Origin: Polyangium spumosum
GTDB lineage: Bacteria; Myxococcota_A; Polyangia; Polyangiales; Polyangiaceae
Direction of reading: 5' to 3'
NCBI RefSeq assembly: GCF_009649845.1
Contig: NZ_WJIE01000002.1
Coordinates: 806,001-870,000, forward strand
DNA length: 64,000 nt
In this document: positions 1 through 64,000 of the stretch, piece after piece
Position numbering within the stretch: position 1 is the first letter of the stretch
How the letters are laid out: the number at the start of each line of letters is the position of its first letter
The notes under the pieces: generated by a model
What the model saw: the letters and a program-made list of their open reading frames with translations, nothing else
What the model was told of the DNA's origin: nothing
The model's database searches: none
Made by a program: the position numbers and the translations under genes

Positions 1-63
1 GCCCCCTCGAGCGAGACCCTGCCCGCGCCGGGGGAAATCGTGCGGGCCGCGCCGCGTCAATAA
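1..63 (+). CDS. possible C-terminal end of a gene entering from the left (partial)
   Basis: Frame 1 is open from the window edge to a TAA at 61-63 and gives about 20 residues ending in RAAPRQ. Third codon positions are almost all G or C, as in the real genes here. It would meet the TonB receptor gene tail to tail with a 7-base overlap of stop codons. No domain can be judged from so short a piece, and it may be a chance open frame. Confidence 0.35.
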   Translation, partial: APSSETLPAPGEIVRAAPRQ

Positions 64-2855
64 TCCACCCGCAGCCCGAACCGCACCTGCCGCGGCGCCT
101 GCCAGGCCACCGGCTTTTCGTACCGAGGGTTCTTCGTGTAAAGCTCCGGGATGTCGTCTTTCGTCGCGCCGTCCTCGACCGGGACCGCGCTGTCGTACGT
201 GTAGTTCTGGTCAAACGCCGTGGGCGTCTGGCTGTCCGCGAGGTTGTAGACCTCGACGCTCGCGCCGAGCCGGAGGTCCTTGCGCAGGAGCGCCGACACG
301 CCGAGCCGCGCGTCGATTCGATGGACCCACGGCGTCCGCCCGACGGAGCCACGCGGCAGGAGGAACACCTCGCCCGGCCCGTGGGCCGCGTGCGCGCCGA
401 GCGCGCCGTACGGCGCCCCCGATCGCCCCGTGTATCCGGCCCCCGCCTCCAGGATCACCCCTTTCGGCAGGAAAAACTCCTTGCCCGCGTAGAGCTTGAT
501 CGAATGCGTGTGATCCCCGGGCAGAGCCCCGGTCCGGTTCTCGTCGAGCTCCGGCAGGTCGAAATCACGCGTCACGTTCGGGTCGAGTTGCCCCGTCTCC
601 GGCCGGAAGAGCCCGCTGTAATTGCCATACGAGCTCGCCAGCGTGTAACTCGCGAGCCCCACGAACCCGTCGGCGAACGGCCGCATCAACGTGATCGAGA
701 GCCCATGGTACGTGCGCTCTGCCTGCGTCGCCATCGCCGCCGCCCCCGAGCCCGGGTTTCCGATCAGGAGCCCGTTCGCCGCCGTATTCGTATCCTCGAG
801 CGCGCGGAGGAGCTGGTCGCGCACGTACACGAGCCCGACCCGCGTGCCCAGCGGCCCCGCGATGTCCACACCCGCCGTGATCTGGTGGGACGCGGGCGCG
901 GAGGTCGCGGGATCGATCGAAACCTGGCCCCGCCGCACCTCGTGATCGGTGCTCGGGTGGGACACGTCGTGGACTTGCACCTGCGACGCTCGATCGCAGC
1001 CGCCGTAAAGATCCGCGGGCTCGTTGACGCGGCAAGGCGGGGACTGGTGAAAGCTCGAGATCCGCGGCTCGCTCGCGAGCCCCCGCGCCGCGACGTCGAG
1101 GGGCACGGCCTGGTATCGCATCCCGTAACTCACGAACACCCGCGCGCGGCCCTTCTTCGTCGGATCCCAGGCGATCCCGGCGCGCGGCGCGAGCATGAAG
1201 GGAAACACGAGCGCCCCGCCGCCGAACAGCTGCGCGTCCCAGCGCAGGCTCGCCTCGGCCACGAGGTTCTCCCGGATGCGCCACGTATCCGCGAGGAACA
1301 CGCCCGCCGCATACGAGGTCACCCGCGTATCGATGGTATCGTACGTGACGGGATCGTCCGGTCCGCGGAGATAACCAAACGCCTCGTCCTGCACGAATCC
1401 GCCGCCCAGGGTCTCGCGCAGGAGGGCCGCGCCCGAATACCCCTGCACCTTCGACAGCGTCGCGATCTCGAAATTGACGCCGGCCCGGATCCGGTGCTCG
1501 CCGAGCCCACGCGCGCGCAGCGTGACGACGGCCCGCCCCTCGACGCGATCCGCGGTGAACCGGGACAGGAGCCCCGGGCCCCCCATGGCATACGCGCCGG
1601 CGGGGCAGTTCCTCGCCAGAATGGCGGGATCACCCGTCGGCGAGCAGAGCAGGAGCGCGTCGGTCGACAGGTCCTCGAAATCGATGATCGGGTGCGGCGC
1701 GGACGAGCGCCTCCAGTTCATCCGGGGCACGTGCGCGAGCTTGCCCGGCGTGGCGATATCGTCGACCCCCGAGGCGTCCGCCGCGAGGCTCTCCATTTCA
1801 CTGCGCACCCAGCCGAGCGCCGCGTCGAGCTCGAGGTCCCCGCCCCTCGACAAGGACCTCCCGCGGAGCACGACCGCATTCGTCAGGGCCGTCTCCCGCC
1901 GGCCGAGGGCCGTGTACTCCCCTTGCAGGTCATCGATGCCGATCCCTCCGCTCTTCGAATCGAACGCGTGTGTCCCGCCGCCCCCCGATCCCGCGAAGGT
2001 CCCGAACACCGAGAGCGAGACCTCCTGCGTCGTCGACGGCCGATATGTCAGCTTGCCGATCCATTGCCCGATGTCCCCTTGGGCGAACTGCGTGCCGTCC
2101 GTGCCCGGCAAGCGCGTCTTCTGTTGCGCCCCGGTCTCCGGGTCGATCACGGGGACGATCTGGAGACCGCCGAACTCGTCGATCGCCTCCGTCCATTGCA
2201 ACGCGCGCAAGTTACGCTCGAGGCGATACCGGCGCCGCGCCAGGCTCCCGCCCACGAAAAAAAAGAGCCGGTCCTTCACGAGGGGCCCGCCCACGGATCC
2301 GCCGAGATCCCGCACGGCGTCGAGGCGCGGATCCATCTGGACCACCGTGCCCTCGAAGACCCGCGGCGGCCGCTCCCCTTCGAGCGCGCCCGGCGCGAGC
2401 CCGCCCCACGCCGACGCCTGGAATCGATCACCCCCGCTCCTCGTCGTGACGTCGTATACGCCGCCCATCCCCCGCCCGAGCGCCGGATCGGCCCCGGCGA
2501 CCGTCACCTCGGCCTGCCCGACGAACTCCATCGACAGCGGCATCATGAGGAGCCCGTACGTCGGATCGCCGACGCGGATCCCGTCCACGAAGAACGTATT
2601 CTCCGGCGAGCTCGTCCCGACGAACGACACCCCGTACATGTCCTCCCGCGTGCCCGGCAGGAGCAATGCGAGGTTCTCGAACGACCGCGCGGGCCCGCCG
2701 CGTAGCTCGGGCGCGGAGAGCGGCAGGAGGCGCAATGCGGCCGGATCGAGCGACTCGCCCCACTGCGTCGCGCTCCCCTCCGCGAGGGCGAGCGGCGTGG
2801 CCAGCAAGACGCCCACGAGGGACGCGGCGCAGGGGATCCGGGAAGGAAAAACCAC
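57..2855 (-). CDS. TonB-dependent outer-membrane receptor
   Basis: 932 residues. A signal peptide (about residues 1-25, hydrophobic core ending LALA) is followed by a plug-like segment (about 50-150) with the family pattern FFVDGIRVGDP and RGMGGVYDVTTRSGGD. A long beta-barrel follows and ends in an aromatic residue (FGLRVDY), as expected for BAM-assembled outer-membrane proteins. The barrel has many alternating-polarity strands and Cys-containing extracellular loops. It resembles Oar-like myxobacterial receptors but lacks an obvious N-terminal carboxypeptidase-regulatory domain. The lipoprotein gene at 2892-3662 lies 36 bases upstream on the same strand and is probably co-transcribed, which suggests a receptor/lipoprotein pair. 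The substrate cannot be inferred. Confidence 0.88.
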   Translation of the reverse strand: MVFPSRIPCAASLVGVLLATPLALAEGSATQWGESLDPAALRLLPLSAPELRGGPARSFENLALLLPGTREDMYGVSFVGTSSPENTFFVDGIRVGDPTYGLLMMPLSMEFVGQAEVTVAGADPALGRGMGGVYDVTTRSGGDRFQASAWGGLAPGALEGERPPRVFEGTVVQMDPRLDAVRDLGGSVGGPLVKDRLFFFVGGSLARRRYRLERNLRALQWTEAIDEFGGLQIVPVIDPETGAQQKTRLPGTDGTQFAQGDIGQWIGKLTYRPSTTQEVSLSVFGTFAGSGGGGTHAFDSKSGGIGIDDLQGEYTALGRRETALTNAVVLRGRSLSRGGDLELDAALGWVRSEMESLAADASGVDDIATPGKLAHVPRMNWRRSSAPHPIIDFEDLSTDALLLCSPTGDPAILARNCPAGAYAMGGPGLLSRFTADRVEGRAVVTLRARGLGEHRIRAGVNFEIATLSKVQGYSGAALLRETLGGGFVQDEAFGYLRGPDDPVTYDTIDTRVTSYAAGVFLADTWRIRENLVAEASLRWDAQLFGGGALVFPFMLAPRAGIAWDPTKKGRARVFVSYGMRYQAVPLDVAARGLASEPRISSFHQSPPCRVNEPADLYGGCDRASQVQVHDVSHPSTDHEVRRGQVSIDPATSAPASHQITAGVDIAGPLGTRVGLVYVRDQLLRALEDTNTAANGLLIGNPGSGAAAMATQAERTYHGLSITLMRPFADGFVGLASYTLASSYGNYSGLFRPETGQLDPNVTRDFDLPELDENRTGALPGDHTHSIKLYAGKEFFLPKGVILEAGAGYTGRSGAPYGALGAHAAHGPGEVFLLPRGSVGRTPWVHRIDARLGVSALLRKDLRLGASVEVYNLADSQTPTAFDQNYTYDSAVPVEDGATKDDIPELYTKNPRYEKPVAWQAPRQVRFGLRVDY

Positions 2856-2891
2856 GGTTCGTCTCTCCAGAACGTTTTTGGACCGAACGGG

Positions 2892-3662
2892 TCAGAGGGG
2901 ATCCAGGGGCGAACCCACGACGACGCAGTGGAGCGTCTCCGGATCGCACTTCGCCGGGATCTTCGGGTGGATCCCGGAGCCCCAGAGGCCCACCTCCGGG
3001 CGGGGCTCCGGCAGGCAATACTCGTCACGCGGCGTGGAGTCGACCTCGATGAAATCGGAGCACACGACCGGCGGCGAGAGCGCCGAGACCTCGTACGTCA
3101 CCTCGCAGCCCTGCCGGAGATCCTCCACCACGAGCTCCGCGGCGAACCGCAGACCCGGCACCTCGTGCGTGACGTGCATGGCGACGTCCCGCCAGGTCTC
3201 CCGCACGTGCGGGCCCGGGATGACGATGATGTTGCCGAACTCGTCGAGCGCCTCCATCGAGGGAAGACGAATCTCGGCCGGCGCGAGCTCCTCCGCGCGG
3301 CAGATCCCGTTCGCGTCGGCGAACGCGGGGAACTGTCCGAACGCATACGAGCGCTGGTCGCCGAGGGAGCCGCCGAGCTCCGCCGCCAGCCGATGATTGC
3401 CCAGCGTGCTCGATTGCACGGCGATGCTCGGCCGGCTCGGATCCGGCCCGTCCGGCCCCGCCCCCGGATACACCTCGAGCCCCACGTTCTCCCCGAGCCG
3501 GACCTCACACGAAATGCTGTCGCCCGAGAGGACCCTGTAGCGGGCAAAATAAGACATGGAAGGGACGTGGCACGGCGCGGGCGGCTCTTCACAGGCCGCG
3601 GTCGTCGCGAGCAGGAGCAAAGGGGCGATCCGGCGTAAGAGGACGAGCATGTGCGGCAGCAT
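2892..3662 (-). CDS. lipoprotein of unknown function
   Basis: 256 residues. The N-terminus has a hydrophobic stretch ending in a lipobox (LATTAAC, Cys about residue 24), so export and lipidation are expected. The mature part is rich in Cys, Pro and acidic residues, and the C-terminal third has paired cysteines that may form disulfides. No known domain is recognised. ATG at 3662 is preferred; another ATG lies 12 bases downstream and would also keep the lipobox. The gene sits immediately upstream of the TonB receptor on the same strand, so a surface-exposed partner of that receptor is plausible but is inference. Confidence 0.75.
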   Translation of the reverse strand: MLPHMLVLLRRIAPLLLLATTAACEEPPAPCHVPSMSYFARYRVLSGDSISCEVRLGENVGLEVYPGAGPDGPDPSRPSIAVQSSTLGNHRLAAELGGSLGDQRSYAFGQFPAFADANGICRAEELAPAEIRLPSMEALDEFGNIIVIPGPHVRETWRDVAMHVTHEVPGLRFAAELVVEDLRQGCEVTYEVSALSPPVVCSDFIEVDSTPRDEYCLPEPRPEVGLWGSGIHPKIPAKCDPETLHCVVVGSPLDPL

Positions 3663-3705
3663 GCTACCGGACCTGCCGATCCCCGCACAATCCGGATGGC
3701 ACGAT

Positions 3706-4248
3706 TCAGCCGCGATTCACCTGCACCGGCACCCCCGCCTCCCGCAGGAAAACGACGACCGGGCGCAGCGCGTGCGCCGGCCCCTTGCCGAGCCGGAGCT
3801 CTTCACCGTTCTTCATGGCGATGAGCAACCAGCGCGGCTCGAACCCCGGCTCGGCCGCGTTGCCCTCCACCCCCGCCACCACGGGCGTCGCCACGTGGAC
3901 GAGCGCCCGCGCGTCGAGCGTCCGGGAAAAACCCTGCCCCTCCTGCACGATCTCGCCCCGCTCGAGGTCGATCCGGAAGCGGCCGTGCTTGCGCGCGCTC
4001 CGCCTCGCCAGGGCATTACCGATCGTCGAGGCCGTCGTCCAGACCATCGCAATGAACAGGATCGGAAACGGCGCCGCGCGTAGCCCGACGATGATCGAGA
4101 CGAGGATCGACGCGAGCAGCGCGAACGGCGCGTAGAGCTTCACCATCGTCTCGGCGAAGCCCCCGGGGCAGTCGCAGACGAGCACGAGCGGGCCCTCGGC
4201 CACGACCGTGCCCGCCTCGTTGTTCAGCAAGACCTCCCGCTCCTCCAA
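3706..4248 (-). CDS. small membrane protein of unknown function
   Basis: 180 residues. Two hydrophobic segments form a hairpin (about residues 35-52 and 57-77). They separate a short N-terminal part containing CDCPGG from a C-terminal soluble part of about 95 residues. The latter looks like a small beta-rich cytoplasmic domain (RIDLERGEIVQEGQGF). The only start that covers the full open frame is TTG at 4248, so the true start is uncertain. It is encoded on the same strand as its neighbours but separated from them. No family recognised. Confidence 0.6.
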   Translation of the reverse strand: MEEREVLLNNEAGTVVAEGPLVLVCDCPGGFAETMVKLYAPFALLASILVSIIVGLRAAPFPILFIAMVWTTASTIGNALARRSARKHGRFRIDLERGEIVQEGQGFSRTLDARALVHVATPVVAGVEGNAAEPGFEPRWLLIAMKNGEELRLGKGPAHALRPVVVFLREAGVPVQVNRG

Positions 4249-4315
4249 TGCGCCCGCTTGTAAGATGATCCGCGGCCGGGCGGCAAGACGGAAGCGGACG
4301 CGCCGAGCCTCCCGA

Positions 4316-5140
4316 TCACGTGGTCGGACGTTTCCGCGAGCGCCACTCGCGCACGATCCGCAGACCGAGCAGCGCCATCACGAGCCCCACGGCGAAGGCT
4401 ACCGCGATCGGGAGCGGCTGGATCTCCCGGCGCACGCCCTCGCTCGCCCCGCGCGCGGCCGAGCGGCTGAGCGCGGCCACGACGTCGCTCACGCACGGCT
4501 CGCCCGTCGCCTCCGTGCAGAGCGCGAGCTCGTCCTTCGCCGCTGCGATCGCCCCGCGCACGGCCGCGCCGGCTGCGCGCTCGGCCGCCGCCGCCATCGC
4601 GTCGGCGAGCGGCCCCTCGGCGTCCGGGCCGAACCAGCCTGCGATCTCGCCGCCCATCGCCCGCGTCAGCGAGCGGCCCATCTCGCCCGAGACCTCGCCG
4701 ACGAGTGACGTCGCCTCGTCCTCGCGGCTGTTCATCCCGCGCACGAGCCCCATGGCCGCCTGCTCGCCGGCCCTCGCGGCTGCCTGGCTGATCGGGCCGC
4801 GCTCATCCATCACGGTGTCGACCGCCGTGCGCAGCGACTCGGTGACGAGGTGCCGCACGATCCAGCGCTGCTCGGGCACGGTGTTCGTGAGCCCCCGCAT
4901 CGCGCCTTGCATCACGTCCGCCGAGATCGCCTCGATGCTCGGCGGCGGGCCGGACTCGAGCGCCTTGGTCAAGAAACGGTCGAGCACGGCCCCCATCTTG
5001 CGGGCGAGCTCGGCGTCCTCGGGCGGCGTGTCGATCGCCGAGAGCGCGCCCAGCGTCGCCTCCCGCGCCGGCTGACGTACGTTCATGGAGCACCCGAGCA
5101 TGAAAAGCCCGAGCAGGATCGCCAGCATCATCGCCTTCAT
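4316..5140 (-). CDS. probable lipoprotein with C-terminal membrane anchor
   Basis: 274 residues from ATG 5140. This start puts a short lipoprotein signal (MKAMMLAILLGLFMLGCS, Cys about residue 17) at the N-terminus; a more upstream ATG at 5185 would add a non-signal extension. The middle is helical and Ala/Glu-rich with no recognised domain. A C-terminal hydrophobic helix (IAVAFAVGLVMALLGL) is followed by a basic tail. A lipid anchor at one end and a transmembrane helix at the other suggest a protein held close to the inner membrane along its length, which is inference. Confidence 0.7.
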   Translation of the reverse strand: MKAMMLAILLGLFMLGCSMNVRQPAREATLGALSAIDTPPEDAELARKMGAVLDRFLTKALESGPPPSIEAISADVMQGAMRGLTNTVPEQRWIVRHLVTESLRTAVDTVMDERGPISQAAARAGEQAAMGLVRGMNSREDEATSLVGEVSGEMGRSLTRAMGGEIAGWFGPDAEGPLADAMAAAAERAAGAAVRGAIAAAKDELALCTEATGEPCVSDVVAALSRSAARGASEGVRREIQPLPIAVAFAVGLVMALLGLRIVREWRSRKRPTT

Positions 5141-5228
5141 ATCGAGCCCCGGCCGTGCACCTCCCGCGCCGGGCGCACGTTGCACGCGATATGTCGGCGA
5201 CGAACGCTTTACGCGCAGACGTCTCGGG

Positions 5229-5669
5229 TCAATTCACGCCGTACCAGCGCTTCGTCTCCGGCTTCATCCACACGACGAGCAGCGGGATCGTGATGGGCAA
5301 ACAGCACGTGTTCCACAGCATGTTCAGCCCGATCAGGATGATCCCCAGCGTGTAGGCCCATTTCGCCCTGCCGGCGAAGAGCACGACCGCGTGCGGGATG
5401 ATGATGACGAACGAGATCGCGGCGATGATGAGCCCCATCACCCATTCGCCGGTCGCCGAGGGCCCGGACGCGCCCCGCATGAGCGGCCCGAGCATGAGGT
5501 AGAGCCCCGAGCCGAACGAGCCGAGCAGCATCAGCAGCATCATCACCGCATAGACGCGGAAATAATAAACCGCCTCCGGTGGCCGATCCTCCTCCATCAG
5601 GAGGGGCGTCCCGGGGGGAGCGCCGGAGGGGATGAAGTACGGGCCCTGATGGCTCATGCGGTCCGCCAT
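5229..5669 (-). CDS. four-helix membrane protein of unknown function
   Basis: About 146 residues from ATG 5669; ATG 5657 is an equally good start, while the open frame runs further upstream to 5750. After a Pro/Gly-rich N-terminus there are about four hydrophobic helices: VYAVMMLLMLLGSFGSGLYL, MGLIIAAISFVIIIPHAVVL, AYTLGIILIGLNMLW and a last one containing two adjacent Cys. The protein ends WYGVN. No family recognised. It is divergently oriented from the small gene at 5828. Confidence 0.65.
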   Translation of the reverse strand: MADRMSHQGPYFIPSGAPPGTPLLMEEDRPPEAVYYFRVYAVMMLLMLLGSFGSGLYLMLGPLMRGASGPSATGEWVMGLIIAAISFVIIIPHAVVLFAGRAKWAYTLGIILIGLNMLWNTCCLPITIPLLVVWMKPETKRWYGVN

Positions 5670-5827
5670 CATCACCCGAGTTCGCTCGTGCAGCAAGCGT
5701 GGTCGACGGCCGGACGACGCCGGGCCCGATCCCTCGCCTCTCCGCTGCACGCTCGGCGCGTTGGCCTGATCATCGCAAGCGTCGGCGGCGCGGGCGCCTT
5801 TTGGACGGGTTGCCCCGGGAGGAATCC

Positions 5828-6145
5828 ATGGATCAGTCGTTCGACGTCTCCACGCAGGGCATGACCTCGACCATGAAAAACGAGGGCAAGACGACGGCGA
5901 TGATCGAGCGGCAGACCTCGCGGCTGCCCTCGATCGCCTGGCTCGGCCTCGCGTTCGGCTCGATGGTGCTCTCGGCGGGCATCGCGGCGTCGGCGCGCCC
6001 GCAGCGGCGCTTCGGGAGCTCGAAGCGCCTCGAGCTCGCGAACTTCGTCGGCGAGTGGGTGCCCTCGTTGCTCCTCATCGGCGTCTACAACAAGCTCGTC
6101 AAGATCGAGCACGAGCTGCTCTCGTCGCGCGGCGTGGTGCGTTGA
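5828..6145 (+). CDS. small membrane protein of unknown function
   Basis: 105 residues. ATG 5828 follows a purine-rich GGGAGGAAT, a good ribosome-binding site. There is one clear transmembrane segment (about residues 36-56, SIAWLGLAFGSMVLSAGIAA) and a weaker hydrophobic stretch near residue 80 (PSLLLIGVYN), with a polar, Thr/Ser/Met-rich N-terminus. It reads divergently from the gene at 5229-5669 across about 160 bases that should hold both promoters. No family recognised. Confidence 0.65.
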   Translation: MDQSFDVSTQGMTSTMKNEGKTTAMIERQTSRLPSIAWLGLAFGSMVLSAGIAASARPQRRFGSSKRLELANFVGEWVPSLLLIGVYNKLVKIEHELLSSRGVVR

Positions 6146-6295
6146 GCGGATCGGCCGAAGCGAAATCCGTCGGCGCGTGATCTCTCGATTGGCCTCACGA
6201 ACGACGCCGCCCCCGTAGACACGTCGAGAGCGCCTCGCGTATCGTGCTCCGCTCGGGAGGTCGCTCGACATCGCGGCTTCCGTTCGGAGGTCGCC

Positions 6296-8194
6296 ATGGC
6301 AGAGGCCAAGCGCGTCGATTTCAATGCATTGCCGAGGGAGGTGCGGGAGCGGCTCATCGGCTGCATGCAGCACCGGTCGTTTCCGTACCCCCTTTTGTCG
6401 AGCGTGCCGTCGCAAGGCGCGGCCATCGCGGGTTGGTGTTTCCTCGCGCTCGTCGGCGCGGGCATCCTCGTGGGTGTGTCCACCGCCAAGTTCGGTCGGA
6501 CGCTCCAGTCCATGCCGATGATGTTCGTGTACTTCCTCGGCGCGGCGATCACGCTCCTGTCGATCCTGTTCCTCGTCCGGCGCGTCCGCCTGGGCTCGGC
6601 GCTGCCGTACAAGCCCGGGCGCTTCCTCTTCCCGATGGACTTCATCGACGCGCAGGATCGCGTCCTGCGTATCGTCCCGATGAACACGCTCGTGGATTTC
6701 CGCGGCGTCCATCAGCACACGAACGGCGTCTACAGCGGCACGACGCTCACCTTCACCTTCGAGGGTGGCGTCACCGAGTCGTTCACGGTCCACGGCAAGG
6801 AGCGCGCGGAGGAGGTGCTCCGCCAGCTCGGCGAGACGCAGCGCCAGATCCGCGAGGCGATCGTGGCGCGTGATTTCGACAAGCTGATCGAGCTCGATCC
6901 GCTCTTCGAGGTGCGCGTCAAGGACACGTGGAGCCTCACGGCGCCGCGCGACGAGGACGTGCAAGAGCCCGCGGCGAAATCGATCGGCGGCCTCTTCGCG
7001 AAGGGCACGATCCTCGGCGTCTCCGCGGCCGCCGCGGCCGTGATCGCGCTGCCCGCGTGGCACCTGCGCAACGTCGCGAGTGACGAGGCGATGTTCACGC
7101 GGGCGAAGCAGAGTGATGACGAGTGGGCGTGGGAGCACTACGTCCGCGAGGGCAAGCGCCACGTCGACGAGGCGCGCGACGAGCACCTGCCGCGCGCGGC
7201 GCTGCGCGGGGCCAAGGAGAAGGGCTCGGTCACGGCGCTGCGCGAGTTCCTCGAGAAGTACCCGAAGTCGGTGGTCGAGCAGCAGGCGCGCGACGAGGTG
7301 CACGCGCTCTTCACGAAGACGCTCGGCGAGTTCCGCGAGCAAGCCTCGACCGACGATCCGAAGCTCCTGCCGTTCATGGAGAAGCTGCTCGCGTACCTCG
7401 AGAAAAACGAGAGCTCGCGGGTCGAGGCGCGCTTCGAGGCGCCGTCGACGGAGAAGCTCAACAAGGTCGACGAGCTCCTGAAGAGCAAGCTCGGCGGCGA
7501 GATCGCGGGCGGCGGCAACATCGTCCCCGTGGCGCCGCATTTCAACGACAAGGTGAGCGTCCAGCGCGAGGCCGAGATCGTGCGCAGCCTGCATCAGGGC
7601 TTCGAGAAGGTCTTCCCCGCGGACGTGATGGCCCTCAAGCATGGCCCGCGTATCGGCCCCGACGGCAAACCCCTCGCGGTGCAGCCGAAGGACGATCGTA
7701 ACCCGCTCGATCGGCTGAAGAACGTCGACTACAAAAACACGGACGAGGTCCGCGAGATCCTCGACACGATCAAGGGCGACATCCGGAAGGAGCCCGCGGT
7801 CAAGAACGTCGAGGCGCCGACGATCGAGGTCCGTTACGAGGTCGGCTGGGCGGGTGATTTCTTCACCGAGGACAAGGGTGACCGCAAGTTCGTCGGCATC
7901 GTGGTCGACTTCCACGTGGTCATGAAGATCCCCGGCGAGACCTCCACGCTGGAGTTCGACCTCGGCGTGCAGCCGCCCGATCATTTCACGGTCGACTACA
8001 CGAACCCGATGTACGGCATCGGCGGGGGCCCGAGCGTGGGCCGCGTCTACGACGTCATGGCCGCGCGCGCGTTCGACCAGCTCAGCGACAAGATGCGCCG
8101 CGTCTTCTTCAAGATCGGCAGCAAGGCCTACGGCAAGCTCGACGCCGACGACCTCGAGCAGCTCGCCCCGAAGCTGCCCGCCCCGAAGCCCTAG
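6296..8194 (+). CDS. large membrane-anchored protein of unknown function
   Basis: 632 residues. Two N-terminal transmembrane helices (about 41-64 and 75-98) are followed by a beta-rich domain of about 80 residues (from RFLFPMDFIDAQDRVLRIVP) that looks like a PH-type membrane-associated module. A third helix lies near residues 235-257 (ILGVSAAAAAVIALPAW). The C-terminal 375 residues are soluble and charged, with helical repeats and then a beta-rich end. The stop codon is part of a CTAG palindrome shared with the convergent gene at 8191. It has its own 150-base upstream spacer. No domain could be named with confidence. Confidence 0.75.
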   Translation: MAEAKRVDFNALPREVRERLIGCMQHRSFPYPLLSSVPSQGAAIAGWCFLALVGAGILVGVSTAKFGRTLQSMPMMFVYFLGAAITLLSILFLVRRVRLGSALPYKPGRFLFPMDFIDAQDRVLRIVPMNTLVDFRGVHQHTNGVYSGTTLTFTFEGGVTESFTVHGKERAEEVLRQLGETQRQIREAIVARDFDKLIELDPLFEVRVKDTWSLTAPRDEDVQEPAAKSIGGLFAKGTILGVSAAAAAVIALPAWHLRNVASDEAMFTRAKQSDDEWAWEHYVREGKRHVDEARDEHLPRAALRGAKEKGSVTALREFLEKYPKSVVEQQARDEVHALFTKTLGEFREQASTDDPKLLPFMEKLLAYLEKNESSRVEARFEAPSTEKLNKVDELLKSKLGGEIAGGGNIVPVAPHFNDKVSVQREAEIVRSLHQGFEKVFPADVMALKHGPRIGPDGKPLAVQPKDDRNPLDRLKNVDYKNTDEVREILDTIKGDIRKEPAVKNVEAPTIEVRYEVGWAGDFFTEDKGDRKFVGIVVDFHVVMKIPGETSTLEFDLGVQPPDHFTVDYTNPMYGIGGGPSVGRVYDVMAARAFDQLSDKMRRVFFKIGSKAYGKLDADDLEQLAPKLPAPKP

Positions 8195-10548
8195 ATCTCC
8201 TTCGCCCGTCCCACCTTCGGATCCTCGCTCTCCAGCGCCGACAGCGCCAGCGGATCCGATTTCCCGAGGTCCACGAGGAGCTGCGCGAGCCCTCGCTTCG
8301 ACCCGTAATAATTCGACGCCTGGTGGTCCGCCTCGGTGATGCAGGCGCGGACGAGCGACCGCGAGATCGGCGGGAATCGCAGGGCTTCGAGCGCCATCGC
8401 CCAGAGGCCGTCCACGAAGTTCTGGTCGGCCGGGAACTCGAGCAGGCCCGCCAGCGTGAGCAGGACGGCGCCGCGTTTGCCCTCGGGCGTGTGCATGGGC
8501 GGCCCATCGAGCAGGCCCGTATCGAAGGCGCGCCACATCGCGTCCGCCGCGCAGAGCAAGCGCTTCATCTCCTTGCCCGCGTGGCTCAGGTGGGCGTGCA
8601 GCATCACGTCCGCGTGGATACCCGCCGGCCCTTCCGCGCCTCGCACGTACCGACAAACCGCCGGCAGCGCGCCGATTCGCTCCTCCGGCAGACCCCCGGG
8701 CACGTCGGCCGGCGGCTCGCTCCGGCTGTAGAAGCCGCCTGCGTGGAAGACGTAAAAGAGCTCGCTCTGTCCGGGCAAACTCGCCCAGAGGTCCGAATAC
8801 TGGGTGACGCGGTTCAGGCTGCCCGCGGCCCAGCCGAGCCCGGTCGCCGCGGCGCCGCCGATCTGCGAGGGGCCGACGCCGGGGTCCTTCGGCGTGAGCG
8901 AGGCGCGGAGGTCCTCGGCGATCTCGGCGATCGTGAGGTCGAGGAAGCCGTCGTAGAGGTCGGCGCGGCCGTCGCGGTTGACGTCCTGGAAACGCGCGAC
9001 GACGAGGGGGTTGCCCGGCCCGACGAACTGCGAGAAGCCGGGGAAGCGGGCCTGCGCGTGGTGCCATTGCACGCGGCGCATGCGGGCCTCGATCTGGGCG
9101 TGTGACTCCTGTTCGCACATGCCGCGCAGCAGCTCGACGAAGCAATCGACGCCCTCGGAGGCGTTCATCTTGCCGCCCGCGCCGGTGCGGAAATACGTGC
9201 TGTCCCACGACGAATAGATGTCCGCGTCGGGGAAGGCGCGCGCGATGGCGAAGCGGGTCGTCAGCCCCGCACATTGCGCGTTCAACATGAGCTTGTAGCC
9301 GGCCTGCCGCACGGTCACGGCGGAGGCGCGCATGTCGTAGGCGCCGAGCTGGGCGTGGCGGTTGATGAAGACGCCGACGAACGCCTCCATGGCCATTTCG
9401 AGGTTCTCGTCGTCGGGCTTCGCCGCGCGGGCGTAAAGAAGGACGGGGGCGCCCGTCGGGGTGCGGAAAGGCGCCTCGAGCACGCGATACGTCCCGTACC
9501 GGACGGGGGGGCTCGGCGAGCCCTCGGGCGGCGGGACGTCGCGGAAGCCATAACGGTTGATGAAGATGTCGACCTCACCCTCGTGGAAATCGCGGGCCGA
9601 GCACATGGCGAAGCGCCAGGGCCCGGGCAGGGCTTCGTAGGGCGGTGATTCGCGCACGAGGCCGCGGACGAGGCTCCGCGCGAGCTCGCGGTCCGCGGCG
9701 GAGAGCGCCGGCGCGCGCATCGAGAGGAGCTGGATCACGTGCGCCTTCAGGGCCGGCACCGCGGAGGGCCCCTCCTCGCTCGTGACGAGCGCGAACATCG
9801 AGGCCGCGGCCTCGTCGGCCGCGTCGCGGAACGTCGGATCCCGGAGCACCGTGGCCACGAGGTGCGAGAGCACCGTGACGGCGGCCGATCGAACCTGCGC
9901 GGCGGCGATGGGCTCCTGTCGCGCGTATTCAGCGTTCGTCGCGGCGGCGGCGAGCGCGCTACGGACCTGGGCGAGCAGCCCCGCGGCCTGCGCGGCCGTG
10001 AGCCTCTCGGGCCGCAAGGGTTCATCGGGGTGGAAAGCGCTCGGGGGAAAGAGGCGCTCGAAGGTCGTGGTGCGGCGCGACGAGATCCACCGGGCGGCGT
10101 GGACGAGCGCGGGGCCGGCCGCGAGGCCACGCAGCGCAGCGCCCGGCTCGGTGGCGAACGACCCATCGGGCAGGAGCCATAAAGGCGGCGCGCCCTCGCG
10201 CCCGGCGGTCAAATCGAGGGCGACGGACGCCTCGGGCGCGGCGGCGGGCGCTTCGGGCACGACGGCGACGTCCTCGATCCTGCGCCGCACCGGTGATCGT
10301 CCGGGGAACACGATCCGCGCGCTCTTTTTCCGGTTCGCCTGGACGAGCCGGATCGTGGCCTCCTCGGCGGGGAGCGCGAGGCGCACGGCATAATCGCGAT
10401 CCCCGGCGAGCAACACGTGCACGCCCGGCGTGCGCCGCGCGGCCTGGAATTGCTCGGCCGCGGCTTTGCCGGCGCCGAGGAGGACGACCGGCACGTCGAC
10501 GTTTTCACCCTGGGGCGCACGAAAACGGAGGAGAATGGGGTCGGGCAT
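8191..10548 (-). CDS. large uncharacterised protein with a candidate His/Cys dyad
   Basis: 785 residues, no signal peptide or membrane segment. The N-terminal 110 residues look beta-rich. A helical middle follows, then a block around residues 330-560 that is the most family-like part. That block has His398 in NRHAQLGAYD, then a hydrophobic strand leading into Cys426 (KLMLNAQCAG), the layout of clan CD (caspase-like) peptidases. It also has an Asp-rich loop near 519-533 (DVNRDGRADLYDG) resembling a calcium-binding or FG-GAP loop. No established family was recognised, so protease activity is speculation. ATG 10548 directly follows a perfect 11-base inverted repeat. The gene lies 80 bases downstream of the 161-residue gene on the same strand. 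Confidence 0.72.
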   Translation of the reverse strand: MPDPILLRFRAPQGENVDVPVVLLGAGKAAAEQFQAARRTPGVHVLLAGDRDYAVRLALPAEEATIRLVQANRKKSARIVFPGRSPVRRRIEDVAVVPEAPAAAPEASVALDLTAGREGAPPLWLLPDGSFATEPGAALRGLAAGPALVHAARWISSRRTTTFERLFPPSAFHPDEPLRPERLTAAQAAGLLAQVRSALAAAATNAEYARQEPIAAAQVRSAAVTVLSHLVATVLRDPTFRDAADEAAASMFALVTSEEGPSAVPALKAHVIQLLSMRAPALSAADRELARSLVRGLVRESPPYEALPGPWRFAMCSARDFHEGEVDIFINRYGFRDVPPPEGSPSPPVRYGTYRVLEAPFRTPTGAPVLLYARAAKPDDENLEMAMEAFVGVFINRHAQLGAYDMRASAVTVRQAGYKLMLNAQCAGLTTRFAIARAFPDADIYSSWDSTYFRTGAGGKMNASEGVDCFVELLRGMCEQESHAQIEARMRRVQWHHAQARFPGFSQFVGPGNPLVVARFQDVNRDGRADLYDGFLDLTIAEIAEDLRASLTPKDPGVGPSQIGGAAATGLGWAAGSLNRVTQYSDLWASLPGQSELFYVFHAGGFYSRSEPPADVPGGLPEERIGALPAVCRYVRGAEGPAGIHADVMLHAHLSHAGKEMKRLLCAADAMWRAFDTGLLDGPPMHTPEGKRGAVLLTLAGLLEFPADQNFVDGLWAMALEALRFPPISRSLVRACITEADHQASNYYGSKRGLAQLLVDLGKSDPLALSALESEDPKVGRAKEI

Positions 10549-10579
10549 TGGAGGACGCTCCGGGGAGAAGCGTCCTCCA
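10549..10579. promoter_or_regulatory. perfect 11-bp inverted repeat abutting a start codon
   Basis: The arms TGGAGGACGCT (10549-10559) and AGCGTCCTCCA (10569-10579) are separated by 9 bases. On the minus strand the repeat ends exactly at the ATG of the 785-residue gene. The arm distal to the ATG carries the only strong Shine-Dalgarno-like GGAGG near this start, about 25 bases upstream. In RNA the repeat would form a stable hairpin directly before the AUG. It could also end transcripts coming from the gene at 10629-11114, although no U-run follows. Confidence 0.55.
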
Positions 10580-10628
10580 AGGCGGGGGCGGGATCAACGG
10601 AAAACCGGCGGGGGTGGGGGCGGGGGAA

Positions 10629-11114
10629 TCAGCCGACGCGGCCTGATTCGGCGGCCTTGCGTTTGCGGCGGGTGGCGGCGGCCTTGTCGGCGGTCTGCGA
10701 GACGTATTTGAGCGTCTTCTCGAAGGCGGCCTTGACCGACGGATCGAGGCGGGCCGAGGTCTTCTTCACCGTCTCGGCGATGATCGAGAGCAGCGCCTCG
10801 CGTTCGTCCTCGTGGAGCAGCTCGCTCTCGCGGAGCACCTCCTCGAGCTTGCGCACGCGGCCGCGCTTCGAGCGGAGGAGCGTGATCTTCTTCGTGCTGT
10901 CCTCGATCCTCTGCATCATCTCCGGCGCGATCCCGAGCACGCCCGCGTACTTGGGCAGGGCGACCGCGAGCTCGGCCTCCGCCTCGTCGACGCCGTCCTT
11001 TTCGTGCTTGAGCGCCTTCGTGGCGTGGTCGGGCAGGTCGAAGAGGATGTCCTTCGCATCCGTGGCGCTGATCTCGAGCTCGCCTGCGTACGGGGTCCTT
11101 TCTACGTGGGCCAT
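10629..11114 (-). CDS. hypothetical helical protein, 161 residues
   Basis: ATG 11114 is chosen over an upstream in-frame start because a perfect AGGAGG lies five bases before it. The protein is soluble and mostly helical with heptad-like stretches (for example ITLLRSKRGRVRKLEEVLRES), and it ends in a basic Ala/Lys/Arg tail (ATRRKRKAAESGRVG). No catalytic motif or known domain was recognised. It may be a small structural or nucleic-acid-associated protein, but that is a guess from charge. The 785-residue gene follows 80 bases downstream. Confidence 0.72.
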   Translation of the reverse strand: MAHVERTPYAGELEISATDAKDILFDLPDHATKALKHEKDGVDEAEAELAVALPKYAGVLGIAPEMMQRIEDSTKKITLLRSKRGRVRKLEEVLRESELLHEDEREALLSIIAETVKKTSARLDPSVKAAFEKTLKYVSQTADKAAATRRKRKAAESGRVG

Positions 11115-11119
11115 GAAAA

Positions 11120-11125
11120 CCTCCT
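11120..11125 (-). promoter_or_regulatory. consensus Shine-Dalgarno that fixes the start at 11114
   Basis: AGGAGG on the minus strand, five bases from the ATG. Upstream in-frame candidate starts have no comparable site, so this decides the N-terminus of the 161-residue protein. Confidence 0.8.
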
Positions 11126-11524
11126 GTGGGTCGTAGGGGTGGAATCGCTGCCGGTTGCTGCCGACGCGTGGTTGGACGAAATCGTCCTGCATCTGTTCGC
11201 GTTGGAATCGTGCACTGTCGCCGTCGAGATCGTGCGAAACAAGCGCGAGGTCGGGGCGGACGAATGCCGCTTCGCGTCAGACGAAGTCGTGGTTGCGTCA
11301 GACGACTTGGTGGTGACGTCGGAGGAGCTCGTCCTCGGCAGGACGAGGTCGTGATCCGGGGAGGCGCGCGCGTCGTCGTGCTGGACGAGGGCGAGTTGGC
11401 ACGAGACGAAAACGTCCTGAAGGAGGAAGACGGTGTCCTCGTGCACTTCGAAGGGGACACGAGGCGAGGGCGGCCGATCCGCCGCGGTGGACGCGCGCGT
11501 GGATCGGCCGCCTCGACCCTCGTG
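11126..11524. repeat. gene-free spacer with a degenerate 21-bp periodicity
   Basis: This 400-base spacer separates two minus-strand genes. Units beginning GACGA(A/G) or a close variant recur at 11175, 11259, 11280, 11301, 11322, 11342, 11363, 11384, 11405 and 11426. The spacing is 21 bases or a multiple, with a single 20-base step at 11322-11342. The best units share GACGA followed by GTCGT or TCCTC. The phase slip breaks any single reading frame, so the repeat does not look coding. The part nearest the gene at 11114 should contain its promoter, but I could not identify one. Confidence 0.6.
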
Positions 11525-11797
11525 TCAGTCGACGACCTCGGTACAGGTGAATGACGGATCGTTTCGAACGGTCGCCCAGCAGTCGAGCGCCCCCGGAGCC
11601 GGCGGCCCGGACAGGATCATGCGGATGCAGATCCCCGGGATGCGCGTCGACTGCCTGACGACAGCCCGGACCGTGCCGCTGCGCGCCGAACACTCCGCGA
11701 TGGCCTGCGCGCTCGCCGTATCACACGTGAAGGCGGCCGCCGTCAGGAGCGCCGCGCCGATACCGAACGGAACCCAATGAGCGAATTGCTTCTTCAT
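11525..11797 (-). CDS. small secreted cysteine-containing protein
   Basis: 90 residues from ATG 11797, which is preceded by a G-rich AGGGGGGG ribosome-binding site; the open frame extends further upstream without a better start. The N-terminus is a clear signal peptide (MKKQFAHW, hydrophobic core, cleavage expected after ASA/QA). The mature protein is about 58 residues and has four cysteines (AEC, GIC, LDC, FTC), enough for two disulfides. No family recognised. It stands 261 bases downstream of the small operon that ends at 12059. Confidence 0.65.
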   Translation of the reverse strand: MKKQFAHWVPFGIGAALLTAAAFTCDTASAQAIAECSARSGTVRAVVRQSTRIPGICIRMILSGPPAPGALDCWATVRNDPSFTCTEVVD

Positions 11798-12058
11798 GTC
11801 CCCCCCTGCTACCCATCTGCTCGATACGCCGTGGTTCCCCGTGGCGATGACGAGAGCGAGCAGAGCGCCCTCGTCACGGAAGATACATGGCGGCGCGCCC
11901 TCGAATCGCAAGCGTTCGGGACGGGCCTCGGCTGCCCCCGACGAATCGAGACTTTCAGTTGCCACGGCAACCGCGGTCGCCGAGCGGGAACCGCGAATTC
12001 CCTTTGCCTCCACGTCCCGGCTCGACCACGCGCCCGAGGGCCCCCGACGGCAGGCTCT

Positions 12059-12358
12059 TCAGTGAAGCTCGACTTCCCAGTCTTCGAATGGGGGCTCGAC
12101 GATGTAACTCGGCTCCACGTAACGCCGGATGAACTGCGCGGCGCGGCGCTCGGCGTGCCTGGCATTCTGGACGATGCCGGCGTCGTCGAACTCGAGCACG
12201 TTCATGAAGATCGCGTATGCCTGTTCGAGCGCGCTCGGCTCCTCGAAGATGGCCGAATAGTCCACGCCGTCGAGCAAAGGCAAGCCCACGGTGCGGTTCG
12301 CCAGCCAGAACGAGAAGAGGCGAACCGCGTGACGGACGGAGGGGCTCGCTTTCGGCAT
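12059..12358 (-). CDS. hypothetical protein, 99 residues
   Basis: The protein is soluble and acidic with aromatic-rich segments (LFSFWLANRTVG, LEQAYAIFMNVLEFDD, EPPFEDWEVEL) and no signal peptide or catalytic motif. Codon use matches the neighbouring genes. ATG 12358 lies four bases after the stop of a tiny upstream open frame and about 130 bases after the HNH endonuclease gene, all on the same strand, so it is probably the last gene of that small cluster. Function unknown. Confidence 0.65.
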   Translation of the reverse strand: MPKASPSVRHAVRLFSFWLANRTVGLPLLDGVDYSAIFEEPSALEQAYAIFMNVLEFDDAGIVQNARHAERRAAQFIRRYVEPSYIVEPPFEDWEVELH

Positions 12359-12362
12359 GGCG

Positions 12363-12446
12363 TCACCAGTCGCGCGGCGCGATCGCCTCTTCGATGTCGA
12401 CCTCGTAGCCGTAGGCTTTCAGGATGAAATCGACGTCGGCCAGCAT
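12363..12446 (-). CDS. possible 27-residue small protein
   Basis: ATG 12446 is preceded at a spacing of four bases by AGAGGG and opens a frame of 27 codons ending EEAIAPRDW. Nearly every third codon position is G or C, as in real genes here. The frame is flanked by the HNH gene (stop at 12493) and the 99-residue gene (start at 12358, four bases away), which suggests translational linkage. The coding-like signal continues upstream in frame toward 12495 without a clear start, so the N-terminus could be longer. Function unknown. Confidence 0.4.
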   Translation of the reverse strand: MLADVDFILKAYGYEVDIEEAIAPRDW

Positions 12447-12492
12447 GATCCCTCTTTGTACTCTTGCCTCTGGGTTCAGGAGGTCGATCCAA

Positions 12493-12900
12493 TCAGGGAC
12501 GCCATCCGCGACGCAACAGCAATGTGCGCAGCCGAATGCGTCCCTCTTCGTTCATGTCCAGGAGCTGCACCGTCGCGCGCCCCTCGGCCGTTACCCCACG
12601 AATGCTTCCATCCGCGCCTACGGCGAAGTGTTCTCGCCACGACTGCCGCCTGGGATGATACAGCGCCACGATCTTGCTCGTCTCGGAGTCGATCGACGCG
12701 ATATTCGGACCCTTCTTCAGGTTGCAGCGAATACAGCAAAGACACAGGTTGTCCACGTCGTCCGATCCACGGTGCTGCCGCCCGATGATGTGGTCCACGT
12801 GATGTGGCAGAATTGAGGCGCTCTGAGGAAAGCGACAGTACTCGCACGAGCCCTGGGCGCGCCGCTCGACCAGATCCCGCGTGTCGCTCGACAACTTCAC
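12493..12900 (-). CDS. HNH endonuclease family protein
   Basis: 135 residues. The HNH/beta-beta-alpha-metal fold is recognisable from CEYC, then the catalytic-type HVDHIIGRQHRG, then DNLCLCCIRCNLKKG. The paired CxxC motifs should bind a structural zinc. The translation start is GTG at 12900, which overlaps the stop of the upstream 71-residue gene (GTGA), a sign of translational coupling. A small upstream partner followed by an HNH protein of this size is a common arrangement in bacteria. The biological role (restriction, homing or other) cannot be told from sequence. Confidence 0.85.
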   Translation of the reverse strand: MKLSSDTRDLVERRAQGSCEYCRFPQSASILPHHVDHIIGRQHRGSDDVDNLCLCCIRCNLKKGPNIASIDSETSKIVALYHPRRQSWREHFAVGADGSIRGVTAEGRATVQLLDMNEEGRIRLRTLLLRRGWRP

Positions 12901-13112
12901 GAGGCGGCGCGCACGGTCCAGAGCTCCTCGGCCTGCAGCTTGAGGAGGCTCAGCGTGTCATTCAACCGGACGACCTCGGCGTACTCCCGATGTTCTTCCG
13001 GCGTGAGCACGCCAGCGGTGCTCTTGCGCGAGAGCTCCTCGACGCGCGGGGCGAGCTCCTTGCTGACCGCGTCGAGCGCAGCTTCGAGTTGCTCCAAGGT
13101 TCGCTTGTCCAT
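12897..13112 (-). CDS. small helical protein coupled to the HNH gene
   Basis: 71 residues from ATG 13112; an upstream extension to 13169 is possible but gives an unlikely Gly/Cys-rich N-terminus. The protein is a helical, charged chain (MDKRTLEQLEAALDAV, then LTPEEHREYAEVVRLNDTL). Its last codons overlap the GTG start of the HNH endonuclease by four bases, so the two are almost certainly made together. It may be a stabilising partner or regulator of the nuclease, which is inference from position only. Confidence 0.7.
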   Translation of the reverse strand: MDKRTLEQLEAALDAVSKELAPRVEELSRKSTAGVLTPEEHREYAEVVRLNDTLSLLKLQAEELWTVRAAS

Positions 13113-13227
13113 GCGCCGGCAGCATGCCACCCCCACGCCGTCGCTACAACCTCGGCCGCCCATCGGCAATGGTGTCGGGTACAGCGACGGGCCGGGCCGA
13201 GGCTGGACGTGCTACCGTCCACCCCCC

Positions 13228-13962
13228 ATGGAACCCAGCCTCATCGGCCCCCTGCGCGTCCACGCTCGCGGCGGTGACGATCACCGCGGCGGCGGCGACG
13301 GACCTGCCATCCTCCTTTGCCATGGCTTCGGCGCTCCCGGCGAGGACCTCGTCAGCCTCTGCCGCGTCGTCGACGCCGGCCGCGGCGTTCGCTGGTTCTT
13401 CCCCGAAGCCCCCCTCGAGGTCGAGGTCGGCCCCGGTATACGCGGCCGGGCCTGGTGGGACATCGGCATGGATCGGCTGATGGCCCTCGTCATGCGCGGC
13501 GACATCGACGGCGCCATGAAGCGCCTCGACGAGGTCCCCGACGGACTCGCTCCCGCCCGCGACGCCCTCGCCGCCACCATCGACGCCCTCGAAAAGCACC
13601 ACGGCGTGAAGCGCGATCGGCTCGTCGTCGGCGGGTTTTCGCAAGGCGCGATGGTCACGACCGAGCTCGTCACCCACCTGCGCGAGCCTTTTGCCGGCCT
13701 CGCCGTGCTCTCGGGCACGCGGCTCGGCGGCGACCGATGGCAGGAGGGGTTCGAGGCGCTCGGGGAGAGGCTCTCGGCCCTCGTTTCACATGGCCGGCGG
13801 GATCCGCTCCTGCCCTTCGGCCGCGCCGAGATCCTCCGGGACATGATGACCACGGCGAAAGCACGCGTGACGTGGGTGCCACACGGCGGCGCGCACGAGA
13901 TCCCGCAGGGCGTCGTGAGCGCGCTCGGGACGTTCGCAAAGGAGCGGCTCGGCGGCGCGTAG
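13228..13962 (+). CDS. alpha/beta hydrolase, phospholipase/carboxylesterase type
   Basis: 244 residues from ATG 13228. The fold markers are in order: HGFGAPGED (oxyanion loop), GGFSQGAM with the nucleophile Ser in GxSxG, an acid in SHGRRDPLLPF, and the catalytic His in HGGAHEIP. This matches the predicted esterase family PF02230 (bacterial carboxylesterase/acyl-protein-thioesterase-like). There is no signal peptide, so it should act in the cytoplasm. It is divergent from the HNH-coupled gene, with about 115 bases between them. Substrate unknown. Confidence 0.85.
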   Translation: MEPSLIGPLRVHARGGDDHRGGGDGPAILLCHGFGAPGEDLVSLCRVVDAGRGVRWFFPEAPLEVEVGPGIRGRAWWDIGMDRLMALVMRGDIDGAMKRLDEVPDGLAPARDALAATIDALEKHHGVKRDRLVVGGFSQGAMVTTELVTHLREPFAGLAVLSGTRLGGDRWQEGFEALGERLSALVSHGRRDPLLPFGRAEILRDMMTTAKARVTWVPHGGAHEIPQGVVSALGTFAKERLGGA

Positions 13963-13977
13963 ACCGCCTCTCTGTCG

Positions 13978-14457
13978 TTACGACGGCTCGCGCGACGGCT
14001 CCGCGTCCGCCGGCCAGAGCCTCCGGAAGCCGAGGCCGACCATCGTGCCGTCCGCGCGCTCGACGAGCGCGCCGAACCTGCATTTCTCGACCAGCGTGCC
14101 CTCGTCCACCCGGCCTTCGTCGAGGTAACGGATCCGCTGCCCCTCGGCGAGCGCCGCGAAGACCCGCGCGTCGTTCGCGATCGCCACGAGGTCCCGCGGG
14201 AGCGAGGCGTCGACCGCGGCCGCGGATGAGCGGCGGGTCCGGCGCACGACGTTCTCGTCGACCCACACGTCGAGCTCGTCCCCGCGGACGAACAGGACCA
14301 CGCCCACGTGCCGGACGCCGCCCGGCGTGGTGAACGTGACCGCGTCGCCCGCGCCCGCCTCGGTCGAGGCGCGCCCGCCGAGGCGCTTGCGCATGGCGTC
14401 CACCGTCGGGAGCGGCGGCCTGGGCGCGAGGACAGGGAGACCAAACTTCCGGACCAT
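13978..14457 (-). CDS. hypothetical protein, 159 residues
   Basis: ATG 14457 is preferred; the open frame extends upstream to 14604, but that part has poor codon use and a T-rich underlying sequence. The product has two short beta-rich halves, the first containing DAVTFTTPGGVRHVGVVLFVRGDELDVWVDE and the second resembling a small SH3/KOW-like barrel (GQRIRYLDEGRVDEGTLVEK). Neither is a confident match. It is convergent with the hydrolase gene, 15 bases away. Function unknown. Confidence 0.6.
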   Translation of the reverse strand: MVRKFGLPVLAPRPPLPTVDAMRKRLGGRASTEAGAGDAVTFTTPGGVRHVGVVLFVRGDELDVWVDENVVRRTRRSSAAAVDASLPRDLVAIANDARVFAALAEGQRIRYLDEGRVDEGTLVEKCRFGALVERADGTMVGLGFRRLWPADAEPSREPS

Positions 14458-14650
14458 CGAACCCAGGATAACGCACCCCGCCCCCCACCGCGATCCCCCT
14501 CGCGACCTCATCCGGCGGAGTGCTCCTCCCGACGGTTTTTCCCCGGGGGCAAACTTTTTTGCGTCCGCTCGTTCTTTTTTTTGGACGAAGAGCTCGCTGG
14601 ACACATGGACCTGAATGAGGGGACTCTATGGTTAGGTCCCGTAAAACCTC

Positions 14651-15205
14651 ATGGTCGACACCCACGTCCTCCGCGTCTCCCCCGACGAACCCACCACGGT
14701 GGCCGAGAGCCTGGCGCTGCTGGAGCACGAGCTCGACGAGGTGCCCGCCGCGGTTTTCCCCGGTCTGTCGCGACAGGCGCCGGAGGACGACCCCTGGGCC
14801 GTCGTGAATGACCTCGCCGAGCTGATGCGGGAGGGCCGGCTGACCGGCTTTGCCGCGTACGTGGAGGGTTTGCCCGCGGGGCTCTGCCTCGTCGGCGTAC
14901 TCGCGGCGCTCGGGCCCGGCGGCGCCGAGGCCCCGGAGCCGGTGCCGACGGTGGCCTGCCTGCTCGTCGCCCCGCGCCACGCCCGGCTGGGGCTCGGTCG
15001 GGTCCTGCTCGCGGAGGCGGAGAGCTCCCTCGCCGCCGAGGGGGCGACGTTCCTGGACGCCTACCCGCCGAAGATGCGGCCCGGAAAGGAGTCGGGGCCC
15101 CTCGGCGTGCTCCTGCAAGCAGGGTTCGTCCGGGTGGCGGAAGCCGGAGATCGGCTGCTGGTGCGCAAGACGCTGGGCAAGACGCGGGCGAGGAAAGTGG
15201 GGTGA
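14651..15205 (+). CDS. GNAT-family N-acetyltransferase
   Basis: 184 residues. The acetyl-CoA-binding motif A of the GNAT fold is visible as ACLLVAPRHARLGLGRVLL (R-x-x-G-x-G/A type loop) followed by a helix AEAESSLAAEG, with the later strand FLDAYPPKM. No signal peptide. The substrate cannot be assigned. It is a stand-alone gene about 130 bases upstream of the large kinase gene and on the same strand. Confidence 0.75.
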   Translation: MVDTHVLRVSPDEPTTVAESLALLEHELDEVPAAVFPGLSRQAPEDDPWAVVNDLAELMREGRLTGFAAYVEGLPAGLCLVGVLAALGPGGAEAPEPVPTVACLLVAPRHARLGLGRVLLAEAESSLAAEGATFLDAYPPKMRPGKESGPLGVLLQAGFVRVAEAGDRLLVRKTLGKTRARKVG

Positions 15206-15333
15206 GCCACGCGGGCGACGTCACACGTTGGGGATCGTCGTACTTCCGTAAGCGCGTACTCTTGTAGCACGAACGGACTCGGGAATAGGCTCATCTCGGG
15301 CGGCCCCTGCGCTGCCTTCGGGAGGATGCGCCC

Positions 15334-18300
15334 ATGAACGACCTGCCGCAGTACGAACTGGGACCCATCCTGCACGAGGGACCGGAGATCCTCGTGCGCC
15401 GCGCGCGCCGGCTGTCGGACGGCGCCTCCGTCACCCTGAAGATGCCCCGGTCCGAGGCGCCGGACGTCCGGCAGATCGCCCGGATCCGGCACGAATGGCT
15501 GATCACGCGGGACCTCGACGTGCCCGGCGTGGCGCGGGTCCTCGGCCTCGAGAAGGCCGGCGCCTCGGTGGCGCTCGTGCTCGAGCATTTCGAGGGACGG
15601 CCGCTCGCCGATTGGCTCGAGGAAGGGCGCCCGGACCTGCGCGCCACCCTGCGCATCGGCATCACGCTCGCAGACACGCTCTCCGCCGTGCACGGCCGCG
15701 GGCTCATCCACAAGGACGTGAAGCCGCAAAACATCCTCGTGGATCCCGCGACGCTGGCCGTGGCGCTCACGGATTTCGGCATCGCCGCCCGGATGTCGGA
15801 GGAGACGTCGAGCCAGCTCGGCGCCGATCGGCTGGAGGGGACCCTGCCGTACATGTCGCCCGAGCAGACGGGGCGGATGAACCGGGTCGTGGATGATCGG
15901 TCCGATCAGTATTCGCTCGGCGTGACCCTGTACGAGATGCTCACGGGCGAGCGCCCGTTCATGTCGACCGATCCCGCGGAGCTCGTCCACGCGCACCTCG
16001 CGCGCGCCCCCGTCCCGCCACACGAACGCTCGGCGGACGTGCCCGCCGCGGTGTCGGCGATCGTGATGAAGCTGCTCGCCAAGAACCCCGAGGATCGTTA
16101 CCAGGGGGCGCGAGGCCTGCGCGCCGATCTGGCCACGTGCCTCGCGCGCCTCGACGCAGGCGGCGAGATCGCGCCCTTCGAGCTCGGCCAGGACGACGTG
16201 ACGAGCGTGCTGCGCCTGCCGCAGAAGCTCTACGGGCGCGAGGCCGAGGCGGAGGCGCTGCTCGGGGCGTTCGAGCGGGCCTGCGGAGGCGCGCGGGTCC
16301 TGGTCGCGCTGTCGGGCTACGCGGGCATCGGCAAGAGCGCGCTCGTCAGCGAGGTGCGCCGCTCGATCGCGGCCCGCGGCGGGTATCTCGCGTCCGGGAA
16401 GTTCGATCAGCAGGGCCGCAACGCGCCCTACGCCGCGGTGATCCACGCGCTCCGCGGGATGTTCCGCTGGATCCTCGGCGAGCCCGACGCCGTCCTCGCG
16501 CGTTTTCGCGCGGCGATCGGCGACGCGCTGGGTGAACACGCGCGGGTCGTCTGCGACCTCGTCCCCGAGCTCGCGCGGATCCTCGGGCCGCAGCCGCCCT
16601 TGCCGCCGCTCGGGCCCGCCGAGGCGCAGAACCGCTTCCAGATGGCGCTCTCGGACTTCCTGCGCGCCCTCTGCCGCCTGGCCCGCCCGCTGGTCCTCTT
16701 CCTCGACGATCTGCAATGGGCCGACCCGGCGTCCCTCAAGCTGCTCGAGCTCGCCCTCGTGGATCCGGAGGCCGGGCACCTGCTCGTCCTCGGCGCCTAC
16801 CGCGACCACGAGGTGGACGCCGCGCACCCGCTCACGCTCTCGCTCGCCGGCCTGCGCAAGGCGGGCGTGCCGCTCGAGGAGGTCTCGCTCGGCCCGCTCG
16901 AGCCCGCGCACGTGGCGGCGTTCCTGGCCGACGCATTGGGCCGCCCCGCGGAGGAGGTCACGCCCCTCGCGACGCTATCGTTCGAGAAGACGCACGGCAA
17001 TCCATTTTACCTCGGCCAGTTCTTGAAGGGCCTCGTCGCGGAGGGCGTCGTCCGGTTCGATCCGGGCGCGGGCGCCTTCCGCTGGGACCTCGCGGAGGCG
17101 CGCGCCCGCGCCGCCACGGAGAACGTGATCGACCTGCTCTCGCGCAGGGTGCGCGGTTTGCCCGAGGCGACGCAGCACGTGCTTCGGCTCGCGGCGTGTA
17201 TCGGGCACACGTTCGACCTGTCCACGTTATCACTCGTCGCCCGGTCTTCGCCGCGGACGACGGCCGCCGCGCTCTGGGAGGCGCTGCGGGAGGGGTTCGT
17301 CCTGCCGCTCGACGCCGATTACAAATGGGCGGAGGACCTCGCGGGCGAGGACGCGGGGCCGAGCGCGGCGGAGGCGCCGTTCGAGGTGGGGTATCGGTTC
17401 CTGCACGATCGGGTGCAGCAGGCGGCGTACGCGTTGATCCCGGAGGCGGATCGGCCGCGGCTGCACCTCGACGTGGGCCGGCTGCTCCTCGGGCGATGCG
17501 ACGAGCGGGCGCGCGAGGACCGGCTCTTCGAGATCGTGGATCACCTCGACGAAGGCGCGGCGGGGATCGAGGATCCGGAGGAGCGCCGCGCCCTCGCGCG
17601 GTACAACCTCGCCGCGGGCAGGCGCGCGAAGGCGGGCGTCGCGTACGAGGCCGCGGCGCGGTATCTGCGCGCGGGCGTGGTGTTGCTCGGCGAGGCGGGC
17701 TTCGAGGACGATTACGAGCTCGCCTTTTCGCTCACGCGGGAGCACGCGGAGTGTGAATACCTGAGCGGGCGGCCCGAGGAGGCCGAGGCCACCTTCGAGC
17801 GGCTGCGCGCGCGCGCCCGGACGCGGATGGAGCGCGCGGGGATCTGCCTCTTGCTCGTGGATCTGCGCCATTCGAGCCTGCGCATCGTGGACTCTATCCA
17901 GGCGGGAAAGGAGGGCCTCGCGCTGCTCGGATTGAAGGTGCCCGAGACCCACGAGGAGCTCGCGGAGGCGATCGGCGCCGAGATGAAGGAGCTCGCGACG
18001 GCGCTTGCCTCCCGGCGGATCGAGGAGCTCGTGGACGCCCCGGTCTCGACCGATCCCGAGCTGGTGATGCGGCTCGAGCTGCTCGGGCACCTGGTCGCGC
18101 CGATGTGCGTGCACGACATGCGTTTGGTCCTGTGGCTCGCCCACGCCATGGTGAACGAAGGCCTGCGGCACGGGCACACGGACGTCTCGCCACACGCCTA
18201 CGCATTTCACGCCTTCGTCCTCTGCGCCGCCTTCCAGCGGTACGACGAGGCGCGCCAGTTCCTCGCGCTCGCGCCCGCGCTCGACGCGAAGATCGGCACG

Positions 18301-20358
18301 CCGGGCCGGCGTTGCAGGGCCCTGCACACGGTGGCCTGCACGTCCCATCACTTCGAAAGGGCCGAGGAGGTCCTCGCAGGCTTCGAACGAGCCCTGCGCG
18401 CGGGCCTCGTCGCCGGGGATATCGTCTTCGGCTGCTCGTGCGCCCTCGAAATCGTCGGGATCAAGCTCACCGGGATCGAGGAGCTCGCGGCGACGCGGGC
18501 CCGCGCCGAGAAAGAGCTCTCGTTCGCGCGGCGGGTGAAGGAGGGAATCGCGGTCGAGGGCCTGACGATCGCGCTCCAGGCCGTCGCGAACCTGGAGGGA
18601 CGTACCCGCGGCCGGTCGTCGCTGAGCGACGAGCAGTTCGACGAGGCCACCTGGCTCGCCCGCGCCGAGCGCGAGGGGCTGCATTTGATCGTGCCCTATT
18701 ACTTCGCGGCGAAGATGCTCGTCGGCTGCGTGCACGGGGATCCAGCCTGCGTGATCGACGCCGCGGACGTGATCGAGCCCCGCATGGGCCCCGCGGCGGC
18801 GCTGCCGGTCGCCTCCGAGATGCCCTTTCACCTGGGCCTCGCGCTGGCGAGCGCCCACGCATCGGCCCCGGTCGTCGAGAGGGAGAAGCTCGCCGCGCGC
18901 CTCGCCGCGTGCGCCGAGAAGCTCGACCACGCCGCGAGGCTCTGCGAGGCGACGTTCGGGCATCATCACGCGCTGCTCCGCGCCGAGGTCGCTCGGATCG
19001 AAGGCCGCTCCGGCGACGCGCGCGAGCTCTACGACGCAGCCGTCGCGGCGGCGCGCGCGCAGGGGAACATGAAGGTCGAGGCCCTCGCGAACGAGCGGGC
19101 CGCGCAGTTTTACCTCGGCCGCGGGCAGGAGGCGGTCGCGCGGGTGTACCTCGTCGCCGCGCAGCGGGCCTACACGCGGTGGGGCGCGAGCGCGAAGGTC
19201 GCCGACATGGCGCAGGCGCACGCGTCGCTGCTCGGCGCGCCGGAGGAGCATGGCCTCGGGGGCACGATACGCACGGTGACCACGACGGCGTCGACCTCGG
19301 CGGCGCAGATCGACCTCGGCGCGTTGCTCGAGGCGGCCCAGGCGCTCACGAGCCAGATCGAGCTCGACCGCGTGCTCGAGGGGGTGCTGCGCGTGGTCGT
19401 GGCGAGCACGGGCGCTCGGCGCGCGGTGCTGATGCTGAAGCGAGGCGGCGCGTTACGCGTCGCGGCGAAGAGGACGGTGGATCCCGATCGGGTCGAGGTC
19501 GGGCTCGACGCGCCCCTGCTCGAAGCCGGGGACGTGCCCGCCACCGTGGTGCAGCTCGTCGAGAGGACGGGCGAGCCGGTGGTGCTCGGCGACGCGGCGG
19601 CGGACGAGCGGTTCGGCCGAGACCCGTTCCTCGCGGCGCGGAGGCCCCGGAGCGTGCTTTGCCTCGGCATGAAACACAAGGCCGAGCTCGCCGGTGTCGT
19701 TTATCTGGAGAATGCCGCGGCGGCGCACGTATTCGGCGCGGCGCGGGTCGCGTTCGCCGAGTTCCTCTCGGCGCAGGCCGCCGTCGCCGTGGAGAATGCG
19801 CTGCTCGTCGAGGAGATCCGGCGACAGACCCAGGCGATCGGCGACGCCAACGAGCGCCTCGCGCAGGAGCTCGCGGAGCGCGAGCAGGCCCAGGTCGCGC
19901 TGCTCGACGCCCACGCGCGGCTCGAGGCCGAGCTCGTGGAGAGGAAGCTCTCGGAGCAGGCGCGCGCGGCGCTGGAGGAGGAGCTCATCCGCGTGCAGAC
20001 GCCGCTGATCCCCCTCACGGATCGGGTCATGGTGATGCCACTCGTGGGGATCGTCGACGAGCGCCGCGCCTCGCAGGTGCTCGAGATCGCGCTCGAGGGC
20101 GTCCACGCCACGCAGGCGGAAATGGTGATCCTCGATATCACCGGCGTGAAGATGGTCGACGCCTCGGTGACGGACGCGCTCCTCCGGGCGGCGCGGGCGC
20201 TCGGGCTGCTCGGCACGGAGGCCGTGCTCACGGGGATGCGGCCGGACGTGGCGCGGCGGATCGTGGAGACGGGCGGCGACCTCGGGGGGATCGTGACCCT
20301 CGCGACGCTGCAGCACGGCGTTCGTTATGCGCTCGGCAAGGCGCGCCGGCCCCGCTGA
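15334..20358 (+). CDS. Ser/Thr kinase - ATPase - GAF - STAS signalling protein
   Basis: 1674 residues. The kinase domain (about 5-265) keeps the ATP lysine in VTLKMP, the catalytic loop HKDVKPQN, DFG and a SPE-containing activation segment, although the glycine loop is weak. A STAND/AAA-type ATPase follows with Walker A GYAGIGKSA (about 327) and Walker B LVLFLDDLQWAD (about 452). Then comes a long helical TPR-like region (750-1300), a GAF domain (about 1325-1500), a coiled coil and a C-terminal STAS domain like that of RsbR proteins (about 1555-1670). Most relatives of this layout end in a histidine kinase; here STAS takes that place. It is probably a cytoplasmic stress or development sensor. 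It ends three bases before the convergent methyltransferase gene. Confidence 0.9.
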   Translation: MNDLPQYELGPILHEGPEILVRRARRLSDGASVTLKMPRSEAPDVRQIARIRHEWLITRDLDVPGVARVLGLEKAGASVALVLEHFEGRPLADWLEEGRPDLRATLRIGITLADTLSAVHGRGLIHKDVKPQNILVDPATLAVALTDFGIAARMSEETSSQLGADRLEGTLPYMSPEQTGRMNRVVDDRSDQYSLGVTLYEMLTGERPFMSTDPAELVHAHLARAPVPPHERSADVPAAVSAIVMKLLAKNPEDRYQGARGLRADLATCLARLDAGGEIAPFELGQDDVTSVLRLPQKLYGREAEAEALLGAFERACGGARVLVALSGYAGIGKSALVSEVRRSIAARGGYLASGKFDQQGRNAPYAAVIHALRGMFRWILGEPDAVLARFRAAIGDALGEHARVVCDLVPELARILGPQPPLPPLGPAEAQNRFQMALSDFLRALCRLARPLVLFLDDLQWADPASLKLLELALVDPEAGHLLVLGAYRDHEVDAAHPLTLSLAGLRKAGVPLEEVSLGPLEPAHVAAFLADALGRPAEEVTPLATLSFEKTHGNPFYLGQFLKGLVAEGVVRFDPGAGAFRWDLAEARARAATENVIDLLSRRVRGLPEATQHVLRLAACIGHTFDLSTLSLVARSSPRTTAAALWEALREGFVLPLDADYKWAEDLAGEDAGPSAAEAPFEVGYRFLHDRVQQAAYALIPEADRPRLHLDVGRLLLGRCDERAREDRLFEIVDHLDEGAAGIEDPEERRALARYNLAAGRRAKAGVAYEAAARYLRAGVVLLGEAGFEDDYELAFSLTREHAECEYLSGRPEEAEATFERLRARARTRMERAGICLLLVDLRHSSLRIVDSIQAGKEGLALLGLKVPETHEELAEAIGAEMKELATALASRRIEELVDAPVSTDPELVMRLELLGHLVAPMCVHDMRLVLWLAHAMVNEGLRHGHTDVSPHAYAFHAFVLCAAFQRYDEARQFLALAPALDAKIGTPGRRCRALHTVACTSHHFERAEEVLAGFERALRAGLVAGDIVFGCSCALEIVGIKLTGIEELAATRARAEKELSFARRVKEGIAVEGLTIALQAVANLEGRTRGRSSLSDEQFDEATWLARAEREGLHLIVPYYFAAKMLVGCVHGDPACVIDAADVIEPRMGPAAALPVASEMPFHLGLALASAHASAPVVEREKLAARLAACAEKLDHAARLCEATFGHHHALLRAEVARIEGRSGDARELYDAAVAAARAQGNMKVEALANERAAQFYLGRGQEAVARVYLVAAQRAYTRWGASAKVADMAQAHASLLGAPEEHGLGGTIRTVTTTASTSAAQIDLGALLEAAQALTSQIELDRVLEGVLRVVVASTGARRAVLMLKRGGALRVAAKRTVDPDRVEVGLDAPLLEAGDVPATVVQLVERTGEPVVLGDAAADERFGRDPFLAARRPRSVLCLGMKHKAELAGVVYLENAAAAHVFGAARVAFAEFLSAQAAVAVENALLVEEIRRQTQAIGDANERLAQELAEREQAQVALLDAHARLEAELVERKLSEQARAALEEELIRVQTPLIPLTDRVMVMPLVGIVDERRASQVLEIALEGVHATQAEMVILDITGVKMVDASVTDALLRAARALGLLGTEAVLTGMRPDVARRIVETGGDLGGIVTLATLQHGVRYALGKARRPR

Positions 20359-20361
20359 TCC

Positions 20362-21210
20362 TCAGCGCCGACGCGGCGCACGGGTTCGGGGCGGGCTCGC
20401 GGGGGGCGTTGCCTGCACGGGAGCCACGCTCTGTTTCAGCAAGTTGTCTCGGACAACCTCGGCGAGGAGGATACTCGCCGCGATCGACACGTTCAGCGAC
20501 CCGACCGTCCCTGGCCCCGCCGCCGGGATCACCACGAGCGCGTCACATTGCGCCTTGGCTCGCTCCGACAAGCCCTCGCGCTCGTGCCCCATCACCAGCA
20601 CGACGGGGCGCTGGAACGAGAAACCAAACGCGTTCGCCGCCGCGTCACTCTCGGCGCCGACGATCGAGATGCCGCGGGCCCGCAGCCGCGCGAGGGTGTC
20701 GGGCAGGTCCGTCGTGCGGGCGAAGGCGAGCTCTTCGGCGCCCCCCTCGGCCACGCGGACGGCGTCGGGCGGCAGGCCCGGGTGCGGGGCCGGCGCGCCG
20801 AGCAGCGCGGCGTCGAGGCCAAAAAACGCCGCGCTCCGCACGATCGCGCCGATGTTGTAGGGGTTGCGCACCCGCTCGAGCGCAATACTCGCGCCGCGGG
20901 TCCGGACCAGCATGTCCGCGAGCTCGTTCGTCCCGAGCCACGCCCGCCGCTTCGTGTGGAGGCAGAGCCCCTCGTGGTTCTTCGAGTGGGCGATCCGCTC
21001 GAGCTCGTCGTCCCGGACCTCCAGGCAAGGCATCCGGCGCGCCGCGGCCCAGCGGGCGAGCGCCTCGATCTCGCGGCGCGCCTCGCGCCCGTACGAGATG
21101 CGGAGGATGTCGTCCGGGCGGCGCGCAAAGACGGCGAGGCCGGCGCGCAGGCCGTAGACGATCTCGGGGGCCTGGGCGTCCGGGGCCGGCGGCAGAGGCT
21201 TGTGCTTCAT
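20362..21210 (-). CDS. SpoU/TrmH-family RNA 2'-O-methyltransferase
   Basis: 282 residues from ATG 21210 (an in-frame extension to 21264 is less likely). The three SPOUT motifs are present: NPYNIGAIVRSAAFFG, LVMGHEREGLS and the knot motif IPAAGPGTVGSLNVSIA. Together they bind SAM through a trefoil knot. The N-terminal 100 residues form a substrate-binding domain as in RlmB-type enzymes. The C-terminus has a basic Pro/Arg tail (PPRTRAPRRR) that could contact RNA. The target, rRNA or tRNA, is not certain from sequence. A monocistronic unit. Confidence 0.88.
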   Translation of the reverse strand: MKHKPLPPAPDAQAPEIVYGLRAGLAVFARRPDDILRISYGREARREIEALARWAAARRMPCLEVRDDELERIAHSKNHEGLCLHTKRRAWLGTNELADMLVRTRGASIALERVRNPYNIGAIVRSAAFFGLDAALLGAPAPHPGLPPDAVRVAEGGAEELAFARTTDLPDTLARLRARGISIVGAESDAAANAFGFSFQRPVVLVMGHEREGLSERAKAQCDALVVIPAAGPGTVGSLNVSIAASILLAEVVRDNLLKQSVAPVQATPPASPPRTRAPRRR

Positions 21211-21346
21211 GAACGGGGGCAAACACCTATCACACGACGCGCTCGCGCGGGAAGCCCGGGCCATTCGACGCGCGGAGGCTCACACGCGAATCGGTGGTCA
21301 TACCAGCATTGTGCGCGCCCTGCGGGGCTGGTATCGTGCGTGTCCC

Positions 21347-21784
21347 TTGCATCCTTTTGATACGCCGACGCCGAGCTGGGAAGTGGGCAGGACCTCGGTC
21401 CGCCTGGAGCGCCCCGACCTCGTCCACCTCGTCATACACGGGCCCAACAAGGCCGAATACATCGCGGAGGTGCAGAAGCTCCTCTTCGAGATTGGCGACC
21501 TGTCGGGCCCCTACGATCTGCTCGTCGGGCTGGGCGAGCTCGGATCGTTCGAGGTGACCGCGCGTCGGGCCTGGACACGCGCGGAGCGGCCGTATCCATT
21601 TCGGCGCGCGTTCGTTTATCAGGCGAGCTTCGCGATCCGCACGCTCGTGCTCACGACACACCGCGCCGGGCGGTTCATCGCCCCCGCGGCCTTCCGCTGG
21701 GACGTGGACTTCTTCCCGACCGAGGCCGCGGCGCGCGCTCGGCTCGAGTCCCTGCACGGCAGCGTGGTACGCCCTACCGCATGA
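21347..21784 (+). CDS. hypothetical protein, first copy of a tandem paralogous pair
   Basis: About 145 residues from TTG 21347, chosen because it aligns with the ATG of the paralogue at 21833 (both begin just before TPTPSWE). An in-frame GTG at 21311 is an alternative. Both copies share the order TPTPSWEVGR, RPDLV, GPYDLL, RAWTRAERPYPFR, HRAGRFIAPAAF and a C-terminal PTEAAARARLESL helix. The size and alternating strands resemble a STAS/SpoIIAA-like or roadblock-like fold, but I cannot name the family. Confidence 0.65.
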   Translation: MHPFDTPTPSWEVGRTSVRLERPDLVHLVIHGPNKAEYIAEVQKLLFEIGDLSGPYDLLVGLGELGSFEVTARRAWTRAERPYPFRRAFVYQASFAIRTLVLTTHRAGRFIAPAAFRWDVDFFPTEAAARARLESLHGSVVRPTA

Positions 21785-21832
21785 TCGTCGAACCTGTTGT
21801 GCGCATCGCACGTTCCTGGTAACGTTGCCGAC

Positions 21833-22258
21833 ATGGATCCGTTGGATGCGCCGACGCCGAGCTGGGAGATAGGCCGTCATCTGGTCCGGTGGGAGCGGCC
21901 GGACCTCGTGTTCCTCACCCTCCGTGGTCCCACGTCCGCGGCCGAAGCCATGCGGATCCGCGCCATCTACGCCGAGATCGGGGAGCGCGTCGGCCCCTAT
22001 CACGTGGTGTTCGACGCGAGCGAGCTCGTATTCATCGAGGCCGGGTCGCGCGCGGCGTGGACGCGAGCGGACAAACCTTATCCGTTCCGCAGCGTGCTCG
22101 TCTTCGGCGCGAACTTCTCGACGCGCGCGGTGATCATGACCGTGTACCGCGCCGGCCGGCTCGTCGCGCCGTCGCTCTTCGAGTTCCACTTCGAGTTCGT
22201 GTCCACGGAGGTGGAGGCGCGCGCCCGTATCGACGAGTTCCGCAGCAGGGCAGGGTGA
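21833..22258 (+). CDS. hypothetical protein, second copy of the tandem pair
   Basis: 141 residues from ATG 21833, 48 bases after its paralogue and similar along the whole length (TPTPSWEIGR, ERPDLVFLTLRGP, RAAWTRADKPYPFRS, YRAGRLVAPSLF, STEVEARARI). The two were produced by duplication and have since diverged clearly. No catalytic motif or signal peptide is seen. Its stop lies one base from the convergent lipoprotein stop. Confidence 0.7.
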   Translation: MDPLDAPTPSWEIGRHLVRWERPDLVFLTLRGPTSAAEAMRIRAIYAEIGERVGPYHVVFDASELVFIEAGSRAAWTRADKPYPFRSVLVFGANFSTRAVIMTVYRAGRLVAPSLFEFHFEFVSTEVEARARIDEFRSRAG

Positions 22259-22259
22259 A

Positions 22260-22715
22260 TCACCCGGCGGAGGGCGTGAACGAGAGCATCTCGACGACGA
22301 CGCGGCCCGGGGCGCGGAGGTCCATCGCGGTGACGGGCTGCTTCTGGCTCACGAGGTCGCTGATCTGGCGCGCGACGGGGTCGGCCTCGAGGGCGCGGTC
22401 CGAGAAGACGACGAAGATCTTCACCGTGCCCTCGCGCGGCGGGATACGAAAGACATTGCCCAGGACGGGCTCGCCGGCCGGGCAATCGGGCGAGAGTTTG
22501 TCCTCGAGCGTCGTGAGGTGACGAATCGGGCCGCCCTCGGCGATCGTGAAGACGAGGCAATACGGCGGCTGCCCCGCGGCCGGGACGAGCTCGATCTGGG
22601 CCGGGCCTTTCTGGACGAGGGTCACGCGCTGCGACGAAGTCGCGGGCGGCGGCGCGGGCTTCTCGCATCCGGCGAGGACGAGCAGCGAGGCCAGGGCGAG
22701 GATGGATCCCCTCAT
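22260..22715 (-). CDS. lipoprotein of unknown function
   Basis: 151 residues from ATG 22715, which places a standard lipobox (LLVLAGC, Cys about residue 17) at the N-terminus; a more upstream start would bury it. The mature protein has a Pro-rich linker (EKPAPPPATSS) and a compact domain of about 110 residues with two Cys (PPYC, SPDC) and a hydrophobic core (TVKIFVVFSD). No known family recognised. It is convergent with the tandem-pair gene and downstream of, on the same strand as, the formaldehyde dehydrogenase gene, 39 bases away, so co-transcription is possible. Confidence 0.7.
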   Translation of the reverse strand: MRGSILALASLLVLAGCEKPAPPPATSSQRVTLVQKGPAQIELVPAAGQPPYCLVFTIAEGGPIRHLTTLEDKLSPDCPAGEPVLGNVFRIPPREGTVKIFVVFSDRALEADPVARQISDLVSQKQPVTAMDLRAPGRVVVEMLSFTPSAG

Positions 22716-22754
22716 GCGGGTGGGTGTACCCCGCCCGGCCCACCTTTGCAAAGC

Positions 22755-23864
<1,110 letters not shown>

Positions 23865-23997
23865 GGTCTCGTCCTCCGGCCTCGAACAACGCGGGCCTTC
23901 CCGGCGCCCGCGGGCACATCGTAGCCACGGGGCCGATCACCGCCGCAAGAAAAATTGTCGTGGCCAACCTCGCTCACGCGCGCGCGTCGAGCGCGGC

Positions 23998-24429
23998 TCA
24001 ATCCCGCGGCGGCGGGCCCGGAGGAGGCGGGAAAGGGCCATGGCCGTGACCATGCGGCCTTCGCTTGCGTTTCTCGGCGTACTCCTGGAACCGCGCGCGT
24101 TGCGAGGCGTCGAGGACCTCGACGATCCGCTCGTCGGTGCGCTTGCGCAGCGCCTCGAGCTCCTCGCGGCAGGGCTTCATCGCGCCCTCGAAGTCGCCGT
24201 CGCTCTCGCGGAAGATCGCCTCGACCCGCGTGACCTGGTCGGCCGTGAGGTCGAGGTGCCGGCGCATGGACTCGACTCGCAGGTGCGTGCGCACCTCGCC
24301 CGGCGGGCCGCCGAAACGAGCGCGCATGTCCTGCAGCATGTACGCGCGCATCGCGCCCGCGCCGGCGACGCCGCCGAACACGAACACGCCCACGAGCACG
24401 AGGGCCGGCAAGAGGCGGCGGGACTTCAT
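23998..24429 (-). CDS. periplasmic metal-sensor-like protein (CnrX/Spy type)
   Basis: 143 residues. An N-terminal membrane anchor (about 8-27, LVLVGVFVFGGVAGAGA) is followed by a helical hairpin domain with LTADQVTRVEAIF and LDASQRARFQEY, the repeated pattern of Spy/CpxP/CnrX proteins. The tail is His/Gly/Pro-rich (GHGHGPFPPPPGPPP) and could bind metal ions. It overlaps the anti-sigma gene by four bases (ATGA), and the ECF sigma gene is directly upstream. This matches systems in which a periplasmic sensor controls an anti-sigma factor. The inducing signal, metal or envelope stress, is inference. Confidence 0.8.
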   Translation of the reverse strand: MKSRRLLPALVLVGVFVFGGVAGAGAMRAYMLQDMRARFGGPPGEVRTHLRVESMRRHLDLTADQVTRVEAIFRESDGDFEGAMKPCREELEALRKRTDERIVEVLDASQRARFQEYAEKRKRRPHGHGHGPFPPPPGPPPRD

Positions 24430-24812
24430 TCGTACACCTCGACGGCGGCGACGGCCTCGAGGACCGTGGAGTCGTACCGGTTCTCCGCCGTCTGCGAGAG
24501 CCAGAGCGCGAGCGCCGCCGCAGCCGCCGCGCTGACGAGCGCGAGCCGCCCGAAGCGCACGACGCCCGAGGACCAGGGCAGCTCGAACCGACGCGCGCCG
24601 CTCGTCTCGCCGATCGCGGCCATCACGGACGCGGCGAAGTCATCACTCGGGGCGAGGTCCGAGGTCTCCTGCGTGAGCCGCGCGAGGCGATCGTCGGGAG
24701 CTTCGATCACGCGGAGCAGGGCATCGGTGAGCTCGTCCGTCGGGCGGAGGTCGTCCGTCTCGCGGGCGAGCGCTTCGAGGTTCGAGAGCGGATCACGGTC
24801 ATGCTCGGCCAT
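24426..24812 (-). CDS. anti-sigma-factor-like single-pass membrane protein
   Basis: 128 residues. The cytoplasmic N-terminus of about 75 residues contains two similar copies of a 30-residue unit (ETDDLRPTDELTDALLRVI and ETSDLAPSDDFAASVMAAI). One transmembrane helix follows (about 90-106, LALVSAAAAAALALWL) and then a short periplasmic end. The zinc anti-sigma HxxxCxxC motif is absent. GGGGGAGG lies seven bases before ATG 24812. The gene overlaps the end of the sigma-factor gene by 14 bases and the next gene by four. Position and layout make it the likely membrane anti-sigma factor. Confidence 0.75.
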   Translation of the reverse strand: MAEHDRDPLSNLEALARETDDLRPTDELTDALLRVIEAPDDRLARLTQETSDLAPSDDFAASVMAAIGETSGARRFELPWSSGVVRFGRLALVSAAAAAALALWLSQTAENRYDSTVLEAVAAVEVYE

Positions 24813-25347
24813 CGGACACCTCCCCCGCTTCGGTCTTCGTGCGCAGCGCGGCGCGCGCTCGGACGAGGCGCTGCTCGAGCGCCCCCTCGGTGCATCCGAG
24901 GGCCTCGGCGGCCTCCTTCGCCGAGAGCCCCTCCACGGTCACGAGCACGAGGGCCGCGCGGTCCTGGGGCTGAAGGGATTTCAGCATGGCGTCGAGCTCC
25001 GTCAACGCGACCCGCGCCTCGGCGCGCACGAGGCCGTCGAAGCGCGGCTCACGTGTGTCCTCGGCGGGGCGCTCCTTGCGCTTGCGCAGGAGGTCGACGC
25101 AAGCGTTCGTGACGATCCGGTAGAGCCAGGTCTCGATCTTGGCGCGGCCGTCGTAGCGCCCGTCCGACAGGGCGCGGAAGGCGCTCGCGTACGCGTCCTG
25201 GAGCGCGTCCTCCGCGTCGGCGAGGTTGCCGCAGAGGCGCGCCGCGAGCCGGTAGAGCGGCACGCGCGTGTGGTCGACGATCGGCCGGAAGGCGGCCACG
25301 TCCCCCCCTGCCACGCGCCCCGCGACGAGCCTCAGATCGACGGACAT
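24799..25347 (-). CDS. ECF-type RNA polymerase sigma factor
   Basis: 182 residues. Region 2 is visible as NLADAEDALQDAYASAFRAL plus WLYRIVTNACVDLLRKRK. Region 4 is the helix-turn-helix EGLSAKEAAEALGCTEGALEQ followed by RLVRARAAL. A short linker (about 95-115) joins them; there is no C-terminal extension. The gene lies 12 bases downstream of a secreted Spy-like lipoprotein gene and overlaps the anti-sigma gene, so the four genes are one operon. It probably activates its own operon in response to an envelope or metal signal. Confidence 0.92.
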   Translation of the reverse strand: MSVDLRLVAGRVAGGDVAAFRPIVDHTRVPLYRLAARLCGNLADAEDALQDAYASAFRALSDGRYDGRAKIETWLYRIVTNACVDLLRKRKERPAEDTREPRFDGLVRAEARVALTELDAMLKSLQPQDRAALVLVTVEGLSAKEAAEALGCTEGALEQRLVRARAALRTKTEAGEVSDGRA

Positions 25348-25359
25348 GCGGGCCGGACT

Positions 25360-26397
25360 CTAGCGCGAAGGCGGCGCCTGCGTCGCGCCCTCGTGGTGTC
25401 GCCCGTGCTTGCCGCCGCGCTTGCCGCGGAAATGCGGCATCTTCGGGCCTTCCTCGATCCGCTGGGCGAGCGCGCCGCGTTGCCCCTCGTCGAGCACGGG
25501 CACGATGGCGGAGAGCGCCTTCACGAGGTGGTCGCCCATCATCATCGGCATCGGCCGGGCGTCCTTCGGGGGCAGGAGCGCCTCGGCGTCGAACGTGTCG
25601 GTGCGGAACGACGCGATCGCGGCCTTCATGCGGGCGCGGTGCTCCTCGTGCTTCTTGGCCCACGCCTCCTTGTCCATCTTCCCATGCATCTCCGGCTTCT
25701 CGGGGCGTGAGGCCTCGAGCGCCGCGTGGATCTGCGTCTTCTGCTCCTCGCGGAGCTCGAGCCCGTGGAGGAAGAAGCCCATCGGCCCGTGCTCGCCGCG
25801 TGGCCCGCGCTTCATGCCCTCGGGGCCCCGCGGCCCGCGCTCGCCGTCCTCGGGGCCGTGGTGGCGGCCGCGCTTCATGCCCTCGGGGCCGTGCTTGCCC
25901 GCGAACTTCTCCATCCGCTCCTCGACGTGCGTGGCGAGCGCCACGCGCTGGGCCGGCGTGAGCGTCGCGTGCAGCGTGCCGAGGGCCTTCACCACGGCCG
26001 CGCGCCGCTCGCTCGCGAGCTTCTCCGTGTCGCCGAGCTTCGCCTTGACGGCGGCCTCGTCGATCTTGCCGGCGCGCACGCCGTCGGCGAGCGCCTTGTG
26101 GAACGCCTGGCGATCGGCCTCGTGCGTGCCGTCGAGCGACTGCATCGCGCCCTCGATCGTCTTGCGTTGCTCGGGCGTGAGGTCGTCGAGCTCGTGGAGG
26201 GCAGCGCCGAGCAGGTGGTGGCCGCCGCCGTGATGACGACCGAACTTGCCGTGCGCGTGCGGGGACTCGGTCTCCGACGCAGCCTCCGCGGCCGATGCGA
26301 CCTCTTCGTCCGGGCTCGCCGACGCGCAACCGCCCAGGGCGAGGGCAAGGGCGAAGGTCAGGGGAGCGAAGAACTTCAGGGTACGGGGCAACTTCAT
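25360..26397 (-). CDS. His-rich periplasmic lipoprotein of the Spy/LTXXQ type
   Basis: 345 residues from ATG 26397, fixed by AGGAG upstream and by the lipobox ALALGGC (Cys about 24). The open frame continues far upstream only because it runs through the 21-bp array. The mature protein carries several LTPEQR/LTPAQR/LREEQK-type motifs, the mark of Spy/CpxP chaperone-like helical hairpins, arranged as about three modules. His-rich patches (GKFGRHHGGGHH, MKRGRHHGPEDG, GKHGRHHEG) suggest metal binding. A directly repeated GPEGMKRG segment sits in the middle. First gene of the ECF sigma operon. Confidence 0.78.
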   Translation of the reverse strand: MKLPRTLKFFAPLTFALALALGGCASASPDEEVASAAEAASETESPHAHGKFGRHHGGGHHLLGAALHELDDLTPEQRKTIEGAMQSLDGTHEADRQAFHKALADGVRAGKIDEAAVKAKLGDTEKLASERRAAVVKALGTLHATLTPAQRVALATHVEERMEKFAGKHGPEGMKRGRHHGPEDGERGPRGPEGMKRGPRGEHGPMGFFLHGLELREEQKTQIHAALEASRPEKPEMHGKMDKEAWAKKHEEHRARMKAAIASFRTDTFDAEALLPPKDARPMPMMMGDHLVKALSAIVPVLDEGQRGALAQRIEEGPKMPHFRGKRGGKHGRHHEGATQAPPSR

Positions 26398-27254
26398 GGT
26401 TTCTCCTGGGCCTCGCTCGGCAACCATCAGCGAGGTCTCGATCCAACTGACGGAGCGAGCTCCCGGGTCCCTACGCCAAGGGGCGATGTTTTCCGTGTCG
26501 AGCCCGTCCGGGGAGGGCGGAGTCGTGTTCCGCATGGACCGGGTGGTGTTCCGCAAGGGCCGGGTATTGTTCCGCAAGGGCCGGGTGGTGTTCCGCAAGG
26601 GCCGGGTCGTGTTCCGCAAGGGCCGGGTCGTGTTCCGCAAGGGCCGAGTCGTGTTCCCCAAGGGCCGGGTGGTGTTCCGGAAGGGCCGAGTCGTGTCCCG
26701 CAAGGACCGGGTGGTGTTCCCCAAGGACCGAGTCGTGCTCCGCAAGGACCGAGTCGTGCTCCGCAAGGACCGAGTCGTGTTCCGCAACGGCGGGGTCGCT
26801 CGCGCGAAGGACACCGTCGCTCGCAACTTGGGCACCATCGCTCGCAACTTGGGCACCGTCGCTCGCAACTTGGGCACCGTCGCTCGCGCCAAGGGCACCC
26901 TCGCTCGCACGAAGGGCACCGTCGCTCGCGCCGAGGGCACCGTCGCTCGCAACTTGGGCACCGTCGCTCGCGCCAAGGGCACCCTCGCTCGCGCAAAGGG
27001 CACCGTCGCTCGCGCCGAGGGCACCCTCGCTCGCGCCGAGGGCACGATGCCTCGCGAGAAGGGCACCGCGCCTCGCGTCTCGTCGCGCCGGATGGATCCT
27101 TGCCGTTCGTCATCAGCGGGCCAGCACACGGCCGTTGACGGACTTGCGGCTTCTAGCTTACTGTCGCTCCTCTCGAAATTTCCAGTGCTGAAGCTCGCTC
27201 CGTTCTCTCCCGTACTTTCCAAGACGTCCGGCGTTCACCGCCGAGCAGGAATCC
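26398..27254. other. 857-bp divergent intergenic region, mostly tandem array
   Basis: This spacer separates the start of the ECF-operon lipoprotein (minus) from the start of the CARDB lipoprotein (plus). About 545 bases of it are the 21-bp array described separately. The flanks, about 128 bases on the left and 185 bases on the right, must hold the two promoters. A TTGACG at 27135 could be a -35 element, but no convincing -10 is spaced correctly from it. Confidence 0.7.
26525..27070. repeat. 21-bp tandem repeat array, 26 units in two blocks
   Basis: Thirteen units of a GTGTTCCGCAAGGGCCGRGT type (26525-26797) are followed by thirteen units of a GTCGCTCGC-x6-GGGCACC type (to about 27070), all at an exact 21-base period. 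The two blocks share GTCG, CGC and AAGGGC at matching offsets, so they look like diverged descendants of one unit. Because 21 is a multiple of three, the array stays open in several frames on both strands and encodes heptads such as VVFRKGR or TVARAKG. Those translations look like by-products rather than proteins. There are no spacers between units, so it is not CRISPR. Confidence 0.85.
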
Positions 27255-29177
27255 ATGATTGATTCGAAAATGACTCGCAAAACCCTGTCCTCACGCGCCC
27301 GGACACCGTGGGCCGCGGCCATCCTCGCTCTCGGCGCCGGGCTCTTCGCGGCTTGCACGGCGGACCCCGGACCCCCGAGCGGAATCGACGACGACGAAAA
27401 CTGGGGGACGGGCGGGACGGGGGGCGCGGGAGGCGCGGGGGGATCGACCTCGTCGTCGTCGAGCGCGGGCGGCAGCGGAGGCATGGGGGGCGCCTGTAGC
27501 TGCGAGGGCATCGCTTGCGGAGAAAATGCGTGCGGTCAGCTCTGTGGGACATGCCCAACCCAGCACGTGTGTATGGCGGGGCAATGCGTGTGCACGCCGA
27601 ACTGCGAAGGGAAGGCGTGCGGCTACAATGGCTGCGGAGCGACCTGCGGATCGTGCGGCGCTGGAGAGTTCTGCGATGCCGGCACGTGCGTCGCGGAACC
27701 TCCTCCGCCGAAGCCCGATCTCAAGCCAGGTTATTTTTACATCGACGACCACACGATGTCGCCCGGACACAAGAGCGACATCCATTTCTCCATCAAGAAC
27801 GAGGGCGTCGTCGACACGGACTTTTCATTCGATATCGTCGTCGTGCTCTCCAAGAACACCGTGTTCGGCGACGCGGACGACGTCGAGGTCTGGTCCTGGC
27901 ATTATCCGTACCTGACCCCCCCAGGCCAGACCGCCCCCTGGAAGACGACGGTCACGATCCCCGCCGGCGTCTACAACGGCAACTACAACCTCGGGATCTA
28001 CGTGGACCCCGGGAACATCATCGACGAGTCGGACGAGAGCAACAACGGCCGGTTCGACACGCAGGGGTTCAAGATCGAGGGAAGTCCGAACGCCGATCTG
28101 AGACCCAGCGCCGCGGCGGCCGAGCAGAGCGACGTCTACCCCGGCCAGATGGCGAACTACACGTTCACCGTGGAGAACCTCGGGCCGGATCCCGTGCCCT
28201 CGTTCAAGGTCGGGCTCTACCATTCCACGGACGCGGACGTCACGTCGAGCGACACCCTCATCTGCAAACACACCGATTCGAACGGGCTTTCGGGCCTCGC
28301 GTCCGAAACGTACGTCGTCACGTGCCCCGTCCCGAACCTCGAGGGGTCCTACCATTTCGGCGTCGTCGTCGACCCGGATCTGGTCGTCAAGGAGACCGAC
28401 GAGACGAACAACAACACCAGCGCTGCGGCGCAGGTGGCCATCACCCCTCTGGACGTCGATCTGCAAATCGGAGCGGCCGCCACGGGCGATTTCACGGTGG
28501 ACACGGGGCAGCAGGTGACGTTCTCGGCCACCGTCACGAACAGCGGCACGAAGACGTCTCCCCCGTTCAACGTCGCATTCTACTACTCCACGGACGCGAC
28601 CATCTCGCCCCTCGACATCAAGATATGCGAGGCCGCGTCGGGCCAGAGCCTGCCGCCGAATCAGCCGCTCGTCGTGCAGAAGACGTGCGAGGTGCCGCTG
28701 CTCCCCACCGATTCGTACTTCCTGGGGGCCATCGTCGATCCAGCCAATCAGGTCCCCGAGACGAACGAGGGAAACAACACCGCCACGGCCGCGACCCCGG
28801 TCTCGCTCACGGCGCCGCACATGGATCTCGTCTTCGATGGGTACTACGGCGGCGCCGGGACGGGGCACCCGGGTGACACGGCCACCCACCACGTGCTGGT
28901 CAAGAACCCGGGCACGGCGCCGGTGCCGCCGTTCGAGGTCTCGCTCTACTACTCGCTCAACATGCAGTTGAGCCTGGACGATACGCTCGCTTGCACGATC
29001 CTCTTCGACTCCATCGGGCCCCAGCAGACGCTCGATTACTCGTTCCAGTGCAAGATCCCCGAGATCCCGGCCGGCGCCTACTACAAGGCCGTCCGCCTCG
29101 ACCCGGGCAACGAGGTCCCGGAGACCGACGAGACCAACAACACCGGCGCCTCGACGACCTACGACGTCATCTTCTAG
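27255..29177 (+). CDS. surface lipoprotein with four CARDB domains
   Basis: 640 residues. ATG 27255 follows AGGA at a five-base spacing. A lipoprotein signal (ALGAGLFAAC, Cys about 34) precedes a low-complexity Gly/Thr/Ser linker (about 50-78), then a Cys-rich module of about 65 residues (from CSCEGIACG to GTCV) with two similar halves. Four CARDB-type beta-sandwich repeats follow, each ending in a signature such as DESDESNNG, KETDETNNN, PETNEGNNT or PETDETNNT. CARDB domains are adhesion-type modules. The Gly/Ser linker style is typical of Polyangiales lipoproteins. Likely exposed at the cell surface; ligand unknown. Confidence 0.85.
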   Translation: MIDSKMTRKTLSSRARTPWAAAILALGAGLFAACTADPGPPSGIDDDENWGTGGTGGAGGAGGSTSSSSSAGGSGGMGGACSCEGIACGENACGQLCGTCPTQHVCMAGQCVCTPNCEGKACGYNGCGATCGSCGAGEFCDAGTCVAEPPPPKPDLKPGYFYIDDHTMSPGHKSDIHFSIKNEGVVDTDFSFDIVVVLSKNTVFGDADDVEVWSWHYPYLTPPGQTAPWKTTVTIPAGVYNGNYNLGIYVDPGNIIDESDESNNGRFDTQGFKIEGSPNADLRPSAAAAEQSDVYPGQMANYTFTVENLGPDPVPSFKVGLYHSTDADVTSSDTLICKHTDSNGLSGLASETYVVTCPVPNLEGSYHFGVVVDPDLVVKETDETNNNTSAAAQVAITPLDVDLQIGAAATGDFTVDTGQQVTFSATVTNSGTKTSPPFNVAFYYSTDATISPLDIKICEAASGQSLPPNQPLVVQKTCEVPLLPTDSYFLGAIVDPANQVPETNEGNNTATAATPVSLTAPHMDLVFDGYYGGAGTGHPGDTATHHVLVKNPGTAPVPPFEVSLYYSLNMQLSLDDTLACTILFDSIGPQQTLDYSFQCKIPEIPAGAYYKAVRLDPGNEVPETDETNNTGASTTYDVIF

Positions 29178-29215
29178 AGGCACGCTCGCTCGCCCGCCGC
29201 GCCGCACGAAAGCCC

Positions 29216-29773
29216 ATGAGCCCGCTCTCCCACGTCATCGGCGTCGACGACGCGCCCTTCCCCCGCGCGCACCGGGGCGACGTGCCCATCGTGGGCGTCG
29301 CCTTCGCCGGCACGAGGCTCGAAGGCGTGCTCTCCACGAAGGTGCGGCGCGACGGCGCGAACGGGACGGACGCCCTCGCCTCGATGATCAGCCGCTCGCG
29401 GTTCGCCGCGCATACGCGGCTCGTGATGATGGAAGGCATCGCGCTCGCGGGCTTCAACGTGGTCGACGTACACGACCTCGCCGCGCGGCTCGGCATGGCC
29501 GTGCTGGTCGTGTCGAAGCGCGCCCCGAACGTCCCGGCCGTGCGGAAGGCGCTGCTCGAAAAGGTCCCCGGCGGCGCCCGCAAGTGGCAGCTCATCGAGA
29601 AGGCCGGGCCCATGGAGCCGTGCGCCGGGCTCTTCATCCAGCGCGCAGGCCTCGGCATGGACGAGGCGGCCTCGGTGATCCGACGGTTCGCCGTGCACGG
29701 TCGGCTCCCCGAGCCCGTCCGGGTCGCGCACCTCGTCGCCAGCGTGCTCGCGGTCCCAGGCGTCCACGACTAG
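29216..29773 (+). CDS. DUF99 (UPF0215) family protein
   Basis: 185 residues from ATG 29216. The sequence follows the family pattern closely: IGVDDAPF, VPIVGVAFAG, LEGVLSTKVRRDG, MISRSRF, MEGIALAGFNVVD and VLVVSKRAPN. DUF99 proteins have been linked to a nuclease fold related to endonuclease V, but their substrate is not firmly known. The family is best represented in archaea. The stop lies one base before the start of the ACT-domain gene, so the two are co-transcribed. Confidence 0.88.
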   Translation: MSPLSHVIGVDDAPFPRAHRGDVPIVGVAFAGTRLEGVLSTKVRRDGANGTDALASMISRSRFAAHTRLVMMEGIALAGFNVVDVHDLAARLGMAVLVVSKRAPNVPAVRKALLEKVPGGARKWQLIEKAGPMEPCAGLFIQRAGLGMDEAASVIRRFAVHGRLPEPVRVAHLVASVLAVPGVHD

Positions 29774-29774
29774 G

Positions 29775-30332
29775 ATGCGCCGCATGACGCAACAAGACGT
29801 GTACGTGGTCCTGTCCTGCCTCGGACCCGATCGGCCGGGCCTCGTCGCCGAGGTGACGGAGTACCTCACCCGGCACGGGGGCAACGTGGAGGACAGCCGC
29901 ATGGCCATCCTCGGCGCCGAGTTCGGCATCCTGCTGCTCGCCTCCGGCCCGCCCGAGACCGTCGACGCCATCGAGAAGGACCTCTCCGAGCTGCAAAAGA
30001 GCACCGGCCTGACCGTGCTCGCGCGCCGGACCAAGGCCCCCGAGGAGCACCGCCGCGCCCCCACGGTCCCCTGCGCCGTGACGGCCGAGGCGCTCGATCA
30101 CGAGGGCATCGTGCGCTCCGTGGCCCGAGCGCTCGCCCACGCAGGCGTGAACATCGTCTCGCTCGAGGCCACGGCCTACGCCGCGCCCGTGACGGGATCG
30201 CAGCTCTTCCGCATGGAAGCGCGCATCGACGTGCCCCAGTCGATCGGCGTGAGCAAGGTCCGCAAGGTGATGGACGCGGTCGCCGAGGAGCAGAACCTGG
30301 AGATCGAGGTGCGCTCGCTCATCAAGTCCTGA
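29775..30332 (+). CDS. tandem ACT-domain protein (GcvR-like)
   Basis: 185 residues from ATG 29775; ATG 29784, three codons in, has better spacing from the upstream AGGA. Two ACT domains are visible: the first begins VLSCLGPDRPGLVAEVTEYL with the GPDRPGL turn, the second begins CAVTAEALDHEGIVRSVARAL. This is the layout of GcvR, the glycine-cleavage repressor partner, and of related amino-acid-sensing regulators. No glycine-cleavage gene is nearby, so the name GcvR is only a likeness. Cytoplasmic ligand-binding regulator. Confidence 0.82.
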   Translation: MRRMTQQDVYVVLSCLGPDRPGLVAEVTEYLTRHGGNVEDSRMAILGAEFGILLLASGPPETVDAIEKDLSELQKSTGLTVLARRTKAPEEHRRAPTVPCAVTAEALDHEGIVRSVARALAHAGVNIVSLEATAYAAPVTGSQLFRMEARIDVPQSIGVSKVRKVMDAVAEEQNLEIEVRSLIKS

Positions 30333-30369
30333 TTGCTCTCCGGGCCAGGGCTGGAGTAAGGCTCGGGGC

Positions 30370-30864
30370 ATGGAGCCGCTCTCGGGGCAGGACGATCCGC
30401 AACGCGTGGAAGCCCAGGCCGCGCAGGCCGGGCATCGACCCACGGAGATCAACGCCTTGCTCGGGCGCGGCACCCGCTTCGAGGGCAAGCTCTACTTCGA
30501 GGGCCGCGTCCGCCTCGACGGAGACTTCCAGGGCGAGATCCGCGGCGACGACGTGCTCGTCATCGGCGACGGCGCCCGCGTCGGCGGCGATATCCTCGTC
30601 GGCGCCTGCATCGTCACGGGAGGCGAGGTCTCGGCGAGCATCCGCGCCCGCACCGCCATCGAGCTCTACGCCCCCTCCAAGGTCACGGGCGCGCTGCACG
30701 CGCCGGCCATCTTCATCGATCGAGGCGTCCAGTTCGACGGCACCTGCAAGATGGCCCCGCTCGACGAGGCCGACACGCGCACCAGCAAAGAAGCGACCCC
30801 TCCCCCCTCCACCCCGGCCCCGCCGACCCCCGCCTCCCCGGCGCCACCCGCCGGCGGGGAGTGA
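30370..30864 (+). CDS. bactofilin cytoskeletal protein
   Basis: 164 residues. The bactofilin beta-helix core is clear (about 25-130): ALLGRGTRFEGKLYFEGRVRLDG, then repeating strands with GDDVLVIGDGARVGGDI and ITGGEVSASIRARTAIELYAPSKVTG. The ends are disordered and Pro-rich (TPAPPTPASPAPPAGG), as usual. Bactofilins polymerise without nucleotide and scaffold the cell envelope or chromosome machinery in myxobacteria. It lies 37 bases after the ACT-domain gene, so a shared transcript is likely. Confidence 0.92.
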   Translation: MEPLSGQDDPQRVEAQAAQAGHRPTEINALLGRGTRFEGKLYFEGRVRLDGDFQGEIRGDDVLVIGDGARVGGDILVGACIVTGGEVSASIRARTAIELYAPSKVTGALHAPAIFIDRGVQFDGTCKMAPLDEADTRTSKEATPPPSTPAPPTPASPAPPAGGE

Positions 30865-31026
30865 ACGAACCGTCACGCCCCGCAGGATCCGCGCGCCCCG
30901 CGATCCGCCGCGGCCCCGCATTTCCCCCGGATCCGTGGAGGTCTCGGGGGGCGTCGACGTCGTCGGCACGGCTCGTGCACCTCTGGAGAGCGACAGGCTC
31001 CACCTTGTTGTTTTCCGGAGACACCC

Positions 31027-31647
31027 ATGAAGCTTCGCCTGCGTCACCTCGCCCTCGTGTTGCTCACGACCCTGACCACCCTCGGCGCCACGCCCGACGA
31101 CGCACGCGCAGGTGACGAAGAAGCCGCGCGGCTCGAGGCCCGCGGCAAGGCGCAGCGGTACACGCAGAAGACGGTCGACCCGGAGAGCTCGATCGACACG
31201 GGCGGCGCGGCGATCCTGGTCCACGCGCCCATCGACGAGGTGCGCCGGGTCGTCACGGACTACCGGCACTACGAGAAGGTCATCAAGCCGTTCAAGCAGA
31301 GCAAGCTGCTCTCGCGATCGAAGGGCGTGAGCGAGGTGTACCTGGAGGTGCCGATCCTGCACGGCGCCGCGACGGTCTGGGTCGTCACGAAGATCGGGCA
31401 GCCCGTCAAGGTCGGGAACGAGGAGCGCATCACGGCGCGCATGGAGCGCGGGAACGTGGACGATTTCCGGGCCACGTGGAAGCTGCGCGCCGTGGACGGG
31501 GACAAGACGATCGTGAAGCTCGAGATCCTCGTCGACCCGAAGATGCCCGTGCCGTCCGCGGTCGTGACGCCGGAGCTGTGCACAGCCGCCGACAAGGCCG
31601 TCACGGGGGTGCGTAACCAGGCCGAGAAGAAACACGCGGCGCGGTAG
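31027..31647 (+). CDS. secreted SRPBCC (START-like) domain protein
   Basis: 206 residues. The signal peptide (about 1-28, MKLRLRHLALVLLTTL, cleavage near ARA) is followed by an SRPBCC fold that begins AAILVHAPIDEVRRVVTDYRHYEKVIKPFKQSKLL and ends in a long amphipathic helix (VVTPELCTAADKAVTGVRNQAEKK). This fold makes a hydrophobic ligand pocket. A periplasmic lipid-binding role is possible. GGAG precedes ATG 31027. Downstream is the bipartite hairpin repeat that may terminate its transcript. Confidence 0.8.
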   Translation: MKLRLRHLALVLLTTLTTLGATPDDARAGDEEAARLEARGKAQRYTQKTVDPESSIDTGGAAILVHAPIDEVRRVVTDYRHYEKVIKPFKQSKLLSRSKGVSEVYLEVPILHGAATVWVVTKIGQPVKVGNEERITARMERGNVDDFRATWKLRAVDGDKTIVKLEILVDPKMPVPSAVVTPELCTAADKAVTGVRNQAEKKHAAR

Positions 31648-31760
31648 CCTCACCCCCAACCTCAACCCCAGCCTCACCCCCAACCCCTCTCCACTCCGTG
31701 GAGAGGGGAGAAGAGGCAGCAGTCACCCCTCTCCCGGAGGGAGAGGGGACGGGGGTGAGG
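31648..31760. repeat. bipartite hairpin repeat, copy 1
   Basis: The outer CCTCACCCCCAAC (twice, at 31648 and 31672) is partly complementary to GGGGGTGAGG near 31750-31759. Inside are two perfect hairpins, 31684-31708 (11-base arms, loop TCC) and 31726-31748 (10-base arms, loop GGA), both built from CCCCTCTCC/GGAGAGGGG. The same design occurs at 57096-57208. It lies between convergent genes and could stop transcription from both sides. The stop of the minus-strand DUF2169 gene (31723-31725) is inside it. Confidence 0.8.
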
Positions 31761-33048
31761 GAGTCGCCGACGCAGCATCCGCGGGCGCAGAAACTGAAGC
31801 ATCCGCATCCGCAGCAGCCGCCGCAGGCGCGACCACCTTTCCAGCCTGCGCCGGCCCTGGACGTGGCACCGACGGCCGCGGGGGGCTGGTGGGTGTAGGC
31901 CGCGGGGGGCCGGCGGGTTTGCCGAGGCGCGGCCCCAGCGGCGCAGGGGCGTTCGGGAGCGGCTCGACCACGCGGCCGATCTCGCGCTTGACCGAAGGCG
32001 GCGCGGCCTTCGGCAGGTCGAGCGTCGTGTCCTCGGTGAGCGGCTCCGCGATCACGCGCGGCTGCGGCTGCACCTGCGGCGGAGGCGGGAGCGGCGGCGG
32101 CGCGATGGGATCCTGCGGGCGGTGTTGCCGCGCCGAGGCGTCGGGCAGCGCAGGATCCGGGGAGGTGACCTGCGGCGGCAGATCCGCTTGCTCGGGGAGC
32201 ACCATCGTGTCGCCGCTCTTCGGGGCGATGAGCACCGCGTCGTGCCGCATCTCGAGCATGTTCAGGCCGGCCTCCACGTCCTCCTCCAGCGACTCGCCGA
32301 GGCGCAGGAACCGATCGATCCGCTCGGCGCGGATGCGCTTGCCCTCCGGGTGCGCGGCCACCACGATCTTGCCCACGTCGGCCTCCGCGCCGCTCTTCAG
32401 GTCGGCGAGGCCGCGGAACGTCAGGACGAGCGTCTTCTGCGCGGCGTCGACGCAGAGGGTGTCGCAACGCAGGGCGATCTCGGTCACGCGCCCGCCCCTG
32501 GGATCGACGCGGAAGGCCTGCGGGCGGCGCTGCGGCAGGCGCGTCTCGATGCGGCCGGGGGTGGAGAGGACGCGGTCCATGCCGATGGAGGCGCCGATGC
32601 GGAGCAGGTCGATCCGCTGGTCGCGCGGCGCGCACTGGAAGAAGCCGAACTCGAAGCCCTCGGGCGGCGGGCCCGCCGTCGCGGCGCCACCCGCGAGCGC
32701 GGCCTGCGCCCAGGCGTACGCGTCGTCGCCGAGCAGCAGCCTACGCGACGGCGCGTGCAGGGGCATGGGGCCGCCGGCGGGCAGGATGGCGCCTTCGACG
32801 ACGACACGCGCGTCGGGGTCGGTCGCGCCCTGGACGAGGACGTCGACGCGGGGCTTGAGCGGGGAGAGGTCCTCGGCGCCGCCTTCGGCGAGCGTCGTCA
32901 CGGGCGCCTGGGCCTCGGCGATGGACGCCTCTCCGCCGGGCACGATCGTGAACGTCGCCTTGACGATCACCGTGAGCGAATAGGCGCCCGGCGCAGCCTG
33001 CCAGATCAAGGCCCCGGCGCGAAAGGGGCAGAGCGAGAGGACCTCCAC
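31723..33048 (-). CDS. DUF2169 domain protein
   Basis: 441 residues. The N-terminal about 290 residues fit DUF2169, beginning MEVLSLCPFRAGALIWQ with the strand VIVKATFTIVPGGEASIAEAQ, followed by the family features EFGFFQCAP and the RIDLLRIGASIGMDRVLST segment. DUF2169 proteins accompany type VI secretion tip genes and are thought to help load effectors. The C-terminal 130 residues are Pro/Ala-rich and disordered. The last dozen residues (TPSPPSPLPPGEG) are the translation of the hairpin repeat. No VgrG or PAAR gene lies next to this copy. Confidence 0.78.
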   Translation of the reverse strand: MEVLSLCPFRAGALIWQAAPGAYSLTVIVKATFTIVPGGEASIAEAQAPVTTLAEGGAEDLSPLKPRVDVLVQGATDPDARVVVEGAILPAGGPMPLHAPSRRLLLGDDAYAWAQAALAGGAATAGPPPEGFEFGFFQCAPRDQRIDLLRIGASIGMDRVLSTPGRIETRLPQRRPQAFRVDPRGGRVTEIALRCDTLCVDAAQKTLVLTFRGLADLKSGAEADVGKIVVAAHPEGKRIRAERIDRFLRLGESLEEDVEAGLNMLEMRHDAVLIAPKSGDTMVLPEQADLPPQVTSPDPALPDASARQHRPQDPIAPPPLPPPPQVQPQPRVIAEPLTEDTTLDLPKAAPPSVKREIGRVVEPLPNAPAPLGPRLGKPAGPPRPTPTSPPRPSVPRPGPAQAGKVVAPAAAAADADASVSAPADAASATPSPPSPLPPGEG

Positions 33049-33097
33049 GCGGGCCGCAGTGTACGTAGAGCGAGAGCCGGGCGCGAGGGCTTCTTCG

Positions 33098-33745
33098 TCA
33101 GAGCAGGAGCCCGAGCACGCCCGCGAGGATCAGCGCCCCGGCCCACACCCGATCGAGGTCGAACCACGCGCGCCGCAGCATCGCGAGGCCGACCTTGTAG
33201 TAGACGACCAGCGCGACGAGCGCCGAGACCAGGAGCATCGCCAGCGTGTGCAGCGAGATCGCGGCCAGGTAGCCGCCGGGGCTCGAGAGCGAGATGCCCG
33301 CGGCGTCGTGGCAGGCAGGGCCGTGGCAAGGCGCGGGGTTGTCCTCGCCGAGCACGAAGACCGGCAGGAGCATGAGCCCCGCACCGTGCGCCGTGGCCAT
33401 GAGGAACGACCACACGACGAGGTCACGCATGTTCACGCGCATGCCCACCCAGCGTGGGTGGCGCGGGCGCACGAGCTTGAAGACGCCGAAGCCCACGAGC
33501 ACGCCGCCGGTGATCCACGGCAGGATCCCCGACGGAATGCTCGCTTTGCCGGCGGCGAGCAGCCCGACCGCGAGCCCCACGCTCGCGGCGTGGCCGATGG
33601 CGATCGGGACGAGCGCGCGGAGCACGGCCTTGCCGCTTTTCTCTTGCAGCCCGAGCGCCACCGCGAAGAGCCAGCCCATGCCGGGGCTCAAGCCGTGGTA
33701 GGCGCCGAGCAGCGCGAGCGTGATCCAGGGCCAGGCGCTCGTCAC
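33098..33745 (-). CDS. polytopic membrane protein with conserved-looking His motifs
   Basis: 215 residues, about six hydrophobic helices. The start is GTG at 33745, overlapping the stop of the selenium-binding-protein gene by four bases (GTGA), so the two are translationally coupled. Intramembrane histidines stand in GAYHGLSPGMGW, IAIGHAASVG, MATAHGAGLML and ISLHTLAML. A loop with HGPACHD could bind a metal ion. The layout recalls metal or small-solute permeases, but no family can be named. The coupling suggests that it serves the same pathway as its partner. Confidence 0.72.
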   Translation of the reverse strand: MTSAWPWITLALLGAYHGLSPGMGWLFAVALGLQEKSGKAVLRALVPIAIGHAASVGLAVGLLAAGKASIPSGILPWITGGVLVGFGVFKLVRPRHPRWVGMRVNMRDLVVWSFLMATAHGAGLMLLPVFVLGEDNPAPCHGPACHDAAGISLSSPGGYLAAISLHTLAMLLVSALVALVVYYKVGLAMLRRAWFDLDRVWAGALILAGVLGLLL

Positions 33746-35145
33746 GGGTAGCAGAACGAGTCGGAGGAAGCGTCACCGCCCTCGAGCCGGATCTGGTGGG
33801 CCCGGCGCGGACCGAAGTCGACGAAGAACTCCGGATCCAGCGAGATGCCGCCGCCTTCCTTGGCGTCGACCTTGACCATCCAGCCCTTGAGCCCGTCCGG
33901 GTAGAACTGCTCGTCCCAGGTCGTGTAGAGGGCACTCGTGAAATAGATACGTTTGCCGTCGCGGCTCACCTCGACCATCTGCGGCGCGCCCGTGAGCGGC
34001 CCACCCGAGCGCGGGTGCGGCGTGCGCCGCGCGATGCCGCCGATGTGCACCGAGCCCACGAGCTTCGGGTCGTGCGGGTCCGAGACGTCGTACTGGCGCA
34101 GCTCGCCCGTGCCCCAGCAGGAGACGTAGAGGTATTTGTCGTCGAGCGAGAGGTTGATGTCCGTCACGAGCGGCGGCACCGCGCCGAAGCCCTTGAGCAG
34201 CGGCGGCAACTGGTCCGCGCTGGCAGGCTCGGCCGGGATCGTGATGACCTTCTTGATCGCCCAGCGTTCCCCTTCGCGATACCAGAGCCACACCGAGGCC
34301 GAGAGGTCCGCGACGCTGACGACGACACCCATGAAGCCGTAGGCCTTCGTCGGATCGTGCGCGGGGCGGAGCTCGAGGGCCATCTGGTGCTCGTCGCCGA
34401 TGTCGAGCGCCTGCAGGTGCTTGCGGCGCCGCAGGTCCCAGATATGCAGCCGGTGGCCGTACTTCTTGCCGAGCAAGAGGTCGGGGTTGACGCCGGCCTC
34501 GATCATCTTGGGCGTGCCCCACTCGCTCGAAATGAGGGTGTCGTGGCCGAGGTGCCACCAGAAGTCGTAGTGCAGGTGCTGCGGCCCGCGATCGAGCTCC
34601 CAGCGGCCGAGCACGTCGAAGCTCTCGCAGTCGAGGACGAAGATGCCGCCGGGGCCGTCGCCCTCGGGGTTGCCGAGCGCCGAGACGTAGATGCCGTCCG
34701 GCCCGCAGTGGAGCGTGTGCGGGCGCGAGTAGCCGGTGCGCTTGGCGATCTCCTCGGCCTCGATGGTGCGCACGAGCTTGGGGTTCTTCGGGTCGGGCTT
34801 CGTGTCGAAGACGTAGATCCGCGACGAACGCAGGGCCGGGAGCATCAGATAACGGCGCTCGACGTGGGGGTGCGGCGCGTACGGGCAGAGCGCGGCGCTG
34901 CACGCGTTCCAGCCGGAGTGGTGCAGCTCGTCGCCATAATTCGGTACCTCGGCGAGCGCGATGATCTGGCCGTACGTGGGCGACCGCGGGTCGAGGTCGA
35001 CCGTGGCGAGGCCGTCACGCAGCGGGTCCGGCCGTCCAAGGACGGCGTTCGCGTCGGGGGCGGTGACATAGGCGAGACGCTCGCGCGGCGCGTCCATGGC
35101 CATCCGCGGCGACGGATAAAACGTGGGATCAGGTCGGAAGGGCAT
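33742..35145 (-). CDS. selenium-binding protein 56 / methanethiol oxidase family
   Basis: 467 residues, the family length. The characteristic motifs are present: ELHHSGWNACSAALC (metal-site region), HTLHCGPDGIYVS, DRGPQHLHYDFWWHLGHDTLISSEWG, DINLSLDDKYLYVSCWGTGELRQYD and a C-terminal HQIRLEGGDASSDSFCYP. The family folds as a beta-propeller, and some bacterial members oxidise methanethiol to formaldehyde, hydrogen sulfide and peroxide using copper. No signal peptide is visible. It is coupled to a six-helix membrane protein downstream. The methanethiol oxidase activity is inferred from the family. Confidence 0.9.
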   Translation of the reverse strand: MPFRPDPTFYPSPRMAMDAPRERLAYVTAPDANAVLGRPDPLRDGLATVDLDPRSPTYGQIIALAEVPNYGDELHHSGWNACSAALCPYAPHPHVERRYLMLPALRSSRIYVFDTKPDPKNPKLVRTIEAEEIAKRTGYSRPHTLHCGPDGIYVSALGNPEGDGPGGIFVLDCESFDVLGRWELDRGPQHLHYDFWWHLGHDTLISSEWGTPKMIEAGVNPDLLLGKKYGHRLHIWDLRRRKHLQALDIGDEHQMALELRPAHDPTKAYGFMGVVVSVADLSASVWLWYREGERWAIKKVITIPAEPASADQLPPLLKGFGAVPPLVTDINLSLDDKYLYVSCWGTGELRQYDVSDPHDPKLVGSVHIGGIARRTPHPRSGGPLTGAPQMVEVSRDGKRIYFTSALYTTWDEQFYPDGLKGWMVKVDAKEGGGISLDPEFFVDFGPRRAHQIRLEGGDASSDSFCYP

Positions 35146-35283
35146 GGCTGGCTTCTCCGTTGCGACGCGGACGAGGATGGCCCAGGTCGCGCTCGCTTGG
35201 AAGACAAATGGCCCGCCTCGTTGCTCCGCAGCGTGAGGTCAGTTACGCTTGCTTCTCTCTCCAGGTTTCGATGGATAGAGTTC

Positions 35284-38200
35284 ATGCGTGTACAGACAGT
35301 CCCCCCGAGCGATGGGGACTCTTTGCAAGACGGTGAGGCAGAGCTCGCCCGAAGGTCGTCCCGGGCGCCGGATCACGCGGCCGAGAATCGCGCGCTCGTC
35401 GAGCTCGCCGGCGCGCTGACCGGGCCCCCGGAGGAGATCTTGCCGAAGCTCGTGTCCCTCGCGCTCGAGCTCTGCCGCGCCGAGTCCGCCGGCGTGAGCG
35501 TCCTCGACCAGGAGAACGGCGAGCCGGTGTTCCGCTGGCGCGCCGTCGCCGGGGCGTTCGACACCAAGGTCGGCCAGGTGGTGCCCCGATACACGAGCGT
35601 CTGCGGCGCCGTCATCGACCATGGCGCGCCCCTGCTCGTCGTCCACCCGGCGTGCCATTACCCGGAGTGCACCACGTTCGAGCCCCCGGTCGTCGAGGCC
35701 CTGGCCGTCCCTTTTCACGACGGCGGCACGCCCGTCGGGACCGTCTGGGCCGTCGCCCATTCCGACGAGGTGAAATTCGACCGGGAGGACGCCCGGCTGC
35801 TCACGAGCCTGTCGCGGTTCGCCGCGAACGCCATGAAGGTCCTCGCCCAGGCCGAGGAGCGCAGGCAGGCCAGCGAGGCCTTCCGCGCGAGCGCCGTGCG
35901 CCACCGGTTCCTCGCGACCCTCGCCGCCCGGACGCAGCCGCTCACCGATCCGAGCGAGATCATGGCCGTGACGGCGCGCCTGCTCGCCGAGCACCTCGGC
36001 GTCGATCGGTGCGCGTACGCCGAGATCGAGGACGAGCGAATCTTCGTCATCATGGGGGACCACACGCGAGACGTGCCGAGTATGGTCGGGCGATGGCCGG
36101 CCGCCGGCTTCGGGGCCGCGTTCGAGCGGTCGATGCAGGCGAACGAGCCCTACGTGATGGACGACGTGGACCAGGATCCGCGGGCGGGCGGCGACCTCTC
36201 GGCCTATCGGCGGGCGAAGATCCAGGCGGGCATCTGCGTGCCGCTGCACAAGGCCGGCCGGTTCATCGCGGCGCTGGCCGTCGACCAGGCGACGCCGCGG
36301 CGCTGGACGCTCGAGGAGATCGAGCTCGTCCAGACCGTCGCGGACCGATGCTGGGAGGCCCTCGAGCGGGCCCGCACGGTCCGGATCCTGCGGGAGCGCG
36401 ACGAGCGGCTCGATTTCGCGGTCCGGCTCTCCGGGATCGGCTTCTTCAACTGCAACCTGCCGTTCGAAGAGAACGAGCTCGTCTGGGACGAGCGGGTCAA
36501 GGAGCACTTCTGGCTCCCGTCCGAGGCCCGCGTGACGATCGAGACGTTCTACGCGCGGATTCACCCGGACGATCGAGCGCGGACCCGCCAGGCCATCGAG
36601 GCCTCGATCCACGAGGGGACGCCTTACGACATCGATTACCGGACGGTCGATCCGGTCACGGGCGCGATCAAATGGATCCGCGCGCTCGGCGGGACGGCCT
36701 ATTCACCCAACGGCAAGCCCCGGCGGTTCGACGGGGTGACGGTCGACGCCACCATGCGCAAGCTCCACGAGGAGCGGCTCGCGCGGCTGCTCGAGCGCGA
36801 GCGCGAGCAAGGCCGGCTGCTCGAGCAGGTGGCCGACGCGGCGCTCACCATCCACGCGTCCGGGTCGCTGGAGAGCGTGCTCGGGGTGATCACCGAGGAG
36901 GCGCGGCGGATCATCGGGGCGCACCAGTCGGTCACGAGCCTGACGATGGGCAACGACTGGTCCCAGGCGATCAGCACGGCGTCGCTGTCGGCCAAATACG
37001 AGCCTTATCGCGGTTACAAGACGAACGCGACGGGCAAGGGCATCTACACGCTGGTCTGCCAGTCGAACCGGCCGATGCGGCTCACGCAGGCCGAGCTCCT
37101 GGCCCACCCGGCGTGGCGGAATTTCAGCGGCGAGGGGGACAAACACCCGCCGCTGCGCGGATGGCTGGCGGCGCCGTTCGTCGCACGGAGCGGGAAGAAC
37201 CTCGGCCTCATCCAGCTCTCCGACAAATACGAGGGCGATTTCACGGAGCAGGACGAGGCGATCCTGGTGCAGCTCGCGCACATCGCCTCGGTGGCGATCG
37301 AGAACGCGCGGCTCTATGACGAGCTGCGGGAGCAGGATCGGCGCAAAGACGAGTTTCTGGCGACGCTCGCCCACGAGCTCAGAAACCCGCTCGCCCCCAT
37401 CCGGACGGGCCTGTCGCTCCTGCAAATGGCCCGCGACGAGGGCCAGGGGCGGCGCGTGCGGGAGATGATGGAGCGGCAGGTCGGGCACATGGTTCGAATG
37501 GTGGACGACCTGCTCGACGTCTCGCGGATCACGCGGGGGAAGGTGGAGCTACGCAAGGAGCGGGTGGAGCTCGCCGTGGTGCTGGAGAGCGCGCTGGAGA
37601 CGAGCCGCCCGCTGATCGAGGCCGCGGGGCACGTGTTTCTGGTGTCGCTGCCGGACGAGCCGCTGTGGCTCTCGGCGGACCCGACGCGCCTGTCGCAGAT
37701 CCTCGCGAACCTGCTGAACAACGCCGCGAAATACACGCCCGCGGGCGGGCGGATCCGGCTCGCCGCGGCGCGGGAGGGCGCGCAGATGGTCGTGCGGGTG
37801 GAGGACACGGGGGTGGGCATCCCGGCGGACATGCTGCCGAAGGTCTTCGACATGTTCACGCAGGTGGGCCGCTCGATCGAGCGGGCGCAAGGCGGCCTGG
37901 GCATCGGTCTGACGCTGGTGCGGCGGCTGGTGGAGCTGCACGGAGGGACAGTGGAGGCCACGAGTGAAGGCCCGTCCCGAGGCTCGATGTTCACGGTGCG
38001 GCTGCCGCTCGGGGCCGCGGAGGAGACGCCGGCGGCGAACGGGCCGAGCGGAGGGTTGCCCACGAGCGGAGCGGCGAAGGGCCTGAAGGTGCTGGTGGTG
38101 GACGACAACGTCGACGGCGCGGAGAGCCTGGCCGAGCTCCTGAAGCTCTCGGGGCACGAGACGGAGGTGGCCCACACGGGGCCGGCGGCGCTCGTGGCGG

Positions 38201-38460
38201 CGCGGACCTTCGAGCCGGACGTGGTGTTCCTGGACATCGGTTTGCCAGGGATGACGGGCTACGAGGTGGCGCGACGGCTCCGGGCCGAGGAGGCGCTCGG
38301 CCAGGTCGTGCTGGTGGCGCTGACGGGCTGGGGGACCGAGGAAGACCGGCGGCAAGCGCGCGAGGCAGGGTTCGACCATCACCTGACGAAGCCGGTGGAC
38401 GTCGGGGAGGTGCAGCGCATCGTGGAGGGGGTGGCGTCGAAGATGAAGCGGTGCGCCTGA
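35284..38460 (+). CDS. hybrid sensor histidine kinase with three GAF domains and one PAS
   Basis: 1058 residues from ATG 35284; the open frame extends upstream across the divergent gene but is not coding there. Order: GAF (about 45-190), GAF (200-370), PAS (372-495), GAF (510-675), HisKA with the phospho-accepting His697 in LAHELRNPLAP, HATPase (N-box LANLLNNAAKYTPAGG, G1 VEDTGVGIP, G2 GGLGIGL), and a receiver domain (935-1050) with VVDDN, Asp984 in FLDIGLPG and TKPV. No transmembrane segment, so it senses a cytoplasmic or diffusible signal. An orphan: no response regulator gene is adjacent. Divergent from the selenium-binding-protein gene. Confidence 0.92.
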   Translation: MRVQTVPPSDGDSLQDGEAELARRSSRAPDHAAENRALVELAGALTGPPEEILPKLVSLALELCRAESAGVSVLDQENGEPVFRWRAVAGAFDTKVGQVVPRYTSVCGAVIDHGAPLLVVHPACHYPECTTFEPPVVEALAVPFHDGGTPVGTVWAVAHSDEVKFDREDARLLTSLSRFAANAMKVLAQAEERRQASEAFRASAVRHRFLATLAARTQPLTDPSEIMAVTARLLAEHLGVDRCAYAEIEDERIFVIMGDHTRDVPSMVGRWPAAGFGAAFERSMQANEPYVMDDVDQDPRAGGDLSAYRRAKIQAGICVPLHKAGRFIAALAVDQATPRRWTLEEIELVQTVADRCWEALERARTVRILRERDERLDFAVRLSGIGFFNCNLPFEENELVWDERVKEHFWLPSEARVTIETFYARIHPDDRARTRQAIEASIHEGTPYDIDYRTVDPVTGAIKWIRALGGTAYSPNGKPRRFDGVTVDATMRKLHEERLARLLEREREQGRLLEQVADAALTIHASGSLESVLGVITEEARRIIGAHQSVTSLTMGNDWSQAISTASLSAKYEPYRGYKTNATGKGIYTLVCQSNRPMRLTQAELLAHPAWRNFSGEGDKHPPLRGWLAAPFVARSGKNLGLIQLSDKYEGDFTEQDEAILVQLAHIASVAIENARLYDELREQDRRKDEFLATLAHELRNPLAPIRTGLSLLQMARDEGQGRRVREMMERQVGHMVRMVDDLLDVSRITRGKVELRKERVELAVVLESALETSRPLIEAAGHVFLVSLPDEPLWLSADPTRLSQILANLLNNAAKYTPAGGRIRLAAAREGAQMVVRVEDTGVGIPADMLPKVFDMFTQVGRSIERAQGGLGIGLTLVRRLVELHGGTVEATSEGPSRGSMFTVRLPLGAAEETPAANGPSGGLPTSGAAKGLKVLVVDDNVDGAESLAELLKLSGHETEVAHTGPAALVAARTFEPDVVFLDIGLPGMTGYEVARRLRAEEALGQVVLVALTGWGTEEDRRQAREAGFDHHLTKPVDVGEVQRIVEGVASKMKRCA

Positions 38461-38469
38461 CGACGCCCG

Positions 38470-40038
38470 TCACAAGGGGCGGAGCTTCGGCCAGGCGAGC
38501 TCGACGCCATTCTGGACGAGCAGGGCCTGGAAATCGGCGAGCAGCTCTCTCCGGGCGCGCACGTGGCGCGGCGGGACGCGGCGATCGAGGCAAAACGCAG
38601 CGAGCATCCCCGCCGCCTCGCCCACGCCCCACTCGACCGGGTGGACCCGGAAGGTGCCATTCGTGATGTGTGTCACCCCGAGGTTCTTGCCCCCGGGCAA
38701 CAGATTCTCCACGCGCACCGGGAGGAGGGCTCCGAGCGGGATCTGGAAGGGCCAGCACCCCATGTCGAGGTACCCCCCGCCGGAGACCCGCGGGTGCAGG
38801 TCGATGCGATAACAACCGATCCCGACGCTGTCGTCGAAGACCTCGGGGCCATGCGGGCGCAGCGGGTGCGCGATGTGTTGCTCGAGCACCGTGAACTCCG
38901 CGCGGATGCGGCGTGACTCGCGGATGTACGGCGCTGGCGCGAGGCCGTCCGCGGTGCCTCCGACGACGTCGGAGCGCAGGCGCAACCCAGGGTAGCCGGC
39001 GCCTCCGTCGGGGCGCGGCGCCTCGGTCTGGAGCCAGTAGAGGACGCTCAAGCTGAGCTGGCGCGCGGCGTCCTCGTTCCGCGCGGCCTCCGCCGCGTCG
39101 ACGCCGCAGACGGGGCCGAGCCAGTAATCGTTCTGCGGCCAGTTCACGATGGTGACGTCGCTCCGCGCGAAGCCCGGCTCGAAGACGTCCTTGTCGAGGA
39201 TACGCCGGAAGGTCCACAAGCCGTGGCCGTCGTCGCCTGCGTAGAGGCCACGCGTCAATGGCTCGCCGGTGTCGGGGCGGACGTGGGTCCAGTCGAGCAG
39301 GCGGCCCGGCCAGTTCGGCGGCCGGCATTCGCGCCAGAAATCGTATTGACGGGGTTTGTCGATGGTGTGGTCCTCCCCGGGGAGGTGCTCCATCGCGAAG
39401 CACACCGTGATGGCCTGCTGGGCCCTCGGGTTCGCCACCTCGGCGGCGTGTGGCTCGCCCGTCTCCGCGCGCGCCTCCTGCCCGAGGACATGCTCGACGC
39501 CCGCGAGGGCGAGGAGCTCGCCGTGTGGCGTGGCGTCGATGAAGAGGTCGGCCTCGATGAGGATGTCGCGGCCCGACTCCCGACCCCGGACCACGACGCC
39601 GCTCACGCGGTCGCCGTGCGTCCACGCCGAGATCGGCCGGTGGAAGCGCAACTCGAAGAGATTGCCGTTGAGCCGGTACGGAGCGAACAGCTCGTGCAGG
39701 ACGGCGACCGCGATCCGGGGGTCGTGGCAGAGCTTGCTGACCCATCCATTACCCGGGTTCAGCGTGGTGAGGGCCCTCGAAGGCGCGGAGAGGGGCAGAT
39801 TGCGGCGATAATACGCGCGGATCCCGTCGCGCAGGGCGCGGTAGCTCCGGTTCGCCCCGTACTCCTCGATCCACGGGTGTTCGTCGGGAGGGACGGCCTG
39901 GTTCGTCAACTGGCCGCCGAGCCAGCGCGTCTCTTCGGTGAGGACCACGCGGCGGCCCATCCGCGCCGCCGCGAGCGCCGCGGCGCACGCGCCGAGCCCG
40001 CCGCCGATGATGGCGATGTCGGTGCGAATCGCGTACAT
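38470..40038 (-). CDS. FAD-dependent oxidoreductase
   Basis: 522 residues from ATG 40038, one base after the stop of the upstream gene; a start at 40059 would overlap it. The FAD-binding Rossmann motif is DIAIIGGGLGACAAALAAARMGRRVVLTE near the N-terminus, and ETRWLGGQLTNQ and IDATPHGELLALAG mark the FAD_oxidored (PF12831) family. The C-terminal NLLPGGKNLGVTHITNG closes the flavin pocket. Members include dehydrogenases with poorly defined substrates. It is probably translated with the pyruvyl transferase gene, so it may act in envelope-polysaccharide metabolism, which is inference. Confidence 0.85.
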   Translation of the reverse strand: MYAIRTDIAIIGGGLGACAAALAAARMGRRVVLTEETRWLGGQLTNQAVPPDEHPWIEEYGANRSYRALRDGIRAYYRRNLPLSAPSRALTTLNPGNGWVSKLCHDPRIAVAVLHELFAPYRLNGNLFELRFHRPISAWTHGDRVSGVVVRGRESGRDILIEADLFIDATPHGELLALAGVEHVLGQEARAETGEPHAAEVANPRAQQAITVCFAMEHLPGEDHTIDKPRQYDFWRECRPPNWPGRLLDWTHVRPDTGEPLTRGLYAGDDGHGLWTFRRILDKDVFEPGFARSDVTIVNWPQNDYWLGPVCGVDAAEAARNEDAARQLSLSVLYWLQTEAPRPDGGAGYPGLRLRSDVVGGTADGLAPAPYIRESRRIRAEFTVLEQHIAHPLRPHGPEVFDDSVGIGCYRIDLHPRVSGGGYLDMGCWPFQIPLGALLPVRVENLLPGGKNLGVTHITNGTFRVHPVEWGVGEAAGMLAAFCLDRRVPPRHVRARRELLADFQALLVQNGVELAWPKLRPL

Positions 40039-40039
40039 G

Positions 40040-41173
40040 TCACGCCGCCTTCTGGCCACGTCGCGACAAGAGGAGGTCGACGATCATGCGGTTCGTCTCG
40101 CGCGCCCGGTCCTGCAGGGCGGGCAAGAGCCGGCGAATCTTGGCGCGGGTCTCGTGGCGCGTGTCCCACGAGCGGTCGAGCCGCGCGATGAGCTGACCGG
40201 CGCTGATGGTCCCGAGCGGCGGGGTCTCCATCTCGAGGTCCTCGATGAACCCCTTCACCTTGGAGGCATACGGGAGCGCGACGAAGGGCGTCTCGCGCAG
40301 CGCCGAGAAGATCAGGAAGTGGAGGCGCATGCCGACCGCGAACTCGAGGTGCCCCACGAAATGGAGGATCTGCTGCGGCGAATACGTCCGGCGAAGCACC
40401 TCGGCGCGCTCGGCGTTTTTCATGTGGGAGACGACGGCGTGGCTGTGCTGCACGTCCGTCCGCTCCATGGAGACGAACACGACGTCGGTGTCGAGGCGCT
40501 CGATGACGAAGTCGGCCGCGTTCGCGAGCAACGAATAGTATTCCTCGGGATCGATGTCGGGCGCCGCGGGGCCCGGCTCCCGGACGGAGAAGCCGACGAG
40601 GTGGCGCTCAAATTCGACGCCCTCGGCCTTGATGGCCTCGATGGACAACGGCTCCTCGTGGATGAGCAGGGCCGGATCCGCGGTGAGGTGAATCTCGCGG
40701 TCCACGCCGACGTCCTCGAGCAAGCGACGGGCCTCCTTGTCGCGTACCGTGATGATGGCCGCCCCGTTCAAGGCCGCCCGCACGGCTTGTCGCGCGTCCG
40801 GATCCAGGAGCGGCCCCGCGCTCACGGCATACAGCGCGACGGGGACGCCGAGCTCCTTCGCGATGAAGACCTCCCGCAGGTAGGTCGCGGCGTCTCGATC
40901 GTAAAGAATGCCGCCGCCCCCGAGGAGGAAGAGGTCGAGCCGCCCGACCTCGGCCGCGGCCTCCTTGCGGGTGAGCCTGCGGACGGGGACGACGCGCTCG
41001 ACTTGGTGCCTGCGCGCCGTGTCCTGCGGATCGAGGGAGAAGACGGTGATCTCCGCCGGGATCGACGCCCGGAGCTGCGTGAGGATCCCGTCGAGGATGG
41101 CCTCGTCGCCGAGGTTCATGCCGCCGTAAGAGCCCGAGATGCCAATTCGGAAGGGTTCTGTCGCCCGGTCCAT
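40040..41173 (-). CDS. polysaccharide pyruvyl transferase family protein
   Basis: 377 residues from ATG 41173, fixed by GGAGG five bases upstream. The family pattern is visible: GISGSYGGMNLGDEAILDGIL, DLFLLGGGGILYD, LYAVSAGPLLDP, ITVRDKEARRLL, LTADPALL and the C-terminal GMRLHFLIFSALRETPFVALPYASKVKGF. Relatives such as CsaB add pyruvate to cell-wall or capsular polysaccharides, anchoring surface proteins in some bacteria. It lies between the Mrp operon (67 bases upstream) and an FAD oxidoreductase (one base downstream), all on one strand. Confidence 0.87.
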   Translation of the reverse strand: MDRATEPFRIGISGSYGGMNLGDEAILDGILTQLRASIPAEITVFSLDPQDTARRHQVERVVPVRRLTRKEAAAEVGRLDLFLLGGGGILYDRDAATYLREVFIAKELGVPVALYAVSAGPLLDPDARQAVRAALNGAAIITVRDKEARRLLEDVGVDREIHLTADPALLIHEEPLSIEAIKAEGVEFERHLVGFSVREPGPAAPDIDPEEYYSLLANAADFVIERLDTDVVFVSMERTDVQHSHAVVSHMKNAERAEVLRRTYSPQQILHFVGHLEFAVGMRLHFLIFSALRETPFVALPYASKVKGFIEDLEMETPPLGTISAGQLIARLDRSWDTRHETRAKIRRLLPALQDRARETNRMIVDLLLSRRGQKAA

Positions 41174-41240
41174 CACGCCTCCACGCCCCGCCCGCGTGCG
41201 GGTCTCCGAGCGAGGCTCTGGGGCCGGTTCGCGCCATTGT

Positions 41241-41861
41241 CTATGATGGTTTGCCGTCGGGCTCGTCCGCCTCCGGCGCCTCGACCTGGGCCTCGAAGAT
41301 CTCGCGCACGCGCCCGATCTCGGCAGGCTCGGCGAGCACCTCGAGCTTGTCGCCGAGCTCGAGGATCGTCTGACCCCGGGGCACGATGGTGCCGCCCTCC
41401 CGGTAAATGGAGCCAATGAGCACGCCGGGAGGCAGGCCGAGATCGGCGATCCGCTTGCCGATGACGGCGGTGCCGGGCAAGAGCTCGAACGTGCGGCTCC
41501 GCGGCTCGGCTCCGGCGAGGGTATGGGTCGTCGGATCGTAATGCCCCACGAGCTCGTTCACCACGGTCTCGGGCGCGAGGGGCACGTTGGTCGTGTACCC
41601 GGCGCGCGCGAGCAGGTGCGTGGCCACGGGCATCGTGAGCACCACGAAAGCAATGATGACGATGGCTCGGGTGGTGACGGCCGGCTCGCCGAAATGCAGG
41701 GCGGACGCCGTGAGGATACACGTCATCCCGAGGACCGAGGCCTTCGAGGTGACCTGGAGGCGCGTGAACAGGTCGGGCATGCGCAGGATCCCCACGCACG
41801 CGAGCAACACGAACAGGCTGCCGACGAGGAGGAGCGCGCCCTCGAGGATATCGACGATCAC
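41241..41861 (-). CDS. mrpG: Mrp antiporter subunit G fused to a TrkA-C (RCK_C) domain
   Basis: 206 residues. The first about 95 residues are MrpG: three transmembrane helices with GILRMPDLFTRLQVTSKASVLG, the family signature. Standard MrpG ends near there. Here a further about 95 residues form a TrkA-C-like domain (FELLPGTAVIGKRIADLGLPPGVLIGSIYREGG and the turn PRGQTILELGDKLEVLAEP). TrkA-C domains bind small ligands, including c-di-AMP or nucleotides in other transporters, and gate ion flux. The fusion would put a regulatory switch on the antiporter. Overlaps mrpF by four bases. Confidence 0.88.
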   Translation of the reverse strand: MIVDILEGALLLVGSLFVLLACVGILRMPDLFTRLQVTSKASVLGMTCILTASALHFGEPAVTTRAIVIIAFVVLTMPVATHLLARAGYTTNVPLAPETVVNELVGHYDPTTHTLAGAEPRSRTFELLPGTAVIGKRIADLGLPPGVLIGSIYREGGTIVPRGQTILELGDKLEVLAEPAEIGRVREIFEAQVEAPEADEPDGKPS

Positions 41862-42124
41862 GGCGACTCCCCCTGCCGCTCGAGGTAATACGCGAACGCG
41901 ATCGTGCCGAGGAAGAAGATGAGCGACAGCACCATCACCGCGTCGAGGAGGACGCCATGGTCGGTCACCATCGCATACAGGGCGATGCCCGCGCTGCCGA
42001 CCGTCGCCATGAGGTCCATGGCGACCACGCGGTCGGGCAGGCTCGGCCCGAGCAGGAGGCGAATGAAGGCGGCGACGAACGCCACCGTGACGACGGCGAT
42101 GGCGACGAGCAAGAGCGGGGTCAT
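41858..42124 (-). CDS. mrpF: Mrp cation/proton antiporter subunit F
   Basis: 88 residues, three transmembrane helices, with the signature RLLLGPSLPDRVVAMDLMAT in the first loop. MrpF is a small integral subunit of the Na+(K+)/H+ antiporter complex. It overlaps both neighbours by four bases (ATGA), so translation is coupled along the operon. Confidence 0.92.
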   Translation of the reverse strand: MTPLLLVAIAVVTVAFVAAFIRLLLGPSLPDRVVAMDLMATVGSAGIALYAMVTDHGVLLDAVMVLSLIFFLGTIAFAYYLERQGESP

Positions 42125-42594
42125 CGGAAGAGCTCCTTCACGCGGCGCTCGAGGTCGTTCTTGATGGAGACGCGCAGCGCGTCCGGGCTGTCCACGAACA
42201 TCGCATGAACGAAGAGGACGCGGCGGTCGCTCGAGATGTCGAGGCCGAAGGTGCCGGGCGTCAGGGCGATGAGGCTCGCGAGCACGGTGATTTCGAGGTC
42301 GGTCTTCAGATCGAGCGGGACCGCGACGATGCCGGGGCGGCTCTTGCGCCTGATCGAAATGACGTCGCGGGCGACCCGGAGGTTCGCCCGGACCATCTCT
42401 TTCGCGTAAAACAGCAGAAACGACAGGACCCCCGGCACTTTCTCGAAATACGTCGTGGGGCCGATGAGGCGCCGGAGCCAGAGGAGCAAGAGATACCCGA
42501 GGAGGAAGCCGAAGGCGAGGCCCCCCGCGGTCACCCGGCCGGTCAGGCTCACCCAGACGATGGCGAGGAACAGGTTGAGGACGAGGGCTCTCAT
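42121..42594 (-). CDS. mrpE: Mrp cation/proton antiporter subunit E
   Basis: 157 residues with two or three N-terminal transmembrane helices and a soluble C-terminal domain. The family features include FFEK-type GPTTYFEKVPGV, FYAKEMVRANLRVARDV, RPGIVAVPLD and LASLIALTPGTFGLDI. MrpE is needed for assembly of the multi-subunit antiporter. Coupled by four-base overlaps on both sides. Confidence 0.92.
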   Translation of the reverse strand: MRALVLNLFLAIVWVSLTGRVTAGGLAFGFLLGYLLLLWLRRLIGPTTYFEKVPGVLSFLLFYAKEMVRANLRVARDVISIRRKSRPGIVAVPLDLKTDLEITVLASLIALTPGTFGLDISSDRRVLFVHAMFVDSPDALRVSIKNDLERRVKELFR

Positions 42595-44102
42595 GGGCGA
42601 GCGTCCCCCAGCACGGCGCGCACGTATTCGGTCGGATCGGCGAGCTGCGCGGCGGCCCGCCGGACGATTTCGAGGAGCGGCTCGGGCGCCATACCGATGG
42701 TGACGCCCAGCGCGGTCATGAGGACGACCGGCACGTAGAGGAGCGCGCGAGGCCGCGAGACGCGCGGGCGCGGCGCGAGTTCGGCCTCGGGAGGCGCGGG
42801 CTTCCAGAAGGCCTCGTTCCAGATCTTCGTCATTGAAATGAGCGTGACGAGGCCGACGGCGAGGCTCGTGGCGACGACGGCCGCGGCCCCGCGCGACCCC
42901 ACCTCGAGCCCCGACCGCACCAGAATGAGCTTGGCCCAGAACCCCGACAAGGGCGGCAGGCCCGCGAGGGAGAGGGCCGTGACGAGGAAGCAGGCGGAGA
43001 GCCCGGGGCTCCGCGAAAGGAGTCCGCCCTGGAAATCGAGGCGGACGTCTTTGCCGTCGGGTCGCATGAGCCCGCTGATGAGGAAGAGGTTCGATTTGAT
43101 GATCGCGTGATGCAACACGAAGAAGATCGCCCCCGCGAGGGACGACGACGTGAACAGGCCGAGGCCCATGACCATGTAGCCGACCTGGCTCACGCTATGA
43201 AAAGCGAGGATCCGCCGGACCTCCCGCTGGGACACGGCGCCGAGCACGCCGACCGCCATGGTGAAGGCCGCGATGCCCAGGAGGAGCGCGTGGGTCGATT
43301 CCCCGTCGCTCACGAAGACGAGCGTGAAGACCCGGACGAGCGCGTAGACGCCCACCTTCGTCAAGAGCCCCGCGAAGAGCGCGGTGACCGTGACGGGAGG
43401 CGTGTGATACGAGTCCGGCAGCCAGAAGAAGAGGGGAAAGACGGCCGCCTTGATGCCAAACGCGACGAGGAAGATCATCGCGAGCGTGGTCCGGATCGGC
43501 GCCGAGAGGGTCGGCACCTTCAGCGAGAGGTCGGCCATGTTGAGGGCGTGCACGGATCCGTAGAGGATGCCGACGCCGGTGAGGAAGAGGGCGCTCGAGA
43601 TGAGGTTCATCGCGACGTACTTGATCGCGCCCTGCATCTGCGGCCGCTCGTTGCCGAGCACGAGGAGCACGAAGGACGCGATCAGCGTCACCTCGAACCA
43701 GACGTACAGATTGAAGAGGTCGCCGGTGACGAAGACGCCGTTCGTCCCCATGAGGAGCACGTGCATGAGCGGGTAAAACCCGTGCGCGCGCCGCTCCCGG
43801 TCGATGTCGGACACCGAATAGATCGACGTGGCGACCGCGATGGTCCCCGCGAGCAGGACCATCAGCGCCGAGAAGAGGTCGACGACGAACGTGATCCCGT
43901 ACGGCGAGGGCCAGCCGCCGAGCTGGGTCGATTGAATGCCTCCCCGCACCACGGCGCGGAGCAGGGCGACGCCGACGCCGAGCTCGACGAGGCTGCCGAG
44001 GAGGCCGAGCGCGCGCTGGATCCTCTCGCGCCGAAAAAAAAGGAGCGCGAGGGCCGCCGTGGCCATCGGGACGAGGACGGGAAGGACGAGGAGCACCTTC
44101 AT
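42591..44102 (-). CDS. mrpD: Mrp cation/proton antiporter subunit D
   Basis: 503 residues, about 14 transmembrane helices, related to the NuoM/NuoN ion-pumping subunits of complex I. Proton-channel features include the acidic residue in [16 protein letters not shown] and a lysine in the segment [37 protein letters not shown] is also typical. With MrpA it forms the ion-translocating core. Overlaps mrpC and mrpE by four bases each. The C-terminus ends in a cytoplasmic tail after a Pro-rich linker. Confidence 0.94.
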
Positions 44103-44446
44103 GGGCGGGTCGATTCGAGAGAGTCGATATCGTCGCTGCCCATCGTCCGATGGACACGATGAAGGAGCACGATGGCGAACGCGACGACCGCGAAGCTGAT
44201 GACGATCGCCGTGAGGATGAGCGCCTGGGCGACCGGATCGGCCGGCGGCGCGTCGAGGGGCGCGCCGCCCTTGGGGATCAGCGGGGGACGGCCGCGGACG
44301 ACGCCGCCCGCCGTGAGAATGAGGAGGTTCGTCCCGTGCCCGAGGAGCACGAGGCCAAACGCGAGCTTCACGATGCTGCGCCGGAGCATCAAGAAGAGCC
44401 CCGACGCATACAACGCGCCGACGACGATCGCGAGGAGAAGGGTCAT
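44099..44446 (-). CDS. mrpC: Mrp cation/proton antiporter subunit C
   Basis: 115 residues from ATG 44446; the open frame extends far upstream antisense-like through mrpB and mrpA but only this part is coding. Three transmembrane helices and the NuoK-like pattern [24 protein letters not shown] with [20 protein letters not shown]. Start and stop both overlap the neighbouring genes by four bases. Confidence 0.92.
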
Positions 44447-44862
44447 GTATTCATCTCCGCGACCATGAGGATGATCATGAGCACCATGCCCATCACGGCG
44501 GCATAAACGCCGACGTCGAACAGCACCGGCGTCCCCACGTCGACCAGGCCGAGCCCCGGCACGGGGACGGCCATCCACACGCCCTCCAGGAAGGCGCCGC
44601 CCGCGAGGAGGCCGAGGATGCCCGAGAGAAGAATGGTGGAGAGGCCGAGCCCCATCAGCGTCTGGGGCGCGACGCGGAGGAGCCGACGCGTCGACGGGAC
44701 GTCGTACGCGAGGACGTGGAGCGAAAACGCCGCGGCAATGATGAGCCCGCCGACGAACCCGCCCCCCGGCTCCTGGTGGCCGCGCAGGAGCGCGTAAATC
44801 GAGACGATGATCAGGAGCAGGATCAAGACGGGCGTGACGGCGCGCAGGATCAAGGAGGGCAT
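44443..44862 (-). CDS. mrpB: Mrp cation/proton antiporter subunit B
   Basis: 139 residues, four transmembrane helices, with the family features [42 protein letters not shown] and a C-terminal ILMVAE. A three-base gap separates it from mrpA, and it overlaps mrpC by four bases. Part of the hetero-oligomeric Mrp antiporter in the inner membrane. Confidence 0.93.
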
Positions 44863-44865
44863 GGC

Positions 44866-47154
44866 TCAGGCTCCCCTCCGCCTGCCGACCTGGAGGAGCG
44901 CGTAGACGCCGATCCCGGCCACGCAGAGGACCGTCGCCTCGCCCAGCGTGTCCATCGCCCGGAAGTCGACGAGGATCACGTTGACGATGTTTCGCCCGTG
45001 GGCCTCGGGGTATCCCTTGGCGACGAAGTATTCGCTCAGGGTCGGGTCCGGATACAGCGTCGACGACATGAGGATCAAGAGGGCCACGGTCGCGCCGAAG
45101 ATCACGGAGACGATGGCGTCCGGGATCCAGACGCGCGCCGGGGACCGGTTCACGAAGCGCGGCAGGTGGTGCAGGACGAGCACGAAGATCACGACCGTGA
45201 GCGCCTCGACCATGATCTGCGTGAGCGCGAGATCGAGGGCGCTGAAGATCACGTAAATGAGCATGACGGAGACGCCGATCGCGCCGAGCGCGGCCACGAC
45301 GGCGAGGCGCGAGAGCGTGCGCGTGGTCATCGCCGCGGCCCCGAGGATCACGACCGCGAGCACGAGCTCCGGGAGCTCCACGCCGCGCAGCGAGATCGAC
45401 AAGGGCAGGCTCCGGAGGAGCGGCGCCCCGACGAGCACGACCGTCGTCAGGACCGTGACGAGCAGGTAATGGCGCAGGTGCCCCGTCTGGAGCCGCCGCG
45501 TCTGCCACGCGGCGAACCGCATGAGCCCCGCGAAGGCAGCGTCGTACACGCGCGCCGGGCCCCACGCGCCGAGGCGCGTGGAAGCGTCGAAGAGGCGCTC
45601 TTCACGGCCGGAGAGGACACGAAAGAGCACGACGCCGGCGAGCAGGGTCGCGGCGCTCGCCCCGAGCACGGGCGAAAAGCCGTGCCACAGGTGCAATTCG
45701 AGGGGCGCAGGGCGGCCGAGAATGGCGGTCGCCGCCGCGCCCGGGAGGTCTCCGAGCCATTGCGGCGCCAGGCCGAAGACGAGGCTCGCGGCCGCGAGCA
45801 CAGAAGGCCCGAGCCACATGGATGGCGGCGCTTCGTGCGGGATCCTGGGCGCGGAGGGGGATCCGCCGAAGAAGGGCCGATAGGCGACGAGCACGCTCAC
45901 CACGACGAGCAGCACGCTCGACAGGACCGCGGCCACGCCGAGGAGGGCCCGCATCGAGGGCGACGCGAAGACGGCCTCGTAGAAGAGCTCTTTCCCCAGA
46001 AAGCCGAAGAGGGGCGGCGCTCCGGCGCTCGAAATGGCGGCCAGCACCGCCGCCGTCGCCGTGACGGGCATCCGCCGCGCGAGGCCCCGCAGGCGGGTGA
46101 CGTCGCGGGTCCCGGTCTCGTGGTCCAGGGTCCCCGCGGTCATGAAAAGCGCGCCCTTGTACAGGGAATGCGCGATGAGATACACCACCGCGGCGGAAAT
46201 GGCCGCCCGGGTCCCGATGCCGAGGAGCATGGTGAGCAGGCCGAGCACGCTCACGGTCGATTGCGCGAGGATCCGCTTGAGGTCCTTCTGCGTGACCGCG
46301 AGGACCGCGCCGACGACCATCGTGGCGGCGCCGACGAGGGTCACGACGAGAAACCATTCTCGCGTGCCGCCGAGCGTGGGGTGCAGGCGCGCGAGGAGAT
46401 AGACGCCCGCCTTCACCATGGTGGCCGAATGCAGGTAGGCGCTGACGGGCGTGGGCGCCTCCATCGCCCGCGGGAGCCAGAACGAAAAGGGAAACTGCGC
46501 CGATTTCGTGAACGCTCCGGCGAGGACGAGGATCAAAATGGGCAGGTAGAGGGGGCTCTCCCGGACGGCTTCACCCGAGAATCGCGAGATCAGCGTCTCG
46601 CCGGTCGAGAGGACGAGGAGGACGAAGCCGGCGAGCATGGCGAGCCCGCCGACGCCCGTGACGAGGAGCGCCGTCAAGGCGGCCTTGCGCGCCTCGGGCC
46701 GCTCGTGGTCCCACGCGATGAGGAGATACGAGCTCACGCTCGTGAGCTCCCAGCACACGAAGAGGACGAACACGTCGTCGGCGAGCACGAGGCCCGCCAT
46801 CGATCCCGTGAACAGGAGGAGGTACGCGTAGAACCGCCCGAGCCGCCGATCCGATTGCAGATATTTGCTCGCGTAAATGAAGATCAGCGCCCCGATGCCG
46901 CAGATGAGCGCGAGGAACACGAGCGAGAGCCCATCCAGGCTGAACGCGAGCTCCACCCCGAGCGAGGGGATCCACGGCAGCGACGCGTGAACCACCTCCC
47001 CCTCGGCGAGGAGCCTCGGGACGAACGGCATCACGGACACGAGCACGCCGAGCGGCAACGCCGCGAAGAGCCAGCCAGCCGGGCGACCGAGCACGCGTTG
47101 CAGGGCTTGCGCCAGCAGAGCTCCGATGAATATGCTCAGGACAGCCCACAGCAT
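44866..47154 (-). CDS. mrpA: Mrp cation/proton antiporter subunit A
   Basis: 762 residues from ATG 47154, which has GGGGAGG nine bases upstream; an in-frame start at 47208 is weaker. The N-terminal two thirds are NuoL-like ([16 protein letters not shown]-type [46 protein letters not shown]). The C-terminal third carries the MrpA-specific extension with [21 protein letters not shown]. It translocates Na+ or K+ against protons and supports pH and salt tolerance. First gene of the seven-gene operon, divergent from a CPA2 antiporter gene. Confidence 0.94.
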
Positions 47155-47285
47155 CGCGGCAGCCTCCCCTTCGATGCCGGGGAGGACCGGATGCGTTCCG
47201 GCTGCCAAACGACCTCGGCCATGACCGGTTCACGGTCGTCGCGCTGACGCGAGGCTGATAGGACCCTTCAAATGCAGATGATTCA

Positions 47286-48950
47286 ATGCAGAGCGGCGGA
47301 CTCCTCGCGCACCTGATCACGGCCCTCGTCGCCGCGATGATCGGCGCCGCGATCGCGTTGCGACTCCGGCAACCGCTCATCATCGGGTACGTCCTCGCCG
47401 GCGTCGCCATCGGCCCGTTCACGCCCGGCGTCATGGGCAACACGGAGGCCATCGCCGAGCTGGCCGAGCTCGGCATCATCTTCCTGATGTTCGTGATCGG
47501 CGTGCAGCTCTCGCTGCGAGAGCTGCTCCGCGCGAGCCGGATCGCCATCCTGGGTGGGCTCATCCAGGTCGCGGCCATGATCGGGATCGGATACCTGATC
47601 GGACGCGCGCTCGGCTGGAGCCACGTCGCGTCGTATGCCTTCGGGGCGGTCGTCTCGAACTCGTCGAGCACGGTCCTCGGCAAGATCCTCTCCGATCGGG
47701 GGGAGATCGACAGCCGCCACGCGCGGCTCGGGCTCGCGTGGTCCTCGGTGCAGGACATCTCCACGGTGGCGATCGTCGCCGTCCTCGCGTTCGTCTCCCC
47801 CAGCGAGAAGAGCGTGGGCCTCTTGCTCGGCAAGGCGGCGCTGTTCTTCTTCGGCGTCGTTCCGCTCTCGTTCTGGGTGCTGCCGTGGGTGCTCCGCCGC
47901 GCCTCCGCGGTCCGCAGCCGGGAGTTCTTCGCGGTCGCGGTCATCACGCTCGCCCTCGCCATGGCGGGCGGCGCCTCGTTGCTCGGCGTGTCGCTGGCGC
48001 TCGGGGCGTTCTTGACGGGCGTGGTCGTGGGCGAGTCCGACCTCGCCCACCGGATCCTCGGGGACGTGACCCCGCTGCGGGACGTCTTCTCGGGGATCTT
48101 CTTCGTGTCGATCGGGATGCTGCTCGATCCGAAGTTCCTGGTCGACGCCTGGGCGCTCGTCCTGCTCACGGTGGCGCTGATCGTGCTCGTCAAGGGCGCG
48201 GTGACGACCTTCGTCGCGCGCTGGGTGGGCTGCTCGGTGCGCGTGGCGGTGCTGATGGGCGCCGCGCTCGCGCAGTCGGCCGAGTTCTCGTTCCTGCTCG
48301 CGCGGATCGGCCTCGAAGAAGGCGCGCTGACGAGGCCGATCTTCAACCTGCTGCTCAGCGCGACGATCGTGACCATCCTGCTCTCGCCGATGGTGAACAA
48401 CCTGGCGCCCGTCGTGCTCCGCTGGGTGCAGGGGCAAAAGGTGCGCGCCGCGCAGGACACGGACACCGTCGCGCCCCCCGCCATCGAGAACCACGCCGTC
48501 GTCTGCGGGTACGGGCGCGTCGGGAGCATCGTCTGCAAGCTGCTCGCGCAGCACGAGAAGCCCTACGTCGTCGTCGAGGAGGATCTGCGGCTCGTCGAGG
48601 AGCTCCGCGCGCGAGGCGTGATCACGCTCTTCGGGGACGCGGGCCTGCCCGACGTGCTCGATCGGGCGCAGATACGCTCGGCGCGGCTGCTCGTTTTGTG
48701 TATCCCCGACATGATGGTCGCGCGCCGCGCGCTGGAGCACGCGCAGGACGTCAGCCGAGCGACGACGGTGCTCGCGCGCACCCACAGCTACGAGGATCGC
48801 AGCCTGCTCCAGTCCAAAGGCGCGGGGGAGGCGGTGGTGGGCGAGATGGAGCTCGCGATCGAGCTCGGCCGCCGGGCGCTCGATCGATTCGGCGTCGAAG
48901 CGGCGATGGCCGAGCGCTCGCTCAGCGAGATCCGCCGCACGCTGGCTTGA
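47286..48950 (+). CDS. CPA2 cation/proton antiporter with RCK_N domain
   Basis: 554 residues. The membrane domain (about 1-385, 12-13 helices) has the CPA2 pattern GYVLAGVAIGPFTPG, ELGIIFLMFVIGVQL and SLALGAFLTGVVVGESDLAHRI. The cytosolic RCK_N (TrkA-N) domain starts HAVVCGYGRVGSIVCKLL with the nucleotide-binding GxGxxG and includes LFGDAGLPDVLDRAQI. It lacks an RCK_C domain. Relatives are KefB/KefC/YbaL K+ efflux systems. No strong ribosome-binding site precedes ATG 47286. Divergent from mrpA across about 130 bases. Confidence 0.9.
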   Translation: MQSGGLLAHLITALVAAMIGAAIALRLRQPLIIGYVLAGVAIGPFTPGVMGNTEAIAELAELGIIFLMFVIGVQLSLRELLRASRIAILGGLIQVAAMIGIGYLIGRALGWSHVASYAFGAVVSNSSSTVLGKILSDRGEIDSRHARLGLAWSSVQDISTVAIVAVLAFVSPSEKSVGLLLGKAALFFFGVVPLSFWVLPWVLRRASAVRSREFFAVAVITLALAMAGGASLLGVSLALGAFLTGVVVGESDLAHRILGDVTPLRDVFSGIFFVSIGMLLDPKFLVDAWALVLLTVALIVLVKGAVTTFVARWVGCSVRVAVLMGAALAQSAEFSFLLARIGLEEGALTRPIFNLLLSATIVTILLSPMVNNLAPVVLRWVQGQKVRAAQDTDTVAPPAIENHAVVCGYGRVGSIVCKLLAQHEKPYVVVEEDLRLVEELRARGVITLFGDAGLPDVLDRAQIRSARLLVLCIPDMMVARRALEHAQDVSRATTVLARTHSYEDRSLLQSKGAGEAVVGEMELAIELGRRALDRFGVEAAMAERSLSEIRRTLA

Positions 48951-48959
48951 GCGCGCCGC

Positions 48960-50276
48960 TCACTCCCGCGGCCCCGGCACCACCAGCACCGGGCAGCGGC
49001 TCCTCGCGATGACCTCCTGCGAGACCGAGCCGAGCACGGCCGCGCCGACGCCCGAGCGGCCGTGCGACCCCACGCAGACGACGTCGGCCCCCGCCCGCTC
49101 GGCGTACTTGACGATCTCGTCGGCGGCGCGCCCGAAGAGGACGTGCTTCTCGGTGCGCACGTGCCGCGCCTTGGCCTCGGGAGGGATCCGCTCCCCGAGC
49201 CGGTTCACGAGCTCCGCGTCGCGCACGCGCTCGAGCTTGTGCACGAAGGGCCCCGCGTCGACGACGTGGAGGAGGTGCACCTTGCCGCCGTCCGCGACGA
49301 GACCGTACGCGAACGGCACGGCCATGTCCCCGAGCGGGGAGAGATCGGTCGCGGCGACGACGACGCGCGGGGTGTGGGGCACGGAGGGTTTGTCTTCGAC
49401 CAGCGAGCGCGGGACGCAGGCGACATTCGTCGACGCGGCGCGCACCACGCCCCGCGAGACGGAGCCCGACCAGACCTCCTCGACCCACGAATGTTTGCGC
49501 GTCCCGACGACCAGGAGGTCCGCTCGCTCGTTCTCGGCGAGCACCGAGAGGTGCGTCTCCGGCGCGGCGGTCCCCGCCCGGATGATCACGTTCTCGACGC
49601 GCGCGCCGGCGCTCTGGATCTGGGCCGCGAGCTCGCCGCGGAGCGCGGTCTCGGCCGCAGGCAAGAGCGCGTTGCCGCTCGGCGGCAAGGGCAAACCGAG
49701 GCGGATGCTCGTCTCGTCGGGGCCGGCCACGCACGCCACCGTGATCTCGACGGGGCCCACCCTGGTGAGCTGCTCGGCGAAGCGCAGCGCCCGCGTCGAG
49801 GCGGCGCCGACGTCGGAGCCGACCATCACGCGCAGCGGGCGCTCGCCGCGCAGCCACGCCTCGAAGGCCTCCGGCGCGCGCACCATCAGGATGGGGACCC
49901 GCGACTGCCGCGCCAGGCGCTCCGCGATGTTCCTCCCGAACGTCGGAGCCAGCCGCCGCGGCGGGGCGATGACGAGGGCCATCGCGACCACGCGCTCGGC
50001 GGCGGCGGTGATCGCGTCGGCGATCGGGGAGGCAGCGAGCTCCTCCTCGACGGGGATGTTCGCGGTCGCGCGGAGCGCCGAAGCCGCGTCGGCGAGGGCC
50101 TTTCGCTCGTCGGCGAGGAGGTGCTCCTCGGAGGTCCCGAGGACGAACGGGGCGCGTGGATCGGTCGAGGCGTGCACCAGATGAAGCGAGACGCCTGCGC
50201 GCGCCGCCATGCCGGCCGCGATCATCCCGGCGCGCTGCGCCTCGGCGGAAAAGTCGGTTGCCACGACGAGCGTCAT
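48960..50276 (-). CDS. universal stress protein with three USP domains
   Basis: 438 residues from ATG 50276 (GGGAGG upstream). Three USP-fold units follow one another: about 1-135, 147-285 and 305-438. Only the last keeps a full ATP-binding loop, VGSHGRSGVGAAVLGSVSQEVI (GxxGx9GS). The middle one has a partly matching VGTRKHSWVEEVWSGSVSRGVV, and the first has lost it. The gene lies 70 bases downstream of the antiporter at 50347-52389 on the same strand and may regulate it, as USP domains do in some other transporters (inference). Convergent with the antiporter at 47286. Confidence 0.87.
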   Translation of the reverse strand: MTLVVATDFSAEAQRAGMIAAGMAARAGVSLHLVHASTDPRAPFVLGTSEEHLLADERKALADAASALRATANIPVEEELAASPIADAITAAAERVVAMALVIAPPRRLAPTFGRNIAERLARQSRVPILMVRAPEAFEAWLRGERPLRVMVGSDVGAASTRALRFAEQLTRVGPVEITVACVAGPDETSIRLGLPLPPSGNALLPAAETALRGELAAQIQSAGARVENVIIRAGTAAPETHLSVLAENERADLLVVGTRKHSWVEEVWSGSVSRGVVRAASTNVACVPRSLVEDKPSVPHTPRVVVAATDLSPLGDMAVPFAYGLVADGGKVHLLHVVDAGPFVHKLERVRDAELVNRLGERIPPEAKARHVRTEKHVLFGRAADEIVKYAERAGADVVCVGSHGRSGVGAAVLGSVSQEVIARSRCPVLVVPGPRE

Positions 50277-50346
50277 CCCCGGTACCTCCCATCGAACGAG
50301 CACGAGCGCGCCGAACGCCGCCCCTGAGGACATCGAGCGAAAAAAG

Positions 50347-52389
50347 TCATGCCGACAGACCCAATTCGTCGCCGGCCGCCTGCGCCGGGCCGGCGAGCGG
50401 GCGCGTCAGCAGATCGACCGCCTTTTTCACCGAACCGACCGACCCGGCGAGGTACACGACGTCGCCGGCCAGGAACGGCTCGTTCGGGTCCGTCTGCTCG
50501 AGCAGCTTCCCGTCGCGCCGCATCGCGACGATGAGCGCCCCCGTCTCGTGTCGCACCCCGAGCGCCGCCGCGGATCGCCCGACGGCCGCGCTCGCCTCGG
50601 TCACGAGGGCGCTCTCGATCTTCAGCTCGGCGAGATCGCCGTGATCACCCAGCGCCCGCCGCGGGATCGTCACGTTCCGCTCGGTCGTCTGCGTCGAGGC
50701 GCGCACCTCGTCGATCCGCTCCTCGATGACGTTGCGGGGCACGTCGAGCCAGCGCAGGAGCCGCGCGAGGATCTCCACGCCGCCCTCGACCTCCTCGGCG
50801 ACCACGTCGGTGGCGCCCATCGCGAGTAGCGGCTCCTTCTCGAGGATGTACCGCGCGCGCATCAGGATCGGCACCGTGGGCGCGACGCGCTTGGCCGTGT
50901 CCACCACGCGCTGCGCGGCCTGCGGGTCGTTCATCAAGAGCAGGAGCGCGCGGGCCTTCTCGAGGTGCGCGTGGCCGAGCGCCTCCTCGCTGGTCGCGTC
51001 GCCGTAGTACACCGGCTCGCCCGCCGCGCGCGCGACCCGCACCGTCTCCGCGTTCAGCTCGAGCACCACGTACTTCGCCCCGCACGCCGTGAGCGCGCGC
51101 GCCACGAGCCTGCCCGCGACGCCGTAACCCACGATGACCACGTGCCCCGCGAGGGCGTGCTCGTCGCCGCCGTCCGCCTCGTCGATGCTGCGCACCCCGA
51201 TGAGCCGCTCGAGCGGCAAGAGCAGGCGCTGGCCTGCGGTCAGGTGCGGCGCCACGCGCACGAAGACGGGCGTGAGGAACATGCTCGCGATCCCGGCCGC
51301 GAGCAGCGGCTTCGTCGCCGCCGCGTCGACCACGCCCGCGCTCTCGCCGAGCCGCGCGAGCACGAACCCGAACTCGCCGAACTGCGCGAGCCCCACGCCC
51401 GCGAGCCACGCGACGCGCGCCGGGAACCGCATCGCGAAGGCCGCGAGCGTCGCGAGGAAGCCCTTCGCGCCGAGGAACCCCACGAGCAAGAGCAACACGA
51501 GCAGCGGCTGCTGCATCACGACGCGGAAGTCGAAGAGCATGCCGAGCGAGACGAAGAAGACGCTCACGAAGGCGTCCCGGAGCGGCAACATGTCCCCCAT
51601 GGCCCGATGCCCGTACTCCGTGTCGGCGACGACCATGCCGCCGAGGAAGGCGCCGAGCGCGAGCGAGAGCCCCGCCTGCGCCGTGAGCCACGCCGTGCCC
51701 ACGCAGAGGGCGAGGACGGCCAGCAGGAAGACCTCGCGGCTGCGCGCCGCGGCGACCCACCGGAGCGCGCGCGGGACGACGAGGCGCGCGACGAGGATCG
51801 TCGCGACCACGAGCGCCGCGGCCTTGCCGAGCGCCACGCCGATCGACTGCGCCATGTCGCCGCCCTGCGCGGCCGTCCCGAGCATGGGCACGATGAGGAC
51901 CATCGGGACGACGCAGAGATCCTGGAAGATCAACGTGCCGACGATGAACCGCCCGTGCGGCGCGTCGAGCTCGCGCCGCTCGGCGAGGGCGCGCAGCACG
52001 ATCGCCGTGCTGGAGAGGGCGAAGACGAAGCCGTAAAAGACGCTCCGCCCCGGAGGCTCTCCGAGCGCGGTGGCGACGCCGGCCACGACGGCCGTGGTGA
52101 GCCCGACCTGGAGGAGACCGCCGAGCGCGACCTGCCGGAAGATGCTCTTCAGCCGCGCGAGCGAGAACTCGAGGCCGATCGTGAAGAGCAGGAGGACGAC
52201 GCCCACCTCGGCGAGGATCTCGATCGAGTGGATCGAGTGGACCAGCTCGAACCCGAAGGGCCCGACGAGGGCCCCCGAGAAGAGCAGCCCCGCCACGGTC
52301 GGCAAGCGCAGGCGCGAGAGGATGACCGTGACGAGCACCCCGAGGGCGGCGATGACGGCGATTTCGTCGAGGAGGGGGATTTCACCCAT
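50347..52389 (-). CDS. CPA2 cation/proton antiporter with RCK_N and RCK_C domains
   Basis: 680 residues from ATG 52389; an in-frame ATG at 52422 is an alternative. The membrane domain (about 1-390) has the pattern GLLFSGALVGPFGF, EVGVVLLLFTIGLEFSLARL, FALSSTAIVLRAL and SLALGAFLGGMVVADTEYGHR. Then RCK_N (HVVIVGYGVAGRLVARAL, YYGDATSEEALGHA) and a C-terminal RCK_C (about 585-665, AAALGVRHETGALIVAM, PNEPFLAGDVVYLAG). This full Kef-like layout can be gated by cytosolic ligands. Followed by the triple USP gene on the same strand. Confidence 0.92.
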   Translation of the reverse strand: MGEIPLLDEIAVIAALGVLVTVILSRLRLPTVAGLLFSGALVGPFGFELVHSIHSIEILAEVGVVLLLFTIGLEFSLARLKSIFRQVALGGLLQVGLTTAVVAGVATALGEPPGRSVFYGFVFALSSTAIVLRALAERRELDAPHGRFIVGTLIFQDLCVVPMVLIVPMLGTAAQGGDMAQSIGVALGKAAALVVATILVARLVVPRALRWVAAARSREVFLLAVLALCVGTAWLTAQAGLSLALGAFLGGMVVADTEYGHRAMGDMLPLRDAFVSVFFVSLGMLFDFRVVMQQPLLVLLLLVGFLGAKGFLATLAAFAMRFPARVAWLAGVGLAQFGEFGFVLARLGESAGVVDAAATKPLLAAGIASMFLTPVFVRVAPHLTAGQRLLLPLERLIGVRSIDEADGGDEHALAGHVVIVGYGVAGRLVARALTACGAKYVVLELNAETVRVARAAGEPVYYGDATSEEALGHAHLEKARALLLLMNDPQAAQRVVDTAKRVAPTVPILMRARYILEKEPLLAMGATDVVAEEVEGGVEILARLLRWLDVPRNVIEERIDEVRASTQTTERNVTIPRRALGDHGDLAELKIESALVTEASAAVGRSAAALGVRHETGALIVAMRRDGKLLEQTDPNEPFLAGDVVYLAGSVGSVKKAVDLLTRPLAGPAQAAGDELGLSA

Positions 52390-52606
52390 CAGGGCGTGTC
52401 CTTGTCGAGGCGCATGTTCCACCCTCGGGATACGCCAATCCTTCTTTTGACGTCAAATTCTAACGCAATGCGGGCGACCGGCCGTATCGGTCGCCGCCGG
52501 GAACGGCTACAAGAAAATCGTCACGCTCGGGCGATTGCACGTTCGTGGTGGAGCGACGTACCTCCCCACGACGGCGCCCGAGCACGCAGGGAGCGACCTC
52601 CTCGTG

Positions 52607-54370
52607 ATGCTCACCCAATCTGCCCTCTTCCTCGCCGCGGCCGTCGTCGCGGTCCCCCTCTTCAAGCGCCTCGGCCTCGGCTCGGTGCTCGGTTATCTCG
52701 CGGCCGGCGCGGTGATCGGCCCCTCGGGCATGAAGCTCGCCGGCGAGGTCGAGCAGACGCTGCACTTCGCCGAGCTCGGCGTCGTGCTCCTCCTGTTCCT
52801 CATCGGCCTCGAGCTCCAGCCGAGCCGCCTGTGGAAGATGCGGGCGATCGTGTTCGGCCTGGGCGGCGCGCAGGTCGCGCTCACGACGGGCGTGATCACG
52901 CTGCTCGGCCGCGCGCTCGGCGCGCCGTGGACGGCGGCGCTCGTCGCGGGCATCGGCGTGTCCATGTCGTCCACCGCGTTCGCCACGCAGATCCTCGGCG
53001 AAAAAAACGAGCTCGGCGCGCCCCACGGCCGCGCCGCGTTTGGCATCCTCCTGTTCCAGGACCTCGTGGCCATCCCGGTCCTCGCGCTCGTGCCCCTGCT
53101 CGGGCCCGCCCCCGCGACCTCCTCCGGCAGCTCGTTGAAGCACGCGCTCGTCGTCGTCGCCGTCATCGCCGGGCTCGTGATCGCGGGCCGCTACCTCCTC
53201 CGCCCGGCGTTTCGTTTCATCGCGCAGGCGCACAGCCACGAGCTGTCCACGGCCTCGGCGCTGCTCGTCGTCCTCGGGACGGCGCTCATCATGGCGCAGG
53301 TCGGGCTCTCGATGGCGCTCGGCGCGTTCATCGCCGGCGTCCTGCTCGCCGATTCGGAGTACCGGCACGAGCTCGAGGCGAACATCGAGCCGTTCAAGGG
53401 CCTGCTCCTCGGGCTGTTCTTCATGGCGGTCGGCATGTCGGCGAACCTCGGCGTCGTCCTCGAGCGGCCGATCGTGGTGATCGCGCTCGTGATCGGCCTC
53501 GTGGCCGTGAAGCTCGGCGTGCTCTTCGCGCTCGGCCGCGCGCTCAAGCTCCCGTCGCGCTCGGCGGCGAGCCTCGGCGTGTCCATCTCGCAGGGCGGCG
53601 AGTTCGCGTTCGTCATTTTCGGCGTGGGCAAAGGGGCCCTGGTCCTCGACACGAAGACGGTGGAGCTGCTCGTCGTCGTCGTGACGCTGTCGATGGCCGT
53701 CACGCCGCTGCTCTTCATGGCGCGCGACGCGATCACCCGGCGCCTCGCCGCGCAGGATCGGCGCTCGTTCGACCAGATCCCCGACGAGAACAGCCGCGTG
53801 ATCATCGCCGGGTTCGGGCGCTTCGGCCAGATCATCGGCCGCGTGCTCCGGCTCAAGCGGATCGCGTTCACGGCGCTCGACGCGAGCGCCACGCACGTGG
53901 ATTTCGTGCGTCGCTTCGGCAACAAGATCTATTACGGCGACGCCTCGCGCGTCGATCTCCTGCGGGCCGCGCGGGCCGACCGGGCCGAGGTCTTCGTCCT
54001 CGCCGTCGACGACATGGACGCCTCCATGCGCACGCTGCGCGTCGTGCAGGAGCATTTCCCCCACCTCAAGATCGTCGCGCGGGCGCGCAACCGGCAGCAC
54101 GCGTATGCGCTGCTCGACGCCGGCGTCTCCACGGTCATCCGCGAGAACTTCGCGGGCAGCCTGGAGGCGTCGCGGCTCACGCTGGAGGAGCTCGGCCTGC
54201 CCGCGAGCGACGCGCGCGAGACCGTGCGCAAGTTCGGCGACTACGACGAGATCATGGTCCGCAAGGCGTACGTGCACCGCAACGACGAGAAGGCGCTCGT
54301 CGAATCGGCGAAGCAATACGCGGCCGAGCTCGAGCGGCTCTTCGAACAAGACGCGCAGGGCGGGGCCTGA
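52607..54370 (+). CDS. CPA2 cation/proton antiporter with RCK_N domain (KefB/KefC-like)
   Basis: 587 residues from ATG 52607 (GGGAG upstream); an open extension to 52535 lacks hydrophobic character. The membrane domain follows the Kef pattern with GYLAAGAVIGPSGM, ELGVVLLLFLIGLELQPSRLW, MSSTAFATQIL, LFQDLVAIPVLALVPLL, SMALGAFIAGVLLADSEYRHELE and SISQGGEFAFVIF. The RCK_N domain starts VIIAGFGRFGQIIGRVL and contains YYGDASRVDLLRAA. Of the three CPA2 proteins here this is the closest to classical KefB/KefC. No separate KefF/KefG subunit is adjacent. Confidence 0.92.
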   Translation: MLTQSALFLAAAVVAVPLFKRLGLGSVLGYLAAGAVIGPSGMKLAGEVEQTLHFAELGVVLLLFLIGLELQPSRLWKMRAIVFGLGGAQVALTTGVITLLGRALGAPWTAALVAGIGVSMSSTAFATQILGEKNELGAPHGRAAFGILLFQDLVAIPVLALVPLLGPAPATSSGSSLKHALVVVAVIAGLVIAGRYLLRPAFRFIAQAHSHELSTASALLVVLGTALIMAQVGLSMALGAFIAGVLLADSEYRHELEANIEPFKGLLLGLFFMAVGMSANLGVVLERPIVVIALVIGLVAVKLGVLFALGRALKLPSRSAASLGVSISQGGEFAFVIFGVGKGALVLDTKTVELLVVVVTLSMAVTPLLFMARDAITRRLAAQDRRSFDQIPDENSRVIIAGFGRFGQIIGRVLRLKRIAFTALDASATHVDFVRRFGNKIYYGDASRVDLLRAARADRAEVFVLAVDDMDASMRTLRVVQEHFPHLKIVARARNRQHAYALLDAGVSTVIRENFAGSLEASRLTLEELGLPASDARETVRKFGDYDEIMVRKAYVHRNDEKALVESAKQYAAELERLFEQDAQGGA

Positions 54371-54464
54371 ATCGGCGCCGAGGCGTGCGCTCTCCCACGC
54401 GCGCCCTCCACGCGCCCCGCCACTTCCTACCGCTTCGGCGCGTGCTTCCGGTACAATCGCCGCC

Positions 54465-57086
54465 ATGGCCCCCTCCCCGCAGCCCGCCGTCGAAGCCGCG
54501 ATCTGGCTCGCCTTCGCCCCCGGGGGCGGGCACTTCACCGCCGTCGCGGTCGGCCCCCATCACCTGCTCACGGTCGCGCGGGTCTGCGAGAACGCCCCCT
54601 ACGTGAAGCTCCTCCGCGCCGGGGAGCAGGCGCGGACGGCCGAGGTCGTGCAGTTCCTCCCGCCCGAGGAGGGGGACCTCGCCGTGCTCCGCTGCGCCGA
54701 GGAGCTGCCCCACGTCCTGCGGCTCATGCCGGTCGACGAGATCAAGGACTTCGAGCTCGACACGCCCGTCACCCTCGTCGGCTTCCGCGACAGCGTCGAG
54801 AACGCCCTCGCCAAGCGCGCCGTCGTCCTGCACTGGACGAGCGTCTCCCTCATCGCCGGCGAGCCCGACGAGCCGCCGCCGCGCAAATCCCAGCCCGACA
54901 CGCTGCCGCCGCTGCCGCGCCTGCTCCAGGTCGTCCAGGAGAACGAGGCCGGCGGCCCCATCCTCGACAGCCGCCAGCGCCTCGTCGGCATCGCCGGCCG
55001 CCTCGACGGCGAGGGCGGCGTCGAGGGCGTCGTCACCACGCTCGAGCGCTTCTACGAGCGCAACCGCAAGTGGAAGATCCCCCTCGGCCCGCCCGCGCCG
55101 CGCGTCGCCAAGGCGCCCACGATGGCGCAGTCGCTCGCCCTCATGCACCTCGTCGCCGCCCAGCACGAGGAGCACGACGGCTCGAACCCCGCCGCCCTCG
55201 TCGAGCATTACAAGGCCGCCCTCCGCCTCGACGCCTCCTCGGGCGCCGCGCACCTCGGCCTCGCTTGCGCCAAGAGCCTCGTCAACGAGCTCGACGAGGA
55301 CGTCTTCCGCAGCATCGGCCGCGCTTGTGAGCTCTTGCCGTCCTCCGAGTGGTCGCCCGAGTGCGCCGACACCCGCCTCGCCAACCTGCTCCGCTCCTCC
55401 AAGCACCTGCACGGCGTCGTCACCGCCCTGCGCGCCGACCTCAAGCGTGGCCGCCCGCTCGCCGAGTGGGCCGCCCTCGGCCGCGCCGTCGCCGACCTCG
55501 TCCATGCCCCCGTCGAGGAAGACGAAGGCCGCCCTCGCCCGCCCGAGAAGGCCGCCGGCCGCCTCCTGCTCTGGGCTGGCCAGCCTCGCGCCGTCATCGC
55601 CATCCCCTCGCGCGAGCAGCCCGACATCCTCCGCGCCGCCGCCTTCCTCCTCGTCGACCACCCCGAGCAGGCCCTCTTCTGGCTCGACGATCCCCAGGAC
55701 GACGAGGCCGTCGAGTCGAGCCGCATGGAGACCACGCAGCAGCTCGTGCTCGCGCTCCGCTGGATCGCGCGCTGCCGCGAGGGCATGTACGACGGGCTGC
55801 TCTCGCGCGAGGTCGCCGAGAAACACGGCGCCATCCTCGGCAAGCTCATGCCTGGCGGCGACGTCCTCTCCTGGCACGCCCACGCCCTCGGGAAGGCCCA
55901 CCACGGCGAGATCGAGAGCGGCCTGGAGGACCTCGACCGCGCCATGCGCATGCTCTCGCCGATGGCCTTGCCGGGCCGCTGGTCGCGCGAGTTCCCCGGC
56001 CTGCTCCCCACGCCGGCCGAGCTCGCGGCCGCGTTTGGCAAGGTCGTGCTCGACCAGGGCAGGGCCGAGCTCGCGCGCAAGGTGCTCGAGAAGCTGCCCA
56101 TGCCGGCCTCGGACGACGCCCACGCCTCCGAGCTCACCGCCGTCGAGAAGCGGCTACGCGCGCTCGCCGGCATCGAGTCGGACGTCGAGGTCTCGCCCGA
56201 CCGCGCCCTGCTCAAGGCGAACCGCGAGGATCCCCGGGCCGTGCGCCTCGCCCGCGTCCTCGCTTATTTCGCCGAGAGCGACCTGCCACGCGAGCGCCTC
56301 GGGGATCTCGGCGAGGCGCTGCCGATCCTGCTCAAGCTCGGCTTCCTGCGCGAGGAGGCCGACATCGTCTCCTACGAGCCCACGTTCCGGTCGCGCGTGC
56401 GCGAGCTCGCCACGCCCGATCAACGCACGGCCGCTTTGCACGACGGGCTCGACCTCTTGCTCATGGCCTACCTCGAGGCGAGCGCGCGCGAGCGCACCGA
56501 GCTCTGGTCGCACATCCAGGAGGCCACGAAGACCGCCCTCGAGCACGACGTCGAGCATGTCCCCGTGGCCGAGCTGCTCGCCCGCGTGGGCAACCAGCGC
56601 GCGCGGGAGCTCTCGTACGCCGAGGCGCGGGACCTGCTCGAGCGCGCCTCCGACCTCGGCAGCCGCGCCTCCGCGCCGGCCGATCTCTGCGCCGAGATCG
56701 ACATGGACCTCGGCTGGGTCGAGGTCCTCTCCAACAGCACGCAGCGCTCGCAGGAGCGCCTCGAGCGCGCATTGAATTTTTACAATGAAATGGCAATGAC
56801 CTCGACCGGCGCGACCCCGCACCGTCGAATGGCGCGAATTCATTACAGCCTCGCGCGGCTCGCCGTGGGCAAGAGTGATCGCGACGCGGCGTACATGAAT
56901 GCGTGTCGCGCGCTGGAGGAGGCCGATCGTGGGTTCGAGCCGGGGTCGCGGAAGGCGGCGCAGATCTACACGAGCCTGGCGCACCTCTTCGTGGATCTCG
57001 GGGATCACCTGCGTGCGCGCAAGGCCGCGGCGAGGATCGCGCCGCGCGAGCGGGAGACGCGGACGGATCTCACGCTCGACGCCTGA
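54465..57086 (+). CDS. TPR-like protein with a degenerate trypsin-like domain
   Basis: 873 residues from ATG 54465. The N-terminal about 200 residues follow the trypsin/HtrA strand order, but the catalytic His position reads LLTVARV (Arg39 in place of His), the Asp is kept (GDLAVL, Asp71) and the Ser site reads NEAGGPI (Ala162 in place of Ser, with the GGP kept). It should therefore be a pseudoprotease that may bind peptides. The remaining about 650 residues are helical repeats of TPR type (for example AALVEHYKAALRLDASSGAAHLGLA near residue 245, and several arrays after residue 640). No signal peptide. Downstream lies the hairpin repeat, then the type VI locus. Confidence 0.78.
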   Translation: MAPSPQPAVEAAIWLAFAPGGGHFTAVAVGPHHLLTVARVCENAPYVKLLRAGEQARTAEVVQFLPPEEGDLAVLRCAEELPHVLRLMPVDEIKDFELDTPVTLVGFRDSVENALAKRAVVLHWTSVSLIAGEPDEPPPRKSQPDTLPPLPRLLQVVQENEAGGPILDSRQRLVGIAGRLDGEGGVEGVVTTLERFYERNRKWKIPLGPPAPRVAKAPTMAQSLALMHLVAAQHEEHDGSNPAALVEHYKAALRLDASSGAAHLGLACAKSLVNELDEDVFRSIGRACELLPSSEWSPECADTRLANLLRSSKHLHGVVTALRADLKRGRPLAEWAALGRAVADLVHAPVEEDEGRPRPPEKAAGRLLLWAGQPRAVIAIPSREQPDILRAAAFLLVDHPEQALFWLDDPQDDEAVESSRMETTQQLVLALRWIARCREGMYDGLLSREVAEKHGAILGKLMPGGDVLSWHAHALGKAHHGEIESGLEDLDRAMRMLSPMALPGRWSREFPGLLPTPAELAAAFGKVVLDQGRAELARKVLEKLPMPASDDAHASELTAVEKRLRALAGIESDVEVSPDRALLKANREDPRAVRLARVLAYFAESDLPRERLGDLGEALPILLKLGFLREEADIVSYEPTFRSRVRELATPDQRTAALHDGLDLLLMAYLEASARERTELWSHIQEATKTALEHDVEHVPVAELLARVGNQRARELSYAEARDLLERASDLGSRASAPADLCAEIDMDLGWVEVLSNSTQRSQERLERALNFYNEMAMTSTGATPHRRMARIHYSLARLAVGKSDRDAAYMNACRALEEADRGFEPGSRKAAQIYTSLAHLFVDLGDHLRARKAAARIAPRERETRTDLTLDA

Positions 57087-57095
57087 AGATGCGTT

Positions 57096-57208
57096 GCCTC
57101 ACCCCCCAACCCCCTCTCCGCGCCGCGGAGAGGGGGTGATTCGCACACGTTCGGCCTCCCTCCCTCTCCACCGCGTGGAGAGGGAGGGTTGGGGTGGGTG
57201 AGGGAGGC
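57096..57208. repeat. bipartite hairpin repeat, copy 2
   Basis: The outer GCCTCACCCCCCAAC pairs imperfectly with GTTGGGGTGGGTGAGG. Two perfect inner hairpins are CCCCCTCTCCGC-3-GCGGAGAGGGGG (12-base arms) and CCCTCCCTCTCCAC-3-GTGGAGAGGGAGGG (14-base arms). Both are the same CCCTCTCC/GGAGAGGG theme as at 31648-31760. It begins ten bases after the pseudoprotease-TPR stop and ends about 40 bases before the DUF2169 start, a position suited to a terminator that insulates the type VI locus. Confidence 0.82.
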
Positions 57209-57247
57209 TTGTAGCCGGGTGGCGAGTGCGCGTACCATCCCCGCGTA

Positions 57248-58336
57248 ATGAATTTCGAGGCGCTCGTCGAGAACATCAGCTGGGCGAGCGTCGGCGCCGA
57301 CGTGATGATGGACCGCCACGGCCGTGACGTCGCCGTCGTCGTCGCCAAGATGGCCTACAAGGTGAGCCGCGAGGGCGCGCCGCGGCTCGCGCTCGCGCCG
57401 GTGCGCCGCGTGGACGAGGGCGACGGCGCCGCGGGCGTGCGTTTTCCCGCGGACCTCGTGGCCGACGAGAAACCCGGCACCGACGTCGGCCTCGTCGGCG
57501 TCGCGTATCCGCCGCCTCGTTCGGCCGGGAACAAGGGGCGCGTGTATGCGTGGCTCCAGGTGGGATCGATTCGCAAGGTCGTCGTGGTGCACGGGCCACG
57601 CGTCTACGTGAAGAGCTGGCGCGGCGGCGTCGCGCCCTCGGATCCTGCGCCGCTCGTCGAGCCCGTGCCGCTCCGCTACGACAAATGCCAGGGCGGCCTC
57701 GACCCGATCTCGGGCGCGTTCGAGCCTTCGAACCCGATCGGCGTGGGTTTTTCCAGCCAGCCCACGCGGCTGCTCGGCGAGCCTTGCCCGCAGCTCGAAC
57801 CCGCTTCGATCGAGGAGGGCGGCGCGCCGTCGCACCCCTCACACGGCTGCTTCGCCCCGATCCCTGCGCACTGGGAGCCGCGGCGCTCGCGGATCGGCAC
57901 GCACGACGCCGCCTGGGCGAAGGGCCGCGCGCCCGTGCGCCCGCGTGATTTTGATCCGATGCACCACGCCTGGAGCGTCCCGGGCCTGCACAGCGAGGCG
58001 CCGCTCGTCGGCGACGAGCAGATCGAGGTGGGCGGTATCTTGCCGGAGGGCGCCTGGCGCTTCCGTTTGCCCCGGTACACGATCACGTTCGGCAGCCTGA
58101 TCGACGGCAAACGAGAGGCGATCGAGGCGCACCTCGACGGTCTCCTCATCGACACCGAGACCCGCGTCGTGGAGCTCACGTGGCGGGCGTCGATCGTCTT
58201 GCCGCGAAAATGGGAGCGGCTCGAGCGGATCTATGTGGTCGGCGTGGGCGCGTTGCCCGAGGACGTGATCCGCGACCCGGGCCAGCGCGTAGGGACGGCG
58301 AGGGCCGCGGAGCCGGCGCGCGCGAGGAGTGTGTAG
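57248..58336 (+). CDS. DUF2169 protein of the type VI locus
   Basis: 362 residues. DUF2169 features are the N-terminal VVVAKMAYKVS, DVGLVGVAYPP, VVVHGPRVYVKSWRGG and RYDKCQGGLDP with PSNPIGVGF, and near the end EVGGILPEGAWRFRLPRY. The family accompanies VgrG and PAAR proteins and is thought to act as an effector/tip adaptor. The first vgrG starts four bases after its stop, so it opens a vgrG operon. Unlike the copy at 31723 it has no Pro-rich tail. Confidence 0.85.
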   Translation: MNFEALVENISWASVGADVMMDRHGRDVAVVVAKMAYKVSREGAPRLALAPVRRVDEGDGAAGVRFPADLVADEKPGTDVGLVGVAYPPPRSAGNKGRVYAWLQVGSIRKVVVVHGPRVYVKSWRGGVAPSDPAPLVEPVPLRYDKCQGGLDPISGAFEPSNPIGVGFSSQPTRLLGEPCPQLEPASIEEGGAPSHPSHGCFAPIPAHWEPRRSRIGTHDAAWAKGRAPVRPRDFDPMHHAWSVPGLHSEAPLVGDEQIEVGGILPEGAWRFRLPRYTITFGSLIDGKREAIEAHLDGLLIDTETRVVELTWRASIVLPRKWERLERIYVVGVGALPEDVIRDPGQRVGTARAAEPARARSV

Positions 58337-58339
58337 GCC

Positions 58340-60553
58340 ATGAGCAAACAAGCGTTGCGCATCGAGGTATTCTTGAGCATCGGCGACGCCTCGTGGCCGG
58401 CGCTGCGGGCGCGCGTCGAGGAGGGGATCAGCGAGCTCGGCGGGGCCTGGGTCGAGGTCGCCGTGGGCACGGACCTCGACGTCGAGGCGATGCTCGAAGA
58501 GACGGCCACGCTCGTCATTCTCTGGGACGGGCAGGAGAAGCGCCGCTTCACGATGCAGCTCGCGCGGGGCCGCTTCCTCGACGAGGAGGACGGCCACCTG
58601 CACTACGAGCTCGAGCTCCGGCCCACGTTGTGGTTCCTCGGCCTCGACAAGAACACCCGCAAATGGCGTGATCAGCGCGCCGAGCCGATCGTCTCGAAGG
58701 TCCTCGGCGAGGGCTCGGTCGCGCACGCGTGGCGCACGACGCGGCAATCGGACCTGCAGCCTTATTGCATGCAGTATCGTGAGACGAACCTCGCCTTCGT
58801 GTCGCGGATGCTGGAGTTCGAGGGGTTTTATTATACCTTCGACCCCGACGGCACGATGATCCTCGGCGACACGTCCTCCGCCTCGCCCGAGGTCGAGGGC
58901 GGCGCGGAGTTCGAGCTCATCGACGCCGCGGGGGCGCTCGCGCACGGCGATTTCGGCGTGACCTCGTTCGAGCGCGGCGCGGCCGTGGGATCGGGAAAGG
59001 CCACGGTCAACGACTACAACTGGAAGACGCCGGCGCTCTCGTTGCTCGCGTCGGCCACGGGGGCGAAGGACACGCACCTCGAGATCTACGATTACCCCGT
59101 CGGGTACAGGAGCCCGGCCCAGGGTGAGGTCCTCGCGAGGCTCCGGGTCGAGGCGCTCTGCGCGGAGAAGCGGTTCGTCGAGGGCACGAGCACGGTGTTT
59201 TCCTTCGCGCCGGCGCGCATCTTTTCGTTCACGCACGAGGAGGCCACGAGCTTCAGCGGTCGTTACCTGCTCGTTCACGTCGAGCACGACTACCGCGAGG
59301 AGGGCGGCGTCGCGCACTACGAGAACCGCTTCCGGGCGATCCCCGCGGACGTGCCGTACCGGCCGGCGCTGAAGACGGAGCGCCCCGAGATCCAGGGCAA
59401 CCACACGGCGATGGTGCGTGGCCCCGCGGGCGAGGAGATCCACACGGACGCTTATGGCCGCGCGAAGGTGCAGTTCCACTGGGATCGCGAGGCGAAGGGC
59501 AGCGACGAGGACTCGCGCTGGATCCGCATGCTGCAGGAGATCTCGACCTCGATCGCGCTCTCGCGTGTCGGCTGGGAGATCAGCGTCGGTTACATCGACG
59601 GCGACCCGACGCGGCCGATGGGCCTGGCGCGGCAGATCAACGGGCAGATGGTCCCCATGTACAACCAGCCCGCGTTCCGGAACCGGATGACGATCCGCAC
59701 GGAGACGTACCCCGGCAAGGCGGGGTTCAACGAGCTTCGTTTGGAGGACTCGGCCGGCTCCATGCACATGGACTGGCACGCGCAGAAGGACTGGAAGAAC
59801 CTGATCGAGCACGACCGCACCGAGACGATCGGGAACAACCTCACGGTGCTCGTGGAGTCGAACTCCACGCGCGTGGTCGAGAAGACCCAGCAGTACACCA
59901 TCGGCGCCGACCAGACGCGGACCGTGGGCGGCAGCGTCATCAACAAGGTCGAGCTCGATCGCACCCACGCGATCGGCGGCGACGAGTCGATCCACGTCGA
60001 GGTCGGGGCCGACACGGCCGTGACCGGCAGCGAGGTCGAGACCGTGGGCGGCACGCGGTACACGCGGGCGGGCAACGACGAGGCCGGCTCGATCGATCGC
60101 AACATCCAGAAGACGCTGACGCGGATCGTGGGCGGCTCGCAGATCTCGATGGCGGGCGGCTCGGTGGCGCACGAGGGCGGCAAGGTGCTCGTCGAGATCG
60201 CCTCCGGGTCGAAGGTCACGGTCGCGATCGACGAGAGCATCAAGCAGGCGGTCGCCGACAAACACGGCACGTTCGTGAGCGGGTACGTCCTGCGCAAGTC
60301 GAAGGGCGACATGAGCGTGTCCGCGAAGAAGACCACCGTGAACGTGGGCGCCTCCGCGATCTTCCGCTCGGCCGAGCGCATGGAGCTCCGCAGCAAGGCG
60401 ATCGAGCTCGTCGCGTCGGCCTCGATCGCCCTGCGCGGCGAGGGGCTCACGATCGAGATGACGCCCTCGGGCGTGAGCATCACCGGGCCGCTCAAGCAGG
60501 AGAGCGGCACGAAGATCACCTACCGCGGCAACCCCGAGAAGCTGACGCCCTGA
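58340..60553 (+). CDS. vgrG: type VI secretion tip protein VgrG (first copy)
   Basis: 737 residues. The N-terminal gp27-like part includes QYRETNLAFVSRMLEFEGFYYTF, the family hallmark, and EHDYREEGGVAHYENRFRAIP. The OB-fold junction is HTDAYGRAKVQFHWDREAKG and LSRVGWEISVGYIDGDPTRP. The C-terminal gp5-like beta-helix follows with repeated TIGNNLTVLVESNSTRVV-type strands. VgrG trimers form the puncturing tip of the type VI needle and carry effectors. No extra effector domain is visible. Thirteen bases separate it from the second vgrG. Confidence 0.93.
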   Translation: MSKQALRIEVFLSIGDASWPALRARVEEGISELGGAWVEVAVGTDLDVEAMLEETATLVILWDGQEKRRFTMQLARGRFLDEEDGHLHYELELRPTLWFLGLDKNTRKWRDQRAEPIVSKVLGEGSVAHAWRTTRQSDLQPYCMQYRETNLAFVSRMLEFEGFYYTFDPDGTMILGDTSSASPEVEGGAEFELIDAAGALAHGDFGVTSFERGAAVGSGKATVNDYNWKTPALSLLASATGAKDTHLEIYDYPVGYRSPAQGEVLARLRVEALCAEKRFVEGTSTVFSFAPARIFSFTHEEATSFSGRYLLVHVEHDYREEGGVAHYENRFRAIPADVPYRPALKTERPEIQGNHTAMVRGPAGEEIHTDAYGRAKVQFHWDREAKGSDEDSRWIRMLQEISTSIALSRVGWEISVGYIDGDPTRPMGLARQINGQMVPMYNQPAFRNRMTIRTETYPGKAGFNELRLEDSAGSMHMDWHAQKDWKNLIEHDRTETIGNNLTVLVESNSTRVVEKTQQYTIGADQTRTVGGSVINKVELDRTHAIGGDESIHVEVGADTAVTGSEVETVGGTRYTRAGNDEAGSIDRNIQKTLTRIVGGSQISMAGGSVAHEGGKVLVEIASGSKVTVAIDESIKQAVADKHGTFVSGYVLRKSKGDMSVSAKKTTVNVGASAIFRSAERMELRSKAIELVASASIALRGEGLTIEMTPSGVSITGPLKQESGTKITYRGNPEKLTP

Positions 60554-60566
60554 AGGAGAACGCGCG

Positions 60567-62747
60567 ATGGAGCTTGCATTCGCCGAGCTGTCTGTTCAGG
60601 GGATCGAGGTGCGCCGCGTGCTCTCGATGCGCGGGGAGGAGGCGCTCTCGACGCTCTTCCGGTACGACGTCGAGGCCGAGATCGAGCTGCCCTTGCCCGA
60701 CGTCGACGTGGTGATCGGCGCCGAGGCGGTCCTCACGATGCGGGATCAGGCCTACAAGGAGCGCGTCGTCACGGGCGTGGTCGCCGAGGCGAGCGCGCGG
60801 GCCTTCGACAACGAGCGCGGCCGCGTCACGATCGTCCTGCGGCCGATGATGTGGCGGCAGTCGCTCGGCCGCGACTGCTACGCCCTGCAGGACGTCGACG
60901 TGCAGAAGATCGTCGACGACGTGCTCGCCGACTACACGGGCAAGTACCGCTGGGCCCTCACGCGCGGCTACCCCGAGTATCCCTACCGCGTGCAGTATCG
61001 CGAGGACGACTGGACCTACGTGAGCCGCGTCCTCGAGGAGGAGGGCATCCACTACTGGTTCGATCACGAGGCCGGGTCGATGACCGTGTTCGCGGACGAC
61101 TCGACCGTCGCGCCCGACATGCCCGGCGGCGCGCTCTTGCCCTGGGTGCGCGAGAGCGCGCTCCAGCCGAAGCAGGACGCCGTGACGGAGCTCGGCTCGA
61201 CCAGCGCCGCGTCGACGGGCCGGTTCGCGATGAAGTCGTTCGACCTCAAACGGCCGACCGTGCCGATCCAGGCGAAGGCGGGCGCGGGCAAGCACGAGTT
61301 TTACGACGCGCCGGGCGGCGGCACGGGGATGGAGACCATCCTCGAGGCGCGGGTGAGCGATCAGCGGGACGCGAACGTGGCGTCACGCGCGGGCGTGGCT
61401 GGGCTCTCGACGAGCGTCCGCCCCTTCCCGGGCGTCGTGCTCGAGATCGACGGGCACCCGGTCGGCAAGATGAACACGCGTTACCTCGTGACCCGCGTCG
61501 AGGTCCGCGGCGACGAACACGAGCCGTGCTCGACGCGCTTCCAGGCGATCCGCGCGGAGGTCCCGTTCCGGCCGCTGCAGAAGACGCCCGAGGCGAAGCA
61601 GGCGGGCCTGCAGCTCGGCCAGATCGTCGGGCCCGACGGGCAGGAGGTTCATCCGGACGAGCTCGCGCGGGTGCGGACGATCTTGCACTGGGATCGGCTC
61701 GGGCCGCGGAGCGAGAAGGGCGGCACGTGGATGCGCGTGGCCCAGCGCGCGGCGCCCGGATCGATGCTGTTTCCGCGCATGGGCTGGAACGTCGCGACCT
61801 TCAACGAGGAGGGCGGCGTCGACGCGCCGAGCGTGATCTGGCGCATCCACGACGGCGAGCGCCTGCCCGAGTACAAGCTGCCGATGAACATGACCCGCGT
61901 CGTGTGGAAGACGGCGACGGTCCCGGCGGACGGCACGGCGAACGAGATCTACTTCGAGGACAGAGAGAACGCCGAGGAGATGTTCATCAACGCCTCGCGC
62001 GACATGAACTACATCATCCTCGACGCGAAATACGAGAACGTGCACAACGACTCGTGGCGCACCGTCGGCGTGAACCACGACCTCACGATCCACGCCTCGC
62101 TCGACGAGCGCGTGATCGGCGATCAGACGATCTCGATCGGCGGGAACGAGACCCTCACCGTCTCCGGCCAGCGCATCAAGACCGTGTCGGGCAACGAGAC
62201 GGAGACGGTGGGCGGCTCGCGGAACATCCGCATCGGCGACGCGCACCGCACCTCCGTGCGGGGAGATCGCACGCTCTCGGTGGGCGGATCGATGATCGAG
62301 ATCACGCCGAACAGCATCAACCAGACGGCGCGCGACGTGGTGACGGTCGTGGGCGGCAGCGTCGTGAAGATCGCGGGCGAGGACGTCTCGGAGGCGGCGC
62401 GCAAGGACTCGACGCAGGTGATCTCGGGCTCGAAGATCGAGGTCGCGAAGAAGGATCGGGCGCTCGACGTGGACACCGAGTGGACCGAGGAGGTGGCGAG
62501 CTCCATCGTCTGCGTGTCGAACGAGAAGTACCTCGACAACGCCGACACCACCGCGACGTGGATCGTCGCCGACTCGGTCCTCGGCAGCGCGCCCGTCGTG
62601 CACATCGAGGCGATCGACTCGATCCGGCTCACCTGCGGGAGCAGCGTGCTCACGCTGACGCCGGAGGCGATCACGATCACGACCCAGAACCTCGATCTGT
62701 CCGGCGCGACGCTCGACGCCGACAGCGAGCTTGTCGAGCACAACTGA
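60567..62747 (+). CDS. vgrG: type VI secretion tip protein VgrG (second copy)
   Basis: 726 residues, AAGGAGAA eight bases before ATG 60567. The gp27-like part has VQYREDDWTYVSRVLEEEGIHYWFDHE. The junction reads HPDELARVRTILHWDRLG and FPRMGWNVATFNEEGGVDAP, where other VgrGs have a FLEGDPDRP-like end, so this loop has diverged. The beta-helix includes SIGGNETLTVSGQRIKTVSGNETETVGGS. No appended enzymatic domain. The ribosome-binding site of the third vgrG overlaps its stop codon. Confidence 0.92.
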   Translation: MELAFAELSVQGIEVRRVLSMRGEEALSTLFRYDVEAEIELPLPDVDVVIGAEAVLTMRDQAYKERVVTGVVAEASARAFDNERGRVTIVLRPMMWRQSLGRDCYALQDVDVQKIVDDVLADYTGKYRWALTRGYPEYPYRVQYREDDWTYVSRVLEEEGIHYWFDHEAGSMTVFADDSTVAPDMPGGALLPWVRESALQPKQDAVTELGSTSAASTGRFAMKSFDLKRPTVPIQAKAGAGKHEFYDAPGGGTGMETILEARVSDQRDANVASRAGVAGLSTSVRPFPGVVLEIDGHPVGKMNTRYLVTRVEVRGDEHEPCSTRFQAIRAEVPFRPLQKTPEAKQAGLQLGQIVGPDGQEVHPDELARVRTILHWDRLGPRSEKGGTWMRVAQRAAPGSMLFPRMGWNVATFNEEGGVDAPSVIWRIHDGERLPEYKLPMNMTRVVWKTATVPADGTANEIYFEDRENAEEMFINASRDMNYIILDAKYENVHNDSWRTVGVNHDLTIHASLDERVIGDQTISIGGNETLTVSGQRIKTVSGNETETVGGSRNIRIGDAHRTSVRGDRTLSVGGSMIEITPNSINQTARDVVTVVGGSVVKIAGEDVSEAARKDSTQVISGSKIEVAKKDRALDVDTEWTEEVASSIVCVSNEKYLDNADTTATWIVADSVLGSAPVVHIEAIDSIRLTCGSSVLTLTPEAITITTQNLDLSGATLDADSELVEHN

Positions 62748-62752
62748 GGAGG
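62747..62752 (+). promoter_or_regulatory. Shine-Dalgarno for the third vgrG
   Basis: AGGAGG, five bases before GTG 62758 and overlapping the TGA of the second vgrG. It supports a GTG start and translational coupling between the two genes. Confidence 0.8.
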
Positions 62753-62757
62753 ACGCC

Positions 62758-64000
62758 GTGGCAACCGAGGATCCGGTCCTTTATTTCATCGAGCTCGGCG
62801 GCACGACCTACCGGGTGACGACGGTCTCGGGCGAAGAGGCGCTCTCGCGGACGTACCGCTTCGAGATCACGCTGCACGTCGAGCCCACCGATCCGCTCGA
62901 CCCCGACGCGCTCGTCTTCTCCGACGCGACGCTCGAGCTCGCGCGCGAGGGCACGCTCCGGCGCATCCAGGGCGTCGTGACCCGGATCAAGCGCGCCGCC
63001 ACGCGCAAGGGCAACGCGGGCACGGGCCAAGTCACGCTCGTCCTCGAGCCGCGCCTCGCGACGGCCCGGCACCGCATGGACATCCGCATCTTCCGCGACA
63101 AATCGGCCCCCGAGATCGTGGCCGAGGTGATCGGGGCGCACGGCGTCGCGGTCGAACAGCGCCTCGTCGGCTCGTACGTCAAGCGCCCCTACTGCGTGCA
63201 GATGCGCGAGTCGGACCTCGATTTCGCGGCGCGCCTCTGCGAGGACGAGGGGATCTTCTACGTCGTCGACGACGAGGGCCGCATGGTGCTCGGCGACTTC
63301 ACGAGCGCCTACGTCGACGGCCCGGGCGCGCTCGCCTTCCACCACGACTCGGGTTTGCACGGGCAACGCGACGCCGTCTACGAGGTCGGCTGGGCCGGGC
63401 GCGCGACGGCGGGCAAGGTCTCGCTGCGTGATTTCAACCCCGAGCGCCCGCGCCTCGACATGGACGTCTCCGCGAAGGGCCCGACGGCGTGGGGGCCCGA
63501 GTGGTACGACTATCCGGGCGAATACGAGCTGCCCGCGCAGGGCCAGGCCAAGGCGAACCTGCGCGCCCAGGCGCTCGCCTGCGCGAAAAAACGTCTGGCC
63601 GGACGGACCACGGCGCCGCGCACGATCACGGGCGGGCTCTTCACGCTCGTCGACGCGCCGCCGGGCGTGGAGGACGGCGAGTACGTCGTGACGAAGATCG
63701 TGCACGCCTGGGATCGCGCCACGAGCGCGTTTTCGCTCGGCTTCGAGGCGCTGCCCGGGAGCACGGTGTACCGGCCGCCGGTCGAGACCTACGTCCCGAC
63801 CCTGCCGAACCCGCTCACGGGCTTCGTGACGGGGCCCGAGGGCGCCGACATCCACACGGACCCGTGGGGCCGCGTGAAGGTGCATTTCCCCTGGGATCGG
63901 CTGCAGCCGAAGGACGACACCTGCTCGCACTGGATCCCGATCCTGCAGGACAACACGGGCCGCTCGTCGGCGATGCCGCGTATCGGCTGGGAGGTGCTCT
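62758..64000 (+). CDS. vgrG: type VI secretion tip protein VgrG (third copy, cut by window end)
   Basis: At least 414 residues; the frame is open to the window edge. Start is GTG 62758, with a perfect AGGAGG five bases upstream. The gp27-like part has VQMRESDLDFAARLCEDEGIFYVVDDEG and PGEYELPAQGQAKANLRAQAL; the junction is HTDPWGRVKVHFPWDRLQPKDD, and the last visible residues SAMPRIGWEVL are the classical VgrG motif. The C-terminal beta-helix and any effector domain lie beyond the window. This copy is closest to the usual VgrG consensus. Confidence 0.93.
   Translation, partial: MATEDPVLYFIELGGTTYRVTTVSGEEALSRTYRFEITLHVEPTDPLDPDALVFSDATLELAREGTLRRIQGVVTRIKRAATRKGNAGTGQVTLVLEPRLATARHRMDIRIFRDKSAPEIVAEVIGAHGVAVEQRLVGSYVKRPYCVQMRESDLDFAARLCEDEGIFYVVDDEGRMVLGDFTSAYVDGPGALAFHHDSGLHGQRDAVYEVGWAGRATAGKVSLRDFNPERPRLDMDVSAKGPTAWGPEWYDYPGEYELPAQGQAKANLRAQALACAKKRLAGRTTAPRTITGGLFTLVDAPPGVEDGEYVVTKIVHAWDRATSAFSLGFEALPGSTVYRPPVETYVPTLPNPLTGFVTGPEGADIHTDPWGRVKVHFPWDRLQPKDDTCSHWIPILQDNTGRSSAMPRIGWEVL

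What the first reader, a model, noticed from the sequence alone, without database searches (positions are those of the whole stretch)
54465..57086. Pseudoprotease-TPR protein
The trypsin-like N-terminal domain keeps its strand order, the Asp and the GGP turn, but the catalytic His is Arg39 and the catalytic Ser is Ala162. With about 650 residues of TPR-like repeats, it looks like a peptide-binding scaffold that has abandoned catalysis. Related proteins in predatory bacteria with an intact triad might show the ancestral role.
Basis: partly seen in the sequence, partly recalled or inferred. Interest (0 to 1): 0.64.

Follow-up and report, generated by a model that had tools for sequence, protein, structure and literature searches.

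The report
Dead-protease scaffold beside T6SS genes
A predatory soil bacterium keeps a long helical protein whose protease-like front end has lost two of the three residues needed to cut proteins, next to genes for a molecular harpoon (the type VI secretion system), which suggests that a dead enzyme has become a holding platform for that weapon.

Summary
The 873-residue ORF at 54465-57086(+) has an N-terminal region that matches the Trypsin_2 profile over its whole length. Its catalytic His is Arg39 and its catalytic Ser is Ala162; Asp71 and the GGP turn remain. All three residues are identical in 6 of 6 genomes of the genus, under purifying selection (dN/dS about 0.2): a maintained pseudoprotease. 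The rest is predicted all-helical; TPR signals are significant but patchy. AlphaFold2 failed on the N-domain (pLDDT 33), so the fold rests on profiles.

The gene heads a type VI secretion (T6SS) spike module (DUF2169, three VgrGs, then a PAAR-like, a PRK06147-like and a HEAT-like protein). The order up to the third VgrG holds in 6 of 6 genomes, while the window's upstream genes were not found upstream in the other five. The same module in relative G070 lacks the gene, and no full-length homologue was found outside the genus.

Most likely a cytoplasmic scaffold for that spike module, with the dead trypsin fold as a binding surface (inferred, about 0.45). No intact-triad relative was found; conserved dead trypsin domains recur in this family.

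The parts
54465..57086 (+). CDS of the pseudoprotease-TPR protein (873 aa, P0001)
   Evidence: translation without internal stops; full-length homologues at 88-90% identity in 5 further genomes of the genus; dN/dS about 0.20
54537..54992 (+). Trypsin-like domain, residues 25-176
   Evidence: Pfam Trypsin_2 positions 2-144 of 144, E=1.4e-5; independent profile E=5.6e-8
54579..54581 (+). Codon of Arg39 at the catalytic His position
   Evidence: alignment of 86 domains; Arg in 6 of 6
54675..54677 (+). Codon of Asp71, retained catalytic Asp
   Evidence: Asp in 6 of 6
54948..54950 (+). Codon of Ala162 at the catalytic Ser position (ENEAGGP)
   Evidence: Ala in 6 of 6
55125..57053 (+). Helical region, residues 221-863, helical-repeat body
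   Evidence: AlphaFold2 secondary structure at low to moderate confidence; Foldseek matches at low TM
56571..56786 (+). TPR_12 match, residues 703-774
   Evidence: E=6.6e-6, 26.7 bits against a cut-off of 30.1
57096..57207 (.). Palindromic repeat insertion between the target and DUF2169, absent from the same gap in the 5 other genomes; boundaries approximate
   Evidence: two perfect 14-nt hairpins; dispersed in the genome; gap of 60 bases from stop to start codon in the 5 others, 161 here
57248..58336 (+). DUF2169 protein (T6SS spike chaperone family)
   Evidence: PF09937 E=1.6e-55
58340..60553 (+). VgrG1 (T6SS spike)
   Evidence: PF05954 E=1.5e-60, PF22178 E=6.4e-25
60567..62747 (+). VgrG2 (T6SS spike)
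   Evidence: PF05954 E=7e-56
62785..64000 (+). VgrG3; start approximate (where homology to VgrG1 begins), runs off the window
   Evidence: G000:C2:868785-870878; PF05954 on the part held in L012

Best explanation
It is a cytoplasmic pseudoprotease-TPR scaffold that works as a dedicated accessory of the adjacent T6SS spike module. The trypsin-like domain, which should no longer cut, serves as a binding surface, and the helical-repeat body docks module components (for example DUF2169, VgrG or the PAAR-like protein) so that this particular spike is assembled or loaded. Shown here: a trypsin-like domain without its His and Ser, a predicted helical body, conservation in the genus and a fixed gene order with the module. 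Inferred: the T6SS role, the scaffold mechanism, and the cytoplasmic location (no evident signal peptide by eye; no tool run).
For: Trypsin_2 profile over its whole length with His and Ser replaced. Arg39/Asp71/Ala162 invariant in 6 of 6, purifying selection (dN/dS 0.17 for residues 1-205, 0.21 for the rest). Target-DUF2169-VgrG1-VgrG2-VgrG3 order in 6 of 6 genomes (window plus L012, L001-L004, L013), and the next genes (d1978, PAAR-like, a 524-aa protein, PRK06147-like, HEAT-like) in order in the 4 genomes read that far (L012; L013/L014; L015; L016). The window's three upstream genes (labelled antiporter-like and Usp-like by eye) give no tblastn hit at E 1e-10 in the 5.7-8 kb upstream in the other five. 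T6SS sheath genes are present in 7 of 7 genomes tested. DUF2169 proteins are spike chaperones (PMC11883445, abstract) and form accessory complexes of varying composition (PMC13373197, abstract and section 12).
Against: The target is absent from the orthologous module of G070 (VgrG1 71% identical) and from 12 further loci around VgrG1 homologues, so such modules exist without it. DUF2169 has its own promoter-like block, conserved in 6 genomes (read by eye), and here a palindromic repeat lies between the two genes, so co-transcription is not established. All carriers are one genus, so shared order may partly reflect descent; two of them (L001, L003) also share upstream genes with each other. The fold is not confirmed by structure and no relevant solved structure matched by sequence (none; three unrelated at E 0.2-1; a TPR design at E 0.92). 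No interaction data exist.
Confidence: 0.45

Rival explanations
1. A pseudoprotease-TPR scaffold or signalling adaptor with a role unrelated to T6SS; it sits beside the module by inherited position in one genus.
For: Module present without the gene in G070; separate promoter-like block before DUF2169 (by eye); conserved inactive trypsin domains also occur in two other Polyangiaceae protein families and are reported in bacterial conflict systems (PMC7159879, passages).
Against: The target stays with the module in 6 of 6 genomes although the window's upstream genes are not found upstream in the other five.
Confidence: 0.33
2. A T6SS cargo, effector or immunity protein of the module rather than an assembly factor.
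For: First gene of a spike island that contains a PAAR-like protein with a long C-terminal region.
Against: No toxin or immunity family matches the target. It is 88-90% identical with low dN/dS, unlike fast-diversifying effector/immunity pairs (general knowledge). The PAAR-like protein is the more variable member: 66-68% to the genus and 58% to G070 over most of its length, beside one short N-terminal piece at 85%.
Confidence: 0.12
3. A ligand- or metal-binding repurposed protease in the manner of MamO, using the old active site or the invariant H32-H33 pair.
For: MamO is a trypsin-like protein with a solved structure, repurposed for metal binding through a di-histidine motif (PMC4794232, passages). 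H32 and H33 are invariant here.
Against: No test here; two adjacent histidines are weak evidence, and the MamO pair lies elsewhere in the fold (recalled).
Confidence: 0.06
4. The protease is still active with a shifted or alternative catalytic set.
For: Asp71 and the GGP turn are kept.
Against: No His near 39 and no Ser near 162; GGP is GAP in L004; the usual Gly at 160 (75 of 86) and Asp/Asn at 161 (61 of 86) are Asn and Glu.
Confidence: 0.03
5. A decaying pseudogene or a chance ORF in high-GC DNA.
For: Long antisense ORFs overlap it.
Against: dN/dS about 0.2 and full-length conservation in 6 genomes; codon-position GC of a coding frame.
Confidence: 0.01

Closest known systems
Trypsin_2 / S1 chymotrypsin-fold peptidases (PF13365)
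   Same: Full-length profile match, catalytic Asp and GGP turn kept
   Different: His is Arg, Ser is Ala; no PDZ match; fused to about 650 mostly helical residues
MamO, repurposed trypsin-like pseudoprotease of magnetotactic bacteria (PMC4794232, passages)
   Same: Trypsin-like domain that lost catalysis and was retained for another function
   Different: MamO is homologous to HtrA proteases and has a C-terminal transporter domain; the target has a helical-repeat body and a T6SS neighbourhood
[quoted passage not shown]
   Same: Inactive trypsin domain kept in a bacterial multidomain protein
   Different: No vWA or NTPase domain matched in the target
Tvp accessory systems of T6SS, DUF2169/TvpA with VgrG and PAAR/DUF4150 (PMC13373197 abstract, passages and section 12; PMC11883445 abstract)
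   Same: The locus has DUF2169, VgrG, a PAAR-like protein and a PRK06147-like protein, a mix that resembles Class II
   Different: The target matches no family of the described Tvp components, and 'TPR' and 'tetratricopeptide' occur 0 times in the main text of PMC13373197
Two conserved Polyangiaceae families of dead trypsin-like proteins (one with PDZ)
   Same: Both His and Ser lost, one copy of each family in each of 5 genomes
   Different: Mostly other replacements at the two positions; no TPR match in the 8 of 10 scanned; no BLASTP link to the target at E 1e-8

Membership tests
Trypsin_2 / S1 peptidase superfamily | Significant whole-domain profile match | tested here: met
   E=1.4e-5; 6 of 6 members match, best E 4.1e-6; independent profile, 0 of 200 shuffles. 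The hmmscan score, 26.3 bits, is 1.3 under the gathering score; the genome search gave 29.8.
Trypsin_2 / S1 peptidase superfamily | Chymotrypsin double-barrel fold | tested here: inconclusive
   AlphaFold2 with 5 close sequences, mean pLDDT 33.3
Active S1 serine protease | Catalytic His | tested here: not met
   Arg39 in 6 of 6
Active S1 serine protease | Catalytic Asp | tested here: met
   Asp71 in 6 of 6
Active S1 serine protease | Catalytic Ser | tested here: not met
   Ala162 in 6 of 6
HtrA/DegP | PDZ domain after the protease domain | tested here: not met
   No PDZ among the matches up to E=10, whereas another dead trypsin family here shows it
TPR protein | TPR motifs | tested here: met
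   TPR_12 E=6.6e-6 at 703-774, below the curated cut-off; TPR_12 and TPR_19 match 6 of 6 members at E<=1; helices in 221-863. Number of repeats not established.
Tvp-type T6SS spike locus | DUF2169 + VgrG + PAAR/PAAR-like in one locus | tested here: met
Tvp Class II | PRK06147-type protein (TvpD) | tested here: inconclusive
   NF004798 E=1.7e-41 over nearly its whole length, but 142.6 bits against a cut-off of 342
Tvp Class II | DUF6484 TvpC | tested here: inconclusive
   No DUF6484 match among the 10 neighbours scanned (to E 0.001; six of them again to E 10, with HMMER's filters); a divergent TvpC could be missed
Tvp component (target itself) | A DUF2169, pentapeptide, DUF6484/DUF3540 or PRK06147 domain | tested here: not met
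   none matched
Known anti-phage defence proteins | PADLOC model match | tested here: not met
   Only the trypsin part of two RT-Protease_XI models, E=0.0041 and 0.034

The most novel reading that the evidence does not exclude
Polyangium has recruited a dead trypsin fold plus a TPR superhelix as a new accessory of T6SS spike assembly, beyond the described DUF2169/Tvp components, with a role no described Tvp protein has.
Probability: 0.35. Interest if true: 0.58.

Novelty: new variant of a known kind. Interest (0 to 1): 0.42.

Why it matters
If true, it adds a genus-specific part to T6SS spike assembly and a clean bacterial case of a protease fold turned into a binding module, with a relative (G070) that carries the same module without it as a natural control. 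It also points to a stock of conserved dead trypsin domains in these predatory bacteria: 12 of 86 Trypsin_2 domains in 5 genomes lack both His and Ser.

Tried and rejected
Shifted catalytic residues: none in the window protein within three residues of the aligned positions. Relatives outside the genus: by protein, one weak TPR-region hit (G011, E=4.2e-4, 33% over 696-857, at most 5 candidates scored per genome); by N-domain profile, one weak hit (G057, E=0.0017 over residues 32-98, at most 16 scored); by full profile, 4 of 377 genomes, all four of the same genus (2 scored). Within the 86 Trypsin_2 proteins the best non-self hit of the N-domain profile was G168_C99 (whole-sequence E=0.00025, best domain 0.01), a trypsin-like protein that keeps His and Ser and has no TPR match. 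Only 18 of the 84 other Trypsin_2 proteins were scanned for TPR.

Syntenic relatives: 0 of 14 fetched loci around VgrG1 homologues, from 10 genomes, encode a relative of the target (tblastn to E 1; best profile hit E=0.073). Two of the 14 are the two sides of the G070 module (L054, L055). Three end at a contig edge 1.6-2.4 kb upstream of DUF2169 (L059, L060, L063), so absence there is weak. A coding-frame screen upstream of DUF2169 in 12 of them listed frames that I did not scan further; in L056 and L064 no frame passed its filter. The genes upstream in G070 were read by eye only.

Structure prediction: N-domain failed; full length mean pLDDT 46.8, with the N-domain not folded. PDB by sequence: nothing relevant. 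PHROGs: one match at E 0.26 outside the trypsin domain, taken as chance. HHalign matched the N-half only (residues 25-108).

Literature: in the rows shown no title or abstract start describes a trypsin-TPR protein in a T6SS locus; not all hits were listed in each. The only paper holding VgrG, trypsin-like and tetratricopeptide together was a Janthinobacterium genome paper (listing only). PMC12799240 (trypsin-like protease/nuclease pairs in antiviral systems, passages) was considered; those proteases are described as active and paired with a nuclease, which is not the case here.

Rejected: reading the antisense ORF (623 aa) as the gene; the + frame carries the selection signal.

Full report
The observation. 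The window lies in contig C2 of a 10.76-Mb genome whose closest named relatives are Polyangium. The ORF 54465-57086(+) encodes 873 aa. Pfam matches Trypsin_2 at residues 25-176 over profile positions 2-144 of 144, E=1.4e-5, 26.3 bits against a gathering score of 27.6; the genome search scored the same stretch at 29.8 bits, over the cut-off. A profile made from 84 other Trypsin_2 domains of five Polyangiaceae genomes, with the target left out, finds the target (E=5.6e-8) and the six N-domains (down to 4.9e-10), none of 200 shuffles and not the reversed protein. In HHalign the N-domain alignment reaches probability 95.7 against that profile, but over residues 25-108 only; the reversed alignment reaches 0.2.

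The catalytic residues. In an alignment of the 86 domains, the His column holds His in 74, the Asp column Asp in 85 and the Ser column Ser in 71 of 86. The target has Arg39, Asp71 and Ala162. The same three residues stand in 6 of 6 genomes, with synonymous codon changes at 39 (CGG/CGC) and 162 (GCC/GCG). Mean dN/dS over 15 pairs is 0.17 for residues 1-205 and 0.21 for the rest. It is therefore a maintained pseudoprotease and not a decaying gene. One species (L004) has GAP instead of GGP, which fits a turn that is no longer needed for catalysis.

The rest of the protein. AlphaFold2 with five close sequences gives helices in 221-863, with pLDDT of 70 or more for 146 of 873 residues and mean 46.8. 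The 50 best PDB matches to this model have TM-scores of 0.11-0.23 on the query; they are mostly large-complex subunits that I recall as TPR scaffolds, and three titles name TPR designs or domains (9qhb, 8chy, 1w3b). Significant TPR matches are TPR_12 at 703-774 and TPR_19 in relatives (best E 1.8e-5). So 'helical-repeat body, at least partly TPR' is supported; 650 residues of regular TPR is not shown. The separate model of 1-214 failed, pLDDT 33, so the trypsin fold rests on sequence profiles.

Distribution. Full-length homologues occur in the 6 genomes of the genus and in none of the other 177 of 183 order genomes (one weak TPR-only hit). In 377 phylum genomes drawn evenly from a larger group the 4 matches were all of the genus. 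These searches score only the best few candidates per genome. No relative with an intact triad was found.

The neighbourhood. Downstream on the same strand lie DUF2169 (E=1.6e-55), two VgrGs in the window and a third running off its end, then an unassigned 253-aa protein (d1978), a PAAR-like protein (Tox-PAAR-like, E=2.5e-16), a 524-aa protein without a family match (my working label in the scripts, D2169b, is not a call result), a PRK06147-like protein (E=1.7e-41, below the equivalog cut-off) and a HEAT-like protein (weak, E 0.0024). The target-DUF2169-VgrG1-VgrG2-VgrG3 order holds in 6 of 6 genomes; the further order was read in 4 (in L013 the PAAR-like match comes in two overlapping pieces). 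The gap from the target's stop codon to the DUF2169 start codon is 60 bases in the five others and 161 here, because of an inserted palindromic repeat. A genome search with that stretch gave 61 match rows, the query itself and reverse-strand matches of the same palindromes included, with 40 of 93 candidates scored. The window's three upstream genes have no match in the 5.7-8 kb upstream in the other five; L001 and L003 share their upstream genes with each other, and L013 shares none with the other four. The same module stands in G070 (VgrG1 71%, VgrG2 72%, VgrG3 74% identical) without the target, and G070 gave no match elsewhere. T6SS sheath genes are found in 7 of 7 genomes tested, on other contigs or megabases away, so this is an orphan spike island.

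How it most likely works. DUF2169 proteins are proposed to be chaperones that keep VgrG-PIPY spikes secretion-competent (PMC11883445, abstract), and DUF2169-centred Tvp complexes vary in composition between species (PMC13373197, abstract and section 12; it lists Myxococcota among the phyla with DUF2169). A helical-repeat protein with a dead trypsin domain, fixed at the head of such a module and without an evident signal peptide (by eye), is best read as an extra cytoplasmic scaffold for that spike. The role of the dead domain as a binding surface is inference; MamO (PMC4794232, passages) shows that a trypsin-like fold can be repurposed in bacteria, and inactive trypsin domains are reported as the rule in one position of a class of bacterial conflict systems (PMC7159879, passages). 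Against this reading stand the module's existence without the target, the separate promoter-like block before DUF2169 (by eye), and the fact that all carriers are one genus.

Base rate. Of 86 Trypsin_2 domains in five genomes, 12 lack both His and Ser: 2 are the target and its G149 orthologue; 5 belong to one family, one in each genome, with PDZ in the 4 scanned of 5; 5 belong to another family, one in each genome, without PDZ or TPR in the 4 scanned of 5. Three more keep His but lack Ser at the aligned column, one of them without the Asp too. Dead trypsin domains are thus recurrent in this family, which lowers the surprise of the finding and raises the value of asking what they bind.

Verdict.

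Noticed in passing
L110:1400-2953(+), L119:1510-2940(+), L123:1515-3185(-), L126:1550-3028(+), L136:1549-3138(+): A conserved HtrA-like family (Trypsin_2 plus PDZ in the 4 of 5 scanned; L119 not scanned) with both catalytic His and Ser lost (S/D/L or S/D/V), one copy in each of 5 Polyangiaceae genomes, 54-86% identical. Frames are stop to stop.
   Followed up: partly
L107:1749-3107(+), L108:3342-6401(-), L117:1331-2770(-), L118:1343-2737(-), L131:1809-3023(+): A second conserved family of dead trypsin-like proteins, without PDZ or TPR match in the 4 of 5 scanned (L117 not scanned), one copy in each of the same 5 genomes, 31-89% identical, with differing replacements at His and Ser.
   Followed up: partly
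window 57096-57207 (approximate): Dispersed palindromic repeat (two perfect 14-nt hairpins), inserted in this genome only among the 6 between the target and DUF2169; 61 match rows in the genome, self and reverse-strand rows included.
   Followed up: partly
window 57205-57248 and about 54405-54465: Promoter-like blocks, read by eye, conserved in 6 genomes close before the start codons of DUF2169 (TTGTGG/TTGTAG ... TACCAT) and of the target (TACACT/TACAAT), which could mean short-leader or leaderless transcripts.
   Followed up: no
L103:1729-4008(+), L104 around 3538-4020(+): Trypsin_2 proteins with the Ser motif written GSNGSP, so that Asn stands at the aligned Ser column, in both genomes of the genus examined, next to a second Trypsin_2 gene 36-38% identical.
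   Followed up: no
L012:1978-2739(+): Conserved 253-aa protein between VgrG3 and the PAAR-like protein, with only weak DUF4440 and Imm49 matches (E about 0.03): a possible immunity or adaptor protein.
   Followed up: no
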